From Clostridiales bacterium (GTDB lineage: Bacteria; Bacillota; Clostridia; UBA1381), in contig JAQXXM010000042.1 of the NCBI GenBank assembly GCA_029226065.1, positions 1-54,292 of the forward strand: a stretch of 54,292 bases of DNA, read 5' to 3'. The translations under genes and the position numbers were made by a program. The notes under the pieces were generated by a model that had not been told where the DNA came from, made no database searches, and saw only the letters and a program-made list of their open reading frames with translations. Each line of letters opens with the position of its first letter. Position 1 is the stretch's first letter. This document shows positions 1-54,292 of the stretch, piece after piece.

Positions 1-124
1 CGATGAAATCAAAAAACGCTACTCAAAACAGCTTGAGCTTTATAAAAAAGCAATTGAGGAGCTTACAAAAAAGCCTGTTAAGGAATGTTATTTATACCTG
101 TTTGACACAGGCGAAACAACGTAA
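1..124 (+). CDS. addA: ATP-dependent helicase/nuclease subunit A, C-terminal end (truncated by window start)
   Basis: Open frame from base 2 to TAA at 122-124 reads DEIKKRYSKQLELYKKAIEELTKKPVKECYLYLFDTGETT*, typical of the AddA C-terminus. Confidence 0.7.
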   Translation, partial: DEIKKRYSKQLELYKKAIEELTKKPVKECYLYLFDTGETT

Positions 125-176
125 AACTAATCTCCCAAGCAGATCGGTTTTACAGGATTGCTTAATATAACGCTAA

Positions 177-210
177 ATGAAAAATTCGCATTTTACTGCG
201 AATTTTTCAT
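177..210. terminator. Bidirectional intrinsic terminator
   Basis: Perfect 14-bp inverted repeat ATGAAAAATTCGCA-ttttac-TGCGAATTTTTCAT between convergent genes. Confidence 0.8.
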
Positions 211-218
211 GTAGTATT

Positions 219-2456
219 TTAATTCACATCAGGCATCCTTTGCACTCTGCCTCCATATCCTTGTGCTGTTGGTTGTGTGCCTATAACGGTATTTTGCCCT
301 GATATAGTTATATCGTGGCTTTCATCTCCGACACTCAGCACGTAGTCCGCTCCTGGTTCTATATCGGGTGAAGTGATTAAAACAGCACTATATACGGCTT
401 GTGGCAAATATTCTGCCAATATATCACCGCTTGAATTTTTAAGAGTAATGCTCTCGTTAGCATTATGGCTTGTTTCACTGTATAGATAAATCGCATTATT
501 CGGCAGAGAAAGTCCGCCTGCGTTTCCGTTTTTGCCGCCTCTGTCTGTTCCTCCTCTTGCGGCTAAAACAAGCGTAACATTTTCACCGACTGTTAATGTG
601 CCGTCAGGGTCTATGACACTATTCGATCCCGTAAATGTTCCGTTTTCTTTTACAGCTTGAACAGTTCCGCCGTTTAGAACAATATTTCCGTTTGAGTCTA
701 AGCAATCATCACCTGCAACCGCCTTGACAGTGCCGCCGTTTATAACAAGACAGTCTTTCATATTACCGCCCATCATACCGCCGTTCTGAGGTCTGTTTTC
801 TCCGCCTGTAAATTCGGGCGGCTGCATATCTTCGTTCTCATCCGGCACAGGTCTGTTTTCACGATGTGTATTGGGTGTCACAATATCTCCATTGGAGCTT
901 TTTTCTCCCTTATTAACCTTATCAATGCCGTTAAATTCAGGTCTCTCTACACCATTTTGCGACGGCATCATTTGACCTCTGCCGCCCATCATTGTGCCTG
1001 TTTTTCCGCCTGTTGCATTTATGGCATCGTCTAATGAAACAATATCTATTATACCGTTGTTTATCGTCAATATGTTTTTACTTTCCAAGCCTTCTGTGGA
1101 TTTTGTAATATTGATAACAGTATCTTCTCCGCCAATAGTCAGATTTCCGTGTGCGGATATTCCCTTGTCATAAGTCGAGTTCAGACTAAATGTACCGCCT
1201 GTAATTTCAATCTCGTCCTGACAGTGAATAGCGTGTGACGCAGAGTTTACTGTTATTGTGCCTCCCAAAATCTCAATCATCCATCCAGCATTAATTCCTT
1301 TTGATGATTTTTCAAACTCGACATCGGTATTGTTTTCTTCAGGACGCATTGGGAAACTATTGTCAAGTATATCTGTTGTATTTGTTTCAATGGGAGTTGC
1401 GTTTGTTTCTATGTTAAACTCTCCGCCCTCAATTATTACTATAGATTCCGAATCAACTCCGTCGCCAACCACAGATGCGTTTATAGTTCCGCCTGTCATT
1501 TTAAAAATATCGTTGACGTGTATTCCATCGCTTTCTGATGTAAGATTTAATATACCGTTTTCAATCGTCAGATTATCCGATGCTTTAATTGCGTGGCCGC
1601 CGTTTGCGGTGATGTTCAATGTTCCGTCACCTTTGATTTCAAGATTATCCTTTGCATATATTGCATCACTTTCATTATCTTTTACTGTCAGATTGTTTTC
1701 TGTTCCGTCAGTAATGGTAATATACGCTTTATCTGCATTTTCGATATATATACACGGATTTGTGCTTGAAGTAATCGAAACACCGCTAAGACGAAGCTTT
1801 ACCTTTTCTGCTGTATTTACGGTTATATTACCGTTATCGAGTGTACCCGTTAGAGTAAAATCACCGCCTGCTGTAATTTTAATCTCTTTATCTGAAATTT
1901 CCACACCCTCGCCTGTATATGTCAAATCATCGAGGTTGATTGTGCCTGTGTTCTCTTTCCAGCTTTCGTCATCATCCTCATCAGAGGTTATAGTCACATT
2001 TTTATTTGTATCGTCCCAATCCACATTCAGCCCAAAAGCTTCGGATATCGCACGTGCAGGTACTAACGTTCGTCCGTCTATTATTTGTGATGGTACATCT
2101 AACGTTACGGTTTCATAGACGGGGTTGCCCTCATTATCGGTATCGCCCTTGTCAATCTGCATATCAGAGGAGTTAATTACCATTGATATTGTTTTTGAGT
2201 TTTTTCTGGCTGATACTGTTTGCGTTTCACCGTTCCACTTTACAACTGCGCCTATTTCCTCAAAAATTCTCCTGAGCGGGACCATTGTTCTCCCGTCAAT
2301 AATCTGCGGCTGTACATCAAATTCAATTGCTTGACCGTCTAAAGTTACAGTGATATCATCATCGGCAAACGCTGACATTGAGCCTGTAAGCATTGTAACG
2401 ATTACTGCCGCACTTAAAAATAGAGATAATACTTTTTTCTTCATTGTTTTCACCAA
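219..2456 (-). CDS. Carbohydrate-binding domain-containing (Cthe_2159-like beta-helix) secreted protein with N-terminal copper-amine-oxidase-like domain
   Basis: Signal peptide; two IIDGRT(M/L)VP(L/A)R repeats typical of copper amine oxidase N-terminal-like domains; repetitive GGTI/NGGT beta-helix segments. Confidence 0.8.
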   Translation of the reverse strand: MVKTMKKKVLSLFLSAAVIVTMLTGSMSAFADDDITVTLDGQAIEFDVQPQIIDGRTMVPLRRIFEEIGAVVKWNGETQTVSARKNSKTISMVINSSDMQIDKGDTDNEGNPVYETVTLDVPSQIIDGRTLVPARAISEAFGLNVDWDDTNKNVTITSDEDDDESWKENTGTINLDDLTYTGEGVEISDKEIKITAGGDFTLTGTLDNGNITVNTAEKVKLRLSGVSITSSTNPCIYIENADKAYITITDGTENNLTVKDNESDAIYAKDNLEIKGDGTLNITANGGHAIKASDNLTIENGILNLTSESDGIHVNDIFKMTGGTINASVVGDGVDSESIVIIEGGEFNIETNATPIETNTTDILDNSFPMRPEENNTDVEFEKSSKGINAGWMIEILGGTITVNSASHAIHCQDEIEITGGTFSLNSTYDKGISAHGNLTIGGEDTVINITKSTEGLESKNILTINNGIIDIVSLDDAINATGGKTGTMMGGRGQMMPSQNGVERPEFNGIDKVNKGEKSSNGDIVTPNTHRENRPVPDENEDMQPPEFTGGENRPQNGGMMGGNMKDCLVINGGTVKAVAGDDCLDSNGNIVLNGGTVQAVKENGTFTGSNSVIDPDGTLTVGENVTLVLAARGGTDRGGKNGNAGGLSLPNNAIYLYSETSHNANESITLKNSSGDILAEYLPQAVYSAVLITSPDIEPGADYVLSVGDESHDITISGQNTVIGTQPTAQGYGGRVQRMPDVN

Positions 2457-2473
2457 TAATTCCTTTCATTATA

Positions 2474-3163
2474 TTATTTTGTCACAGTTGCAGTTGCAAC
2501 CGATAAAATTATACTTAAATTGCCGTTTCGGCAACGAAGCTCGTTTATAAATTCCTGTTCATTTGCACCATCTGACATTTCAACGTTATAACACAGTTCA
2601 AAAAGTGATCCTAAATCTGTGGTCTTTATTTTTGTAAGTGTGTGCTTTTTTGTATACGTATTTAAAATTTCGTCAAACACACCCTCATAATTCAAATTTT
2701 CAGGAATGAGAATTCTTAGTGTCTTGTTTGTAGTTTTCTTTTCAAATGTCTTGAATTTTTCAAGCAAAATAATCACTAAGCAAAGGACAGCAACAAACAA
2801 TATTCCATATCCGTACAGCCCCACACCGCAGGCAAGACCTGCTGCAATATCAAAAAATATAAAGCCAATATCCTTTGCATCTCCCGGTGCACTACTGAAA
2901 CGTATAATAGACAGTGTTCCCGCAAGGCTGAAAGCACGTGCAATATTTGAGCCGATAAACAGAATTATAACCGAAAGAATTATCGGAAGCATACATAGTG
3001 TAATTGCAAGACTTCGTTGATAATATTCTTCGCCCTGAGTTTTGTAATATGTAAAGGCAATCCCGCCGCCAAGAATAAGTGCCACCGCCATTGTTATCAG
3101 GCTTTGAATAAATGTCAAATCCGCTGATGTATTTACTAAAAGTTCGTTAAAAAAGCTGTCCAT
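2474..3163 (-). CDS. DUF4956 domain-containing membrane protein
   Basis: Multi-TM N-terminal half, SIIRFSSAPGDAKDIGFIFFDIAAGLACG motif; sits between VTC and Cthe_2159-like genes. Confidence 0.8.
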   Translation of the reverse strand: MDSFFNELLVNTSADLTFIQSLITMAVALILGGGIAFTYYKTQGEEYYQRSLAITLCMLPIILSVIILFIGSNIARAFSLAGTLSIIRFSSAPGDAKDIGFIFFDIAAGLACGVGLYGYGILFVAVLCLVIILLEKFKTFEKKTTNKTLRILIPENLNYEGVFDEILNTYTKKHTLTKIKTTDLGSLFELCYNVEMSDGANEQEFINELRCRNGNLSIILSVATATVTK

Positions 3164-3176
3164 TTCCTTCCTCCTG

Positions 3177-3893
3177 TTACATAGCCATCTGTAATTGATG
3201 AATAAATTCTGTTCCGTATTTTGAAAAGCTACGTCTTTTTATGTCATATTTTGCAAGCATATCCGTAAGCCACAAAGGCATCGCTTTTGATGTTTTTACC
3301 TCCATAAGATAAACTCCGTCGGGCAACAGTGCTTCGCCATAATCGCCGTCCTCTAACGCAACGTCATATCTGCGTGTCCTGATGTTTTTATCAAATGATA
3401 TTCGTAAATCGTTATTGTCTTTTTCAAAATACGCTATCCTGTCGTATGCTAAATATACCTTTGGCTTTAAGCGATAAACCTGTAGGAAATATTCAATTTC
3501 CTTAAGTACCTGTGTATTCATATATTCCTTTAACTCAGGCGGTTTTCCGCTTGAAATGAAATTATATGCCTCCGATAGCTTAAGCACTGTTCTGCGTTTA
3601 TTTACAATGTCGTTAAATTTCTTTTTTATCTCTAAAAATACTTGGCTGTCATTTGTCGGCACTCCGTATGAACGAAGCCTTAATTTTTCTTTATAATTCG
3701 GTTTTGACAGAGATGTGCGTATCAAATAGTCGTCCTCCGTATCAAAATATATATTGGAAATTGTATAAGGCTTATGGTTTACATTGTATTTGTCGGGCAT
3801 CATATATTCGTCCATTACTTCAATCACTTTTTGAAATGTATCTGCATCTAACAGATATTTTTGTTCGTGCCTGTTAAAAACTTCTATTGCCAT
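3177..3893 (-). CDS. Polyphosphate polymerase (VTC) domain-containing protein
   Basis: RHEQKYLLD...YTISNIYFDTEDDYLIRTSLSKPNYKEKLRLRSYG...FLEIKKKF...YLMEVKTS typical of VTC/CYTH tunnel proteins. Confidence 0.85.
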   Translation of the reverse strand: MAIEVFNRHEQKYLLDADTFQKVIEVMDEYMMPDKYNVNHKPYTISNIYFDTEDDYLIRTSLSKPNYKEKLRLRSYGVPTNDSQVFLEIKKKFNDIVNKRRTVLKLSEAYNFISSGKPPELKEYMNTQVLKEIEYFLQVYRLKPKVYLAYDRIAYFEKDNNDLRISFDKNIRTRRYDVALEDGDYGEALLPDGVYLMEVKTSKAMPLWLTDMLAKYDIKRRSFSKYGTEFIHQLQMAM

Positions 3894-3910
3894 AAATTTA
3901 CCTCCTTACT

Positions 3911-4009
3911 CTACTGAATTACGGAAATTGTCTCGCCGTCGCTGTAATATGTCTTTTGAAGCGGATAAGCCTCAAACAAAACGATCATCAAGTACAAAAG
4001 ACATTTCAT
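3911..4009 (-). CDS. Possible 32-aa small ORF upstream of the VTC gene
   Basis: MKCLLYLMIVLFEAYPLQKTYYSDGETISVIQ, AGGAG about 11 nt upstream; directly precedes the VTC RBS. Confidence 0.3.
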   Translation of the reverse strand: MKCLLYLMIVLFEAYPLQKTYYSDGETISVIQ

Positions 4010-4083
4010 CAGTTCTGCCCACTCCTTTCCACTCGTTGGGGACATTATAAATGACTTAAATTAAATTAACATTAAAAAGAAAA

Positions 4084-4110
4084 AAATCTGCAATTTTTTC
4101 TTGCAGATTT
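4084..4110 (-). terminator. Intrinsic terminator downstream of proS
   Basis: AAATCTGCAA-ttttttc-TTGCAGATTT; on the minus strand followed by a T tract. Confidence 0.75.
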
Positions 4111-4178
4111 CTATAAATATTTATAGTATGGGATTTATCGCCTTTAAACGGTATGTGCTAAAGGCGATAATCCTTCGC

Positions 4179-5885
4179 TTATATATTAGCCTTAATAAAT
4201 TCTGTCACCTTTGCAACGGCATCTGAAAGCGGAATATCTACTGCACTTTCCATTGCACGTTCCTTGTACTCAACAATACCCTCCGACAGTTTCTTGCCGA
4301 CTACAACACGTACAGGAATACCGATTAAGTCAGCATCCTTGAACTTAACTCCGGCACGTTCTGCTCTATCGTCTATTAGTGTCTCAATTCCTGCCTCTGT
4401 AAGCTCATTGTAGAGTTTTTCTGCGGCATTGACCTGTTCTTCATCTTTATAGTTTGCAGGCACTACAATTGCCTGATACGGTGCAATAGATACAGGCCAT
4501 ATTATACCGTTATCATCATGGAGCTGTTCAACTGCCGCCGCAACACAGCGTGTAACACCAATACCGTAACAGCCCATTATAACAGTCTGCTGTTTGCCTG
4601 ATTCGTCAAGATACTTTAATCCCAACGCATCTGAATACTTTGTGCCAAGCTTAAAGATATGACCTACCTCTATACCCTGCTCGGACTTGATTGTGCCTCC
4701 GCATTTCGGGCATTTATCGCCCGTCACTACTACACGAATATCTGCAACAACATCAGGTGTAAAGTCACGGTCCATATTAACGTTCTTGTAGTGCATATCA
4801 GTCTCGTTTGCACCTACAACAAAGTTCTTCATAAGCTCGACTTCTTTGTCTGCATATATGGGTATTCCCAAATTTATCGGGCCTGCAAAACCGACCTGTG
4901 CATTTGTAATATCACGAACAACCGCAGGCTCTGCAAGCTCTAAGTCGTCACGACAGCCCACAAGATTTTTTAGCTTGACTTCGTTTACATCACGGTCGCC
5001 ACGCACCATTGCGGCAATATACTTATCGTCTGCCTTGTAAATAATCGTTTTAGCAAAGTTATGTGCCTGCATACCGAGAGACTCTACAAGCTCATCAATA
5101 GTATGTGCGTTAGGTGTCTCAATCTTCTCTAACGGAAGATCACCTTCAATCTGATCGACTTCCTGAGGTATACACTCGCACTTCTCATAGTTTGCCGCAT
5201 ATCCGCAATCGTCACAGTATGCAATTCCGTCCTCGCCTACAGGAGATTTTACCATAAATTCCTGTGAACCGCTTCCGCCCATTGCACCGCTGTCAGCATC
5301 AACTACAGTAAAGTCAAGTCCAAGACGTGTAAATATTCTGTTATATGCATCGTACATTTTCTGATACGATTCGTCAAGCCCCTTTTGGTCAAGGTCAAAG
5401 CTATATGCGTCCTTCATCACAAACTCTCGGCTGCGAATAACTCCAAATCTCGGTCTGCCCTCGTCACGATACTTTGTCTGAATTTGGTAAAGTGTCATAG
5501 GATATTCCTTATATGACTTTACGTTATCTATTACACACTGTGTAAATAGTTCCTCATGCGTAGGACCAAGACAGAAATCACGGTCGCCTCTGTCTTTAAG
5601 CTTAAACATACTCGGTCCGAATACATCCCATCTGCCCGATGCCTGATATGCCTCTGCCGGCAACAGTGCCGACATTAAAAGCTCCTGTGCCCCTGCCTTA
5701 TCCATTTCCTCACGGACAATGTTCTCTACCTTTTTGAGCGTTCTTAATCCCAACGGTAGATATGAATATATTCCTGCGGCAAGCTTACGAATAAGACCGG
5801 CCCGAAGCATTAGTCTGTGGCTTGCTATTTCCGCCTCTGCCGGCACTTCTCGAAGTGTTGGCATTAATAAGTTAGACATTCTCAT
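4179..5885 (-). CDS. proS: Prolyl-tRNA synthetase (bacterial type with editing domain)
   Basis: [87 protein letters not shown]. Confidence 0.97.
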
Positions 5886-5915
5886 AATGTATGGTTTCCT
5901 TTCATATCTTCAAAA

Positions 5916-6788
5916 TTAATAGCTTTGGCTCTTTATCATTGTGCCTATACCTGTTTTTGTGAATATCTCAAGTAACAGGCAATGCGGGATACGTCCGTCT
6001 ATAATATGCACGCCTTTTACACCGTCACGTATCGCCTCAACACAGCCTTGTACCTTAGGAATCATTCCGCCGTTTATTGTGCCATCATTAATCATATCGT
6101 CAATATCCTGCGGCATTGCCTCATATACTATTTCACCGTTTTTGTCCTTTATACCCTCGACATCAGTCAACAGAATAAGCTTTTCTGCCTGCACAGCTGC
6201 TGCAACTGCGGCGGCAACTGTATCGGCATTTACGTTATAGCTGTTACCGTCACTATCAGTACCTATCGGTGCAATAACAGGTATCCACTGGTCTTTATAC
6301 AGTAAATCAAGCACACATCTTTTAACTTTCTTGATTTTTCCTACAAATCCTATATCTACTTCCTCACCGTCAACTACGGTTTTCTGCTTTTCACATTCGA
6401 TAAATGATGCATCAATACCGCTTATGCCGACAGCTCTGCCTCCATGTTTGTTGATTAGTGCGACTATTTCCTTGTTTGTCTTACCGATAAGCACCTCCTG
6501 GGCAACCTTAACGGTTTCCTCGTCAGTTACACGCAGACCGTTTATAAACTGGCTCTTAACTCCTTTTTCGCTTAATGCCTTTGAAATATCGGGTCCGCCA
6601 CCGTGAACAACTATCGGGTTAAGTCCGATAAATTTCAATAGAATTATATCCTCAATTACCGAATTTTTCAGCTCCTCATTTATCATAGCATTACCGCCGT
6701 ATTTTATTACTACGGTTTTTCCTGAAAACTTCTGTATATATGGCAATGCATCAATAAGGATTTGCGCTTTTTTAATCAGTGTTTCCAT
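5916..6788 (-). CDS. argB: Acetylglutamate kinase
   Basis: [52 protein letters not shown]. Confidence 0.97.
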
Positions 6789-6818
6789 TTATATCCTCTT
6801 TTCGTACGTTTATATTTA

Positions 6819-7856
6819 TTACAGATAAAAGCCTGCATTGGCAATACCTGTCTTTTCGTCAAGACCAAACATCAAATTCATATTCTGTACAGCCTGTCCT
6901 GCCGCACCCTTGTAAATATTATCTATTGCAGATACTATAACGGCACGATTGAGCCTCTCATCTACTACCATACCGATATCGACAAAGTTCGAGCCCGCAA
7001 CGTGCTTAGTTTCGGGAAGCTTTCCTGCATCTTTGATGCGTACAAAATATTCGTCCTTATAGAACTCTTTATAAATATCTACAAGCTCTTCTGTCGTACA
7101 TGGCTTATTAAGATTTACATATATTGTAGCAAGAATACCTCTCTTTTGCGGAATAAGGTGGGGCGTAAAAGAAATCATTACCTCCTCGCCTGCGGCTTTT
7201 GAAAGCTCCTGTTCAATTTCCGATGTATGACGGTGAGTTGCAATCTTGTATGCCTTTGTGTTCTCCGTACATTCGCAGAAATGATAACCCAGTCCCAATC
7301 CTCGTCCTGCACCTGTAACACCTGATTTTGCATCAACTATTATGTTTTTACTGTTGCCTAATCCGCTTTTTAAAATCGGATATGTGCCAAGGATTGAACA
7401 CGTAGTATAACAGCCCGGGTTACCTATAAGACGAGCCGACTTCACCTTATCACGATAAAGCTCGCATAAGCCGTAAACAGACTCTTTTAAAAGCTCGGGT
7501 GACGAATGTTTCTGACCATACCATTTTTCATATACTTCTATATCGTCATATCTGAAATCACCGCTTAAATCAATGACTTTAAGACCTTTTTCGACAAGTG
7601 ACGGAATAACGTCCTTTGATGCGCCGTGAGGAAGTGCCGTAAACGCCACATCGCACTCCGCAACTCTGTCAATATCAAGCTCTTCGCAGTCCATATCAAG
7701 TACGTGTGCAAAATTCCCGTAAACCTCCGATATAGGCTGACCGTCAAAGCTGTGAGAGCCTAAAATCTTAAGCTCTGCGTCAGGGTGACTGCTAAGTATT
7801 CTTACAAGCTCAATTCCTGCATACCCTGTAGCACCCAATACAGCTACCTTTATCAT
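6819..7856 (-). CDS. argC: N-acetyl-gamma-glutamyl-phosphate reductase
   Basis: VAVLGATGYAGIELVRIL; IGNPGCYTT; SGVTGAGR; SNFVDIGMVVDERLNRAVIVSAIDNIYKGAAGQAVQNMN. Confidence 0.97.
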   Translation of the reverse strand: MIKVAVLGATGYAGIELVRILSSHPDAELKILGSHSFDGQPISEVYGNFAHVLDMDCEELDIDRVAECDVAFTALPHGASKDVIPSLVEKGLKVIDLSGDFRYDDIEVYEKWYGQKHSSPELLKESVYGLCELYRDKVKSARLIGNPGCYTTCSILGTYPILKSGLGNSKNIIVDAKSGVTGAGRGLGLGYHFCECTENTKAYKIATHRHTSEIEQELSKAAGEEVMISFTPHLIPQKRGILATIYVNLNKPCTTEELVDIYKEFYKDEYFVRIKDAGKLPETKHVAGSNFVDIGMVVDERLNRAVIVSAIDNIYKGAAGQAVQNMNLMFGLDEKTGIANAGFYL

Positions 7857-7872
7857 TGTAAATGCCCCCTTA

Positions 7873-9375
7873 TTATACCTGTTCTACAAATTTATCAAAA
7901 GCCTTTCGACCTGCCTCGTCGCACTTATACACACCTGCGTGTCTTAGTACCTCAACGAAAACATCGCCAACCTCGTCTCGCAATATTTCCTGTACATTAT
8001 CTTTGTTAAGCTCAGGATGTCTTGCTTTAACGTCCATTGCCCATTCTTTATGAGATGATGTTTTTTCGTCCTCTGACATATCCTTATTGTTGAGCAACGC
8101 ATCGCCGACTGCATCAAGTTCCTCTACAAGTCTTGCAGGAAGTACAGCTAAACCCATAACCTCTATTAAGCCTATATTCTCTTTTTTAATATGGTGTAGC
8201 TCACTATGCGGATGATACACTCCCAGAGGATGCTCGTCTGTTGTGATATTGTTACGCAAAACAAGATCCATTACATACTTACCGTCTGCCATACTTGCAA
8301 TCGGAGTAATTGTATTATGGGGAGTACCGTCTGTCTGCGCAAATATAAACGCATCTTCGTCCGTATAGCTACGCCACGATTTTAGTATTCTGTCTGAGAG
8401 TTCGATTATTTTATCTGTATTATCACTCTTTAGACGGATTACTGACATAGGCCATTTAAGCCTTGATACTTCTACGTCCTCAAATCCGTTTATTGTATAT
8501 GTCTTTTCACTCTTTGCCTTGTGCATCGCAAAAATATGGTTTCCGCCCTGAAAATGCTCATGGCTTAGTATTGAGCCTCCGACTATCGGTAAATCGGCAT
8601 TTGAGCCTATTATGTAATGATTAAAATGTTTTATAAAATCAAGCAATTTCCCGAATACACTTCTGTCTATTGTCATAGGTGTATGCTTGCTGTTGAATAC
8701 GATACAATGCTCGTTGTAGTATACGTACGGCGAATACTGAAATCCCCATTTCTCTCCGCATATATCTATTGGGATAATTCTGTGATTTTGACGTGCAGGG
8801 TGGTTTACTCTGCCGCCGTATCCCTCATTTTCAACACAGAGCTGACACATAGGATATGACGATTGCTTTTGTAATTTCGCCGCTGCAATTGCTTTTGGAT
8901 CTTTTTCGGGTTTTGATCGGTTTATAGTTATTTCAATCTCTCCAAACTCCGAATTAACAGTCCATTTAACGTCACGTGCTATTCTCTGACGTCTTATATA
9001 GTTACTGTCACAGGAAAGCTTGTAGAAATAGTCTGTTGCCTGCTTTGGTGACTTTTCGTACAATGAATTAAATTTCTCAATAACAGTTGATGGGAACGGA
9101 GTCACTGTATCCATTATTTCCGTATCAAAAATGTCACGGTATACAATGCTGTTGTTCTCAAGTAAGCCGTTTTCTGCGGCATAATCTGTAATAGCATCGA
9201 GAATGTCCTCAAGCGTATTTGATTTGTCACAACTATCCGTTACTTCATAATCGTCAAGCCCCAGCTTTGTCAAAAGTCTGTTTCTTACATAGATTTTATC
9301 GCTTTCGCTTATAAGCTCTGCATCAATAGCATAGTTAATAAGCTCATCTATTTTGGTATATATCATATTTAGCAC
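7873..9375 (-). CDS. galT: UDP-glucose--hexose-1-phosphate uridylyltransferase (class II GalT)
   Basis: YPMCQLCVENEGYGGRVNHPARQNHRIIPI; GGSILSHEHFQGG. Confidence 0.93.
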   Translation of the reverse strand: MLNMIYTKIDELINYAIDAELISESDKIYVRNRLLTKLGLDDYEVTDSCDKSNTLEDILDAITDYAAENGLLENNSIVYRDIFDTEIMDTVTPFPSTVIEKFNSLYEKSPKQATDYFYKLSCDSNYIRRQRIARDVKWTVNSEFGEIEITINRSKPEKDPKAIAAAKLQKQSSYPMCQLCVENEGYGGRVNHPARQNHRIIPIDICGEKWGFQYSPYVYYNEHCIVFNSKHTPMTIDRSVFGKLLDFIKHFNHYIIGSNADLPIVGGSILSHEHFQGGNHIFAMHKAKSEKTYTINGFEDVEVSRLKWPMSVIRLKSDNTDKIIELSDRILKSWRSYTDEDAFIFAQTDGTPHNTITPIASMADGKYVMDLVLRNNITTDEHPLGVYHPHSELHHIKKENIGLIEVMGLAVLPARLVEELDAVGDALLNNKDMSEDEKTSSHKEWAMDVKARHPELNKDNVQEILRDEVGDVFVEVLRHAGVYKCDEAGRKAFDKFVEQV

Positions 9376-9403
9376 TCTCCTTACGCATATTTACTCATTT
9401 TAC

Positions 9404-9432
9404 ATTTTATCACAAAGATGCGTATTTGTAAA
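9404..9432 (-). promoter_or_regulatory. galT sigma-A-type promoter
   Basis: Minus strand TTTACA-N17-TAAAAT. Confidence 0.55.
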
Positions 9433-9446
9433 GGGGTTAAATACAA

Positions 9447-9483
9447 AAAAACAGGATTTTGCCAAACGCAAAATCCTGTTTTT
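9447..9483 (-). terminator. Terminator after jag
   Basis: AAAACAGGATTTTGC-caaac-GCAAAATCCTGTTTTT hairpin abutting jag stop. Confidence 0.85.
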
Positions 9484-9484
9484 A

Positions 9485-10420
9485 TCAATCCTTTGAATGT
9501 GCAGCCAAGTATTCTTCAAAATTCTTATATTCTGCCTTGTGCTGCTGTGGTTTGAAGTCAGCCTTATACGTCAATGTGCTTGATGTATTTTCTGTATCAG
9601 CCTCTGCATAGTTATTATTGTTGTAGCCGCCGCGCAGTGATGTTTCTTCCTTCTTCTCGCGCCTTGGTTTATCATGACTGTTGCGTTTCTGATACGGCTT
9701 CGGGTTCTTCGGTGCGATAACGACCTTTCTGTAAGGCTCCTGTCCTACAGAGAACGTTGTAACATCTTCATTATCCTGAAGCTTTGAATGTATTATACGT
9801 CTTTCATAAGGATTCATCGGCTCAAGTGCGAATTTTCTGCCTGTGCGAACAACTTTCGCAGCCAGTCGCTGTGCCAATGCGCATAAAACCTCTTCACGCT
9901 TCTCTCTGTAATTTTCCGTATCTATAGAAACTTTTACATAGTCCTCTGATGTCTGATTGACTACTAAAGATGTGAGGTACTGAATACTGTCTAATGTGTC
10001 GCCTCGTTTACCGATTACAACACCCATATTCTCGCCCTCAAGATTTACCTCGACCATATCGCCCTTAAGCTCAGCTGTAACTGTAGCCTCTATTCCCATA
10101 GCCGATAGTACATCCTTTATAAAATTCTTAGCATTCTCAGCAGGTGATTTGGAGTCATATACTCCGCCCTTTTTCTCTGACTTTACTGTTTCCTTTACAG
10201 GCTTTTCTTCAGTACCGGTTTTTCCTGTTTGCTCTACTGTTACTTTAACAATAGCCTCTTTAGCCATAAGACCTAAGAAACCCTTTGCCGGCTCCTGAAT
10301 TACCTCTATTTGTGCATCTTCTCTTTTTGCACCAAGCTCTTCTAATGCAAGCTCAACTGCTTCATCAATACTTTTTGCCTTTTTTTCCGTGCTGATAACG
10401 TTTTTCGGGAACTTTGACAA
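9485..10420 (-). CDS. jag: RNA-binding protein Jag/KhpB (SpoIIIJ-associated)
   Basis: Jag-N (AKSIDEAVELALEELGAKREDAQIEVIQEPAKGFLG), KH (GVVIGKRGDTLDSIQYL) and R3H regions. Start chosen at TTG 10420 with GGGGAGGA just upstream; the ORF extends to 10444. Confidence 0.9.
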   Translation of the reverse strand: MSKFPKNVISTEKKAKSIDEAVELALEELGAKREDAQIEVIQEPAKGFLGLMAKEAIVKVTVEQTGKTGTEEKPVKETVKSEKKGGVYDSKSPAENAKNFIKDVLSAMGIEATVTAELKGDMVEVNLEGENMGVVIGKRGDTLDSIQYLTSLVVNQTSEDYVKVSIDTENYREKREEVLCALAQRLAAKVVRTGRKFALEPMNPYERRIIHSKLQDNEDVTTFSVGQEPYRKVVIAPKNPKPYQKRNSHDKPRREKKEETSLRGGYNNNNYAEADTENTSSTLTYKADFKPQQHKAEYKNFEEYLAAHSKD

Positions 10421-11315
10421 CGAAGTCCTCCCCTTTCTTTTCAAAATAATTGTTTAATGCTAACTGCTGGATAATCTGAACAACACCGCTTACAATCCAG
10501 TATAAACCTATACCTGCGGGTAATATCAACGCAAAATATCCCGACATAATCGGCATCATCCACTTCATCATTGCATTCATTGACTGAGCCTGGTCGGTGC
10601 CTGAATTTTTGTCCTGACCTGACTGCTTCATTGTAATCTTGCTCTGAAGAAATGATGATACTATTGCAAGTATCGGTATCAAAAGGAGCAATACAACGCT
10701 TAGATTTGCCATTGGATCACTTAAATATGCAATTGCGTTCTGGGGTTTCTTTGATAAATCAAGGCCCAGGAAGTTAAAATTGATATACCATTCGTGAAGC
10801 TTGCCCTCTACCTGTCCTGCCCAGCTTGAAATCTTTATCTGGTCGACACTCATAAGCTGAGACACGAACTGTTCAGCATTGCCTGTTACCTTTTCTCCTG
10901 CCTTTTCCGCAAGTTCAACAACCTTATTTACAACATCCGATGGGATATTCTTATACGGAACATTGAACATATATGTGAGCGGCTTTTGGATAGCCTGATA
11001 CAAGGCTACAAGAATAGGCATTTGAATAAGCATAGGCAGACAGCCGCCTGCCATACTAACATTGTTCTCCTTATAGACCTTCATCATCTCCTGCTGGAGC
11101 TTTTGCTGATCGTTAGCATATTTCTTTTGCAATTCAGCCACAATCGGTTGAATTTTCTGTTGTTTTTTCATGGCTTTTTGCGATTTTATATTCAAAGGAA
11201 GCAATAATAGCTTCACAACAATCGTAAATAGGATAATCGCAACACCATAGTTCTGTACCAAATCATAAATTGTCTTTATGATCCAGCCAAGTGCCATAAC
11301 AATATAATGCCACAT
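10365..11315 (-). CDS. yidC: Membrane protein insertase YidC/SpoIIIJ
   Basis: GVAIILFTIVVKLLLLPLNIKSQKAMKKQQKIQPIVAELQKKY; YWIVSGVVQIIQQ. Confidence 0.95.
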   Translation of the reverse strand: MWHYIVMALGWIIKTIYDLVQNYGVAIILFTIVVKLLLLPLNIKSQKAMKKQQKIQPIVAELQKKYANDQQKLQQEMMKVYKENNVSMAGGCLPMLIQMPILVALYQAIQKPLTYMFNVPYKNIPSDVVNKVVELAEKAGEKVTGNAEQFVSQLMSVDQIKISSWAGQVEGKLHEWYINFNFLGLDLSKKPQNAIAYLSDPMANLSVVLLLLIPILAIVSSFLQSKITMKQSGQDKNSGTDQAQSMNAMMKWMMPIMSGYFALILPAGIGLYWIVSGVVQIIQQLALNNYFEKKGEDFVVKVPEKRYQHGKKGKKY

Positions 11316-11339
11316 AAGCTTTCCTTTCCGATGCGAACG

Positions 11340-11552
11340 TTACGGTACCGGGTCATAACCGCCGCCGCCAAACGGCCTGCAACGGAGTATCCGCCTTATT
11401 GCAAGATACGAACCCTTAATCGCACCATACTTTTCTACCGCCTCTAACGCATATTCCGAGCAAGTAGGAATAAACCTACAGCACGAAACACCTTTACGCG
11501 GTGAAATTTGGTGTCTGTAAAATTTAATTAAAAAAATAAGTATCTTTTTCAT
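11340..11552 (-). CDS. yidD: Membrane protein insertion efficiency factor
   Basis: [33 protein letters not shown]...[14 protein letters not shown]. Confidence 0.96.
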
Positions 11553-11556
11553 TGCT

Positions 11557-11901
11557 TTAGCAATTGTTGTTTATAACCCCAAGCGTGTGCAGTACAAACC
11601 GCATATCCTTTGAAATACGCTCATAGCTTTGTCCTGCGGCACGGTTACGTGCAACTATAATCATATCGTATCCGACCAAAAGCCTGTCCTCAACAAGTCT
11701 GTAGCTCTCACGCATAAGACGTTTTGTGCGATTACGCACAACCGCCTTACCAACGGATTTCCCAACAGTAAATCCGACACGGTTATATGTCCGATTATTC
11801 GGTCTTAAGTATACAACTACAAATCCGCCCGCTTCTGATTTTCCGCTTCGGTATAAACGCCTGAAATCTCTATTTAGTTTAATCGGCTGAGTATTTTTCA
11901 A
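11557..11901 (-). CDS. rnpA: Ribonuclease P protein component
   Basis: [13 protein letters not shown]...[27 protein letters not shown]. Confidence 0.96.
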
Positions 11902-11938
11902 AAATAAACACTCCCCTTTACCGAAATCTCTTAAAAAA

Positions 11939-11982
11939 AGAGTGTCCCCGAAGGCAAGCTACGCCTCAAACCGAGACACTCT
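11939..11982 (-). terminator. Terminator/attenuator hairpin between rpmH and rnpA
   Basis: Minus strand AGAGTGTC...GACACTCT followed by T7; inner GGC/GCC pairing. Confidence 0.75.
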
Positions 11983-12008
11983 CACTGATCTCTCTTAACG
12001 AGCTATCA

Positions 12009-12152
12009 TTATTTCTCTGAAGTAGTAAGAATTTTTCTACCCTTTGCACGTCTTGCAGCAAGAACTTTTCTTCCTGACTTTGTAGCCATTCTTGCTCTGA
12101 AGCCGTGAACCTTTACTCTCTGACGCTTCTTAGGCTGAAATGTCATTTTCAT
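12009..12152 (-). CDS. rpmH: 50S ribosomal protein L34
   Basis: [55 protein letters not shown] upstream of 12152. The 12200 start in the ORF track is not supported. Confidence 0.95.
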
Positions 12153-12322
12153 AATATTTGCACCTCCTATAATAATCACCGCAATCCCAATTGATTGCAT
12201 TTACTTCCAAATAAAATTAGACACCGCTTTTATTATATCATCAAATCTCATTTTGTCAAGTATTTTTTTAGATTTTGTTCTTTTTTTACTGTTTTTTGGC
12301 AAATTTAATTGTTTTTTGTGTT

Positions 12323-13714
12323 TTAACTGTCTACACCAACAGGTATTTTTGAAATTTCTTTTTTATATAGACGTTTATAGAAGAACAAGCTCATGCTTAT
12401 TGCAAACGCCTCTGCAACTAAAAATGACCACCATACATAAGTTACATTATTACCCATAGCTTTGCCTATAAGTGCAAGCACAAACGCACTTGGCAGCAGA
12501 ACGAACAGCTGTCTTACAAGCGATACCATCATACTGTAAACGCTATGTCCAAGTGCCTGAAACAGTGACGACAGCACAATTGCACAACCTGCAAACGGGA
12601 AACATACACATACTATTCTCAATGCCGGGACTCCGATTGACAGCATGTGCTCAGATGCATCAAACATCAAAAGCAATTTGTCGGGTATCCACTCGATTAC
12701 GAGTGCACCAAGAAGCATTAACGATACTGCATAAATGACGCTGTATTTAACTGTACTCATCATACGTGTGCGGTTTTGCGCACCGTAGTTATATGCAACT
12801 ATAGGTACCATACCGTTGTTAAGTCCGAACACAGGCATAAATACAATACTGTTTATCTTAAAGTACACACCGAATACCGCAACGGCTGTTGACGAAAACC
12901 AAATAAGAATTTTATTTAATGAGAATGTCATTACCGAGCCTATCGCCTGCATTATCATTGACGGCACACCTACTGCAAGAATTGTCTTTATTGCTCCTGC
13001 ATCAGGTCTGAATTTCTTAAAATTGATCGAAATATCATGATTTAGCTTAATATTAAATATACAAGCTAAAATTGCCGCTACCCACTGACCGAGTACGGTA
13101 GCAAGTGCCGCACCCAATACTCCCATTTTAGGGAATCCGCATAAACCGAAAATCAGTATCGGGTCGAAAATAATATTTATTATTGCACCCAATGTCTGTG
13201 TTATCATACTGTAGAATGTTCGTCCCGTAGAAATCAACAGACGTTCAAAAAGCATCTGAGCAAACATTCCTAACGAGCATACCAGAATACACGTCAGATA
13301 TTCTACACCGTACTGCGTTATAGGCGAAGATACATCACCCGTCTGAAAAACATAAAACGGCTTTACGGCAAATAATCCTATCAGCAAAAATATTATGTAT
13401 GCTATCAGTCCCAAAAGCAATCCGCTTGTTGCCGCAAGCGATGCCATCTTTCTGTTTTTCTCGCCCAGTGAACGTGAAAGCAGTGCATTTATACCTACGC
13501 CAATACCTCCTGCCGCCGCAACAATGAGCGTCTGCATTGAAAAAGCCATGGAAACGGCTGTCAGAGCATCTTCGCATATTTTCGCAACAAATATACTGTC
13601 TACTACATTATATAATGCCTGAATAAGCATTGAAATCATCATCGGTAAAGACATTGAAATCAACAGCTTATTTACAGGCATACTGCCCATTTTATTGGCA
13701 CCTGTTTTTTTCAT
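12323..13714 (-). CDS. MATE family efflux transporter
   Basis: 12-TM protein; MSLPMMISMLIQALYNVVDSIFVAKICEDALTAVSMAFSMQTLIVAAAGGIGVGINALLSRSLGEKN. Confidence 0.93.
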   Translation of the reverse strand: MKKTGANKMGSMPVNKLLISMSLPMMISMLIQALYNVVDSIFVAKICEDALTAVSMAFSMQTLIVAAAGGIGVGINALLSRSLGEKNRKMASLAATSGLLLGLIAYIIFLLIGLFAVKPFYVFQTGDVSSPITQYGVEYLTCILVCSLGMFAQMLFERLLISTGRTFYSMITQTLGAIINIIFDPILIFGLCGFPKMGVLGAALATVLGQWVAAILACIFNIKLNHDISINFKKFRPDAGAIKTILAVGVPSMIMQAIGSVMTFSLNKILIWFSSTAVAVFGVYFKINSIVFMPVFGLNNGMVPIVAYNYGAQNRTRMMSTVKYSVIYAVSLMLLGALVIEWIPDKLLLMFDASEHMLSIGVPALRIVCVCFPFAGCAIVLSSLFQALGHSVYSMMVSLVRQLFVLLPSAFVLALIGKAMGNNVTYVWWSFLVAEAFAISMSLFFYKRLYKKEISKIPVGVDS

Positions 13715-13715
13715 T

Positions 13716-14318
13716 TTATCCTCCTATACCAAGTGCAGACTTTGCAAGTAAATCCGCACGATCGTTATTTACATCACCCGAATGACCTTTAACCTTAATA
13801 AATCTTATGTCTATCTGTGATTTTACGGCATCGTAATATGCCTTGTATTTTGATGTACCCTCTTTATTAGTACGCCATGCACCACTGCACCATTTTTCAA
13901 TTCCCTCGTAATCGTAATATATATCAAGCTTATCTATAGAGTTGTCTATGCAATACTGCATAACAGCCTCCGCACCCTTTATTTCACCTGCAACATTACG
14001 CATCGAAGCAAGCTCCGCATCAGAAAACGCACAGCTCATTTCAATCTCTGTGCCATTTACAAATATTACTGCACCATAAGAAAACCGTGACGTATTAATA
14101 TCAAAACTCCCATCAACGTATGCAACAGCCGCACCGTCGCGCGATGCGGCAGATACGTCGCTTGTTTTTCCTGCCATAAAGCTTTCCGCCTCAGATAACG
14201 TTGAAAAGCTCTTGTATTCTGCGCCACCAAAGCCATGGACATTTTTCCTACATTCATCCCAACTCGTATAAATCCCGGGTACTTGTCCGCATCTTACAGC
14301 ATAGAACTTTTTAGCCAT
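13716..14318 (-). CDS. Ribonuclease H with viroplasmin (RNase H1 N-terminal) domain
   Basis: KKFYAVRCGQVPGIYTSWDECRKNVHGFGGAEYKSFSTLSEAESFM + AVAYVDGSFD...DIRFIKVKGHSGDVNNDRADLLAKSA. Confidence 0.9.
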   Translation of the reverse strand: MAKKFYAVRCGQVPGIYTSWDECRKNVHGFGGAEYKSFSTLSEAESFMAGKTSDVSAASRDGAAVAYVDGSFDINTSRFSYGAVIFVNGTEIEMSCAFSDAELASMRNVAGEIKGAEAVMQYCIDNSIDKLDIYYDYEGIEKWCSGAWRTNKEGTSKYKAYYDAVKSQIDIRFIKVKGHSGDVNNDRADLLAKSALGIGG

Positions 14319-14324
14319 AGACTG

Positions 14325-15044
14325 TTATTCTCCTCTGCCTGCTTTTATTGCCTCGGGCAGGTCAATATTGCCTGTATATAAGGCACGGCCTGTTATAACG
14401 CCCTCAACACCCGTCTGAACAAGAGATTTAATATGTTCGATACTTCCTATTCCGCCTGATGCGATTATATTCATATTTGTACTTTTTACCATTTCAGCCA
14501 TCGCCTCGACGTTAGGACCCATAAGAGTGCCGTCTGTTGCAATATCGGTATAGACTATAGTTTGTACGCCTATATCCTCCATCATTTTTGCAAATTCAAC
14601 GGCTCTGTAGTCCGAGGTTTTCTCCCATCCCTCTATTGCAACCATTGAATTTTTGGCATCTATTCCGATGACGATTTTATCACCGTATTCACGAACTGCT
14701 TCCTTAACAAAATTTGCATCGGAAACCGCCTTTGTTCCTATTATCACTCGGCTTATACCGCAATTAAGCTTTGCCTCTATATCCGACATTGTGCGTATTC
14801 CGCCGCCCGTCTGTACAGGCACTGACACAGCATTACAAATTGCCTTTATCGCATCAGCATTTACGCCATGACCTTTGAGGGCGCCGTCAAGGTCAACAAC
14901 GTGTATATATTCTCCCCCAAGCTCTGCCCATTTCTGTGCCATCTCGGCAGGATTATCACCGTATACGGTTACGTCGGAAAAACTTCCTCGTAACAGACGT
15001 ACGCATTTTCCGTCCTTTATGTCTATTGCAGGATAAATTCTCAT
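14325..15044 (-). CDS. hisA: HisA isomerase (ProFAR isomerase)
   Basis: MRIYPAIDIKDGKCVRLLRGSFSDVTVYGDNPAEMAQKW; VQTGGGIR; YTDIATDGTLMGPN. Confidence 0.97.
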   Translation of the reverse strand: MRIYPAIDIKDGKCVRLLRGSFSDVTVYGDNPAEMAQKWAELGGEYIHVVDLDGALKGHGVNADAIKAICNAVSVPVQTGGGIRTMSDIEAKLNCGISRVIIGTKAVSDANFVKEAVREYGDKIVIGIDAKNSMVAIEGWEKTSDYRAVEFAKMMEDIGVQTIVYTDIATDGTLMGPNVEAMAEMVKSTNMNIIASGGIGSIEHIKSLVQTGVEGVITGRALYTGNIDLPEAIKAGRGE

Positions 15045-15055
15045 TATATTTCTCC

Positions 15056-15703
15056 TTATTCCGAACGCTTAGCAAACTCGTTCACGATTGCCATTACCCT
15101 GTCACGTTCCATCTTCATACTAACTTTGTTTACGACAAATCTCGCACTTAACGGGCAGATTTCTTCAAGTACATCGAGTCCGTTTTCACGCAGTGTTGAG
15201 CCTGTTTCCACAATGTCGACAATAACGTCAGACAGTCCCACGATAGGTCCAAGCTCTACCGAGCCGTTGAGCTTAATAATGTCTATCGTCTGTCCCTTTT
15301 CGTCCTGAAAATATTTGCGTGCGATATTGGGGTATTTTGATGCAACCTTAAGATTTGTAATTGTGCCAAGCTTGCCCTTTAATTCAGGCGAACCGCAAAC
15401 GCACATACGACATTTTCCAAATCCCAAATCAACCATTTCATACAGGTTTCTGTTCTCCTCCAACAGAGTGTCCTTACCGACAATTCCAATATCTGCCGCA
15501 CCGTATTCTACATACGTCGGCACATCAGATGCCTTGACAAGTATAAACTTCATCTTATTCTCCTCATCGGTAAAGACAAGCTTTCTCGATTTCTCTTTCA
15601 TTTCCGAGCAGTCCATACCAATTGAGATAAATATATCCATTGCAAGTTCTGCAAGTCTGCCCTTTGCAAGAGCGACAGTTAAGTATTTCATATTATCCTC
15701 CAA
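15056..15703 (-). CDS. hisG: ATP phosphoribosyltransferase, short form
   Basis: [53 protein letters not shown]. Confidence 0.96.
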
Positions 15704-15704
15704 G

Positions 15705-17018
15705 TCAGAAATTTCTAAATCCCATATCCTGCGGCGTTGCCTCTGTAAAATCAGGCTCGTCCATCATATCGCCGTAGCCAATAAACGTATCTATGTCTGT
15801 TTTTATTATATCATCACGCTTCAGGTCATATATATCAAGCATCTTGTCATCATACACACGTAAAATACATGAATTATTTGTAGCCGCTGCGTACTTTTTA
15901 GCTTCAGCAAAATCATTGCCAAGATACATTTCACACAAACAGCCGTTTATTCTAAGATTAGCCGCAAGTTCGTATGCTAAGCCTTCAGCATTTTCTTCTG
16001 CAAATACAAGAGTTGATTCGACACTTAACGCATCACCCTTGTAAATCTGCATTATTCTGTTTACACCTATAGCACAGCCGACAGCACCCTTTTGCGTACC
16101 AAAAACGCCCATAAGATTATCATATCTTCCGCCTGCGGCAATCGGGAAACCAACTCCGTGCGTATAGCATTTGAATATTGAGCCTGTATAATAATCGATG
16201 CTTTGCAACATTCCTAAATCAAGTGAAATATAATGCTCAAAACCGTAAAGCGTCAAAAGTTCGTATATCTCACGCAAATTCTCAAGCGCCGCCTTTGATG
16301 TCGGATTAAGACCTTGTACATCTGCACGGCAAATCACATCCGCACCGCCAAAAAGATACGGCAAATCTATCATAAGCTGTTTTATATCCTCTGCAATATC
16401 GAGATCTTTCACAATGCTTTTTATGCTCGGTGAGTTCTTTGAGTCGATACTCTCACGCAATTTTTCTGTTGTGTCCTCATCAAGACCAAGCTGTTCTACA
16501 AGTCCGTTAAAAAACCCAACCTGTCCTATCTCCATAGAAAATTCTTCAATGCCCAGTGCTGTTATAGCCTCCATAGCCGCGGCAATGACTTCCGCATCTG
16601 CCTTCGGGCTGTAGGAGCCTATCAGCTCAATTCCGCTTTGAGTTATTTCACGATTTCTTACACCCTCTGTATGCTCGGCTCTGAAAACGCTTCCGTTATA
16701 CATATACCTGGCAGGAGATATTGCATCTGATGCCTTAGTTGCCGCCATTCTCGCAATAGACGTGGTGAAATCAGGACGTAATGCAAGAATTCTGCCCTGT
16801 TCGTCAAAGAACTTATAGAGCTTTTCCTGTGTTATCTGTCCACGCTCACCGCTGTAGCAGTCATAGTACTCAAATGACGGAGCTTCGACTTCTTTATAGC
16901 CAAAGGACGTAAATACAGTCCATATTGTTGCTTCTATTTCTTTTTTTACCGCACATTCCTGTGGCAGTACATCGTTTACACCGTTTGGTGTGTGTAGCTT
17001 CCAATCTGACATTTCCAT
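15705..17018 (-). CDS. hisZ: ATP phosphoribosyltransferase regulatory subunit
   Basis: HisRS-like catalytic core without anticodon domain ([47 protein letters not shown]) adjacent to short-form hisG. Confidence 0.94.
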
Positions 17019-17150
17019 TTTCCTCTTTTCACATTAACCTATAAAAAAGTCACTATCGCGACTGTCGTTTCGCTTTGCTCCACTCCAATAGGTAGACTTT
17101 TGTGCTATCAGGAAATCGAGAAATTTCCTGATAGATAAAACACCTATTGT
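17019..17150 (-). promoter_or_regulatory. Structured 5' leader of hisZGA (candidate attenuator/riboswitch-like RNA)
   Basis: P1 CAATAGGT/ACCTATTG enclosing perfect 12-bp hairpin CTATCAGGAAAT/ATTTCCTGATAG, then AGTCGC-GATA-GTGACT followed by TTTTTT, all just downstream of the promoter. Confidence 0.5.
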
Positions 17151-17179
17151 ATTATAGCACAACTTTATTTTTATTTCAA
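17151..17179 (-). promoter_or_regulatory. hisZ promoter
   Basis: Minus strand TTGAAA-N17-TATAAT. Confidence 0.75.
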
Positions 17180-17241
17180 GATAAATTTGAAAAAAACATA
17201 TTAGAATGTCTGTATTTGTCAAACATATGTTACATAAAAAA

Positions 17242-17297
17242 ATGACAACAACCTTTTCTTTGTGGATTTTTATACCACAAATTTTGGCTATTGTCAT
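17242..17297 (-). terminator. Terminator downstream of MATE gene
   Basis: Minus strand ATGACAATAGCC...(TTTGTGG/CCACAAA)...GGTTGTTGTCAT followed by TTTTTTT. Confidence 0.8.
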
Positions 17298-17328
17298 CTT
17301 TATGTATCACTACACATTTATCAATACG

Positions 17329-18684
17329 TTAGTGTTGCGCATCAAGCCACTCTTTCATTTCATGCGGCTGCCATTTTTTACTTCTGTACATTACGTATTC
17401 CATTATACCCTCTGCCAGCCACGACACAATCCAGCCGATAAACATACCGTATATTCCAAATTTCATAATGGTCAGAATGCTGACCGCCATTCTTACGAAA
17501 GAGCCGAATGCCGTACATACAACCAAGAATTTCAATGCGCTTACTCCACGGAAGAACGCATGGAATAAATTATTTATCAGGTTCAATAATATAAACGGCA
17601 GACACATCCTGCAAAAATCTACCACATAATTAAACGCAGTTCCCATATCCCCTTTCGGAAAAAACAACGCCGCTACGGATGGTGCGTAAAATATGCAGAT
17701 AATCAAGGTAGGTGCAGCAAAAACTGTTCCTTGTAACAAAGCTGTTCTTACCGCTTTTGCTACGTTTTTATATTTTCTTGCACCCATACACTGTGCCGCA
17801 TAATTACTCAGAACTTTAGACGAATTTTGGTACATTGAAGCATTTAGATCGTAAATTTTCAAAATGACGGTGTAAGCTGCGGTTGCGGCACTACCGATAC
17901 CATTTACAAACGGCGAAATACACGCCGATGACAAATACATAACGATCTGCTGCACCATAACTGCTGTTGAACTTGCAAAGGCATCCTTTATATATGAAAA
18001 TCCCGGTTTTACACGTTGATTTAACACGCCCATTTTCTTAAAACATATATATATCTTTACAATATAGCATACAAGCGCTATTCCCGAAACCGCAACCGTT
18101 ACGACTGCAAGCCCTATGACACCCATCTTCAGCACTGCAATTGCAAATATATTTCCAACAATGTTCATTATTGCAGACATAACAGATATACAAAAAGGAA
18201 ACGTACTTATACCAAACGCATTCATAATATATGTTCCGATCAGATTTGATACAATCACAAAAAGTCCGCCTATGTAAACAGCAAAATACCGATATGCATC
18301 CCCACGAATCGAATGGTCTACATTAAGAACATCAAAAATCCGCTCATGAAAGCATAGCACTAAAATTATAACAACGGCTGACATAGCAAGCATCGCAAGG
18401 CAATTGCTGTAAATACTTGCTTTAATTTTTTTATATTCACGCGCTCCAAACAAACGGGCAAGGTAAATCGAAAAGCCTGTTCCGTATCCCCAAAATACTG
18501 CTGAAATAAGCTGAATAAACGCCGATGTTGCACCCATTGCCGCAAGGCCGTCAGCACCCAAAAATTTACCCGCAATTATAGTGTCTACCGTATTGTATGC
18601 TTGATTCAGCAATCCCGCAAGCACCATCGGAACAGCAAATATTATGAATGTTTTGTACAAGTTATTTTTTGTCAGATCTTTCAT
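17329..18684 (-). CDS. MATE family efflux transporter (DeoR-linked)
   Basis: Multi-TM; FIIFAVPMVLAGLLNQAYNTVDTIIAGKFLGADGLAAMGATSAFIQLISAVFWGYGTGFSIYLARLFGARE. Confidence 0.93.
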   Translation of the reverse strand: MKDLTKNNLYKTFIIFAVPMVLAGLLNQAYNTVDTIIAGKFLGADGLAAMGATSAFIQLISAVFWGYGTGFSIYLARLFGAREYKKIKASIYSNCLAMLAMSAVVIILVLCFHERIFDVLNVDHSIRGDAYRYFAVYIGGLFVIVSNLIGTYIMNAFGISTFPFCISVMSAIMNIVGNIFAIAVLKMGVIGLAVVTVAVSGIALVCYIVKIYICFKKMGVLNQRVKPGFSYIKDAFASSTAVMVQQIVMYLSSACISPFVNGIGSAATAAYTVILKIYDLNASMYQNSSKVLSNYAAQCMGARKYKNVAKAVRTALLQGTVFAAPTLIICIFYAPSVAALFFPKGDMGTAFNYVVDFCRMCLPFILLNLINNLFHAFFRGVSALKFLVVCTAFGSFVRMAVSILTIMKFGIYGMFIGWIVSWLAEGIMEYVMYRSKKWQPHEMKEWLDAQH

Positions 18685-18720
18685 TTTCTACCCCAATTAA
18701 AAAATTGTATATTCTTTCTG

Positions 18721-18748
18721 TTGACATCTTGAATTTTTGTGTTAAAAT
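18721..18748 (+). promoter_or_regulatory. Predicted deoR-family gene promoter
   Basis: TTGACA-N16-TAAAAT. Confidence 0.5.
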
Positions 18749-18749
18749 A

Positions 18750-18778
18750 ATAATATATGATTTTTCAAAATTTGTCAA
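18750..18778 (-). promoter_or_regulatory. Predicted MATE promoter inside 65-bp module copy 1
   Basis: Minus strand TTGACA-N17-TATTAT. Confidence 0.65.
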
Positions 18779-18817
18779 CATAGTTTAAAATAATGAAGAT
18801 TTCTCATAATTTATCAA
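18753..18817 (-). repeat. 65-bp promoter/operator module, copy 1
   Basis: 60/65 identical by eye to the reverse complement of 19667-19731. Confidence 0.9.
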
Positions 18818-18833
18818 AAAGGAGACGAATGAT

Positions 18834-19577
18834 ATGAATAAAAAAGAACGTCTGGATGCTATAATGGAGATCATGAGACGATATAAATATGTAACCGTTA
18901 AATTCCTGACGGAAGAGCTCCATTACAGTACAGCAACGATAAATCGAGATCTTAATTCTCTTATGCGGCAAAAACTGATAACACGAAGCTACGGCGGAGC
19001 GGAGCTTTTGGAAACAAAAAGTATTCCGCTAATGTTCCGCTATCATAAAATGAAGGCTGAAAAAAACAGAATTGCAAAAAAAGCGGCGGAATTTATAAAT
19101 GACGGCGACACAATTTTCATTGACGGATCTACTACCGCACAATATATAGGCCAACATCTTTTTAACAAAAAAAATATTACAGTGATAACAAATAATATTT
19201 ATCTTGTCTCTTTCCTCAGTGAAAACGGCATTGATGCCGTATGTCTCGGCGGGAAAATTTCAGAGCCTCCGAATATGCTTTGCAGCAGTGAAACGATTGA
19301 AAATCTATCGCATTATACGGCGGATAAGTTTTTCTTTTCGACCGTCGGTATAAACGAATACGGTGATATAGTGTCAAGCGATTTATATTTTCTGATGCAT
19401 CGCATTATGGCAAAAAATTCCGCAGAACAGTTTTTTCTTCTTGATCATGGAAAAACACATTGCAAAGCACCGAAAATTCTTTTTTCACTCGATGAAATAT
19501 CGCACTTTATTTCCGATTTTGCACTTCCTGAAAATATCACCGATAAGTTCCCTGACACAACATTTATTACAGTTTAA
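18834..19577 (+). CDS. DeoR/GlpR family transcriptional regulator
   Basis: N-terminal HTH (MNKKERLDAIMEIMRRYKYVTVKFLTEELHYSTATINRDLNSLMRQKLITRSYGGAEL) and DeoR C-terminal sensor (IFIDGSTTAQYIGQHL...VITNN). Confidence 0.93.
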   Translation: MNKKERLDAIMEIMRRYKYVTVKFLTEELHYSTATINRDLNSLMRQKLITRSYGGAELLETKSIPLMFRYHKMKAEKNRIAKKAAEFINDGDTIFIDGSTTAQYIGQHLFNKKNITVITNNIYLVSFLSENGIDAVCLGGKISEPPNMLCSSETIENLSHYTADKFFFSTVGINEYGDIVSSDLYFLMHRIMAKNSAEQFFLLDHGKTHCKAPKILFSLDEISHFISDFALPENITDKFPDTTFITV

Positions 19578-19581
19578 AAAG

Positions 19582-19610
19582 TAACCGTCACCCAAGGCGG
19601 TTATTTTTTA
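19582..19610 (+). terminator. Terminator after deoR-family gene
   Basis: TAACCG-tcacccaagg-CGGTTA-TTTTTT. Confidence 0.7.
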
Positions 19611-19666
19611 TACGAAGCGTGGCAAGCAATGCAAACATATAACAACTACAGACTTTCGAACAAAAC

Positions 19667-19731
19667 TTGATAAATGATGAGAAATCTTCATAATTTTGAA
19701 CTATGTTGACAAATTCCGAAAAATCATATAT
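19667..19731 (+). repeat. 65-bp promoter/operator module, copy 2 (inverted)
   Basis: TTGATAAATGATGAGAAATCTTCATAATTTTGAACTATGTTGACAAATTCCGAAAAATCATATAT; 5 mismatches to reverse complement of copy 1. Confidence 0.9.
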
Positions 19732-19734
19732 CAT
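19706..19734 (+). promoter_or_regulatory. MBL hydrolase promoter inside module copy 2
   Basis: TTGACA-N17-TATCAT. Confidence 0.65.
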
Positions 19735-19780
19735 TACATAAGCATTAATCTTTTTTAAAAGTCAAAGGAGTATTTGACTT

Positions 19781-20608
19781 ATGAAGTTAAAGTATTTAGG
19801 TACAGCAGCCGCAGAAGGCATACCGGGTATATTCTGCAATTGCAGAGTGTGCAGAAATGCACTTGAAGTGAGAGGCAAGGAGATAAAGACACGAAGCCAG
19901 GCTTTAGTTGATGATAAATTGCTTATAGACTTTCCTCCCGATACATATCTACACATATTAAATTATGGTCTTGATTTGCGAAATATTCATCATTGCATCA
20001 TAACCCACAGACATTTCGATCATTTATTCCCAAAAGATTTTTGGTGCAGATTTGATGGGATTGCATATGATATAGACGAAGAGCCATTAAATGTTTATGT
20101 AACAGAAGCCGGGTATAACGAAATATTCAGACAACTTGGAGATCAAGCGAATAATACAAGAGTTAAATTTCACAAGATAGCACCGTTTGAACCGTTTGAT
20201 ATTGAGGATTATCATATAATACCTCTTGCGGCAAATCATGATGCTAACTCTGATCCTGTGATATATATTATTGAAAAGGGCGAAAAATCTTTACTTTATG
20301 CAAACGACACAGGTATTTTCCCCAAAGGCACATGGGAGTACCTTGCAAAGTACAATAAAAAATTCAACTTAGTGTCGCTTGATTGTACAGGAATGGCACA
20401 AAAATGCTGGAGAGATACTCATTTGAGCCTTGATACTGACAAAGAAGTATATGACAGGCTTGTTGAAATGGGATTATGTGACAGCAATACAATTGCATAT
20501 GTCAATCATTTCAGCCATAATGGACAGCTTACTCATAAAGAACTTGTAGTTGAAGCGGAAAAATATGGATTTTTAGCTACATACGATGGACTGGATGTTG
20601 AGTTTTAA
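19781..20608 (+). CDS. MBL-fold metallo-hydrolase (PhnP-like)
   Basis: MKLKYLGTAAAEGIPGIFCNCRVC..., HRHFDH, NHDA, YANDTG. Confidence 0.88.
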   Translation: MKLKYLGTAAAEGIPGIFCNCRVCRNALEVRGKEIKTRSQALVDDKLLIDFPPDTYLHILNYGLDLRNIHHCIITHRHFDHLFPKDFWCRFDGIAYDIDEEPLNVYVTEAGYNEIFRQLGDQANNTRVKFHKIAPFEPFDIEDYHIIPLAANHDANSDPVIYIIEKGEKSLLYANDTGIFPKGTWEYLAKYNKKFNLVSLDCTGMAQKCWRDTHLSLDTDKEVYDRLVEMGLCDSNTIAYVNHFSHNGQLTHKELVVEAEKYGFLATYDGLDVEF

Positions 20609-20667
20609 GTAATACACACAAAGACGATGCAGTGAGCAAATCCGACACGCAAAAATCTGAATATTTA

Positions 20668-20710
20668 AAAAGTTCAATAAATGGAGTATTATTACATTTA
20701 TTGGACTTTT
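20668..20710. terminator. Bidirectional terminator
   Basis: AAAAGTTCAATAAATG...CATTTATTGGACTTTT. Confidence 0.75.
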
Positions 20711-20761
20711 CTATATATTTAACTGTCAAATACTAATTTTTTTCAAGATAAATCCGAAAAA

Positions 20762-20791
20762 AGCTTGGTTTGCATAAATCCAAACCAAGCT
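20762..20791 (-). terminator. Terminator of rpsF-ssb-rpsR
   Basis: AGCTTGGTTTG/CAAACCAAGCT followed by T6 on minus strand. Confidence 0.85.
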
Positions 20792-20803
20792 ATATTTAAC
20801 TTT

Positions 20804-21049
20804 TTATTCAGCAACGAACGGCAACAGAGCAATAATTCTTGCTCTCTTTATTGCAGTTGTCAGCTGTCTCTGATGCTTTGCACAGTTACCGCTAATTCTT
20901 CTCGGAACAATCTTGCCACGCTCTGAAACGTAACGACGAAGCTTTGCTGTATCCTTGTAATCAATGTTTTCTACCTTGTCTACACAGAACATACAAACCT
21001 TACGCTTCGGTCTTCTTGCTCTCTGCGGTCTGTCATTTCTTTCAGCCAT
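20804..21049 (-). CDS. rpsR: 30S ribosomal protein S18
   Basis: [67 protein letters not shown]. Confidence 0.97.
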
Positions 21050-21085
21050 TGAATTTTCCTCCTTCAATTTTTATCACTTTGCAGA

Positions 21086-21562
21086 TCAGAATGGTAAATC
21101 ATCCTCACTGCCCATATCATTCGCAAAACTTAAATCAACAAAGCCTGAATCATCAGACTGTGCTGCGGGTGCCTGATATGACGGTGCATTGTTGTCAAAA
21201 TTCGACTGATACGCACCCATCTGCTGAGTATTGCCCGAGCCACCCTCATTTCTTGAGCCGCAAAAGAACGCATTGTCAATTACAACCTCTGTTGCATACT
21301 GACGCTTACCGTCCTGTCCGTCCCATGAACGTGACTGAATTTGCCCCTCAACAGCAATCATTCTTCCCTTCTGGAAATAACGGCACACAAACTCCGCCGT
21401 TTGACGCCATGCCACGCAAGTGATAAAATCAGCCTGCTGTGAACCTTCCTTGCGGAAACGTCTGTCAACTGCGATAGTAAATCTTGTTACTGCCGTACCC
21501 TGCGGTGTCTGTCTAAGCTCCGGATCTGCCGTAAGCCTACCCATTAATATAACTCTGTTCAT
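21086..21562 (-). CDS. ssb: Single-stranded DNA-binding protein
   Basis: MNRVILMGRLTADPELRQTPQGTAVTRFTIAVDRRF...DDLPF C-terminal tip. Confidence 0.97.
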   Translation of the reverse strand: MNRVILMGRLTADPELRQTPQGTAVTRFTIAVDRRFRKEGSQQADFITCVAWRQTAEFVCRYFQKGRMIAVEGQIQSRSWDGQDGKRQYATEVVIDNAFFCGSRNEGGSGNTQQMGAYQSNFDNNAPSYQAPAAQSDDSGFVDLSFANDMGSEDDLPF

Positions 21563-21579
21563 TATATCACCGCTTTCAA

Positions 21580-21882
21580 TTACGCTTCGTCTTTGCGAAC
21601 TATGATTGTTCTGAGAATTTCCTCATCAATTCTGTATCTTCTGTCAAGCTCCTTCGGGAATTCAACATTTGATTTGAAATTAACAAGAACGTAGTAACCC
21701 TCAGTCTTGAAGTTTATCGGATATGCAAGCTTTCTCTTGCCCCAATCCTCAACTTCGCCGATTTCGCCATTGCTTGTGATTAAGTCAACAAACTTAGCCT
21801 TCTTAGCCTCGATTGCCTCCGGCTCCAATGTCGAATCGATGATAAAAATTGTTTCATAGCTGTGAATTGCTGTTTCTGCCAT
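21580..21882 (-). CDS. rpsF: 30S ribosomal protein S6
   Basis: YETIFIIDSTLEPEAIEAKKAKFVDLI...WGKRKLAYPINFKTEGYYVLVNF. Confidence 0.97.
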   Translation of the reverse strand: MAETAIHSYETIFIIDSTLEPEAIEAKKAKFVDLITSNGEIGEVEDWGKRKLAYPINFKTEGYYVLVNFKSNVEFPKELDRRYRIDEEILRTIIVRKDEA

Positions 21883-21894
21883 TTTCTACACCTC

Positions 21895-21950
21895 CTTATG
21901 GACATTTGTCCCACGACTGCCTCGTGGGCAAGGATTGTCTTTTTTTCAGA
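21895..21950 (-). promoter_or_regulatory. Candidate S6:S18-type rpsF leader hairpin
   Basis: CCCACGA-ggcag-TCGTGGG hairpin in the short UTR of rpsF; the canonical protein-binding bulge was not confirmed by eye. Confidence 0.4.
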
Positions 21951-21957
21951 CTGAGTT

Positions 21958-21986
21958 ATTATATCACGAAGTTTGTCCGTTGTCAA
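21958..21986 (-). promoter_or_regulatory. rpsF operon promoter
   Basis: Minus strand TTGACA-N17-TATAAT (perfect consensus). Confidence 0.85.
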
Positions 21987-22079
21987 GGATTTTTTCATCT
22001 TTTTTGCACTTACCGGCAAAATCCCCCACTCAAAACGTATGATTACCCATAAAAGGATAAAATTTTTTCAAAAAAATAC

Positions 22080-22108
22080 TTGACATTTAATAAAAAATAG
22101 TGTATACT
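22080..22108 (+). promoter_or_regulatory. tRNA-Asp promoter
   Basis: TTGACA-N17-TATACT. Confidence 0.8.
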
Positions 22109-22127
22109 ATGTCTTGTTGACAAACGA

Positions 22128-22204
22128 GGTCCGGTAGTTCAGTTGGTTAGAACGCTAGCCTGTCACGCTAGAGGTCGTGAGTTCGAGCCTCATCCGGATC
22201 GCCA
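22128..22204 (+). tRNA. tRNA-Asp(GTC)
   Basis: GGTCCGG...CCGGATC acceptor, CTAGC-CTGTCAC-GCTAG anticodon arm (anticodon GTC), GTTCGAG T-loop, encoded CCA. Confidence 0.95.
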
Positions 22205-22234
22205 AGCTCTGCTGAAGCAGAGCTTTTCTTTTTA
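22204..22234 (+). terminator. tRNA-Asp terminator
   Basis: AAGCTCTGC-tgaa-GCAGAGCTT followed by T-rich tract. Confidence 0.85.
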
Positions 22235-22258
22235 ATACGATACAAAGGAGTTGTCGGT

Positions 22259-22492
22259 ATGAATAATGATGCACAAATACAAGCGGCAATCAAACTGCTT
22301 AACGAAAATAACTACATAGTTGTTCCAGTAACAAAAGGTCAGGTTTTTTTGTGTGACGAATGCAGGCAAAACGAAAACGAATGTCGATACAGCACTTTGG
22401 GTTACACATGCTCAAACCTGCTGTGCATAAACTCGCTTATAAAGTCTCAACTTGACATAGAACGTATAACAAACGAAACCGGCACGGATTAA
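22259..22492 (+). CDS. Small Cys-rich hypothetical protein (77 aa)
   Basis: AAAGGAG RBS, CDECRQNENECRYSTLGYTCSNLLC, followed by a strong terminator. Confidence 0.65.
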   Translation: MNNDAQIQAAIKLLNENNYIVVPVTKGQVFLCDECRQNENECRYSTLGYTCSNLLCINSLIKSQLDIERITNETGTD

Positions 22493-22511
22493 CATTATCC
22501 TGCCGGTTTTT
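22476..22511. terminator. Terminator between convergent genes
   Basis: AAACCGGCA...TGCCGGTTTTT. Confidence 0.75.
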
Positions 22512-22514
22512 GAT

Positions 22515-23366
22515 TTAAAATACTTCTATTTCGCTTATTGCTATATCCTTCCAGTCGCCATAGTACGAATCAAGGATTGTAATAGTTATGTAATCAGTGT
22601 ATACAGGCTCATCAAAAAGCACCTCGAGCATATTGCGGTAGTTGTCTATACCGAATGATGCTTCCTTATCACCGCCGTTGTAGCTGACACGTACACGTGT
22701 TATTCGTCTGTTTTTGGTGTACGTTTTTTCGGACTTGCAGTAACCGTTAGTCATTCGTATGCCCGACACATACTGATTTTCATTTGCATTAAGTGTAAAC
22801 GTTGGTCTTGAATCACGGTTTCTATCGGGTGTCCATGCTGTACGCATATCTCCGTCAATAGCATACTCGGGATAATAATGGCAAATCTCGCCCGTTGAAC
22901 TGTCAACATCATAGTTGCGTGTAGTCGATGCTGATACCCAGTCAAAATACGGTGGAGGCGGTGCCGGTGTCGGTGCTTCGGCTGACACTTCCGTCTCTTG
23001 TACATACTGTGTTTCCGTCTGATTGTTATTATCATTTCGTCCGTACAACATATATATAACTAACCCCGCACCTACAGCAATGACTAACACAAGTGCTACA
23101 ATAAGGATAACCATAGCAGCATTCCCCGATTGCTTTTGTGTGTTTATATTATAGCTGTTTACGGGATTGGACCGTGGCGGTACATTCGTGGGTGCACCCA
23201 CCTTAGCACCGCAATTCTGACAAAACTCTGCGCCGGCCTCAAGCTGTGCTCCGCAAACCTGGCATACGTTCGTATTCGCATACTGCGTCGGAGTCTGTTT
23301 AAATCCACATTCAGGGCAAAACATATCTCCATCGCCCAAAACTGTGCCGCAATTCCTACAATTCAT
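22515..23366 (-). CDS. Zinc-ribbon membrane protein with extracellular NADase-type glycan-binding (discoidin-like) domain
   Basis: Two CxxC zinc ribbons, TM segment MVILIVALVLVIAVGAGLVIYML, C-terminal DGDMRTAWTPD... domain. Confidence 0.75.
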   Translation of the reverse strand: MNCRNCGTVLGDGDMFCPECGFKQTPTQYANTNVCQVCGAQLEAGAEFCQNCGAKVGAPTNVPPRSNPVNSYNINTQKQSGNAAMVILIVALVLVIAVGAGLVIYMLYGRNDNNNQTETQYVQETEVSAEAPTPAPPPPYFDWVSASTTRNYDVDSSTGEICHYYPEYAIDGDMRTAWTPDRNRDSRPTFTLNANENQYVSGIRMTNGYCKSEKTYTKNRRITRVRVSYNGGDKEASFGIDNYRNMLEVLFDEPVYTDYITITILDSYYGDWKDIAISEIEVF

Positions 23367-23487
23367 AAATATCCCCCTTTTTAATTAATTGTTTATCACA
23401 AAATTAATGGCTTCGCCTGATCATCAAGTATATTATAACAGATATTTCTACATTTGTCACGTTATTTTTATAATTTTTTCCATTCTA

Positions 23488-23516
23488 TTGAATTTTTCTG
23501 TAAAATATGATATTAT
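23488..23516 (+). promoter_or_regulatory. Promoter of M15 peptidase gene
   Basis: TTGAAT-N17-TATTAT. Confidence 0.6.
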
Positions 23517-23547
23517 AAGACTATAAATTACAAAGGGGATACTTTTA

Positions 23548-24369
23548 ATGGAAAGAAAACATCATAAACATTATAAAAAGAATTATAAACCGCTTATTGT
23601 GTTTTTAGTAACATTAATAGCTGTATTACTTATTATTTTGGTCAAGCTGGCATCTGATTACGATTCCGATATAAGGGTATATGACGATGGGGAGCAAGTT
23701 TTAAAAACCGAGGAAATTGTTGAGCCCACGCCATCGCCAACACCTGTCAAAACGGAAGAGCCAACGCCCACACCTCCGCCTCGTCGGGGTACGGCAGAGG
23801 CAATACCCGACTCGGTAAGAGCATCAATGCAGGGAAAATCAATGAAAAGCAATGCATCTGTCACGTTTGATGATTTGAGCTATCTCACAATACCGCACTA
23901 TGACTTTAACTACAATGTCACGACAGGTCATCTTGTAGTAGCTAAGTCGGTTGCCGAAGAAGTCCTTGATATATTTGCCGAGCTTTACGATGCGAAATAT
24001 CCCATAGAACGTATGGAGCTTATAGATAAATATAATGCAGATGACTACACCTCCATAGAGTATAACAACACATCAGCATTTAACTACAGAGTTGTATCTA
24101 CAGGTACAGGCAAGCTGTCAAATCATGCATTCGGACGTGCTATAGACATAAACCCACAGCAAAATCCCTATGTATATTCTAATGGAACAGGTGCACACGA
24201 AAATGCACGAGAATTTTGGAAACGTGACACTTCTGTCTGGACACGACAGATTGATCGTGATGCTTGCATTGCTCATAACACAGATATTTATAAAATTTTC
24301 AAGAAATACGGCTGGACTTGGGGCGGCGACTGGTCACCGTCAAAGGACTATCAGCATTTTGAAAAATAG
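23548..24369 (+). CDS. M15 family metallopeptidase (membrane-anchored, L-Ala-D-Glu/D-Ala-D-Ala peptidase-like)
   Basis: N-terminal TM, PTPSPTP linker, LSNHAFGRAIDINPQQNPYV...WGGDWSPSKDYQHFE. Confidence 0.88.
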   Translation: MERKHHKHYKKNYKPLIVFLVTLIAVLLIILVKLASDYDSDIRVYDDGEQVLKTEEIVEPTPSPTPVKTEEPTPTPPPRRGTAEAIPDSVRASMQGKSMKSNASVTFDDLSYLTIPHYDFNYNVTTGHLVVAKSVAEEVLDIFAELYDAKYPIERMELIDKYNADDYTSIEYNNTSAFNYRVVSTGTGKLSNHAFGRAIDINPQQNPYVYSNGTGAHENAREFWKRDTSVWTRQIDRDACIAHNTDIYKIFKKYGWTWGGDWSPSKDYQHFEK

Positions 24370-24445
24370 AAAAACCGGGAATGTGAAAACCACAGTTATG
24401 GCTGAGGCTGAAAAGTCTCTCGTATGGTGGGCAGTAAAAAATCAA

Positions 24446-24485
24446 ATTAAAGGCAGAGATGAATAAAATCACCTCCGCCTTTAAT
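24446..24485. terminator. Bidirectional terminator
   Basis: ATTAAAGGC...GCCTTTAAT. Confidence 0.65.
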
Positions 24486-24494
24486 TTGTTAATG

Positions 24495-25502
24495 TTAATT
24501 GTACGTCAGTCTAAACGATACATTATCTCCCGAATTGTACTTCAAATCACAGTCTAAGCCTACACCCTTGTCATTTAAAGTGTCAATCAACGTGTAAAAA
24601 TCTTCACGTGATGACATATAGTAACCTTCAGCATTCTTAATACCCATTTCGCTCATAGTGCTGACAACTGTACCCATATCTTCACTTTCTACATAGAGAT
24701 AGTCTGACATAACACTCGTAGAACGCTTTGACGGTATGGTATCATAATATCCATAAACCGTAGCCTCTCTTTGATTTGATACGGCATATTCATCAACATT
24801 ATGCGTATTTTCCGTTGTTTCGGCAGGAGCAACCGTCTGTTCAGGTTTTTGTGTAGACTGCGGTTTCTCTGTTGCGTTAGTCGATAAATCAGAATTTTTC
24901 GTTTCTGCCTGTGTTGGAACATAAGCCGTATTCGGCTTTGATGTTGGTTTTGGTGTTTTGTCAGGAACCTTTGTAGGCTTTGGCTCTGCTTTTATTTCAG
25001 GCGCCGCTGCTTCTTTTCCCGAAACAGCTCTGTCTTCTTTTTGAGCCTTTTGAGCAGCTTCTGCTTTTTTGTTTGTCGTATCGGTATCAACTTTCTGCTC
25101 AACAACAGGTGTCGCCTCGTCTGTCGGCACTTCTGTTGTAAGAGTTGTCTCTGTTATAACTCCGTCGGAGCTGTCACCGTCAATATTCTTCTTGATAAAT
25201 CCATTATTGACACCTACCGATATACCCAGCACAAGACATGCCGCAATAGTCGAAAGTATCCTTACATTCGGTCTGAAACGAATAATCGGTTTAGCATCAA
25301 GTCTTGCATTAACCTCACCTATAAGAGTATCAGGGGCTTTAGGCAACGGAATTGACGTTGATATTGACGTTATCGACTTAAAAAACTCAAGCTCACTTTT
25401 ACACTTTTCACACTCTGATGCGTGCTTTTCCAACTCACAACGCTCTGCATCTGTAAGCAATTCATATCTGTCAAGCAACTCGGCAAACTCTGAACAAATC
25501 AT
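24495..25502 (-). CDS. Anti-sigma factor with zinc-finger (zf-HC2-like) N-terminus and extracellular Pro/Thr/Lys-rich linker
   Basis: HASECEKCKSELEFFKS motif, single TM, downstream of ECF sigma gene. Confidence 0.8.
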   Translation of the reverse strand: MICSEFAELLDRYELLTDAERCELEKHASECEKCKSELEFFKSITSISTSIPLPKAPDTLIGEVNARLDAKPIIRFRPNVRILSTIAACLVLGISVGVNNGFIKKNIDGDSSDGVITETTLTTEVPTDEATPVVEQKVDTDTTNKKAEAAQKAQKEDRAVSGKEAAAPEIKAEPKPTKVPDKTPKPTSKPNTAYVPTQAETKNSDLSTNATEKPQSTQKPEQTVAPAETTENTHNVDEYAVSNQREATVYGYYDTIPSKRSTSVMSDYLYVESEDMGTVVSTMSEMGIKNAEGYYMSSREDFYTLIDTLNDKGVGLDCDLKYNSGDNVSFRLTYN

Positions 25503-25570
25503 CGTAATTCCTCCTTCCCCTTTAATTTATTTCAAAATATTTTCTATGTTACAATAATTTAGACGATATA

Positions 25571-26146
25571 TTACGAAAAAAGTTCCCGTTTATCAGATAA
25601 TTTTTTGCGTAATGCGTTTCTCGCTCTGTTCAGTCTTGATTTAACCGTTCCAACAGGGCATTTAAGTATCTGTGCTACCTCCTCGTATGATAGCTGCTGC
25701 ATATCCGAATAAATAAGAATTTCTCTATGTTCAAGCTTTAAGCTGTTTATTGCGTCCCACACTGCTTTTTGAGTTTCACTTAATTCTGCCTGTTCTTCAG
25801 GAGACGGTGCATCTGATTTTATTTCATTTAAAGGATTGTTATCAGACTCATCATCGTCAAGGCTCAATACAATATTTCCGTTTTTTTGACGTTTCCTTAA
25901 TATATCATTGCACACATTACGGCATATTACATATAACCACGTAGTAAATGCCGACTGACCTTTGAATGAGGAAATTGACTTATATACCTTTATGAAAATC
26001 TCCTGAGATGCATCTTTTGCATCCTCATAATCTGAAAGCAGGCTGTACGCCATACCGAAAACACGGTCCTGATGTTTTTGCATCAGCAAATTAAACGCAT
26101 CACGATCGCCTTTACGGCACAGCTCAATGATTTCATTATCCGTCAA
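25571..26146 (-). CDS. ECF RNA polymerase sigma factor
   Basis: DRDAFNLLMQKHQDRVFGMAYSLLSDYEDAKDASQEIFIKVYKSISSFKGQSAFTTWLYVICRNVCND; sigma-4 region LSYEEVAQILKCPVGTVKSRLNRARNALRKKL. TTG start at 26146 follows AGGAGG. Confidence 0.92.
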   Translation of the reverse strand: MTDNEIIELCRKGDRDAFNLLMQKHQDRVFGMAYSLLSDYEDAKDASQEIFIKVYKSISSFKGQSAFTTWLYVICRNVCNDILRKRQKNGNIVLSLDDDESDNNPLNEIKSDAPSPEEQAELSETQKAVWDAINSLKLEHREILIYSDMQQLSYEEVAQILKCPVGTVKSRLNRARNALRKKLSDKRELFS

Positions 26147-26181
26147 TAACCTCACCTCCTTTTGCGAGAATGTCGAGTCTA

Positions 26182-27327
26182 TCAATAATGTTTCAATCTT
26201 TTTTCGTATGCATCATACGATGCCTTTATGTCCTCCATGCAGTCACCGCCGAATTTTTCGACAAATGCGTTTGCTATCTCAAAAGCCACCGCCGCTTCTA
26301 CCACCACAGAGCATGCCGGAACAGCACAAGCATCCGAACGCTCCACTGACGCTTTATGTTCTTTTTTATCTATAATGCTTGCGGTCTTAAGTGGATTATA
26401 TAATGTAGGAATAGGTTTCATTGCCGCACGAACTATTATCGGCTCGCCGTTAGACATTCCACCCTCTATTCCGCCTGCATTGTTTGTTTCACGTCTGAAT
26501 TTGTTTTCGTAGACTATTTCGTCATGCACATTTGAGCCGCAAGTCATAGCAGCACCAAATCCCATACCAATTTCAACGCCCTTTATAGCCTGTACACTCA
26601 TAACGGAGAACGCAAGACGTGCATCAAGCTTTCTGTCATAGTGAACATAGCTTCCAAGTCCTACGGGTACACCCTTTACGGCTGTTTCAACCACTCCGCC
26701 GCATGATTCGCCCGACTTTTTAATGTTATCTATATATTCCATTGCTTTCTTTTCAGAGTCAGCATCACCAAAGCCCACAGGAGAGTCAGCTACACGTGCA
26801 TAAAAGCCATCGCTGTCGGGATTTGCAGCATCCGCAACCTCGCCTATAGATACAACACGGCTGTTAAGAGTGATGCCGAAAGGCTCAATAATTTGACGCA
26901 CCAACGCACCTACCGCCACTCTTGCCGCAGTCTCTCTTGCTGAAGCACGTTCAAGCACGTTTCTCAAATCGTGGTGATTATACTTCATTCCGCCCGATAA
27001 ATCCGCATGTCCGGGACGCGGGAATTCGACCGCTTTTTCACCGTTTGAGCTCTCCGTACCCATTATGTCGCTCCAGTTTTTCCAGTCACGATTTTCTATT
27101 TTTATGGCAATGGGACTGCCGAGAGTTATCCCTCCACGAATACCTGACAAAATCTCGGCGGTGTCCTTTTCAATCAACATTCTTCCGCCGCGTCCGTATC
27201 CTTTCTGACGTTTTGCAAGCTGATTATTTATTTCATCAAGACTTATCCTGACTCCCGCAGGCACTCCCTCAATTATAACCGTAAGACATTTGCCGTGTGT
27301 TTCACCGGCTGTAAAATAACGTAGCAT
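26182..27327 (-). CDS. aroC: Chorismate synthase
   Basis: MLRYFTAGETHGKCLTVIIEGVPAG; GRGGRMLIEKDTAEILSGIRGGITLGSPIA; ERASARETAARVAVGALVRQ. Confidence 0.97.
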   Translation of the reverse strand: MLRYFTAGETHGKCLTVIIEGVPAGVRISLDEINNQLAKRQKGYGRGGRMLIEKDTAEILSGIRGGITLGSPIAIKIENRDWKNWSDIMGTESSNGEKAVEFPRPGHADLSGGMKYNHHDLRNVLERASARETAARVAVGALVRQIIEPFGITLNSRVVSIGEVADAANPDSDGFYARVADSPVGFGDADSEKKAMEYIDNIKKSGESCGGVVETAVKGVPVGLGSYVHYDRKLDARLAFSVMSVQAIKGVEIGMGFGAAMTCGSNVHDEIVYENKFRRETNNAGGIEGGMSNGEPIIVRAAMKPIPTLYNPLKTASIIDKKEHKASVERSDACAVPACSVVVEAAVAFEIANAFVEKFGGDCMEDIKASYDAYEKRLKHY

Positions 27328-27366
27328 TTGTAATAAATCCTTTCTGAATATACTCATACATAATAC

Positions 27367-27395
27367 ATTTTATCACTTTTTGCGGAATTTTTCAA
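27367..27395 (-). promoter_or_regulatory. aroC promoter
   Basis: Minus strand TTGAAA-N17-TAAAAT. Confidence 0.65.
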
Positions 27396-27466
27396 CCCCT
27401 TTTGCGAAAAATGGGGCAGTAAGAAAGTCGAACAGTCCTGCAGGGATGTGAAAAAATAGTGCAGAA

Positions 27467-27645
27467 CGGACGAAAACCGCCGAATAGCAAGGCTATGAGG
27501 GTTATTCCGAACTATACACGTGTATGTGAGGAACGGTTTTCGTTCGTAGTTTGACGGCATAGATAAAAAGAAATCTGAAAACGTCAGATTTCTTCAAAAA
27601 TAACTGCTTTAACAGTTTTTATTTATATTAATCTTACCGTCAAAC
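27467..27645. other. Unexplained structured intergenic element
   Basis: CGGACGAAAACCG/CGGTTTTCGTTCG 13-bp stem enclosing two smaller hairpins (GAATA/TATTC and ATACACGTGTAT), then 9-bp GTTTGACGG/CCGTCAAAC enclosing two terminator-like hairpins. Confidence 0.5.
27569..27593 (-). terminator. Terminator downstream of minD-mgsA
   Basis: GAAATCTGA-cgttt-TCAGATTTC followed by T-rich tract on minus strand. Confidence 0.7.
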
Positions 27646-27679
27646 GATCGGTGCTGTTTTTTTACATCCCACACGTTAT

Positions 27680-28084
27680 TTAATCTTTTGGATTTACTAT
27701 ATCACGCCAATCAAGATCGCCTCTGTCAAGGCCTCTTACAAGGACCTCTGCCGTTGCCGCATTTGTAGCGATAGGGATATTATGCATATCGCAAAGACGC
27801 AACAGTGAAAATACGTCAGGTTCATACGATTCCGTCGTCAAGGGGTCTCTGAAGAACAGAACAAGATCTATCTCGTTATATGCTATTCTTGCACCTATCT
27901 GCTGGTCTCCCCCCTGTGGTCCGGATAAAAATCTGTAAACATTAAGCCCTGTGTTTTCTGCTACAACTTTACCTGTTGTTCCTGTTGCATACAATGTATG
28001 TTTTTCGAGTATGCCCTTATATGCGATACAAAATTGTATCATTAGTTCTTTTTTCTTATCGTGCGCTATCATTGCAATGTTCAC
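27680..28084 (-). CDS. mgsA: Methylglyoxal synthase
   Basis: [19 protein letters not shown]...TGTTGKVV...[28 protein letters not shown]. Confidence 0.96.
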
Positions 28085-28887
28085 AAGATTCTCTCCCTTC
28101 TTTTACTGTGACTTTTAAAAATCTTTTGCCATAAGGTTTGCGGTTTATCAATATCCATAATATGAATACTCTCACCTGTTATGCGGCGTGCTATATTGAA
28201 AAATGCCTGTCCTGCACCTATTCTGTCTTTCGCAGCTGCTACGCCCTGCGATAAAGCTTTAGCGACTTCGCCGTCCTCAGGTACAATTCCCAGTATCGGC
28301 ACAGACAAAACATCAATACAATCGTCTACATTCATCTGAATTTTATCGCTTATAAGACTTGGCTGAATTCTGTTTAGGACAAGACGTATCGTTTCCACTC
28401 CGCAGTTTTCAAGCCGTTCAATAACACGATCTGCATCTCTTAGTGACGGTGCTTCTGCAAGCGATACTATAATTGCCTCGTCTGCATACTCTGCCGCAAA
28501 CATAAAGCCGTCGCCCATCCCTGCGGGAGCATCTGCCAACACATAGTCAAATCTGGATTTCAAGCCATCCCAAAATTTTCTCGTTCTTTCGCCATCAAAA
28601 TCTGAGGTTGCCTTGGACTGCGGTGCAGCAATAAAATACAGATTTTCACAGCCATAGCTTTTGGTTAATACTTCGTCAATATCCATTTCCGATAAGATAC
28701 AGTCGGAATAATCATAGACAACATTGCTTTCAAGTCCTAAGGCTATATCAAGATTTCTAAATCCTGCATCGGCATCTACCAAAACGGTAAGATAACCCAA
28801 AGACGAAAGCCACATACCGACTTGTGATGTTAAAGTCGTTTTGCCTGTACCGCCTTTACCTGATGCAACAATTATCATTTTGCCCAT
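28081..28887 (-). CDS. minD: Septum site-determining ATPase MinD
   Basis: [50 protein letters not shown]-terminal basic amphipathic tail [17 protein letters not shown]. Confidence 0.88.
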
Positions 28888-29000
28888 AATATTCCTCCGG
28901 TATATTCCGAATTTTCAAGACGCTATACATAACACGCATTTTTTATTTTCTAAAAAAAACCAAACTACGCAATTGTATAACTATATTATACCATATTTTT

Positions 29001-29807
29001 TCAATTTGTAAAGTCTTCAAATGTAAAATTATCCAACTGAATTTTGTTATTTTTCAACAAAGCAATAGCAGAAACGGGTTCATTGTCCGATTTTTCCACA
29101 ACGTCCTGCTCCGTATTCTTTCGTCTTAGTCTGTCAAAAATACTCTTTTTGACAGTATCTGTATCCTCATTTTCTGCTGTCTCATCAGAATATGTATATT
29201 CTTCTGCTGTTTGAGCAATAGCCAAACCCTCCGGGTGCATATCCATCGCTATTATATACGAGCCGTTATGACCGTTACAGCCTGCATGTGCCGTTCCGTA
29301 AAGACCGCCTATTACTATTATATTGCCCACCGCAATTAACGACGCAGCCTCCTCTACCGAGCCAAGCAAAACAAGGTGTCCGTCGGAGCGAAGCGTTGCG
29401 CCTGATTTTAATACGCCCTGATACAGTCTTGCACGGTTTGAACGGAACACAGATATAAAATCCTCTTTCTGCTCTGTGACAGGTTCATGCTCTTCCTTAG
29501 GTTTCTCCTTGCCCTTTTCTTTGTAAGCAAGCATCCAATCGGTCTGCGGAATGGACTTTTTTAAATCCGACTCAAAGCTTATACGGCATAACGGTAACAA
29601 TCGCATTGTGAGTTCACAAAGCCGTTCTTTATCAGATGCCGACAGACGTCTTCCGCCAAAGCAAATTTTGCAGTCACCATCACCGAAAAAAGCCTTGCTG
29701 TTTATAATTTTATTTTCCAGTTCGTCAAGCAACTCAAATATACCCGCAGTATCGTCAAGATTTATACGTACTCCGTCTGCCATTCCCTTAAACGTAATAT
29801 GTTCCAT
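29001..29807 (-). CDS. minC: Septum site-determining protein MinC (with atypical C-terminal insertion)
   Basis: LYQGVLKSGATLRSDGHLVLLGSVEEAASLIAVGNIIVIGGLYGTAHAGCNG. Confidence 0.88.
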   Translation of the reverse strand: MEHITFKGMADGVRINLDDTAGIFELLDELENKIINSKAFFGDGDCKICFGGRRLSASDKERLCELTMRLLPLCRISFESDLKKSIPQTDWMLAYKEKGKEKPKEEHEPVTEQKEDFISVFRSNRARLYQGVLKSGATLRSDGHLVLLGSVEEAASLIAVGNIIVIGGLYGTAHAGCNGHNGSYIIAMDMHPEGLAIAQTAEEYTYSDETAENEDTDTVKKSIFDRLRRKNTEQDVVEKSDNEPVSAIALLKNNKIQLDNFTFEDFTN

Positions 29808-29844
29808 TTTTTAACCCCCTTGTGCAAAACAGCTATCTGTGTAT

Positions 29845-31917
29845 TTACTGAATTTGACCTACAACACTCTGCTGTGGTTTTTCAGTCTCCCCGCTCTCGT
29901 TATTGCCAAAGAAATATTTATCAAAGACATCTCGTGCAACACGTCCTGCATTTGTTCCGCGCACGCCATGCTCAAGCACAACAGCTACAGCTATCTGCGG
30001 TTTATCAAAGGGAGCAAATGCAATAAATATAGCGTTATTTGCACCTTTTCCAAGCTGTGCCGTACCGGTCTTTCCGCCTACCTGTATGGGGTAGCCCTCA
30101 AAAATAGAGCTTGCACTACCCTCGTCCACAACCTTTTTCATACCGTTTCTAATCATACCCATAGTCTGTTCATCAATGTCTATTTTTTCGACTACATTGG
30201 GTGTGAACTCCTCAACAACAGAGCCATCAACGGATGAACGTATACTGTCTATTAAATTGACTTTGTATCTCGTTCCGCCGTTTGCAATTGTAGCACAGTA
30301 ATTTGCAAGCTGAACGGGAGTAAATAAGCTGTAGGACTGACCTATAGCCGCCTGAAGCGTGTCGCCGCCAAACCAGTCACTGTCGGTAACATTTGCAACC
30401 ACCTGCTCCTTATATTCGGGGCTTGCTATATGTCCCGACGTCTCCTCAGTAAGCTCTATACCCGTATATTCGCCTAAGCCGAATTTTTTTGCATATTCAT
30501 CAAGCTTTTCTATTCCCAACCGTCTGCCAAGCTCATAGAAATACACGTTACATGAATTTTCTATAGCAAGCGTTACGTCCTGCTGACCGTGAGTAGTATG
30601 GTACTCCGACCAAATCCAACAGCTCGGCTGATAGTCTTTATAGTAATCGTATATACCTGTACACGTAATCGTTTCACGAGGTTTAACTACACCTGACTGT
30701 ATCGCCGCAATAGCTGTCAGCGGTTTAAACGTTGAACCAGGGCTATATAGACCTGACACAGCACGGTTAAGCATCGGGTTTGATTTGTTTTTGATAAGCT
30801 CACTGTAAATGTCGTTAAACTGTGACATATCGTATGTCGGATATGATGCAATTGCAAGCGTATCACCGCTGTTTACATCAAGGACTACAGCACCTCCCGA
30901 ATGACAGTCATTGCCTATATTTTTTATTGTATTTTCAAGAGAGTCTTCAAGTGTTTTCTGGAGTTCACTGTCTATTGTAAGCATAACGTAATTACCCGGT
31001 ACCGCCTCTTTTTCTGCGGAAAGCTCAACCTTTTCTCCGCCGATATCGGCATACGCACCTGTCACTCCGTCTTTTCCACGCAAATACTTTTCTGCCCAAC
31101 GCTCTACGCCCTGTTTACCGATTATATCATTAATTCCGTAGCCGTTACTTTTATTCTTTTTATACTCATCGCTTGAAATCTGTCCTACTCTGCCCAATAC
31201 ATGTGTAGCAAATCCGGGATTTGTGTATGTCCTGATATAATCCTCAGTAACAATCGCTCCTTTTATGCTGTCTTTACTGCTCTTAATACGTGTTATTGCT
31301 TCAGCATTTATATCCTCTGCCACCGTCACAGGCGTCACCGCAGAATAGCCTTTTGTATCAGCCTCGTACCGCACGCTTACAATATCTCTTACACGTACGC
31401 TCCCTGCATCTCCCTCTATACCATATATATTACAGTATGCTTTTATTACCTCATCAGCAGACATATCCGAGAATATATATTCACCGTTATATTTATTCGA
31501 CTCAAACCACGCTTTTTTCTCGTCTTTGGTGCTGTTATTATCATTCTTGTCCGTAAACTCAAATTTATATGGCTCCTCCATTGTTATCGGCAGACTGTTC
31601 ACAACAGCATTATCCGTATCATTCAGTATATCAACAATTTCGCCTGCTATACTGTTGATTTCTGCATTATCGGAGGTTGTTTTTTGGAGCTGGAGCGAAT
31701 AGCCGCTCTTATTTGTAACAAGCACGTTGCCGTATCTGTCAAGTATATCGCCTCGGGGTGCTTTTGTAACGACACCCGTTGAAGCACGGGATGATGCAGT
31801 TTCTGCATACATATCACCATTTATTATCTGCATGGAAAAAAGTCTTACCGTAATCATTCCCAGCATCACAATAGCAATTACTTTTAATATGATAAATCTG
31901 TATTTACTGTTTTGCAT
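29845..31917 (-). CDS. mrdA: Penicillin-binding protein 2 (elongasome transpeptidase)
   Basis: PRGDILDRYGNVLVTN; SGLYSPGSTFKPLTAIAA (SxxK); SCN; VGGKTGTAQ; located after mreBCD. Confidence 0.93.
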   Translation of the reverse strand: MQNSKYRFIILKVIAIVMLGMITVRLFSMQIINGDMYAETASSRASTGVVTKAPRGDILDRYGNVLVTNKSGYSLQLQKTTSDNAEINSIAGEIVDILNDTDNAVVNSLPITMEEPYKFEFTDKNDNNSTKDEKKAWFESNKYNGEYIFSDMSADEVIKAYCNIYGIEGDAGSVRVRDIVSVRYEADTKGYSAVTPVTVAEDINAEAITRIKSSKDSIKGAIVTEDYIRTYTNPGFATHVLGRVGQISSDEYKKNKSNGYGINDIIGKQGVERWAEKYLRGKDGVTGAYADIGGEKVELSAEKEAVPGNYVMLTIDSELQKTLEDSLENTIKNIGNDCHSGGAVVLDVNSGDTLAIASYPTYDMSQFNDIYSELIKNKSNPMLNRAVSGLYSPGSTFKPLTAIAAIQSGVVKPRETITCTGIYDYYKDYQPSCWIWSEYHTTHGQQDVTLAIENSCNVYFYELGRRLGIEKLDEYAKKFGLGEYTGIELTEETSGHIASPEYKEQVVANVTDSDWFGGDTLQAAIGQSYSLFTPVQLANYCATIANGGTRYKVNLIDSIRSSVDGSVVEEFTPNVVEKIDIDEQTMGMIRNGMKKVVDEGSASSIFEGYPIQVGGKTGTAQLGKGANNAIFIAFAPFDKPQIAVAVVLEHGVRGTNAGRVARDVFDKYFFGNNESGETEKPQQSVVGQIQ

Positions 31918-31922
31918 AAGAC

Positions 31923-32429
31923 TTAGTTCCTTTCCGATACTATTAGCAGGGTTTTATCTGCAGTGTTCATTATCTTTTTTAAAATAAGGTATATTACGCA
32001 CACCCAGACAACAGTATACAAAGTATTCCATACAGCAAAGTTTGTAATAAAGCCGTATGTCAGCGTTCCGGACACCGCAAAAAACTCGGCGCAGTACATT
32101 AAAAACGCAAAAAATGCCGTCATTGCACCAACACGTATTGTTTTAGGTATAAATTGCATATATGGCATTGCAAGGTATACAGCAACGCCTGCAAGTCCGA
32201 CAAACAAAACGGCTATCGAAAAAACCCGTCCTGTACCTGTGCCACTAAGGATGGCACAAATGATTATTACAGGCGATATTCTCCTGAACCTTCTCTCAAG
32301 AGATGAATATGATACCGCAAAACACATCAAAAGCTCCGGCACATAACCGCTCAAAGACAGTACCGGATAGAATACGTTCTGGATTATATATAAAATAAAT
32401 ATCCATAAAACGAGTTTATAGGTACGCAT
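31923..32429 (-). CDS. mreD: Rod shape-determining protein MreD
   Basis: Small multi-TM protein between mreC and PBP2. Confidence 0.85.
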   Translation of the reverse strand: MRTYKLVLWIFILYIIQNVFYPVLSLSGYVPELLMCFAVSYSSLERRFRRISPVIIICAILSGTGTGRVFSIAVLFVGLAGVAVYLAMPYMQFIPKTIRVGAMTAFFAFLMYCAEFFAVSGTLTYGFITNFAVWNTLYTVVWVCVIYLILKKIMNTADKTLLIVSERN

Positions 32430-32455
32430 ACGTCATAAGTCCTTTCTATTGTGAA

Positions 32456-33280
32456 TTATCTTTTTGTTCCCACTATAACAAGCACGTGATTAAGCTTTGC
32501 AAAATCAACTGCGGGATCAATCTCAGCATAATTTAATGCTCCCGCACTGTTTGCCGATACATTTACCACAGTTCCTATTACAAGCTCTGGCGGATACATA
32601 CCGCCACTGCCCGATGTTTCTATGACATCGCCCACAATAATCTGCGAGTTTCTGTCTAAAAAAGACAGCTTGCATTTTAAGTCCTCTGCAAGCTTATCGT
32701 CACCTTCGACAAGTCCTGTACCGCCTGTTCTTGATACCTTTATGCCTACTACCGATGACTTGTCAAGAATAGTGGTCACTATAGCATAGCTCGGTCCTGC
32801 TTCTGTAACAGTGCCCACAACACCTTCAGGCGTTATTACGGCACAGCCTACATTTATTCCGCTCATTGTTCCTTTATTTATCTCTATTGCACGATACCAA
32901 TCGCTTTGCGAATACGAAATAACACTTGCCGCTACGGAGGAATAGTCGCCTGTTGATGATTTAAGCTGTAAAAGTTTCTCTAACTCCTCATTTTCCTCTT
33001 TATATGCGCTTACATCACGCACCTCTTGCTTTAGTTTTATAATCTCCGCTTCAAGACGTTTGTTGTCTTCTTTATATGCTCGCATATCCCATATAAAATC
33101 ACGTGCAGACTCTATTGAATGTGCTATATATGCACAGCCGCTTTTTATCGGCGATGCTATTGTATTTACCGCTACACTCACGGGATTATATCCGACAAAA
33201 TGCTCTAACACAAAACATCCTGCCGCAATTGCCGCTATTATAATTACTGTTATTCTCCAATTTTTTGAAAAGAAACTCAT
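32456..33280 (-). CDS. mreC: Rod shape-determining protein MreC
   Basis: N-terminal TM, coiled coil, VISYSQSDWYRAIEINKGTMSGINVGCAVITPEGVVGTVTE. Confidence 0.94.
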   Translation of the reverse strand: MSFFSKNWRITVIIIAAIAAGCFVLEHFVGYNPVSVAVNTIASPIKSGCAYIAHSIESARDFIWDMRAYKEDNKRLEAEIIKLKQEVRDVSAYKEENEELEKLLQLKSSTGDYSSVAASVISYSQSDWYRAIEINKGTMSGINVGCAVITPEGVVGTVTEAGPSYAIVTTILDKSSVVGIKVSRTGGTGLVEGDDKLAEDLKCKLSFLDRNSQIIVGDVIETSGSGGMYPPELVIGTVVNVSANSAGALNYAEIDPAVDFAKLNHVLVIVGTKR

Positions 33281-33295
33281 TTTTCTATCCTTTTA

Positions 33296-34315
33296 TTACA
33301 TCACGCTTGTTTTTTGTCTGTTAGATGCAAGAAGCTCCTTTATATTGTCAAGAGCCTTACCTGTTCCCAATGCAACGCAATCGAGCGGATATTCCGCCAC
33401 ATACGCAGGAATTTTTGTGACTTCAGTGATGAGTCTGTCAAAACCTTTTATAAGTGCACCGCCGCCTGTAAGAATCATACCACTCTCCATAACGTCAGCG
33501 GCAAGCTCGGGAGGGGTATGCTCCAGTGTCAGCTTTACAGCCTCGATAATTTCGTCAATATTCTCGCTCATAGCCTCACGTATCTTGCTTTCCTTTATCT
33601 GAACGGTTTTCGGCAAGCCTGTACGCACATCACGGCCTCGTACATCAAACAACAGCTCCCCGCCGTCATCGTAGGCTGAACCGATTTTCATTTTTATTTC
33701 CTCTGCCATCTTGTCGCCCACATTAATGCCGATATTCTTTTTAAGGTAGTTTATTATAGCATTATCAAAGGCGTCTCCCGCTATTCTGATAGAACGTGAT
33801 GAGACTATTCCGCCCATAGATATAACCGCAACCTCCGTTGTGCCGCCGCCGATGTCCATTACCATACTGCCTGTTGCACGGTCAACTGGTAAGCCTGCAC
33901 CCATTGCCGCCGCCATAGGTTCTTCTATAAGTGCGACATCTTTTGCACCCGCCTGAATTACTGCTTCTTCAACAGCACGTCTTTCAACTTCTGTTATGCC
34001 TGACGGAATACACACCGCCACTCTCGGCTTCATAATTCCCACAACGTTTGCTTTTTGTATGAAATGCTTTATCATAGCCTGCGTTATGTCAAAATCAGCT
34101 ATTACACCGTCTTTCATTGGGCGTATCGCAATGATATTATCGGGAGTTCTGCCTATCATTTTATTGGCCTCATCGCCTACGGCAACAATCTTTGTATTAT
34201 ATCTGTCAATCGCAACAACCGACGGCTCACGTATTACTATACCCTTTCCTTTTACATAGATTAAAGTATTTGCCGTACCAAGATCAATTGCTACGTCTCT
34301 TGTTAATATTCCCAT
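33296..34315 (-). CDS. mreB: Rod shape-determining protein MreB
   Basis: DVAIDLGTANTLIYVKGKGIVIREPSVVAID; VMDIGGGTTEVAVISMGGIV. Confidence 0.97.
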   Translation of the reverse strand: MGILTRDVAIDLGTANTLIYVKGKGIVIREPSVVAIDRYNTKIVAVGDEANKMIGRTPDNIIAIRPMKDGVIADFDITQAMIKHFIQKANVVGIMKPRVAVCIPSGITEVERRAVEEAVIQAGAKDVALIEEPMAAAMGAGLPVDRATGSMVMDIGGGTTEVAVISMGGIVSSRSIRIAGDAFDNAIINYLKKNIGINVGDKMAEEIKMKIGSAYDDGGELLFDVRGRDVRTGLPKTVQIKESKIREAMSENIDEIIEAVKLTLEHTPPELAADVMESGMILTGGGALIKGFDRLITEVTKIPAYVAEYPLDCVALGTGKALDNIKELLASNRQKTSVM

Positions 34316-34336
34316 TATTTTTTCCTCCGAATTTAT

Positions 34337-34939
34337 TTAGATTACTTTAAAATCAAATTCTTTCTCAAGCGTATCGCCAAGTTCGCCCACAGGCAAGCCG
34401 ACTACGTTAAAGTAGTCACCGCAAATTTTCTCAACAAGCATTGCGCCCATACCCTGAATACCGTAACCCCCTGCCTTATCCATAGGCTCGCCTGTTTTAA
34501 TATATCTGTCTATCTTTTCAGGGCTAAGCTCTTTAAATGTAACGTCTGTACGTACATTTTTGCAGACCGTAAACGCATCGGAAAGCCTCATAACACAAAA
34601 GCCTGTGTATACAGAATGAGTCTTTCCCGAAAGTGCGCTAAGCATCAGCCGTGCATCGTCCTCATCTGTAGGTTTGCCTAATATAATGCCGTTGTTTACT
34701 ACTATCGTATCTGCCGCAATTACTATTGCCGATTTATTCTTTATTATCTCTTTGGCAACTGCCGCTGCCTTTAGGAGTGCAAGCTCCTGAACGTATATTT
34801 CGGGCGGAACGCTTTTATCTGCCACAGACTCGTCCGCATCGGATATATGCACCTTAAAGTCAATACCCATATTCTCTAAAAGTTCACGGCGTCTTGGGGA
34901 TGCCGAAGCAAGTATTATTTGTGACATAATTTCTGTCAT
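34337..34939 (-). CDS. maf: Maf family nucleoside triphosphate pyrophosphatase
   Basis: IILASASPRRRELLENMGIDF; VIAADTIVV; DKAGGYGIQG. Confidence 0.94.
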   Translation of the reverse strand: MTEIMSQIILASASPRRRELLENMGIDFKVHISDADESVADKSVPPEIYVQELALLKAAAVAKEIIKNKSAIVIAADTIVVNNGIILGKPTDEDDARLMLSALSGKTHSVYTGFCVMRLSDAFTVCKNVRTDVTFKELSPEKIDRYIKTGEPMDKAGGYGIQGMGAMLVEKICGDYFNVVGLPVGELGDTLEKEFDFKVI

Positions 34940-34957
34940 ACCTCTCTCAAAATAATT

Positions 34958-37030
34958 TTAAACACCTCGTTTTAGGTGTCCTCGGGTAAATGTATTCTCA
35001 GCCATTGACGGCGGCATTTCACCCTCTAATGCTTTTCTGTATATATTTACTATTTTACCACATTCTTCACTTTTTTCAACGGTAAAATTCAATCTTATGC
35101 AATTTATTTTAGTTTTTCTTATTTCGTCAATCATATCGGCTGTGTATATTGGCTTGGAATTTAACAGTACGGCATTGCATCCTTTTGTGCAGATGATCGG
35201 AAATTCCATACCCTTTCTGTCTTTCAGTTTATATATATTCTTCCCATTCTGACATCTTCCCAACGCCTTTATGGGACAATTTTTCATAATCATCAGCGGA
35301 ATACGACCGTAGCCTATAAGCTCCGCATCAATATCAGGTAAATATGATACCACGTCAGCTATATCCCGAAGATTTAGTTCGGGTGAAATAGTGATACATG
35401 AAAGTCCCGACATTGCATTTGCCGTTAGAGAATTATATACATTAAGACGCCATTCGCCATATTTCGCCTTTTCTCCGTATCGTACCATTGCACCCAATGA
35501 CGAAACGGAAACAGCCTCTGTCTTTATATCCTCACAAGATAAAATATCTGATGCACGTGTTACGATTTCAACACCGCAATCAAGCTGTGAAAGCTCCTGC
35601 GCCACGTCACAAGGCGCATATATACGCTTTATTCCGCCTGCTTTTATAACGGCACTGCCCTGCTCTCTTGTCATAACCTCCGCAGTCAGATACATATTGG
35701 GAACATCACGTTTTTCTTTGCGTATAATTTCTACATTGTTTACTTGCCTTTTATTGATGTGACAAAGCTCGTTCCACAACAAATCGCACACATCACGACG
35801 TACCTTGTTTATTTCCTTTATTGGAACGGTAACGTTTTTGTCAACCTCAACAGTGACGGTTTTTGCCTCAAATGGAGTGTCACCTAACTTTCTCAGCTGT
35901 TCTTCTATCCTTGCTCCGTCAAGCGGACGACTTTGCGGAGTTTGTGCCGTTTCACTTCCCTCACAGACAACACACAAACCGTCTTTTCCGTATGCTGTCA
36001 CTCTGAACACATCGCCCTCATACAACGATGCATATATGTCAATGGGGATTTTTCTCACAAACTTACCCTCGGCTCGTAATTTTGCTTCGGCTGTAAAGGT
36101 GCTGCCTGAATTATTTGCAGGGTTTTTATGCGACATCATCTGTTTGCCAAGTTTACCTGTGAGGTATCCGTCGGTAAATCCCGAACGGGAAAAGGCATTT
36201 TTTAATTCTGCCATATCATTATCCGATACAGGCACAGGATTGTCAAGATATTTTCGATATACACCCACAACTGCACTGACATACTGCGCACTTTTCAGTC
36301 TGCCTTCTATTTTAAGCGATGATACTCCCACACGTTTTAAATCCTCAAGATGCTCTATGAGTGCCATATCCTTCGGACTTAATACATAAGCATTATCACA
36401 TACCTTATCTTTTTCAATAAGTTCGTAGGGCAAACGGCACGGCTGTGCACATTTCCCTCGGTTTCCGCTACGTCCGCCAAGCATACTCGACATCAGACAT
36501 TGTCCCGAATAACACATACATATAGCACCGTGAACGAACACTTCGATTTCCGCTTTTGAGTTTTTTACAATATGCTCTATCTCACCAAGAGACAGCTCAC
36601 GTGCAAGAACGACTCTTGAAAATCCCATCTTTTCGAGTGCCATTACGCCCTCAAGAGATGTAACTGTCATTTGCGTACTTCCATGAAGCTCCATACAGGG
36701 CAAAAGCTTTTTTATGTGCTGTGATAGACCTATATCCTGAATTATAAGTGCATCCACACCACATTCATTGGCACATACTGCCGTTTCTATTGCCGAGTCT
36801 ATCTCGCTTTCTTTTATAAGCGTATTTAGGGCACAATGCACTTTTACGCCGTATGCGTGAGCATATTCTACGGCACTTCGCATATCCTCAGGGCTGAAAT
36901 TGCCTGCACCTGCACGTGCGGAAAATGACGATGCACCGATATATACAGCATCTGCTCCTGATTGGACTGCGGCTTTAAGCTCCGCCATACCGCCTGCCGG
37001 AGCAAGAAGTTCTATATTATTTTTTAACAT
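34958..37030 (-). CDS. U32 family peptidase
   Basis: MLKNNIELLAPAGGMAELKAAVQSGADAVYIGASSFSARAGAGNF; EVFVHGAICMCYSGQCLMSSMLGGRSGNRGKCAQPCRLPYEL. Start at 37030 avoids overlap with zapA. Confidence 0.94.
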   Translation of the reverse strand: MLKNNIELLAPAGGMAELKAAVQSGADAVYIGASSFSARAGAGNFSPEDMRSAVEYAHAYGVKVHCALNTLIKESEIDSAIETAVCANECGVDALIIQDIGLSQHIKKLLPCMELHGSTQMTVTSLEGVMALEKMGFSRVVLARELSLGEIEHIVKNSKAEIEVFVHGAICMCYSGQCLMSSMLGGRSGNRGKCAQPCRLPYELIEKDKVCDNAYVLSPKDMALIEHLEDLKRVGVSSLKIEGRLKSAQYVSAVVGVYRKYLDNPVPVSDNDMAELKNAFSRSGFTDGYLTGKLGKQMMSHKNPANNSGSTFTAEAKLRAEGKFVRKIPIDIYASLYEGDVFRVTAYGKDGLCVVCEGSETAQTPQSRPLDGARIEEQLRKLGDTPFEAKTVTVEVDKNVTVPIKEINKVRRDVCDLLWNELCHINKRQVNNVEIIRKEKRDVPNMYLTAEVMTREQGSAVIKAGGIKRIYAPCDVAQELSQLDCGVEIVTRASDILSCEDIKTEAVSVSSLGAMVRYGEKAKYGEWRLNVYNSLTANAMSGLSCITISPELNLRDIADVVSYLPDIDAELIGYGRIPLMIMKNCPIKALGRCQNGKNIYKLKDRKGMEFPIICTKGCNAVLLNSKPIYTADMIDEIRKTKINCIRLNFTVEKSEECGKIVNIYRKALEGEMPPSMAENTFTRGHLKRGV

Positions 37031-37067
37031 TTTTTCCTCCTCCGCTCCGATACGGTTCAATACCTGT

Positions 37068-37547
37068 TTATTTTGAGTCAAGCATATCAAGAAGTTCTTT
37101 TTCCCTGATTGCAAACTCACCGCGCTGTTTCTTCAAACGATTTTCCATAGTGCTTACCTGACCTTCCAAAAACTTGATTTTCTCCTCTGCCTCATCAAGA
37201 ATTTTCTCAGTCAGTTCGTTATCGGCTTTTAACTCCTCTATCTTTTCCTCTGCTGATAAATTATCCTTCTTTAAATCACGAATTTCCGATTCAAGCTGTT
37301 TGTTTTTTGAGATTATTTCAGACATATTTTCCATTGGCATAGAGCTATCAAGGAGTTTAAAATATTCATCGCAAATATTAAGTGCCGCAAGCACTAAGGG
37401 CTTTTCGCCCATTACATGAGTTCCCTCACTTATAACAAGCTTAACCTTTTCATTTACGTAATCACACAGTCTTTTTAAGTATGCCTCGTCCTCGTTTGCA
37501 ACAACTGTATATATCCTTGAATTTATTGTTATGTTTATTCTGCTCAT
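37068..37547 (-). CDS. zapA: Cell division protein ZapA
   Basis: INITINSRIYTVVANEDEAYLKRLCDYVNEKV...LVLAALNICDEYF + long coiled coil. Confidence 0.85.
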   Translation of the reverse strand: MSRINITINSRIYTVVANEDEAYLKRLCDYVNEKVKLVISEGTHVMGEKPLVLAALNICDEYFKLLDSSMPMENMSEIISKNKQLESEIRDLKKDNLSAEEKIEELKADNELTEKILDEAEEKIKFLEGQVSTMENRLKKQRGEFAIREKELLDMLDSK

Positions 37548-38488
37548 TCTTTATCCTCCTCGTTTATTATACCCGTATTTCTTCCAATGTGATTTTTTAT
37601 GCTTACACTGCCGAATTTATCAACACGCTTTCCGTCCATATAAAATTGCACCTTTGAAATTGTGTTAAGCTCCGTAAGCGAATTTACTATTGAATATATA
37701 ACAAGCTTCTCATGTTCTGTCGTCCCCGAATTATCATCAAGGAAGTTAGCCTTAAAATTAAGATAGCATATATTCTCATCAACATCTGCTGAAACAAGTA
37801 CGGTTTTCTTTGACAGAATTGATTTTAATTCTTTACTTTCCGTACCGTTTATAAGCTCGTTTATAAGATACTGTTCGACAGGCTGTTGGTCTGTGATTTT
37901 TATAGTACGTTTTTCAGGTTTAAGCTTTTTGCCGCTGCTGTCGGCAAAATACAGCGTTACCTCCATCATTTCACTGCTGTACTCCTCTGTTTCAAGATTT
38001 ATATCAGAGGCTGAAATGTAGCCAAGCGGTTTATTATCCCTGTCCCTTACAGGCTGCCCGTCAACAAGCACCTGAACGCTTGACACGCCGACAGTAGTGC
38101 AGAGAGTTTTTACTACCGCATATACATTAAGCACGTTTCTTGACGGATCCTCCGACAAAAACCCATCTGAAAAATTAACTGTTAAAAATCCGCCGCCTAA
38201 AAGCTCAACATCGGATATCTGCGTATCCTTCGGCATAATCCCGTTCAATTTTGAAGATGACGGACCTTGACGTAGCTTTTCAAGAGCGTTTCTTATTAAG
38301 TCGGTCTCGTCTTTGTAGTGCAGTTTTCTCGTTTCTGAGGCAATGCCGTTTCCCGAGTTATTAATAAAATATAAATCCACATCTGTTTTCTGTGCAGGTC
38401 TATCCTTGTTTATGCTGATGATAATCACTATCGCCGCTGCAATAACCGCCAACAGTGCCGCTACAAGTGCATATCCTTTTCGTGTCAT
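37544..38488 (-). CDS. GerMN domain-containing membrane-anchored protein (two GerMN repeats)
   Basis: N-terminal TM; LIRNALEKLRQGPSSSKLNGIMPKDTQISDVELLGGGFLTVNFS; second repeat ELINGTESKELKSILSKKTVLVSADVDENICYLNF. Confidence 0.85.
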   Translation of the reverse strand: MTRKGYALVAALLAVIAAAIVIIISINKDRPAQKTDVDLYFINNSGNGIASETRKLHYKDETDLIRNALEKLRQGPSSSKLNGIMPKDTQISDVELLGGGFLTVNFSDGFLSEDPSRNVLNVYAVVKTLCTTVGVSSVQVLVDGQPVRDRDNKPLGYISASDINLETEEYSSEMMEVTLYFADSSGKKLKPEKRTIKITDQQPVEQYLINELINGTESKELKSILSKKTVLVSADVDENICYLNFKANFLDDNSGTTEHEKLVIYSIVNSLTELNTISKVQFYMDGKRVDKFGSVSIKNHIGRNTGIINEEDKE

Positions 38489-40005
38489 AAGTTCGTTTCC
38501 TTTCCTGACTGAGGTATGGGCAGTGTAATTCTGAATATACTTCCGCCTGACGGAGAATCAAGAGCCTCAATTGTACCTTTATGCAGTAATACCGCCTCTT
38601 TTGTTATGGCAAGCCCAAGCCCTGTACCGCCTGTATCACGTGCACGTGAATCGTCAAGACGATAAAATCTTTCAAATACCTTAGTCTTTTCACCGTCGGG
38701 GATACCCGGGCCGTCATCCTCCACCTCCATTATACATTCTTTCTCGCCAAATGTAACACGCACCACTACGTGACCGCCTTCAGGTGTATATTTTATTGCG
38801 TTTACAACGATGTTATATATACATTCATATATCTTATCATAATCGGCACATATCAGTACATTGCCCGATTGCGGTTTTTCATAAGAAAGCTCAATGTCTT
38901 TCTCTCCTGCAAGCTTTACAAGGCTTCCGATTACGCCTGCACACAATGCCGAAATATCCACCTCGCTCATTGCAAGGTCTGCTCCTGTATCAAGGCGGCT
39001 CAAGGTCAAAAGCCTGTTTATAATACGTGTCAGGCGATCAATCTCCTCGGACATATCTGTGAGAAATTCACGAATTGTAGCTATGTCGGGATTTTCCGCC
39101 TGAACAAGGCTGTCACACAACAGTTTAATACCTGCCATAGGCGTTTTCAGCTCATGGGAGACATCAGACACAAAGTTCTTTCGTTTTTCCTCCAATGCGT
39201 TGAGCTCATCGCACATATAATTTAGCGCCTGTCCCATTTCCGCCATTTCACCCAAGCCGTCAACCTTTGCACGCTTGCTGAAATCACCCTTTGAGATTGA
39301 ACGGGCAACATCGGTAAAGCCTGCTATAGGGCTTGTTATTATATAGCTTGTACCGATACTTATAAGCACAATTATAAAAAGCAACAGTGCACTGAACAGT
39401 ACAAGACTTGCCTTTATGGCATTGACTGTCTCGGTTACCGACAACATATTCTCCGCAAGATATACTCCGCCCACTATTTCACCGTCACGCTCAATAGGCA
39501 CCGCAACAGTAAGGGTTTTTCCGCTGTCTGACTCGATTATAGAGTCGCACTGTTCACCGTCAACAGCACGCTTTAATACATCACGCATAAATACCTTACC
39601 TACCATATCCGCCGCAATATTGGTATCATAGCGAACATTATAGGAGCTGTCAGTCAGGACACCGCGTATATTCGTTCCTGCTAAAAGCCTGTCAAAAATC
39701 GCCTCTGCACGCATATACATAACGTTTTCATCGTCAGACTCCCATATCTCCGAGGCAGACTGAGAAATGATATTTGCCTTTGCATAAAGCTTTACGGTGT
39801 TTTCCGAATAAAGGCTTTCGGAAAGTATACCGATATTATATATATACATAATACCAAGGGCAACAAGCGTAACGGCAACATAAGTTGTCAGCATAGCAAA
39901 ACGTATAGTATGCGTGCCCCTGTACACCGTTTTTTTAATATCGTCTATTTTTAACTTACTTTTAAGTTCCTTAACTTTGTGCCACCTTGTAGTAATAGCC
40001 AACAC
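38485..40005 (-). CDS. HAMP-domain sensor histidine kinase
   Basis: Two TMs, HAMP, NFVSDVSHELKTPMAGIKLLCDSL, VFERFYRLDDSRARDTGGTGLGLAITKEA. Confidence 0.95.
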   Translation of the reverse strand: MLAITTRWHKVKELKSKLKIDDIKKTVYRGTHTIRFAMLTTYVAVTLVALGIMYIYNIGILSESLYSENTVKLYAKANIISQSASEIWESDDENVMYMRAEAIFDRLLAGTNIRGVLTDSSYNVRYDTNIAADMVGKVFMRDVLKRAVDGEQCDSIIESDSGKTLTVAVPIERDGEIVGGVYLAENMLSVTETVNAIKASLVLFSALLLFIIVLISIGTSYIITSPIAGFTDVARSISKGDFSKRAKVDGLGEMAEMGQALNYMCDELNALEEKRKNFVSDVSHELKTPMAGIKLLCDSLVQAENPDIATIREFLTDMSEEIDRLTRIINRLLTLSRLDTGADLAMSEVDISALCAGVIGSLVKLAGEKDIELSYEKPQSGNVLICADYDKIYECIYNIVVNAIKYTPEGGHVVVRVTFGEKECIMEVEDDGPGIPDGEKTKVFERFYRLDDSRARDTGGTGLGLAITKEAVLLHKGTIEALDSPSGGSIFRITLPIPQSGKETNL

Positions 40006-40672
40006 CCCATTTTGTCTTTAAATATTTCGGCTCAGCCGGATTATCTTCAATCTTTTCACGCAAACGGCGTATATGCACATCTATAGTTCTTTCCTCGCTC
40101 GGATAACCAATTCCCCAGAGTATATCAAGGAGATTTTCACGTGTATACACCTTGTCGGGATTTTTCAAAAATAGCTCCAGCAAGTCAAACTCCTTGCCTG
40201 TAAGCTCCACTATCCTGTCAAGGACTATTGCACGGCGGAAGTTATAATCAAGAGTGATGTCGCCCGAAATCATCATTTTGCTGTTATCACCCTTCGGCTC
40301 GGGAGCAATACGCCGTAAAATTGCCTTTATTCTCGCCTCAACCTCACGTACATTAAATGGCTTTGTTATATAGTCATCGGCACCGTATTCAAGACCGAGT
40401 ATCTTATCCACGTCCTCGCTCTTTGCCGTCAGCATTATTATCGGCACATTTGAAAAACTGCGTATAGTTCTGCACACAGTAAATCCGTCAACCTTTGGAA
40501 GCATTAAATCAAGCAAAATTATATCTATACTTTCGTCATGGGCAAGGCGTATTGCCTCCTCACCGTCAAAAGCGGTAATAACCTGGTACCCCTCCTGCTC
40601 AAGATTAAATTTTAAACCCTTTACAAGTAACTTTTCGTCATCAACAACTAATATTTTCAAATCATTCGCCAC
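39971..40672 (-). CDS. OmpR/PhoB-family response regulator
   Basis: ILVVDDEKLLVKGLKFNLEQEGYQV...LLDLMLPKVDGFTVCR; winged-helix C-terminus YTRENLLDILWGIGYPSEERTIDVHIRRLREKIEDNP. Confidence 0.96.
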   Translation of the reverse strand: MANDLKILVVDDEKLLVKGLKFNLEQEGYQVITAFDGEEAIRLAHDESIDIILLDLMLPKVDGFTVCRTIRSFSNVPIIMLTAKSEDVDKILGLEYGADDYITKPFNVREVEARIKAILRRIAPEPKGDNSKMMISGDITLDYNFRRAIVLDRIVELTGKEFDLLELFLKNPDKVYTRENLLDILWGIGYPSEERTIDVHIRRLREKIEDNPAEPKYLKTKWGVGYYYKVAQS

Positions 40673-40771
40673 TCCTTCCGAGTCTATATCATACTATACC
40701 TATCATTATATCAATAATGAGCATAAATTTCCATAGTTTTTTGAAAAAATTTTTATTTTTTTATATTCCTA

Positions 40772-40800
40772 TTGAAATTCGCTGTCTTTTTTTGTATAAT
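40772..40800 (+). promoter_or_regulatory. Promoter of D,D-carboxypeptidase gene
   Basis: TTGAAA-N17-TATAAT. Confidence 0.75.
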
Positions 40801-40862
40801 AATGGCATGAATACTAAAAACTTAATTGTATAAAACTAAAACTCAGGGGAGGACATAGTATT

Positions 40863-42350
40863 ATGAATAAATTAAAACGCCTTGCAGCCGCTTTTCTGTC
40901 AGTTATTGTTCTGTCATCATACGGCACTGTTGCTTTGGCAGAGCCTGATGCAACAGACAAGCCCGACAGCCAAATCTCAGGTGAGGTGTATCTGGAAAAT
41001 CCAAATCTTACACCGCCTGATACGTCGCATGCTGAAGCCGTATTACTTATGGATATGAAATCGGGGCGAGTGATTTACAGCAAAAACGCTGATGAAAAAA
41101 TGTACCCTGCGAGTACGACTAAAATGATGACAGCAATTCTCGCACTTGAAAGTGATAAAATGGGTGATACCGTTACTGCAACGTACGATGCATTAAAATC
41201 CATCACGCTTGAGGATTCACACATGGGTATACTTGTAGGCGAGGAGCTTACAATGACAGATTTACTTAACAGTATGCTTATATACAGTGCCAATGATGCC
41301 GCAAATGTTATTGCTATTCACGTAGGCGGATCACTTGACGCATTTGTTGATATTATGAATGCTAAGGCGGCAAAGCTTGGTCTTAAAGGCACGCACTTTG
41401 TAAATGCCTGCGGCGTTCACGCAAAAGAGCATTATACAACCGCTTCTGATCTTGCAACTCTCGCTCGCTATTGTATGGAAAACGAGACCTTCCGCGAAAT
41501 AGTTGCTAAACCGTCATACCACATCGCACCCACAAATAAATACACACGTGACCGTGACTTGCCGGCAACAAACCTGTTTTTAAGTACGGCACGCTCGGCA
41601 AACCATTTGTATAAGCCCTGTACAGGCATTAAAACAGGCACAACAGAAGCCGCAGGGCACTGCCTTGTTTCATCTGCAAAATATGAGGATATGGAACTTT
41701 TATCTGTCGTTTTAAAGGCAGACGATACCGATGTCAAAGAAAATGCTTATTCATACACAATATCAAGAGCGATGTTTGATTTTGGATTTAATAATTACGA
41801 ATCGGGAATTTTAGCATCACCGGGAACTATTGTTGCAGATTCCAAGGTGTATGAGGCAAAGAAAGACAAGCGTGTATCGTTAACCGTCGGCAGTGATATC
41901 ACAGCACTTATCCCCAAAGGTGACGATATTTCAAAGGAGGTTGAACCTAAGGTAAAGCTGAACGCTGAGCGTATAGATGCACCTATAAAAAAAGGTGATG
42001 AGCTTGGTACAGTAACGTATATCTACCACGACAAGGAGATTGCAACCGCTACGCTTGTTGCTGCAAATGATGTTGAGCTGAATATGGTTTTACATGTATT
42101 CCATTTGATTATAAACTTTATTACAAATCCGGTTGTGTTCATTCCGGGAATACTCATTATAATTGCATTGCTTGCGGCACGTTCAAAAAAACGCAAGCTT
42201 GAAAGACGCCGCAAACTGCATCAAATCCGTCAGCGCCGTGCCGCAGCAGAGGGCGATGCAGACATATATGCACAAAAACGTGCAATGCGTAATGCGGAGC
42301 TGAACCGCTCACGCTCAAAAGGCTCAAACTCACGCTATAGTGATAAGTAA
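40863..42350 (+). CDS. D-alanyl-D-alanine carboxypeptidase (S11, DacA/DacF family)
   Basis: YPASTTKMMTAILAL (SxxK); YSANDAANVIA (SxN); GIKTGTTEAAGHCLV (KTG); C-terminal TM and basic tail. Confidence 0.94.
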   Translation: MNKLKRLAAAFLSVIVLSSYGTVALAEPDATDKPDSQISGEVYLENPNLTPPDTSHAEAVLLMDMKSGRVIYSKNADEKMYPASTTKMMTAILALESDKMGDTVTATYDALKSITLEDSHMGILVGEELTMTDLLNSMLIYSANDAANVIAIHVGGSLDAFVDIMNAKAAKLGLKGTHFVNACGVHAKEHYTTASDLATLARYCMENETFREIVAKPSYHIAPTNKYTRDRDLPATNLFLSTARSANHLYKPCTGIKTGTTEAAGHCLVSSAKYEDMELLSVVLKADDTDVKENAYSYTISRAMFDFGFNNYESGILASPGTIVADSKVYEAKKDKRVSLTVGSDITALIPKGDDISKEVEPKVKLNAERIDAPIKKGDELGTVTYIYHDKEIATATLVAANDVELNMVLHVFHLIINFITNPVVFIPGILIIIALLAARSKKRKLERRRKLHQIRQRRAAAEGDADIYAQKRAMRNAELNRSRSKGSNSRYSDK

Positions 42351-42380
42351 TATACAAATTCAATAGATATAGCATTTGTT

Positions 42381-42411
42381 GAAATCTGCAAGAAAAAAAA
42401 TTGCAGATTTC
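42381..42411 (+). terminator. Terminator after D,D-carboxypeptidase
   Basis: GAAATCTGCAA-gaaaaaaaa-TTGCAGATTTCTTTTTT. Confidence 0.8.
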
Positions 42412-42448
42412 TTTTTTCTATCGGTAGCGACTTAACATTTGCAATGAA

Positions 42449-42814
42449 ATGCAAAGATGTATATTTAATACATGGCTTAACGGTCAGACTTTCGGTTATA
42501 ACTATGGTGATCTTGTCTATATAATAAATAATGCAATATGGCAATACAGAGATATGCATTTAAGACCGGATTTTTGTATTACAAATATAGAAATAGTTCA
42601 AACTATAATTGCTCCCGTAATCGAAGATTATAAATCCGGTAAAATCACTTATTTGGAAGCTGAATTCAACGCCCGAAACAAGATTTATCAATCTGTAAAC
42701 CCAGCATTCCATCCTGATGTGGAATATATGAAAGATCCTCTTTCGAGAGATATTCCGCCGATGGATAATAGCTTATTTATACTTGCAAGAAAGCTGATTT
42801 TATGCTCAAAGTAA
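42449..42814 (+). CDS. Hypothetical protein (121 aa; no recognised family, no clear RBS)
   Basis: Uninterrupted frame between two terminators, non-antisense composition (GKITYLEAEFNARNKIYQSVNPAFHPDVEYMKDPLSRDIPPMD). Confidence 0.45.
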   Translation: MQRCIFNTWLNGQTFGYNYGDLVYIINNAIWQYRDMHLRPDFCITNIEIVQTIIAPVIEDYKSGKITYLEAEFNARNKIYQSVNPAFHPDVEYMKDPLSRDIPPMDNSLFILARKLILCSK

Positions 42815-42836
42815 TGTTCTGTACTATGTACGCAAA

Positions 42837-42863
42837 CGCCCGATGTTACTTCAACATCGGGCG
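42837..42863. terminator. Terminator hairpin
   Basis: CGCCCGATGTT-acttc-AACATCGGGCG. Confidence 0.75.
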
Positions 42864-42877
42864 TACATTTTATTTGG

Positions 42878-43018
42878 TTATTTTTCGACTATAACAGCAT
42901 CATATTTCGGTCTTAAGGAGGATAATCCATCCCACAACACAACCTTAGCATACTCCCGTTGAAAATATGCACGGCTTGCACCGTCTTCTACAACTAACCC
43001 AAGCTTCTGATGAAATTC
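42878..43018 (-). pseudogene. C-terminal gene fragment lacking a start codon
   Basis: Minus frame reads SEFHQKLGLVVEDGASRAYFQREYAKVVLWDGLSSLRPKYDAVIVEK* with no ATG and no upstream continuation; begins at the tetR stop. Confidence 0.45.
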
Positions 43019-43655
43019 ACTCCTTTTTATTGTACGAACTTATAATGTTTGGAATAGATTTTTTCAAAACAAACAGGGTGTATTCAATCAATTTATCACG
43101 ATTAATCTTATCTTTATTTTGAAAATAATCAATCAAAACACCTGCTAATGCTTCTGAATAAAAATTTGTTAAGTATGTTTTGAAATCTTTCGATAGGACA
43201 GTAGTATGTTCATTTTCCAAGCCTTCTATTATAGAAAGTACAACACCATAAAAATCAGCATGAAAAAAGCGTTTCATTTCCTCTCTGCCCATTGAATCGT
43301 ATGCACAGTTAAGTATGTGGCTGTTGTTATCCACATAATCAGTAACAAAGAGTATTGCTTCTTCGGGATTGAGCAATAAATCAAAATTTTTAAGAACTTC
43401 GACAGTTTCCTGCTCAAGCGTCCATTTTAAAAGTGCATATATATCTTGAAAATGGTAATAGAAAGTTTTTCGGTTGACACCACAATCAGCAACAATTTCA
43501 CTCACGCTGATTTTAGACAATGGTTTTATATTCATAAATTTTTTTAACGAAGCTGATAAAGTCTTCTTTGTATTCATACTTGTTATTTCGTGTTTCATAA
43601 ATCTCACCTTCTTAAATTTATTATACACTTGTCCAGCAAAAAATTCAACGGACAA
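43017..43655 (-). CDS. TetR/AcrR family transcriptional regulator
   Basis: KKTLSASLKKFMNIKPLSKISVSEIVADCGVNRKTFYYHFQDIYALLKW HTH; probable start at an internal Met (MKHEITSMNTKKTL). Confidence 0.9.
   Translation of the reverse strand: MSVEFFAGQVYNKFKKVRFMKHEITSMNTKKTLSASLKKFMNIKPLSKISVSEIVADCGVNRKTFYYHFQDIYALLKWTLEQETVEVLKNFDLLLNPEEAILFVTDYVDNNSHILNCAYDSMGREEMKRFFHADFYGVVLSIIEGLENEHTTVLSKDFKTYLTNFYSEALAGVLIDYFQNKDKINRDKLIEYTLFVLKKSIPNIISSYNKKE
43620..43648 (-). promoter_or_regulatory. Predicted tetR promoter
   Basis: Minus strand TTGAAT-N17-TATAAT. Confidence 0.65.
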
Positions 43656-43733
43656 TTACGGATATTTGACCATCAATTTATATCAATTTGTCCGTTTTTT
43701 ACACAAAACACATAACATTGACCATTTTATCAA
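43649..43733. promoter_or_regulatory. Candidate TetR operator region
   Basis: CGGACAATT...AATTTGTCCG inverted repeat; palindrome TTGACCATCAA (43666-43676) and related TTGACCATTTTATCAA (43718-43733). Confidence 0.45.
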
Positions 43734-43789
43734 CTTACAAAGTCTTATATAATTTAGAGATATAGTATAACGAAAGGATAAACGGGAAT

Positions 43790-44098
43790 ATGAAAAAATA
43801 CGATTATAATGTTGTGCTTGACGCTGAACTCGGACAAAGAAAAGGTACAATGCAAATCCTTGTAAAAGAAAATAAAGTAGAGGGATTTTTGAATTTATTA
43901 AAACATACCGAGCCTATATATGGGAATATTAACATTGATGGCAGTTGTCGATTGCAAGGAAAAATTGTAACGCTGATAAGAGAAATTGCCTATATAGCAA
44001 CAGGACATATTAAAAGCGATGAATTGCTGTTAAATTTTCAAATTGGTACACACAGTTATCTGTTAAAGGGGTTTCCGTTCGAAGGAGAAGAAAAATAG
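43790..44098 (+). CDS. Hypothetical protein (102 aa), first gene of TauE/MMPL cluster
   Basis: MKKYDYNVVLDAELGQRKGTMQILVKENKVEGFLNLLKHTEPIYGNINIDGSCRLQGKIVTLIREIAYIATGHIKSDEL; stop abuts TauE/SafE start. Confidence 0.75.
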   Translation: MKKYDYNVVLDAELGQRKGTMQILVKENKVEGFLNLLKHTEPIYGNINIDGSCRLQGKIVTLIREIAYIATGHIKSDELLLNFQIGTHSYLLKGFPFEGEEK

Positions 44099-44875
44099 AT
44101 GTATTGGATTATTTATATTATTGCCGGACTTGGAGCAGGAATTGTAACAGGTCTTGCAGGACTTTCTGCTTCTGTTGTTATAACTCCATTGCTTGTAAGC
44201 GTGTGCAGTTGGGATAGCTACAATGCCGTAACGGTTGCTCTTGCCTCTGATGTTCTTGCAAGCTTGCTCACATCATACACATACGCAAAAAACAAAAATA
44301 TTGATGTTAAGCGTGGCTTGCTTGTAGGTATTATTGCCTTGATCGGTACAATTATCGGAAGCTATTCGGGGTATTTGTTTAATAAGGCACAGCCAAACGG
44401 ATTGGGATATATTGCTATGCTTACAACAGTTTCTCTTGGAATAAAGTTTTTGGTTAAGCCGGTAAACGGCGGACTTAACGCTGATGATTTCGAAAAACAA
44501 ACTGTTTTCAAAACTTTTTTAGCAATGTTATGCGGATTGCTGATTGGTTGGGTGTGTGGTTTTACGGGCAGTGGCGGCGGTATTCTTATGCTTACCGTGT
44601 TTACAATGCTTCTTGGTTACAATTTGAAAGTTGCGGTTGGTACAAGCACTTTAATAATGACTTTTGTTGCCTTTGTCGGAACTGTCAGCCACTTATCAAT
44701 GGGTGCAGAAATTCAAGCTCTTCCTATGGCGGTTGTTGTTATAACTTGCCTTATCGGTGCGGTAGTTGCCGCAAAATTCGCAAATAAGTGTGATATAGAG
44801 AAATTAAACCGTGTTATCGGTTTTGTGCTTCTCATACTTGGTATCTTTACTGTTGTAATTAAATTATTATCTTAA
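44099..44875 (+). CDS. Sulfite exporter TauE/SafE (TSUP) family protein
   Basis: GLGAGIVTGLAGLSASVVITPLLV; GFTGSGGGILMLTVFTMLLGYNLKVAVGTSTLIMTFVAFVGTVSH. Confidence 0.9.
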   Translation: MYWIIYIIAGLGAGIVTGLAGLSASVVITPLLVSVCSWDSYNAVTVALASDVLASLLTSYTYAKNKNIDVKRGLLVGIIALIGTIIGSYSGYLFNKAQPNGLGYIAMLTTVSLGIKFLVKPVNGGLNADDFEKQTVFKTFLAMLCGLLIGWVCGFTGSGGGILMLTVFTMLLGYNLKVAVGTSTLIMTFVAFVGTVSHLSMGAEIQALPMAVVVITCLIGAVVAAKFANKCDIEKLNRVIGFVLLILGIFTVVIKLLS

Positions 44876-44925
44876 ATCAAGAAGATGAAATCTAACTGTT
44901 TTGTGAAAGGAGTAATGTCGAGCTT

Positions 44926-47238
44926 ATGAGTAAATCTTCTGAAAAATTATCACCGTTAGAAAAAATTGCGGCGTTTATCGTTGACCGCCGCAAAGGATTT
45001 TATTTGATATACATATTGCTTATCATATTCAGCTTGTTTTCTACAAATTGGGTTTCTGTTAATAATGAACTTACCGATTATCTGTCCGAAGAAACAGAAA
45101 CACGGCAGGGACTTTCTCTTATGGAAAATGAGTTTGTAACTTATGCAACGGCTGAAATTATGATTGATAACATTTCTTATGCTGACGCAGAGGTTTTATG
45201 CAATGAACTCAAAGCAATAAACGGAATTAAGGACATAGCCTTTGACAGTACGGATAATCATTATGTAAATGCTTCTGCTTTGTTTTCAGTAACCTTTGAG
45301 GGAACAAGCAGCGATGATATAACCGTAACTGCTTTTAACGAGATAGAAAACAGGCTTGATGATTACGATACATATATTTCCGCTTCTATTGGTGACGCTG
45401 ATTCAAAAAGAATGGCAAACGAAATGAATATGGTTATGCTTATAGCTTGTGTCATTATTTTGGCAGTGCTTCTTATATCTTCTCATACATATATGGAAAT
45501 TCCCGTACTTGTCATAACTTTTGGCGTAGCGGCAATTTTGAATAAAGGCACAAATTTTATGCTTGGCACAATTTCCTTTATTTCAAATTCGATAGCTGTT
45601 GTCTTGCAGCTCGCTCTTGCAATAGATTATGCAATTATTCTATGTCACAGATATACGGAAGAAAGAGAAAGCAAAGAGCCAAGAGAAGCAGTTATCACGG
45701 CACTTTGTAAAGCAATCCCCGAAATTTCCGGCAGTTGCCTTACAACTCTTTCGGGACTTGCCGCAATGGGATTTATGCAATTCAAGATAGGTTTTGATAT
45801 GAGTATTGTACTTATCAAGGCAATTATCATTAGTATTTTATCTGTTTTTACACTTATGCCCGGACTTTTAATGTCATTTTCAAAGCTGATAGATAAAACA
45901 CATCACAAAAATTTCGTGCCGCAAATTACCGCTTGGAGTAACGGAGTTATAAAAGCAAGATTTGTTACGCCTTGTATTTTTGCCGTTTTGATTGTTATTT
46001 GCTTTTTCCTGTCAAATAACTGTCCGTATGCTTACAGCGATACTGACCTTGATACAATTAAAAAAAATGAAACACAAATTGCACGGGAAATGATAAATGA
46101 CACATTCAGCCGCACTAATGTACTTGCCGTTATTGTACCATCAGGGGATTATGAAAAAGAACAGGCATTAAAATCTAAACTTGAAAAATACAGTCAGGTT
46201 GACAGTGTTACGGGGCTTGCTTCTGTAGAAGCAATCGACGGATATGCGGTCGGCGACAAGCTATCGCCTCGTGAATTTTCGGAACTTACGGATATGGATA
46301 TCGAGGTAGTGCGGCTTTTATATTCTTCTTATGCCGCAAAGGGTGAAAATTACGGCAAAATTGTTGGTGGCATAGATAACTATAAAATCGCACTTTTAGA
46401 TATGTTTGACTTTGTTTTTGAAATGATTGATGAGGGATATGTTTCACTTGATGATGAAATGCAAAAGGATTTAGACGAACTACATAATCAGCTTACAGAC
46501 GGAAAGAAACAGCTTGGTAGTGAAAACTACTCTCGTTTGGTTATGAATTTGAATATACCCGAAGAAGGCGAGGAAACATTTGAGTTTTTAAGCACTGTCA
46601 GAGAAACGGCAAAGCGTTTTTACGGAGATGATGTTATACTCGTTGGAAATGCAACAAGCAATTATGATTTATCAGTCGCTTTCGTCAGAGATAATTTGAT
46701 AATTACAATACTTTCGATTGTTTTTGTGCTGATTGTGTTGTTTTTTACATTTCAATCGGCGGGCATACCGCTTATTCTCATTTTGGTTATTCAAGGCAGT
46801 ATTTGGCTTAATTTTTCATTCCCTACCTTGCAGGATAAGCCGATATTTTTTATGAGTTATCTTGTTGTAAGCTCAATTCAGATGGGTGCAAACATTGACT
46901 ATGCAATCGTAATTACAAACAGATACACGGAATTACGCAGAGAAATGAATAAATTTGAAGCTATAAAGCAATCTCTAGACTTGGCTTTTCCGACAATATT
47001 TACATCGGGAACAATACTTGCTTGTGCAGGGTTTGCCATAGGACTTTTTTCCTCAAACCCTGTAATTTCTTCTGTCGGCTCGGCACTTGGCAGAGGAACT
47101 GTCATTTCAATTATTTTGGTTATGGGAATATTACCGCAGTTATTAGTGCTTGGTGATTTTATCATTGAAAAAACATCATTTAGTTTGAAAGACATAAAAG
47201 AGCATATTAAGATTGGAGGCGGAACAGATGAAGAATAG
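44926..47238 (+). CDS. MMPL/RND family transporter
   Basis: Two 6-TM repeats with large extracytoplasmic loops; ALAIDYAIILCHRYTEE and MGANIDYAIVITNRYTEL motifs. Confidence 0.9.
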   Translation: MSKSSEKLSPLEKIAAFIVDRRKGFYLIYILLIIFSLFSTNWVSVNNELTDYLSEETETRQGLSLMENEFVTYATAEIMIDNISYADAEVLCNELKAINGIKDIAFDSTDNHYVNASALFSVTFEGTSSDDITVTAFNEIENRLDDYDTYISASIGDADSKRMANEMNMVMLIACVIILAVLLISSHTYMEIPVLVITFGVAAILNKGTNFMLGTISFISNSIAVVLQLALAIDYAIILCHRYTEERESKEPREAVITALCKAIPEISGSCLTTLSGLAAMGFMQFKIGFDMSIVLIKAIIISILSVFTLMPGLLMSFSKLIDKTHHKNFVPQITAWSNGVIKARFVTPCIFAVLIVICFFLSNNCPYAYSDTDLDTIKKNETQIAREMINDTFSRTNVLAVIVPSGDYEKEQALKSKLEKYSQVDSVTGLASVEAIDGYAVGDKLSPREFSELTDMDIEVVRLLYSSYAAKGENYGKIVGGIDNYKIALLDMFDFVFEMIDEGYVSLDDEMQKDLDELHNQLTDGKKQLGSENYSRLVMNLNIPEEGEETFEFLSTVRETAKRFYGDDVILVGNATSNYDLSVAFVRDNLIITILSIVFVLIVLFFTFQSAGIPLILILVIQGSIWLNFSFPTLQDKPIFFMSYLVVSSIQMGANIDYAIVITNRYTELRREMNKFEAIKQSLDLAFPTIFTSGTILACAGFAIGLFSSNPVISSVGSALGRGTVISIILVMGILPQLLVLGDFIIEKTSFSLKDIKEHIKIGGGTDEE

Positions 47239-50200
47239 AATAATTGCAAGCATACTTGTTGTAGCAATGGTTTTATATATGTTGCTTACAATAATTCCGC
47301 CTGTATTAGCTGCAGGAAATACAATAGACATAGACAGCAAAGATGATTTTGTCAAGTTTTCCGAAAAGTGTACCCTTGATACTTGGTCGCAAGGAAAAAC
47401 GGTCAATTTGAATTGTGATATACACTTTTCAAACAGCGATTTTTCGCCTATCCCTACATTTGGCGGAACTTTTAACGGAAACGGCTACACAATATCGGGG
47501 ATATCCTTTGACGATAAAGGCTCATATCAAGGCGTATTTCGTTATGTTCAGCAAGACGGAAAAATATCAAATCTCAATGTAAAAGGCACTTTTATTCCGG
47601 GCGGCTCGAAAAGTTTTATAGGCGGTATTGTCGGAGAAAATTCGGGAACTCTTGAAAACTGCACCTTTAGCGGCAGTGTAAAAGGTGAAAATGTTATCGG
47701 CGGCATTGTCGGCAATAATACCGAGTACGGTCAAATTATATCTTGTATTTCTTATGGAAACATCATCGGAGAAAATTCTACGGGCGGTGTTACAGGAAAA
47801 AACAGCGGATTTATTCAGAATTGCACAAATAATGCAACAGTAAATACAGTATATGAAGAAAAGAAAAGCGACATTACCAATATAGATACAGATGCAGGAG
47901 CAATTGTTGAAAATTATAGAACAAGTGAGGAAGAAACCGAAGAGAAAAGCGTTTTGGGACATAGCAATACAGGCGGAATAGTCGGTTATTCTTCAGGAAT
48001 TGTGCAAGGCTGCATTAACAATGCTGCTGTTGGTTATCAGCACATAGGTTACAATGTTGGCGGTATCGCAGGCAGACAATCGGGATATATGTTAGGCTGT
48101 AAAAATAACGGCTTTATTCAAGGAAGAAAAGATGTCGGCGGTATTGTAGGACAGACAGAGCCTTATATACTGCTCAACACTTCCGAAAGCACCTTGCAGG
48201 ATTTACGGAGTGAACTAAATAATCTCAACACAATGGTAAATAAATTCATAACAGATACCGACAATTTAGGTGATGATACGGAAAAGCATTTAAACGGCAT
48301 TGCAGAACACGCAAAAAATGCACAGGATAATGCTGAAACCTTACTTAATCAAGGGACAGATTTTATAGATGATAATTTAAGCGAAATAAATGCACAATCC
48401 GCAATTTTATCTAATACACTTGATAAACTGATACCTGTTTTTGAAAGTTTGGAAAGCGGCGGCGTTGATATGGTTGACGCACTTGATAAATCGCGGGAAG
48501 CACTTGACGATATAAAAATATATGTTCCAAATTTGAATGACGAAATTGACGACATCAGCTTCGCATTATCAGAAATCTCACGTGCAGAAAGAAGCATAAA
48601 AAAAGCTGTTCAAAGAGCAAACAGAGCAAGTAACGATTTAGATGAAGCTATTGAATTTAATAACATTCAAAAAGTAAAAACTTCAATATCGGAGCTTTCT
48701 TCTGCAATTAAAGGTATAATAACAGCAAAACAAACGATTAAAACATCTTTGGAAACAATAGAAACCGTATTAAAAACAAAGCCCGAAAATTTTGAAAGCA
48801 TTGTTATCAATGCAAAAGAAATTGCAGAAAACTTAAAAACTATCAAAGAAAATGTAGATACTACAATTTCATCATTAAAAACAATCGAACAAAGTCTTGA
48901 TACTATAACCTTGAATGCTGAAATAGATTTTTCGGAGTTTAAGTCTGCTGCACAAAATATGGAATCGGCAATCGGATATATAGGTGACGCTATGTATTAC
49001 ATAACAGACGGACTTAAAGATTTGGGAACAGCAATAGAAGATTTATCAGAGGAGATTTATGATTACGCCGATGATGTCAGCGATGAATTAAATAATGCAA
49101 AAAAAGATTTAGCTGACGCAATTAGTTCATTATCCTATGCAACAGACGATATTAAAACAGCCATCGGAGGTATTAAAAATATTATCGCAGATTTATCAAA
49201 AGAAAAACCACTTGAATTTGTAAAATTGGGTGATGACTTCAAAATTGCAAGTGAGAATTTATTTGACTCTCTTTCGGGAATATCGAGCGAAATTGACGGT
49301 CTAAAAGACACAGCTTCAAACGGAAAAAACAAAATCACAGGAGATATAACCTCTATAAGCAATCAGTTTAATTTGGTAATGAATTTACTGATAGGAGAAT
49401 TAGAAGAATTAACAAATGGAAACAACAGCCTTGCAGATGTATTCCTTGATGTTTCGGACGAGGATATAGAAAATACAAAGCAGGGGAAAATTGATAATTG
49501 TCAAAATTTTGGAACGGTTGAAGCTGACAGAAACACAGGCGGTATCGCAGGAGCTATGGCAATAGAATATTCCAAGGATCCCGAAGATGATATAGAAAAG
49601 CCTGATACACTTAATTTCACATATCGGACAAAAGCAATTTTATACGCTTGTATAAATGACGGTAAGGTAACCGGAAAAAAGGATTGCACGGGCGGCGTAG
49701 TCGGTCTTTCGGAAATAGGAACAGTTTATGGGTGTGAAAATTACGGAAACATCGAAAGTACAAGTGGCAACTATGTAGGCGGAATAGCAGGAAAGAGCGA
49801 ATCTGCTATCCGTAAAAGCTATGCAAAATCCAAACTGACAGGAAAAAGATACATAGGAGGCATTGCAGGGAAAGCAGATATAATAACGGCTTGCTACACA
49901 ATAGTAAATGTAAGCGGTGAAGAAAATACAGGAGCAATTTGCGGAGATACAGAAAGCAAAGAAAAACTATATCAGAACTTTTTTGTTAATAACAGCCTTG
50001 GCGGTATTGACAGTATAAGCTACACAGAAAAAGCAGAGCCTATCAGCTTTGAGGAATTAAAGAATATAAGTGGTATTCCTTTGAGATTTATCAGCTTTAC
50101 TGTAATCTTTATTGCAGATGATAAAATCATTCAAACCCAAGAGATAAAATTCGGTGATGAAACGGCAAGAATTAAATATCCCGAAATCCCCAAAAAAGAT

Positions 50201-50728
50201 GGACATTTTGGTAATTGGCAGCAGATAGAAGCCGAAACTATAACAGAAAACATTGAAATCATTTGCGAATATCAGCCTTATATTACCGTTTTGTCAAGCG
50301 TACAAAAAAACGAAAATGGTAAATTGGCTCTTGCTTTAGCAGAGGGCAAATTTACCGATAAGGCTGAATTAAATATAATGGACAGCAATCAAAAACCACC
50401 TGCAAGTGCAGACGGAAATATAAAGGTCTATGATATATCACTTTCAAATACTGATATTAAGGAAAACGATACTGTAACTCTCCGTATTCTGAATGAAAAC
50501 AAAGACAAGGTTACGGCTTGGATATTAAAAGGTGATAAATGGGAAAAGGTTGAAACTACCCACAAAGGTAAATATGTATTACTTCAAGCAAACGGCACAC
50601 AGAATACAATTTGCTTAAAATACGTAGAAAAAAATTTCAGCTTTATTTGGATTGGTTTAATAACGGTAATCGTTCTTTTTTCTGCGTTTCTGCTGTTCAA
50701 GCAAAAATATAGAAAAGCAAAAAAATGA
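47228..50728 (+). CDS. Giant surface protein: GLUG-motif repeats / long coiled coil / GLUG repeats / InlB-like repeat / C-terminal TM
   Basis: Signal-peptide-like N-terminus; GGIVGENSG, GGIVGNN, GGVTGKNSG, GGIAGRQSG, GGIVGQTEP repeats; about 450-aa helical region; GGIAGAM, GGVVGLSE, GGIAGKSE repeats; C-terminal TM SFIWIGLITVIVLFSAFLLF. ATG at 47228 overlaps the MMPL stop by 11 nt and follows GGAGGCGG. Confidence 0.88.
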   Translation: MKNRIIASILVVAMVLYMLLTIIPPVLAAGNTIDIDSKDDFVKFSEKCTLDTWSQGKTVNLNCDIHFSNSDFSPIPTFGGTFNGNGYTISGISFDDKGSYQGVFRYVQQDGKISNLNVKGTFIPGGSKSFIGGIVGENSGTLENCTFSGSVKGENVIGGIVGNNTEYGQIISCISYGNIIGENSTGGVTGKNSGFIQNCTNNATVNTVYEEKKSDITNIDTDAGAIVENYRTSEEETEEKSVLGHSNTGGIVGYSSGIVQGCINNAAVGYQHIGYNVGGIAGRQSGYMLGCKNNGFIQGRKDVGGIVGQTEPYILLNTSESTLQDLRSELNNLNTMVNKFITDTDNLGDDTEKHLNGIAEHAKNAQDNAETLLNQGTDFIDDNLSEINAQSAILSNTLDKLIPVFESLESGGVDMVDALDKSREALDDIKIYVPNLNDEIDDISFALSEISRAERSIKKAVQRANRASNDLDEAIEFNNIQKVKTSISELSSAIKGIITAKQTIKTSLETIETVLKTKPENFESIVINAKEIAENLKTIKENVDTTISSLKTIEQSLDTITLNAEIDFSEFKSAAQNMESAIGYIGDAMYYITDGLKDLGTAIEDLSEEIYDYADDVSDELNNAKKDLADAISSLSYATDDIKTAIGGIKNIIADLSKEKPLEFVKLGDDFKIASENLFDSLSGISSEIDGLKDTASNGKNKITGDITSISNQFNLVMNLLIGELEELTNGNNSLADVFLDVSDEDIENTKQGKIDNCQNFGTVEADRNTGGIAGAMAIEYSKDPEDDIEKPDTLNFTYRTKAILYACINDGKVTGKKDCTGGVVGLSEIGTVYGCENYGNIESTSGNYVGGIAGKSESAIRKSYAKSKLTGKRYIGGIAGKADIITACYTIVNVSGEENTGAICGDTESKEKLYQNFFVNNSLGGIDSISYTEKAEPISFEELKNISGIPLRFISFTVIFIADDKIIQTQEIKFGDETARIKYPEIPKKDGHFGNWQQIEAETITENIEIICEYQPYITVLSSVQKNENGKLALALAEGKFTDKAELNIMDSNQKPPASADGNIKVYDISLSNTDIKENDTVTLRILNENKDKVTAWILKGDKWEKVETTHKGKYVLLQANGTQNTICLKYVEKNFSFIWIGLITVIVLFSAFLLFKQKYRKAKK

Positions 50729-50757
50729 GGACGATTGCAGTTGCAAAAGTCCTCATT
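50724..50757. terminator. Bidirectional terminator
   Basis: AATGAGGAC...GTCCTCATT. Confidence 0.8.
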
Positions 50758-50829
50758 TATGTGTTTGACAATATTCTGTTTCGTGGCTGATTATATAGTA
50801 TTATTGCATTGAAATTTTGTTCAATGGTA

Positions 50830-52611
50830 TCACTTATACATCGGTCCGTAATGCTTACAAGCCGCATAGTCTGCCGCCTGTGTGTCATCTGTTCCAAAAG
50901 ATGCCCACGCATGGGGACGGTATATCTTTTCCTCCGGCACATTATGCATTGTTACAGGTATTCTTAACATCGAACAAAGGGTTATTAAATCTGCGCCTAT
51001 GTGTCCGCCTATCGTTACTCCGTGGTTTGCACCCCAGTTTGCCATTACGCTGTATACATCCTTAAACGCACCCTTGCCTGTGAGTATTGGAGCAAACCAT
51101 GTTGTTGGCCATGTGGGGTCTGTGCGTTTGTCAAGCTTATTATGTATATCGTCAGGAAGTGTGCAGGTATAACCCTCTGCAATCTGAATAACCGGTCCTA
51201 TGCCGTCTACGATATTAACTCTTAACATTGTTACCGGCATTTCAGCCTGCGTCTTAAAGTGTGACGAGAAACCGCCTCCTCTGAAATATTCATAATCGGC
51301 TCTGCACCAGTCTGTAGCATCTATACATGACTTGATATCCTCATCAGTCATATTCCACCACTCTTTTATTGTGCCGTTTCCATTTTCATCCATTGACGCG
51401 CCTGTGCAGTCAAGAGCAGTAGCACCGGAATTTATTAAATGAATTATTCCGTCTGCCGCCCGGTCTTGAAGTTCCTTACCAGTTACACGCTTTACAGCCT
51501 CTGGTGACCAATATGTACGAACATCGTGGAAGGCTGGTGCCTTGCCTGATACGAGTGTACCCAACAGCATTGATATTCCGTTTAATGTATCGTTTTCCGT
51601 TGCGAATGGTGTCGGCATCTTCTTGCCGTTCCAGTTAAAGGAACTTGCCATAATTGCTTCGGTAAAGTCTGCGTTAGGCAGCCAATCCGTCCAGTTTCTC
51701 TGTCCCTGAAAACCTCCTGCAATTGCATTCTTGCCAAGTGATTCCTCGTGCCAACCCATTTCGCTAAGCTTTTCGTTTCCGTAAAGGATATCGTTCACTA
51801 TAATCGTAAATTTAGCAATAAACTCCCAATCCTTGTCGGCCGGAATGGTTTTGGATTTTGTTATGATTTCAGGGAGGTTCTTCCCTGCATTTTTATCAAA
51901 ACCTTCCTTGCAGTTCTCTTTAATCCATGCGAGAGCTTTTTCATACTCGTCCTTATCATAAATCCCGAGAGTAATTCTTCTTAAAATTTCCGTTAAGTCC
52001 ACAAATTCTGCTCTTATGCCTAAATACTTCTGCATAAATGACATATCACAGTATGAGCCGGCAATGCCCATAGAAACGCCGCCTAAATTAACATACGACT
52101 TATCCTTCATCTGTCCGACAGCTATCGCACCCTTTGCCCAACGTATCATCTTTTCCGCAACATCAGCGGGTACGGTGTTATCATCAATATCCTGTACGTC
52201 ATGACCGTACATTGAGAATGCCGGGAGATTTCTCTGTGCAAACGCCGCCATAACAGCCGCAAGATATACTGCGCCCGGTCTTTCCGTTCCATTAAAGCCC
52301 CATACTGCCTTAACTGTATTAGCGTCTAAGTCCATCGTTTCGCTACCATAGCACCAACATGGTGTTACTGCAAGCGTAGCACACACGTTTTGCGTCTTAA
52401 AGAAGTCAGCACATTTTGCCGCCTCTGCTCCGCCTCCTATTGTACAGGGCGATATTACACACTCAACCGGCTTTCCATCCATATAACGTACATTGTTTTC
52501 AATAAGCTCTTTTGCGGCATACGCCATTGCCATCGTTTTTTCCTCAAGGCTTTCTCTTACTCCGCCCCAGCGTCCATCAATTGTCGGCCTTATTCCTATT
52601 TTTGGTTTCAT
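50830..52611 (-). CDS. fucI: L-fucose isomerase
   Basis: KIGIRPTIDGRWGGVRESLEEKTMAMAYAAKELI...WGFNGTERPGAVYLAA...YGHDVQDIDD. Confidence 0.95.
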   Translation of the reverse strand: MKPKIGIRPTIDGRWGGVRESLEEKTMAMAYAAKELIENNVRYMDGKPVECVISPCTIGGGAEAAKCADFFKTQNVCATLAVTPCWCYGSETMDLDANTVKAVWGFNGTERPGAVYLAAVMAAFAQRNLPAFSMYGHDVQDIDDNTVPADVAEKMIRWAKGAIAVGQMKDKSYVNLGGVSMGIAGSYCDMSFMQKYLGIRAEFVDLTEILRRITLGIYDKDEYEKALAWIKENCKEGFDKNAGKNLPEIITKSKTIPADKDWEFIAKFTIIVNDILYGNEKLSEMGWHEESLGKNAIAGGFQGQRNWTDWLPNADFTEAIMASSFNWNGKKMPTPFATENDTLNGISMLLGTLVSGKAPAFHDVRTYWSPEAVKRVTGKELQDRAADGIIHLINSGATALDCTGASMDENGNGTIKEWWNMTDEDIKSCIDATDWCRADYEYFRGGGFSSHFKTQAEMPVTMLRVNIVDGIGPVIQIAEGYTCTLPDDIHNKLDKRTDPTWPTTWFAPILTGKGAFKDVYSVMANWGANHGVTIGGHIGADLITLCSMLRIPVTMHNVPEEKIYRPHAWASFGTDDTQAADYAACKHYGPMYK

Positions 52612-52819
52612 AGTTTGTCTCCATTCCGCCGCCCTGCGTCGGCAAATATTAATCAGACTTCTCTTGTCCGCAGGTCAAACAATGACAAGAGATTATTACA
52701 CTCGTATTCGCTCCTTTTTCCTTTCGATTATCACTACAAACGGTAATATAATTCTAAATTAATCACCATTCCATAGCAGGCAGTTTTATATTGCTCTCAC
52801 ATATTCATAATATTCCTCC

Positions 52820-52848
52820 TTGACTTTTGCCATTTATTTGTGTATACT
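52820..52848 (+). promoter_or_regulatory. Predicted AraC-family gene promoter
   Basis: TTGACT-N17-TATACT. Confidence 0.6.
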
Positions 52849-52903
52849 GTACTTGTGCTGATTAAATTGTATCACGCACGTTATCAAAATCAATGTCTAA
52901 AAT

Positions 52904-53686
52904 ATGCGGAATATTGCTCAAAATCGATGTGGGGTGAAAAATGTGTCGGAAATCGGGAAGCTTTATAACTATGGAAAATCCGCTGTCGGAGAGGATTGGG
53001 TATATATAAATTCAAAAAATCTCAATCGTCTGTACTATATACACAGTGACGGAGGGACATATTCTTTTGGTGGCAAAGATTACCGTTTTATACCTGATAA
53101 GCTCTATTTTTTACCGTACACGGCAAAAATTTCGCCACGGAGTGACCCAAATAATTATTTTTTGCACAGCTATGCGGATTTTGAACTTATCCCTCCCATA
53201 ACGGCATACGCTCCTGCAATATGCGACCCAAACACAGATGAAATGATGAGTTCAGCTTGCAGAGTATTTTTAGACGGAGCGGTAATGGCTTCAGAAAAAC
53301 GTATTAATATATCCGATCTTTCTGATAACCTCACCACACTTTGCACTTCCGCAATTAAATACCTTGCACACCGGGTAGCGGAAATAAATGGTTTTTTACC
53401 GGTCAGCGATGAGATAGTCATTGACTCCTTGGAATATATGCTTGAGAATATATCCAGGTCTATAACCATTAAAGAGATATCAGGAAGATATTTTCTAACC
53501 GAGGACGCATTTATCCGCAGATTTAAAAAATCAATGTGTATTACACCTTACGCGTGGCTAAAAACAGTGCGTTTAAAAGCAGCCCGTTCACTCCTTAATA
53601 ACGGAAAAACTCTTGACTACACAGCCGCTGCCGTAGGATATTCCGATGCCGCCGCATTGCTTCATGCTATGAAAAAGCGGTTATAA
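52904..53686 (+). CDS. AraC family transcriptional regulator
   Basis: C-terminal HTH: ITIKEISGRYFLTEDAFIRRFKKSMCITPYAWLKTVRLKAARSLLNNGKTLDYTAAAVGYSDAAALLHAMKK; a GTG at 52943 is an alternative start. Confidence 0.88.
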   Translation: MRNIAQNRCGVKNVSEIGKLYNYGKSAVGEDWVYINSKNLNRLYYIHSDGGTYSFGGKDYRFIPDKLYFLPYTAKISPRSDPNNYFLHSYADFELIPPITAYAPAICDPNTDEMMSSACRVFLDGAVMASEKRINISDLSDNLTTLCTSAIKYLAHRVAEINGFLPVSDEIVIDSLEYMLENISRSITIKEISGRYFLTEDAFIRRFKKSMCITPYAWLKTVRLKAARSLLNNGKTLDYTAAAVGYSDAAALLHAMKKRL

Positions 53687-53819
53687 TAGCTGCTCGAAAT
53701 GCCAATGCCAATATAGATACCGATGTTTTTTAGTCTATTGCCTAACGGCATACATTGTTATGTCGAGGGTGAGTTTTGCCCAAAGGCTAAATATATCAAT
53801 CAAAATAACCACAAAAAAA

Positions 53820-53851
53820 GGGTGCAAACACGTCTAAATATGTTTGCACCC
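53820..53851 (-). terminator. Terminator of SPFH gene
   Basis: GGGTGCAAACA/TGTTTGCACCC; minus strand followed by TTTTTTT. Confidence 0.8.
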
Positions 53852-53859
53852 GTATTTTT

Positions 53860-54292
53860 TTACTTTTCCTTAATTACCTCTGCAACCGATGTTGCAAGGC
53901 CTGCTATGCCCTGTAAGTCTGACGGCACAACTATCTTTGTTGCTTTACCGTCTGCTAATGCGTTAAGACTTTCAAGTGATTTTATTGTGAGATAGCCCTG
54001 CTTCGGGTCTGCCTCGTTTATAAGCTTGATACCCTCAGCAACCGCCTTTTGTACCTCAATTATTGCACGTGCTTTACCTTCAGCTTCACGTATTTCTGCT
54101 TCCTTTTTTGCCTCGGCACGCAAGATAAGACTTTCCTTTTCACCCTCTGCGATAAGGACAGCACTCTTCTTTTCACCCTCAGCTTTCAGGATGCTTTCAC
54201 GTCTTTCACGCTCTGCTTTCATCTGACGTTCCATAGCGTCACGAATAGCCTGAGGAGGCATAATATTTTTTAGCTCCACACGGTTGACCTTT
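53860..54292 (-). CDS. SPFH/Band-7 (stomatin/QmcA-like) protein, C-terminal part (truncated by window end)
   Basis: VELKNIMPPQAIRDAMERQMKAERERRESILKAEGEKKSAVLIAEGEKES...KSLESLNALADGKATKIVVPSDLQGI; frame is open to the window edge. Confidence 0.92.
   Translation of the reverse strand, partial: KVNRVELKNIMPPQAIRDAMERQMKAERERRESILKAEGEKKSAVLIAEGEKESLILRAEAKKEAEIREAEGKARAIIEVQKAVAEGIKLINEADPKQGYLTIKSLESLNALADGKATKIVVPSDLQGIAGLATSVAEVIKEK

Follow-up and report, generated by a model that had tools for sequence, protein, structure and literature searches.

A DeoR-family regulator gene and the divergently transcribed gene of a MATE-family exporter appear, from sequence evidence, to form a conserved local regulon in this Clostridiales genome. 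The operators would be arrays of 10-bp direct repeats, and a gene for a metallo-beta-lactamase (MBL)-fold hydrolase on the other side of the regulator gene would have been recruited by an inverted copy of the operator-promoter cassette, a reading that we hold with fairly high confidence. The three genes lie side by side in the window, by which we mean the whole stretch of 54,292 nt analyzed here: the MATE gene on the minus strand (17329-18684; PF01554, E=4e-34), followed on the plus strand by the regulator gene (18834-19577; 247 residues, recognition helix STATINRDLN) and the MBL gene (19781-20608; 275 residues). Support comes from the presence of two copies of the cassette, their repeat architecture, the conservation of the MATE-deoR arrangement, the confinement of the operators to the locus, and the lack of MBL linkage elsewhere in our sample.

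The gene identities proposed in a preliminary description of this DNA are upheld by domain searches, which returned MatE in two stretches of the exporter (118.1 bits against a gathering score of 24.9), HTH_DeoR (PF08220; 49.2 against 21 bits) and DeoRC (PF00455; 124 against 31.8 bits) in the regulator, both above their gathering scores, and Lactamase_B_2 (PF12706) in the hydrolase. The exporter shares its MatE domains with the NorM/DinF-like MATE proteins and reaches no equivalog model; it falls short of the TIGR00797 subfamily cut-off (128.8 against 147.4 bits), by which model it is a divergent member. The regulator reaches none of the named DeoR equivalogs (GlpR, SrlR, UlaR, AgaR, and DeoR; 102.7 against 331 bits and lower).

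A repeat search of the window placed one inverted pair of modules, 70 nt long and 91% identical, around the regulator gene. Module 1 (18748-18817), which carries the operator and MATE promoter on the minus strand, and module 2 (19667-19736), which carries the inverted copy on the plus strand before the MBL gene, agree at 64 of 70 positions in direct alignment. Their best 65-mer is identical at 60 of 65 positions, which bears out the earlier claim of reverse-complementary 65-bp modules with five mismatches; shuffled intergenic regions gave at most 35/65. The similarity ends at 70 nt, with none found beyond by the repeat search. The preliminary description had counted an occurrence of the module at many unrelated loci against its proposal. 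The genome's own assembly (1.84 Mb, 91% complete) contains these two copies and no third, which rules out a dispersed repeat; at that completeness, additional targets of the regulon could be absent from the assembly. No Rfam match to an RNA element was found between 16000 and 22000. Each module is, on its sequence, very probably a DeoR-type operator joined to a promoter.

Within each module, 10-bp direct repeats of the form TTGAnAAAT start at offsets +0, +10, about +29, +39, and +49. The consensus of the two modules reads TTGATAAAT(T/G) at +0, ATGAGAAATC at +10, TT(A/G)AACTATG at +29, TTGACAAATT at +39, where it contains the -35 box, and (TT/CC)GAAAAATC at +49. In module 1, on the minus strand, site 1 consists of the repeats TTGATAAATT ATGAGAAATC (18798-18817) and site 2 of TTGACAAATT TTGAAAAATC (18759-18778), both with zero mismatches. 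The starts of the two sites are 39 bp apart, the first repeat of site 2 contains the -35 element of the MATE promoter, and a degenerate third repeat, TTAAACTATG (18779-18788, offset +29), lies in between. Module 2, on the plus strand, repeats this arrangement with site 1 reading TTGATAAATG ATGAGAAATC (19667-19686, zero mismatches), the third repeat TTGAACTATG (19696-19705, offset +29), and site 2 TTGACAAATT CCGAAAAATC (19706-19725, one mismatch). Here, too, the first repeat of site 2 contains the -35 element, that of the MBL promoter, and the other half is degraded, having lost its TTGA (CCGAAAAATC). The second repeat opens with A instead of T in both modules.

A genome-wide search for the repeat pair with zero or one mismatch returned the four module sites and one other, a one-mismatch match that sits in coding sequence. 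With up to two mismatches allowed, the rest of the genome yielded weak sites only, mostly intragenic or single. The local regulon thus appears self-contained at the level of its operators, as had been proposed, in that the clear operator pairs of the genome are the four module sites; the part of that proposal concerning the MBL gene is plausible only. Across 13 genomes, zero-mismatch operator matches fall at MATE-deoR loci, with the exception of one isolated site in genome G076 (L151, G076:C171:5009-5028), which lies upstream of a hisZ-like gene and is probably there by chance.

The two outward promoters previously described are also present as claimed. The MATE promoter, TTGACA-N17-TATTAT (18750-18778, minus strand), and the MBL promoter, TTGACA-N17-TATCAT (19706-19734, plus strand), each match the consensus at 11 of 12 positions. 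Three features were absent from the preliminary description: the repeat structure inside the modules, a promoter for deoR, and a hairpin after deoR. The deoR promoter, TTGACA-N16-TAAAAT (18721-18748, plus strand; 11/12 consensus), stands face to face with the MATE promoter, the two -10 boxes being 1 bp apart, and a similar TTGAC(A/T)-N16/17-TATAAT can be read in the intergenic regions of three related loci (L033, L034, and L118). The hairpin (19575-19610, plus strand; -17.2 kcal/mol, z -6.8) is terminator-like and followed by a U tract; it is absent from the list produced by a simple terminator scan. Because of this hairpin and U tract, the MBL gene is probably transcribed from its own promoter.

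A search of relatives for conservation of the module found the operator array again at divergent MATE-deoR pairs. Eleven other clostridial loci (L033, L034, L037, L110, and L112-L118) have a MATE gene divergent from deoR, the MATE homologues being 41-47% identical to that of the window. All 11 intergenic regions contain the same repeat array, with 39-40 bp from the first pair to the second and a differing sequence between them. The counterpart of module 1 site 1 is conserved in these regions, and the third repeat reads TTGAACATAC or TTGAACGTAC in six relatives. In L037 (sites G068:C136:10551 and 10590) and L117 (sites G136:C12:30195 and 30235), the automatic register took the second site. Because the repeat architecture is kept at 11 loci and direct repeats of 10-11 bp are typical of predicted DeoR-family sites (PMC3870299), these sequences indicate that the MATE gene and deoR constitute a conserved local regulon. 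The other MATE-deoR loci showed no second module.

Close relatives of the regulator are rare. At a loose threshold, 20 of 70 genomes of the family give a match, and five family genomes besides its own have a match of at least 41% identity across most of the protein. Two more relatives were found in the rest of the order and 10 more genomes with one in a class sample (n=391); sampling across the phylum added no close DeoR, and a contig scan with short peptide patterns found none. Within the genus, none of the 15 other genomes has a close DeoR. The nearest regulator (G066, 79%) is truncated by a contig end, which leaves no upstream region to read. In a phylogenetic tree, the regulators with an INRDLN helix form one side of a branch with support 99/97 and pair with TTGAnAA repeats, and most regulators on the other side have an IRRDL helix and TTGATTA repeats. 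The IRRDL sisters adjoin a transaldolase gene (L035, L120, and L121), a gene for a GlpA-like oxidoreductase (L036), or more distant MATE genes (L111 and L119). Because TTGATTA also occurs at the two IRRDL regulators beside MATE genes, the motif tracks the recognition helix and not the gene that lies alongside. Each helix group is one side of a single branch, so this association amounts to one evolutionary contrast.

The MBL gene presents a different picture. Its product is invariant with 19 homologues in THxHxDH (H76, H78, D80, and H81), H153, D176, H243/H246, and C19/C21/C24, and its structural model (pLDDT 89.9) best matches the folds of 6b9v, a PhnP-family diphosphatase, and 3g1p, PhnP itself. 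The earlier label "PhnP-like" therefore holds for fold and superfamily and fails for the PhnP equivalog, TIGR03307, which the protein misses by a wide margin (61.5 against 272.25 bits). With the protein so far below that cut-off, phosphodiesterase activity is a candidate function only. The protein shares its fold, THxHxDH, and CxC..C with PhnP (a phosphoribosyl cyclic phosphodiesterase) and 6b9v but differs from them in having only about 20% identity, in scoring below the PhnP cut-off, and in having no phosphonate genes directly beside it.

The preliminary description regarded the MATE, DeoR, and MBL genes as a new three-gene system, a proposal to which conservation gives no support. No DeoR or MATE gene was found in the fetched flanks of MBL homologues at about 45 distinct loci (27 from a contig search, 15 family places, and further class places), and no paired operator was found upstream of these homologues, the best matches having at least three mismatches, as in shuffles. 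Because the MBL gene is unlinked to MATE and deoR in all other loci examined, the trio stands, so far, as one isolated instance. The closest MBL homologue, 81% identical, comes from another family of the class, and the best full-length homologue in the genome's own family is 52% identical; a close DeoR is absent from the genome of L040, whose MBL has, by match statistics, the same sequence as the closest homologue. Because the neighbors of MBL homologues vary (glycoside hydrolases, a GntP permease, an ADP-ribosylglycohydrolase, radical SAM, and housekeeping genes), they allow no functional conclusion. The simplest reading of these sequences is that the MBL gene was added in this lineage and has a foreign or patchy origin.

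We consider that the MBL gene is probably under DeoR control by way of the inverted copy of the MATE operator-promoter. Co-regulation by DeoR would then have two levels of support, being well supported by the sequences for MATE and deoR and plausible for the MBL gene. An alternative, which we judge unlikely though the strongest of those considered, is that module 2 is a relic of copying, the MBL gene being expressed constitutively or in a way that does not matter to the DeoR system. The linkage of MBL in one genome only and the loss of TTGA from half of module 2 site 2 would fit a relic, but module 2 retains an intact site 1, third repeat, and complete promoter, and the similarity of the modules goes no further than the operator-promoter unit, as expected if selection keeps the unit.

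We propose that DeoR, probably as an oligomer, binds the arrays of TTGAnAAAT repeats in the MATE-deoR intergenic region. Occupation of the +39/+49 pair would make the -35 box inaccessible, and additional binding at the +0/+10 pair would stabilize the complex, as expected of an oligomeric regulator. Repression of the MATE gene is expected because one repeat pair overlaps the -35 box of its promoter and the other starts 39 bp upstream, and self-repression of deoR is expected because the deoR promoter, which faces that of MATE, has the module 1 sites a short way downstream. Both binding and a repressing rather than activating role are inferred. It is also possible, if somewhat less likely than the relic just discussed, that DeoR binds the modules and acts mainly as an activator or in a dual role, with the upstream site recruiting polymerase and the -35-overlapping site limiting it. 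Activators also use positions such as that of site 1, whose start lies 39 bp ahead of the -35 box; in addition, the DeoR family includes activators (the regulator matches the L-fucose operon activator model). However, site 2 coincides with the -35 box, the -10 and -35 elements are near enough to consensus (11/12) to make an activator unnecessary, and DeoR-family sites in Caldicellulosiruptor bescii, which lie over promoters or in 5'UTRs, suggest repression (PMC8579813).

The signal that would release the proposed repressor can be considered from the AlphaFold model of DeoR (pLDDT 91.7). Its best fold match is the sensor domain of Escherichia coli DeoR (7l6l), the next being ribose-5-phosphate isomerases (RpiA), and residues 97-101, DGSTT, are compatible with a phosphate loop. 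Given these matches and this motif, the model suggests a phosphorylated sugar or polyol as the likely effector, which would free the repressor and thereby induce export. The mechanism would further have the operator-promoter cassette copied across deoR, in inverted orientation, to a position before an unrelated PhnP-like MBL gene, adding that gene to the DeoR regulon. The exporter and the hydrolase may act on related compounds; that one effector co-induces export and processing of the same metabolite, as first suggested, is conjecture.

The inverted arms could instead be read as a switch, with recombination flipping the 0.85-kb deoR segment off its promoter. The arms bracket deoR exactly, and the deoR promoter (18721-18748) lies almost wholly outside the left arm. 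This reading is nevertheless very improbable: the arms, which have 6 mismatches in 70 positions, offer little length for homologous recombination, no recombinase was identified adjoining them, a second module was not seen elsewhere among the MATE-deoR loci, and operator and promoter function fully accounts for their resemblance. That the modules, as two near-identical AT-rich copies, come from some mobile or repeated element with no relation to DeoR is effectively refuted by the copy number of two in the genome and opposed by the corresponding operators that distant genomes carry in the same position.

The trio is flanked by a 26-nt direct repeat whose membership in the system is uncertain. 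The left copy (17170-17195, plus strand) overlaps the predicted -35 of a promoter toward the his genes, and the right copy (20737-20762, plus strand) lies just 3' of the rpsR-operon terminator. The two copies agree at 23 of 26 positions, shuffles of both flanks reached at most 20 (60 trials), and the assembly contains the core of the repeat exactly twice. The two copies may be the marks of an insertion, with the rpsR-operon terminator on one side and the his promoter on the other. An empty site was sought in the family loci read; because rpsR has other neighbors in relatives and is followed by hisZ in none of them, none was shown. A bolder view, to which we give little credence, is that the three genes moved horizontally as one compact unit in which a phosphosugar-sensing DeoR would run a "hydrolyze and export" response from a portable cassette placed on a foreign hydrolase, a theme that unrelated phosphoesterases at other MATE-deoR loci (PHP at L037, GDPD at L119, and HAD at L110) would echo.

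Overall, the window locus resembles the local sugar regulons of the DeoR/GlpR family (RhaR, FruR, UxaR, and AxgR), with which it has in common the HTH_DeoR and DeoRC domains, a divergent target, and 10-11-bp direct-repeat operators over a promoter (PMC3870299, PMC8579813). Predicted motifs of the DeoR-family regulator RhaR consist of two imperfect direct repeats with a 10-11 bp periodicity (PMC3870299), and the window locus has such repeats at the sequence level. Its targets, in contrast, are an exporter and a hydrolase and not a catabolic operon, and its operator-promoter unit is duplicated and inverted on both sides of the regulator. The IRRDL sisters (L035, L120, L121, and L036) are 41-45% identical to the window's regulator and have a divergent layout and similar repeat spacing but differ in their TTGATTA repeat, their IRRDL helix, and their sugar- or glycerol-phosphate enzyme targets. 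No DeoR-type regulator of a MATE gene was found in the papers searched, and the MATE-deoR pair would be a new local example of a familiar kind of regulon, undescribed in those papers. A defined operator for a clostridial DeoR-MATE regulon makes the effector and the exporter substrate testable, and the locus would illustrate cleanly how a gene can join a regulon through the copying of a complete operator-promoter unit and not by point mutation.

Several neighboring genes deserve mention in their own right. A second MATE gene (12323-13714; PF01554, E=5e-49) occupies the far end of the his gene cluster, 3.6 kb away from the first, and lacks the operator. A PHP domain gene lies 15 bp downstream of MATE in L037 (4146-6344), a GDPD gene lies downstream of deoR in L119 (5970-7647), and a HAD phosphatase gene is convergent with MATE in L110 (2202-4392); each placement may be chance. 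The transaldolase gene divergent from the TTGATTA-type sister DeoR in L035, L120, and L121 is apparently part of another conserved local regulon.
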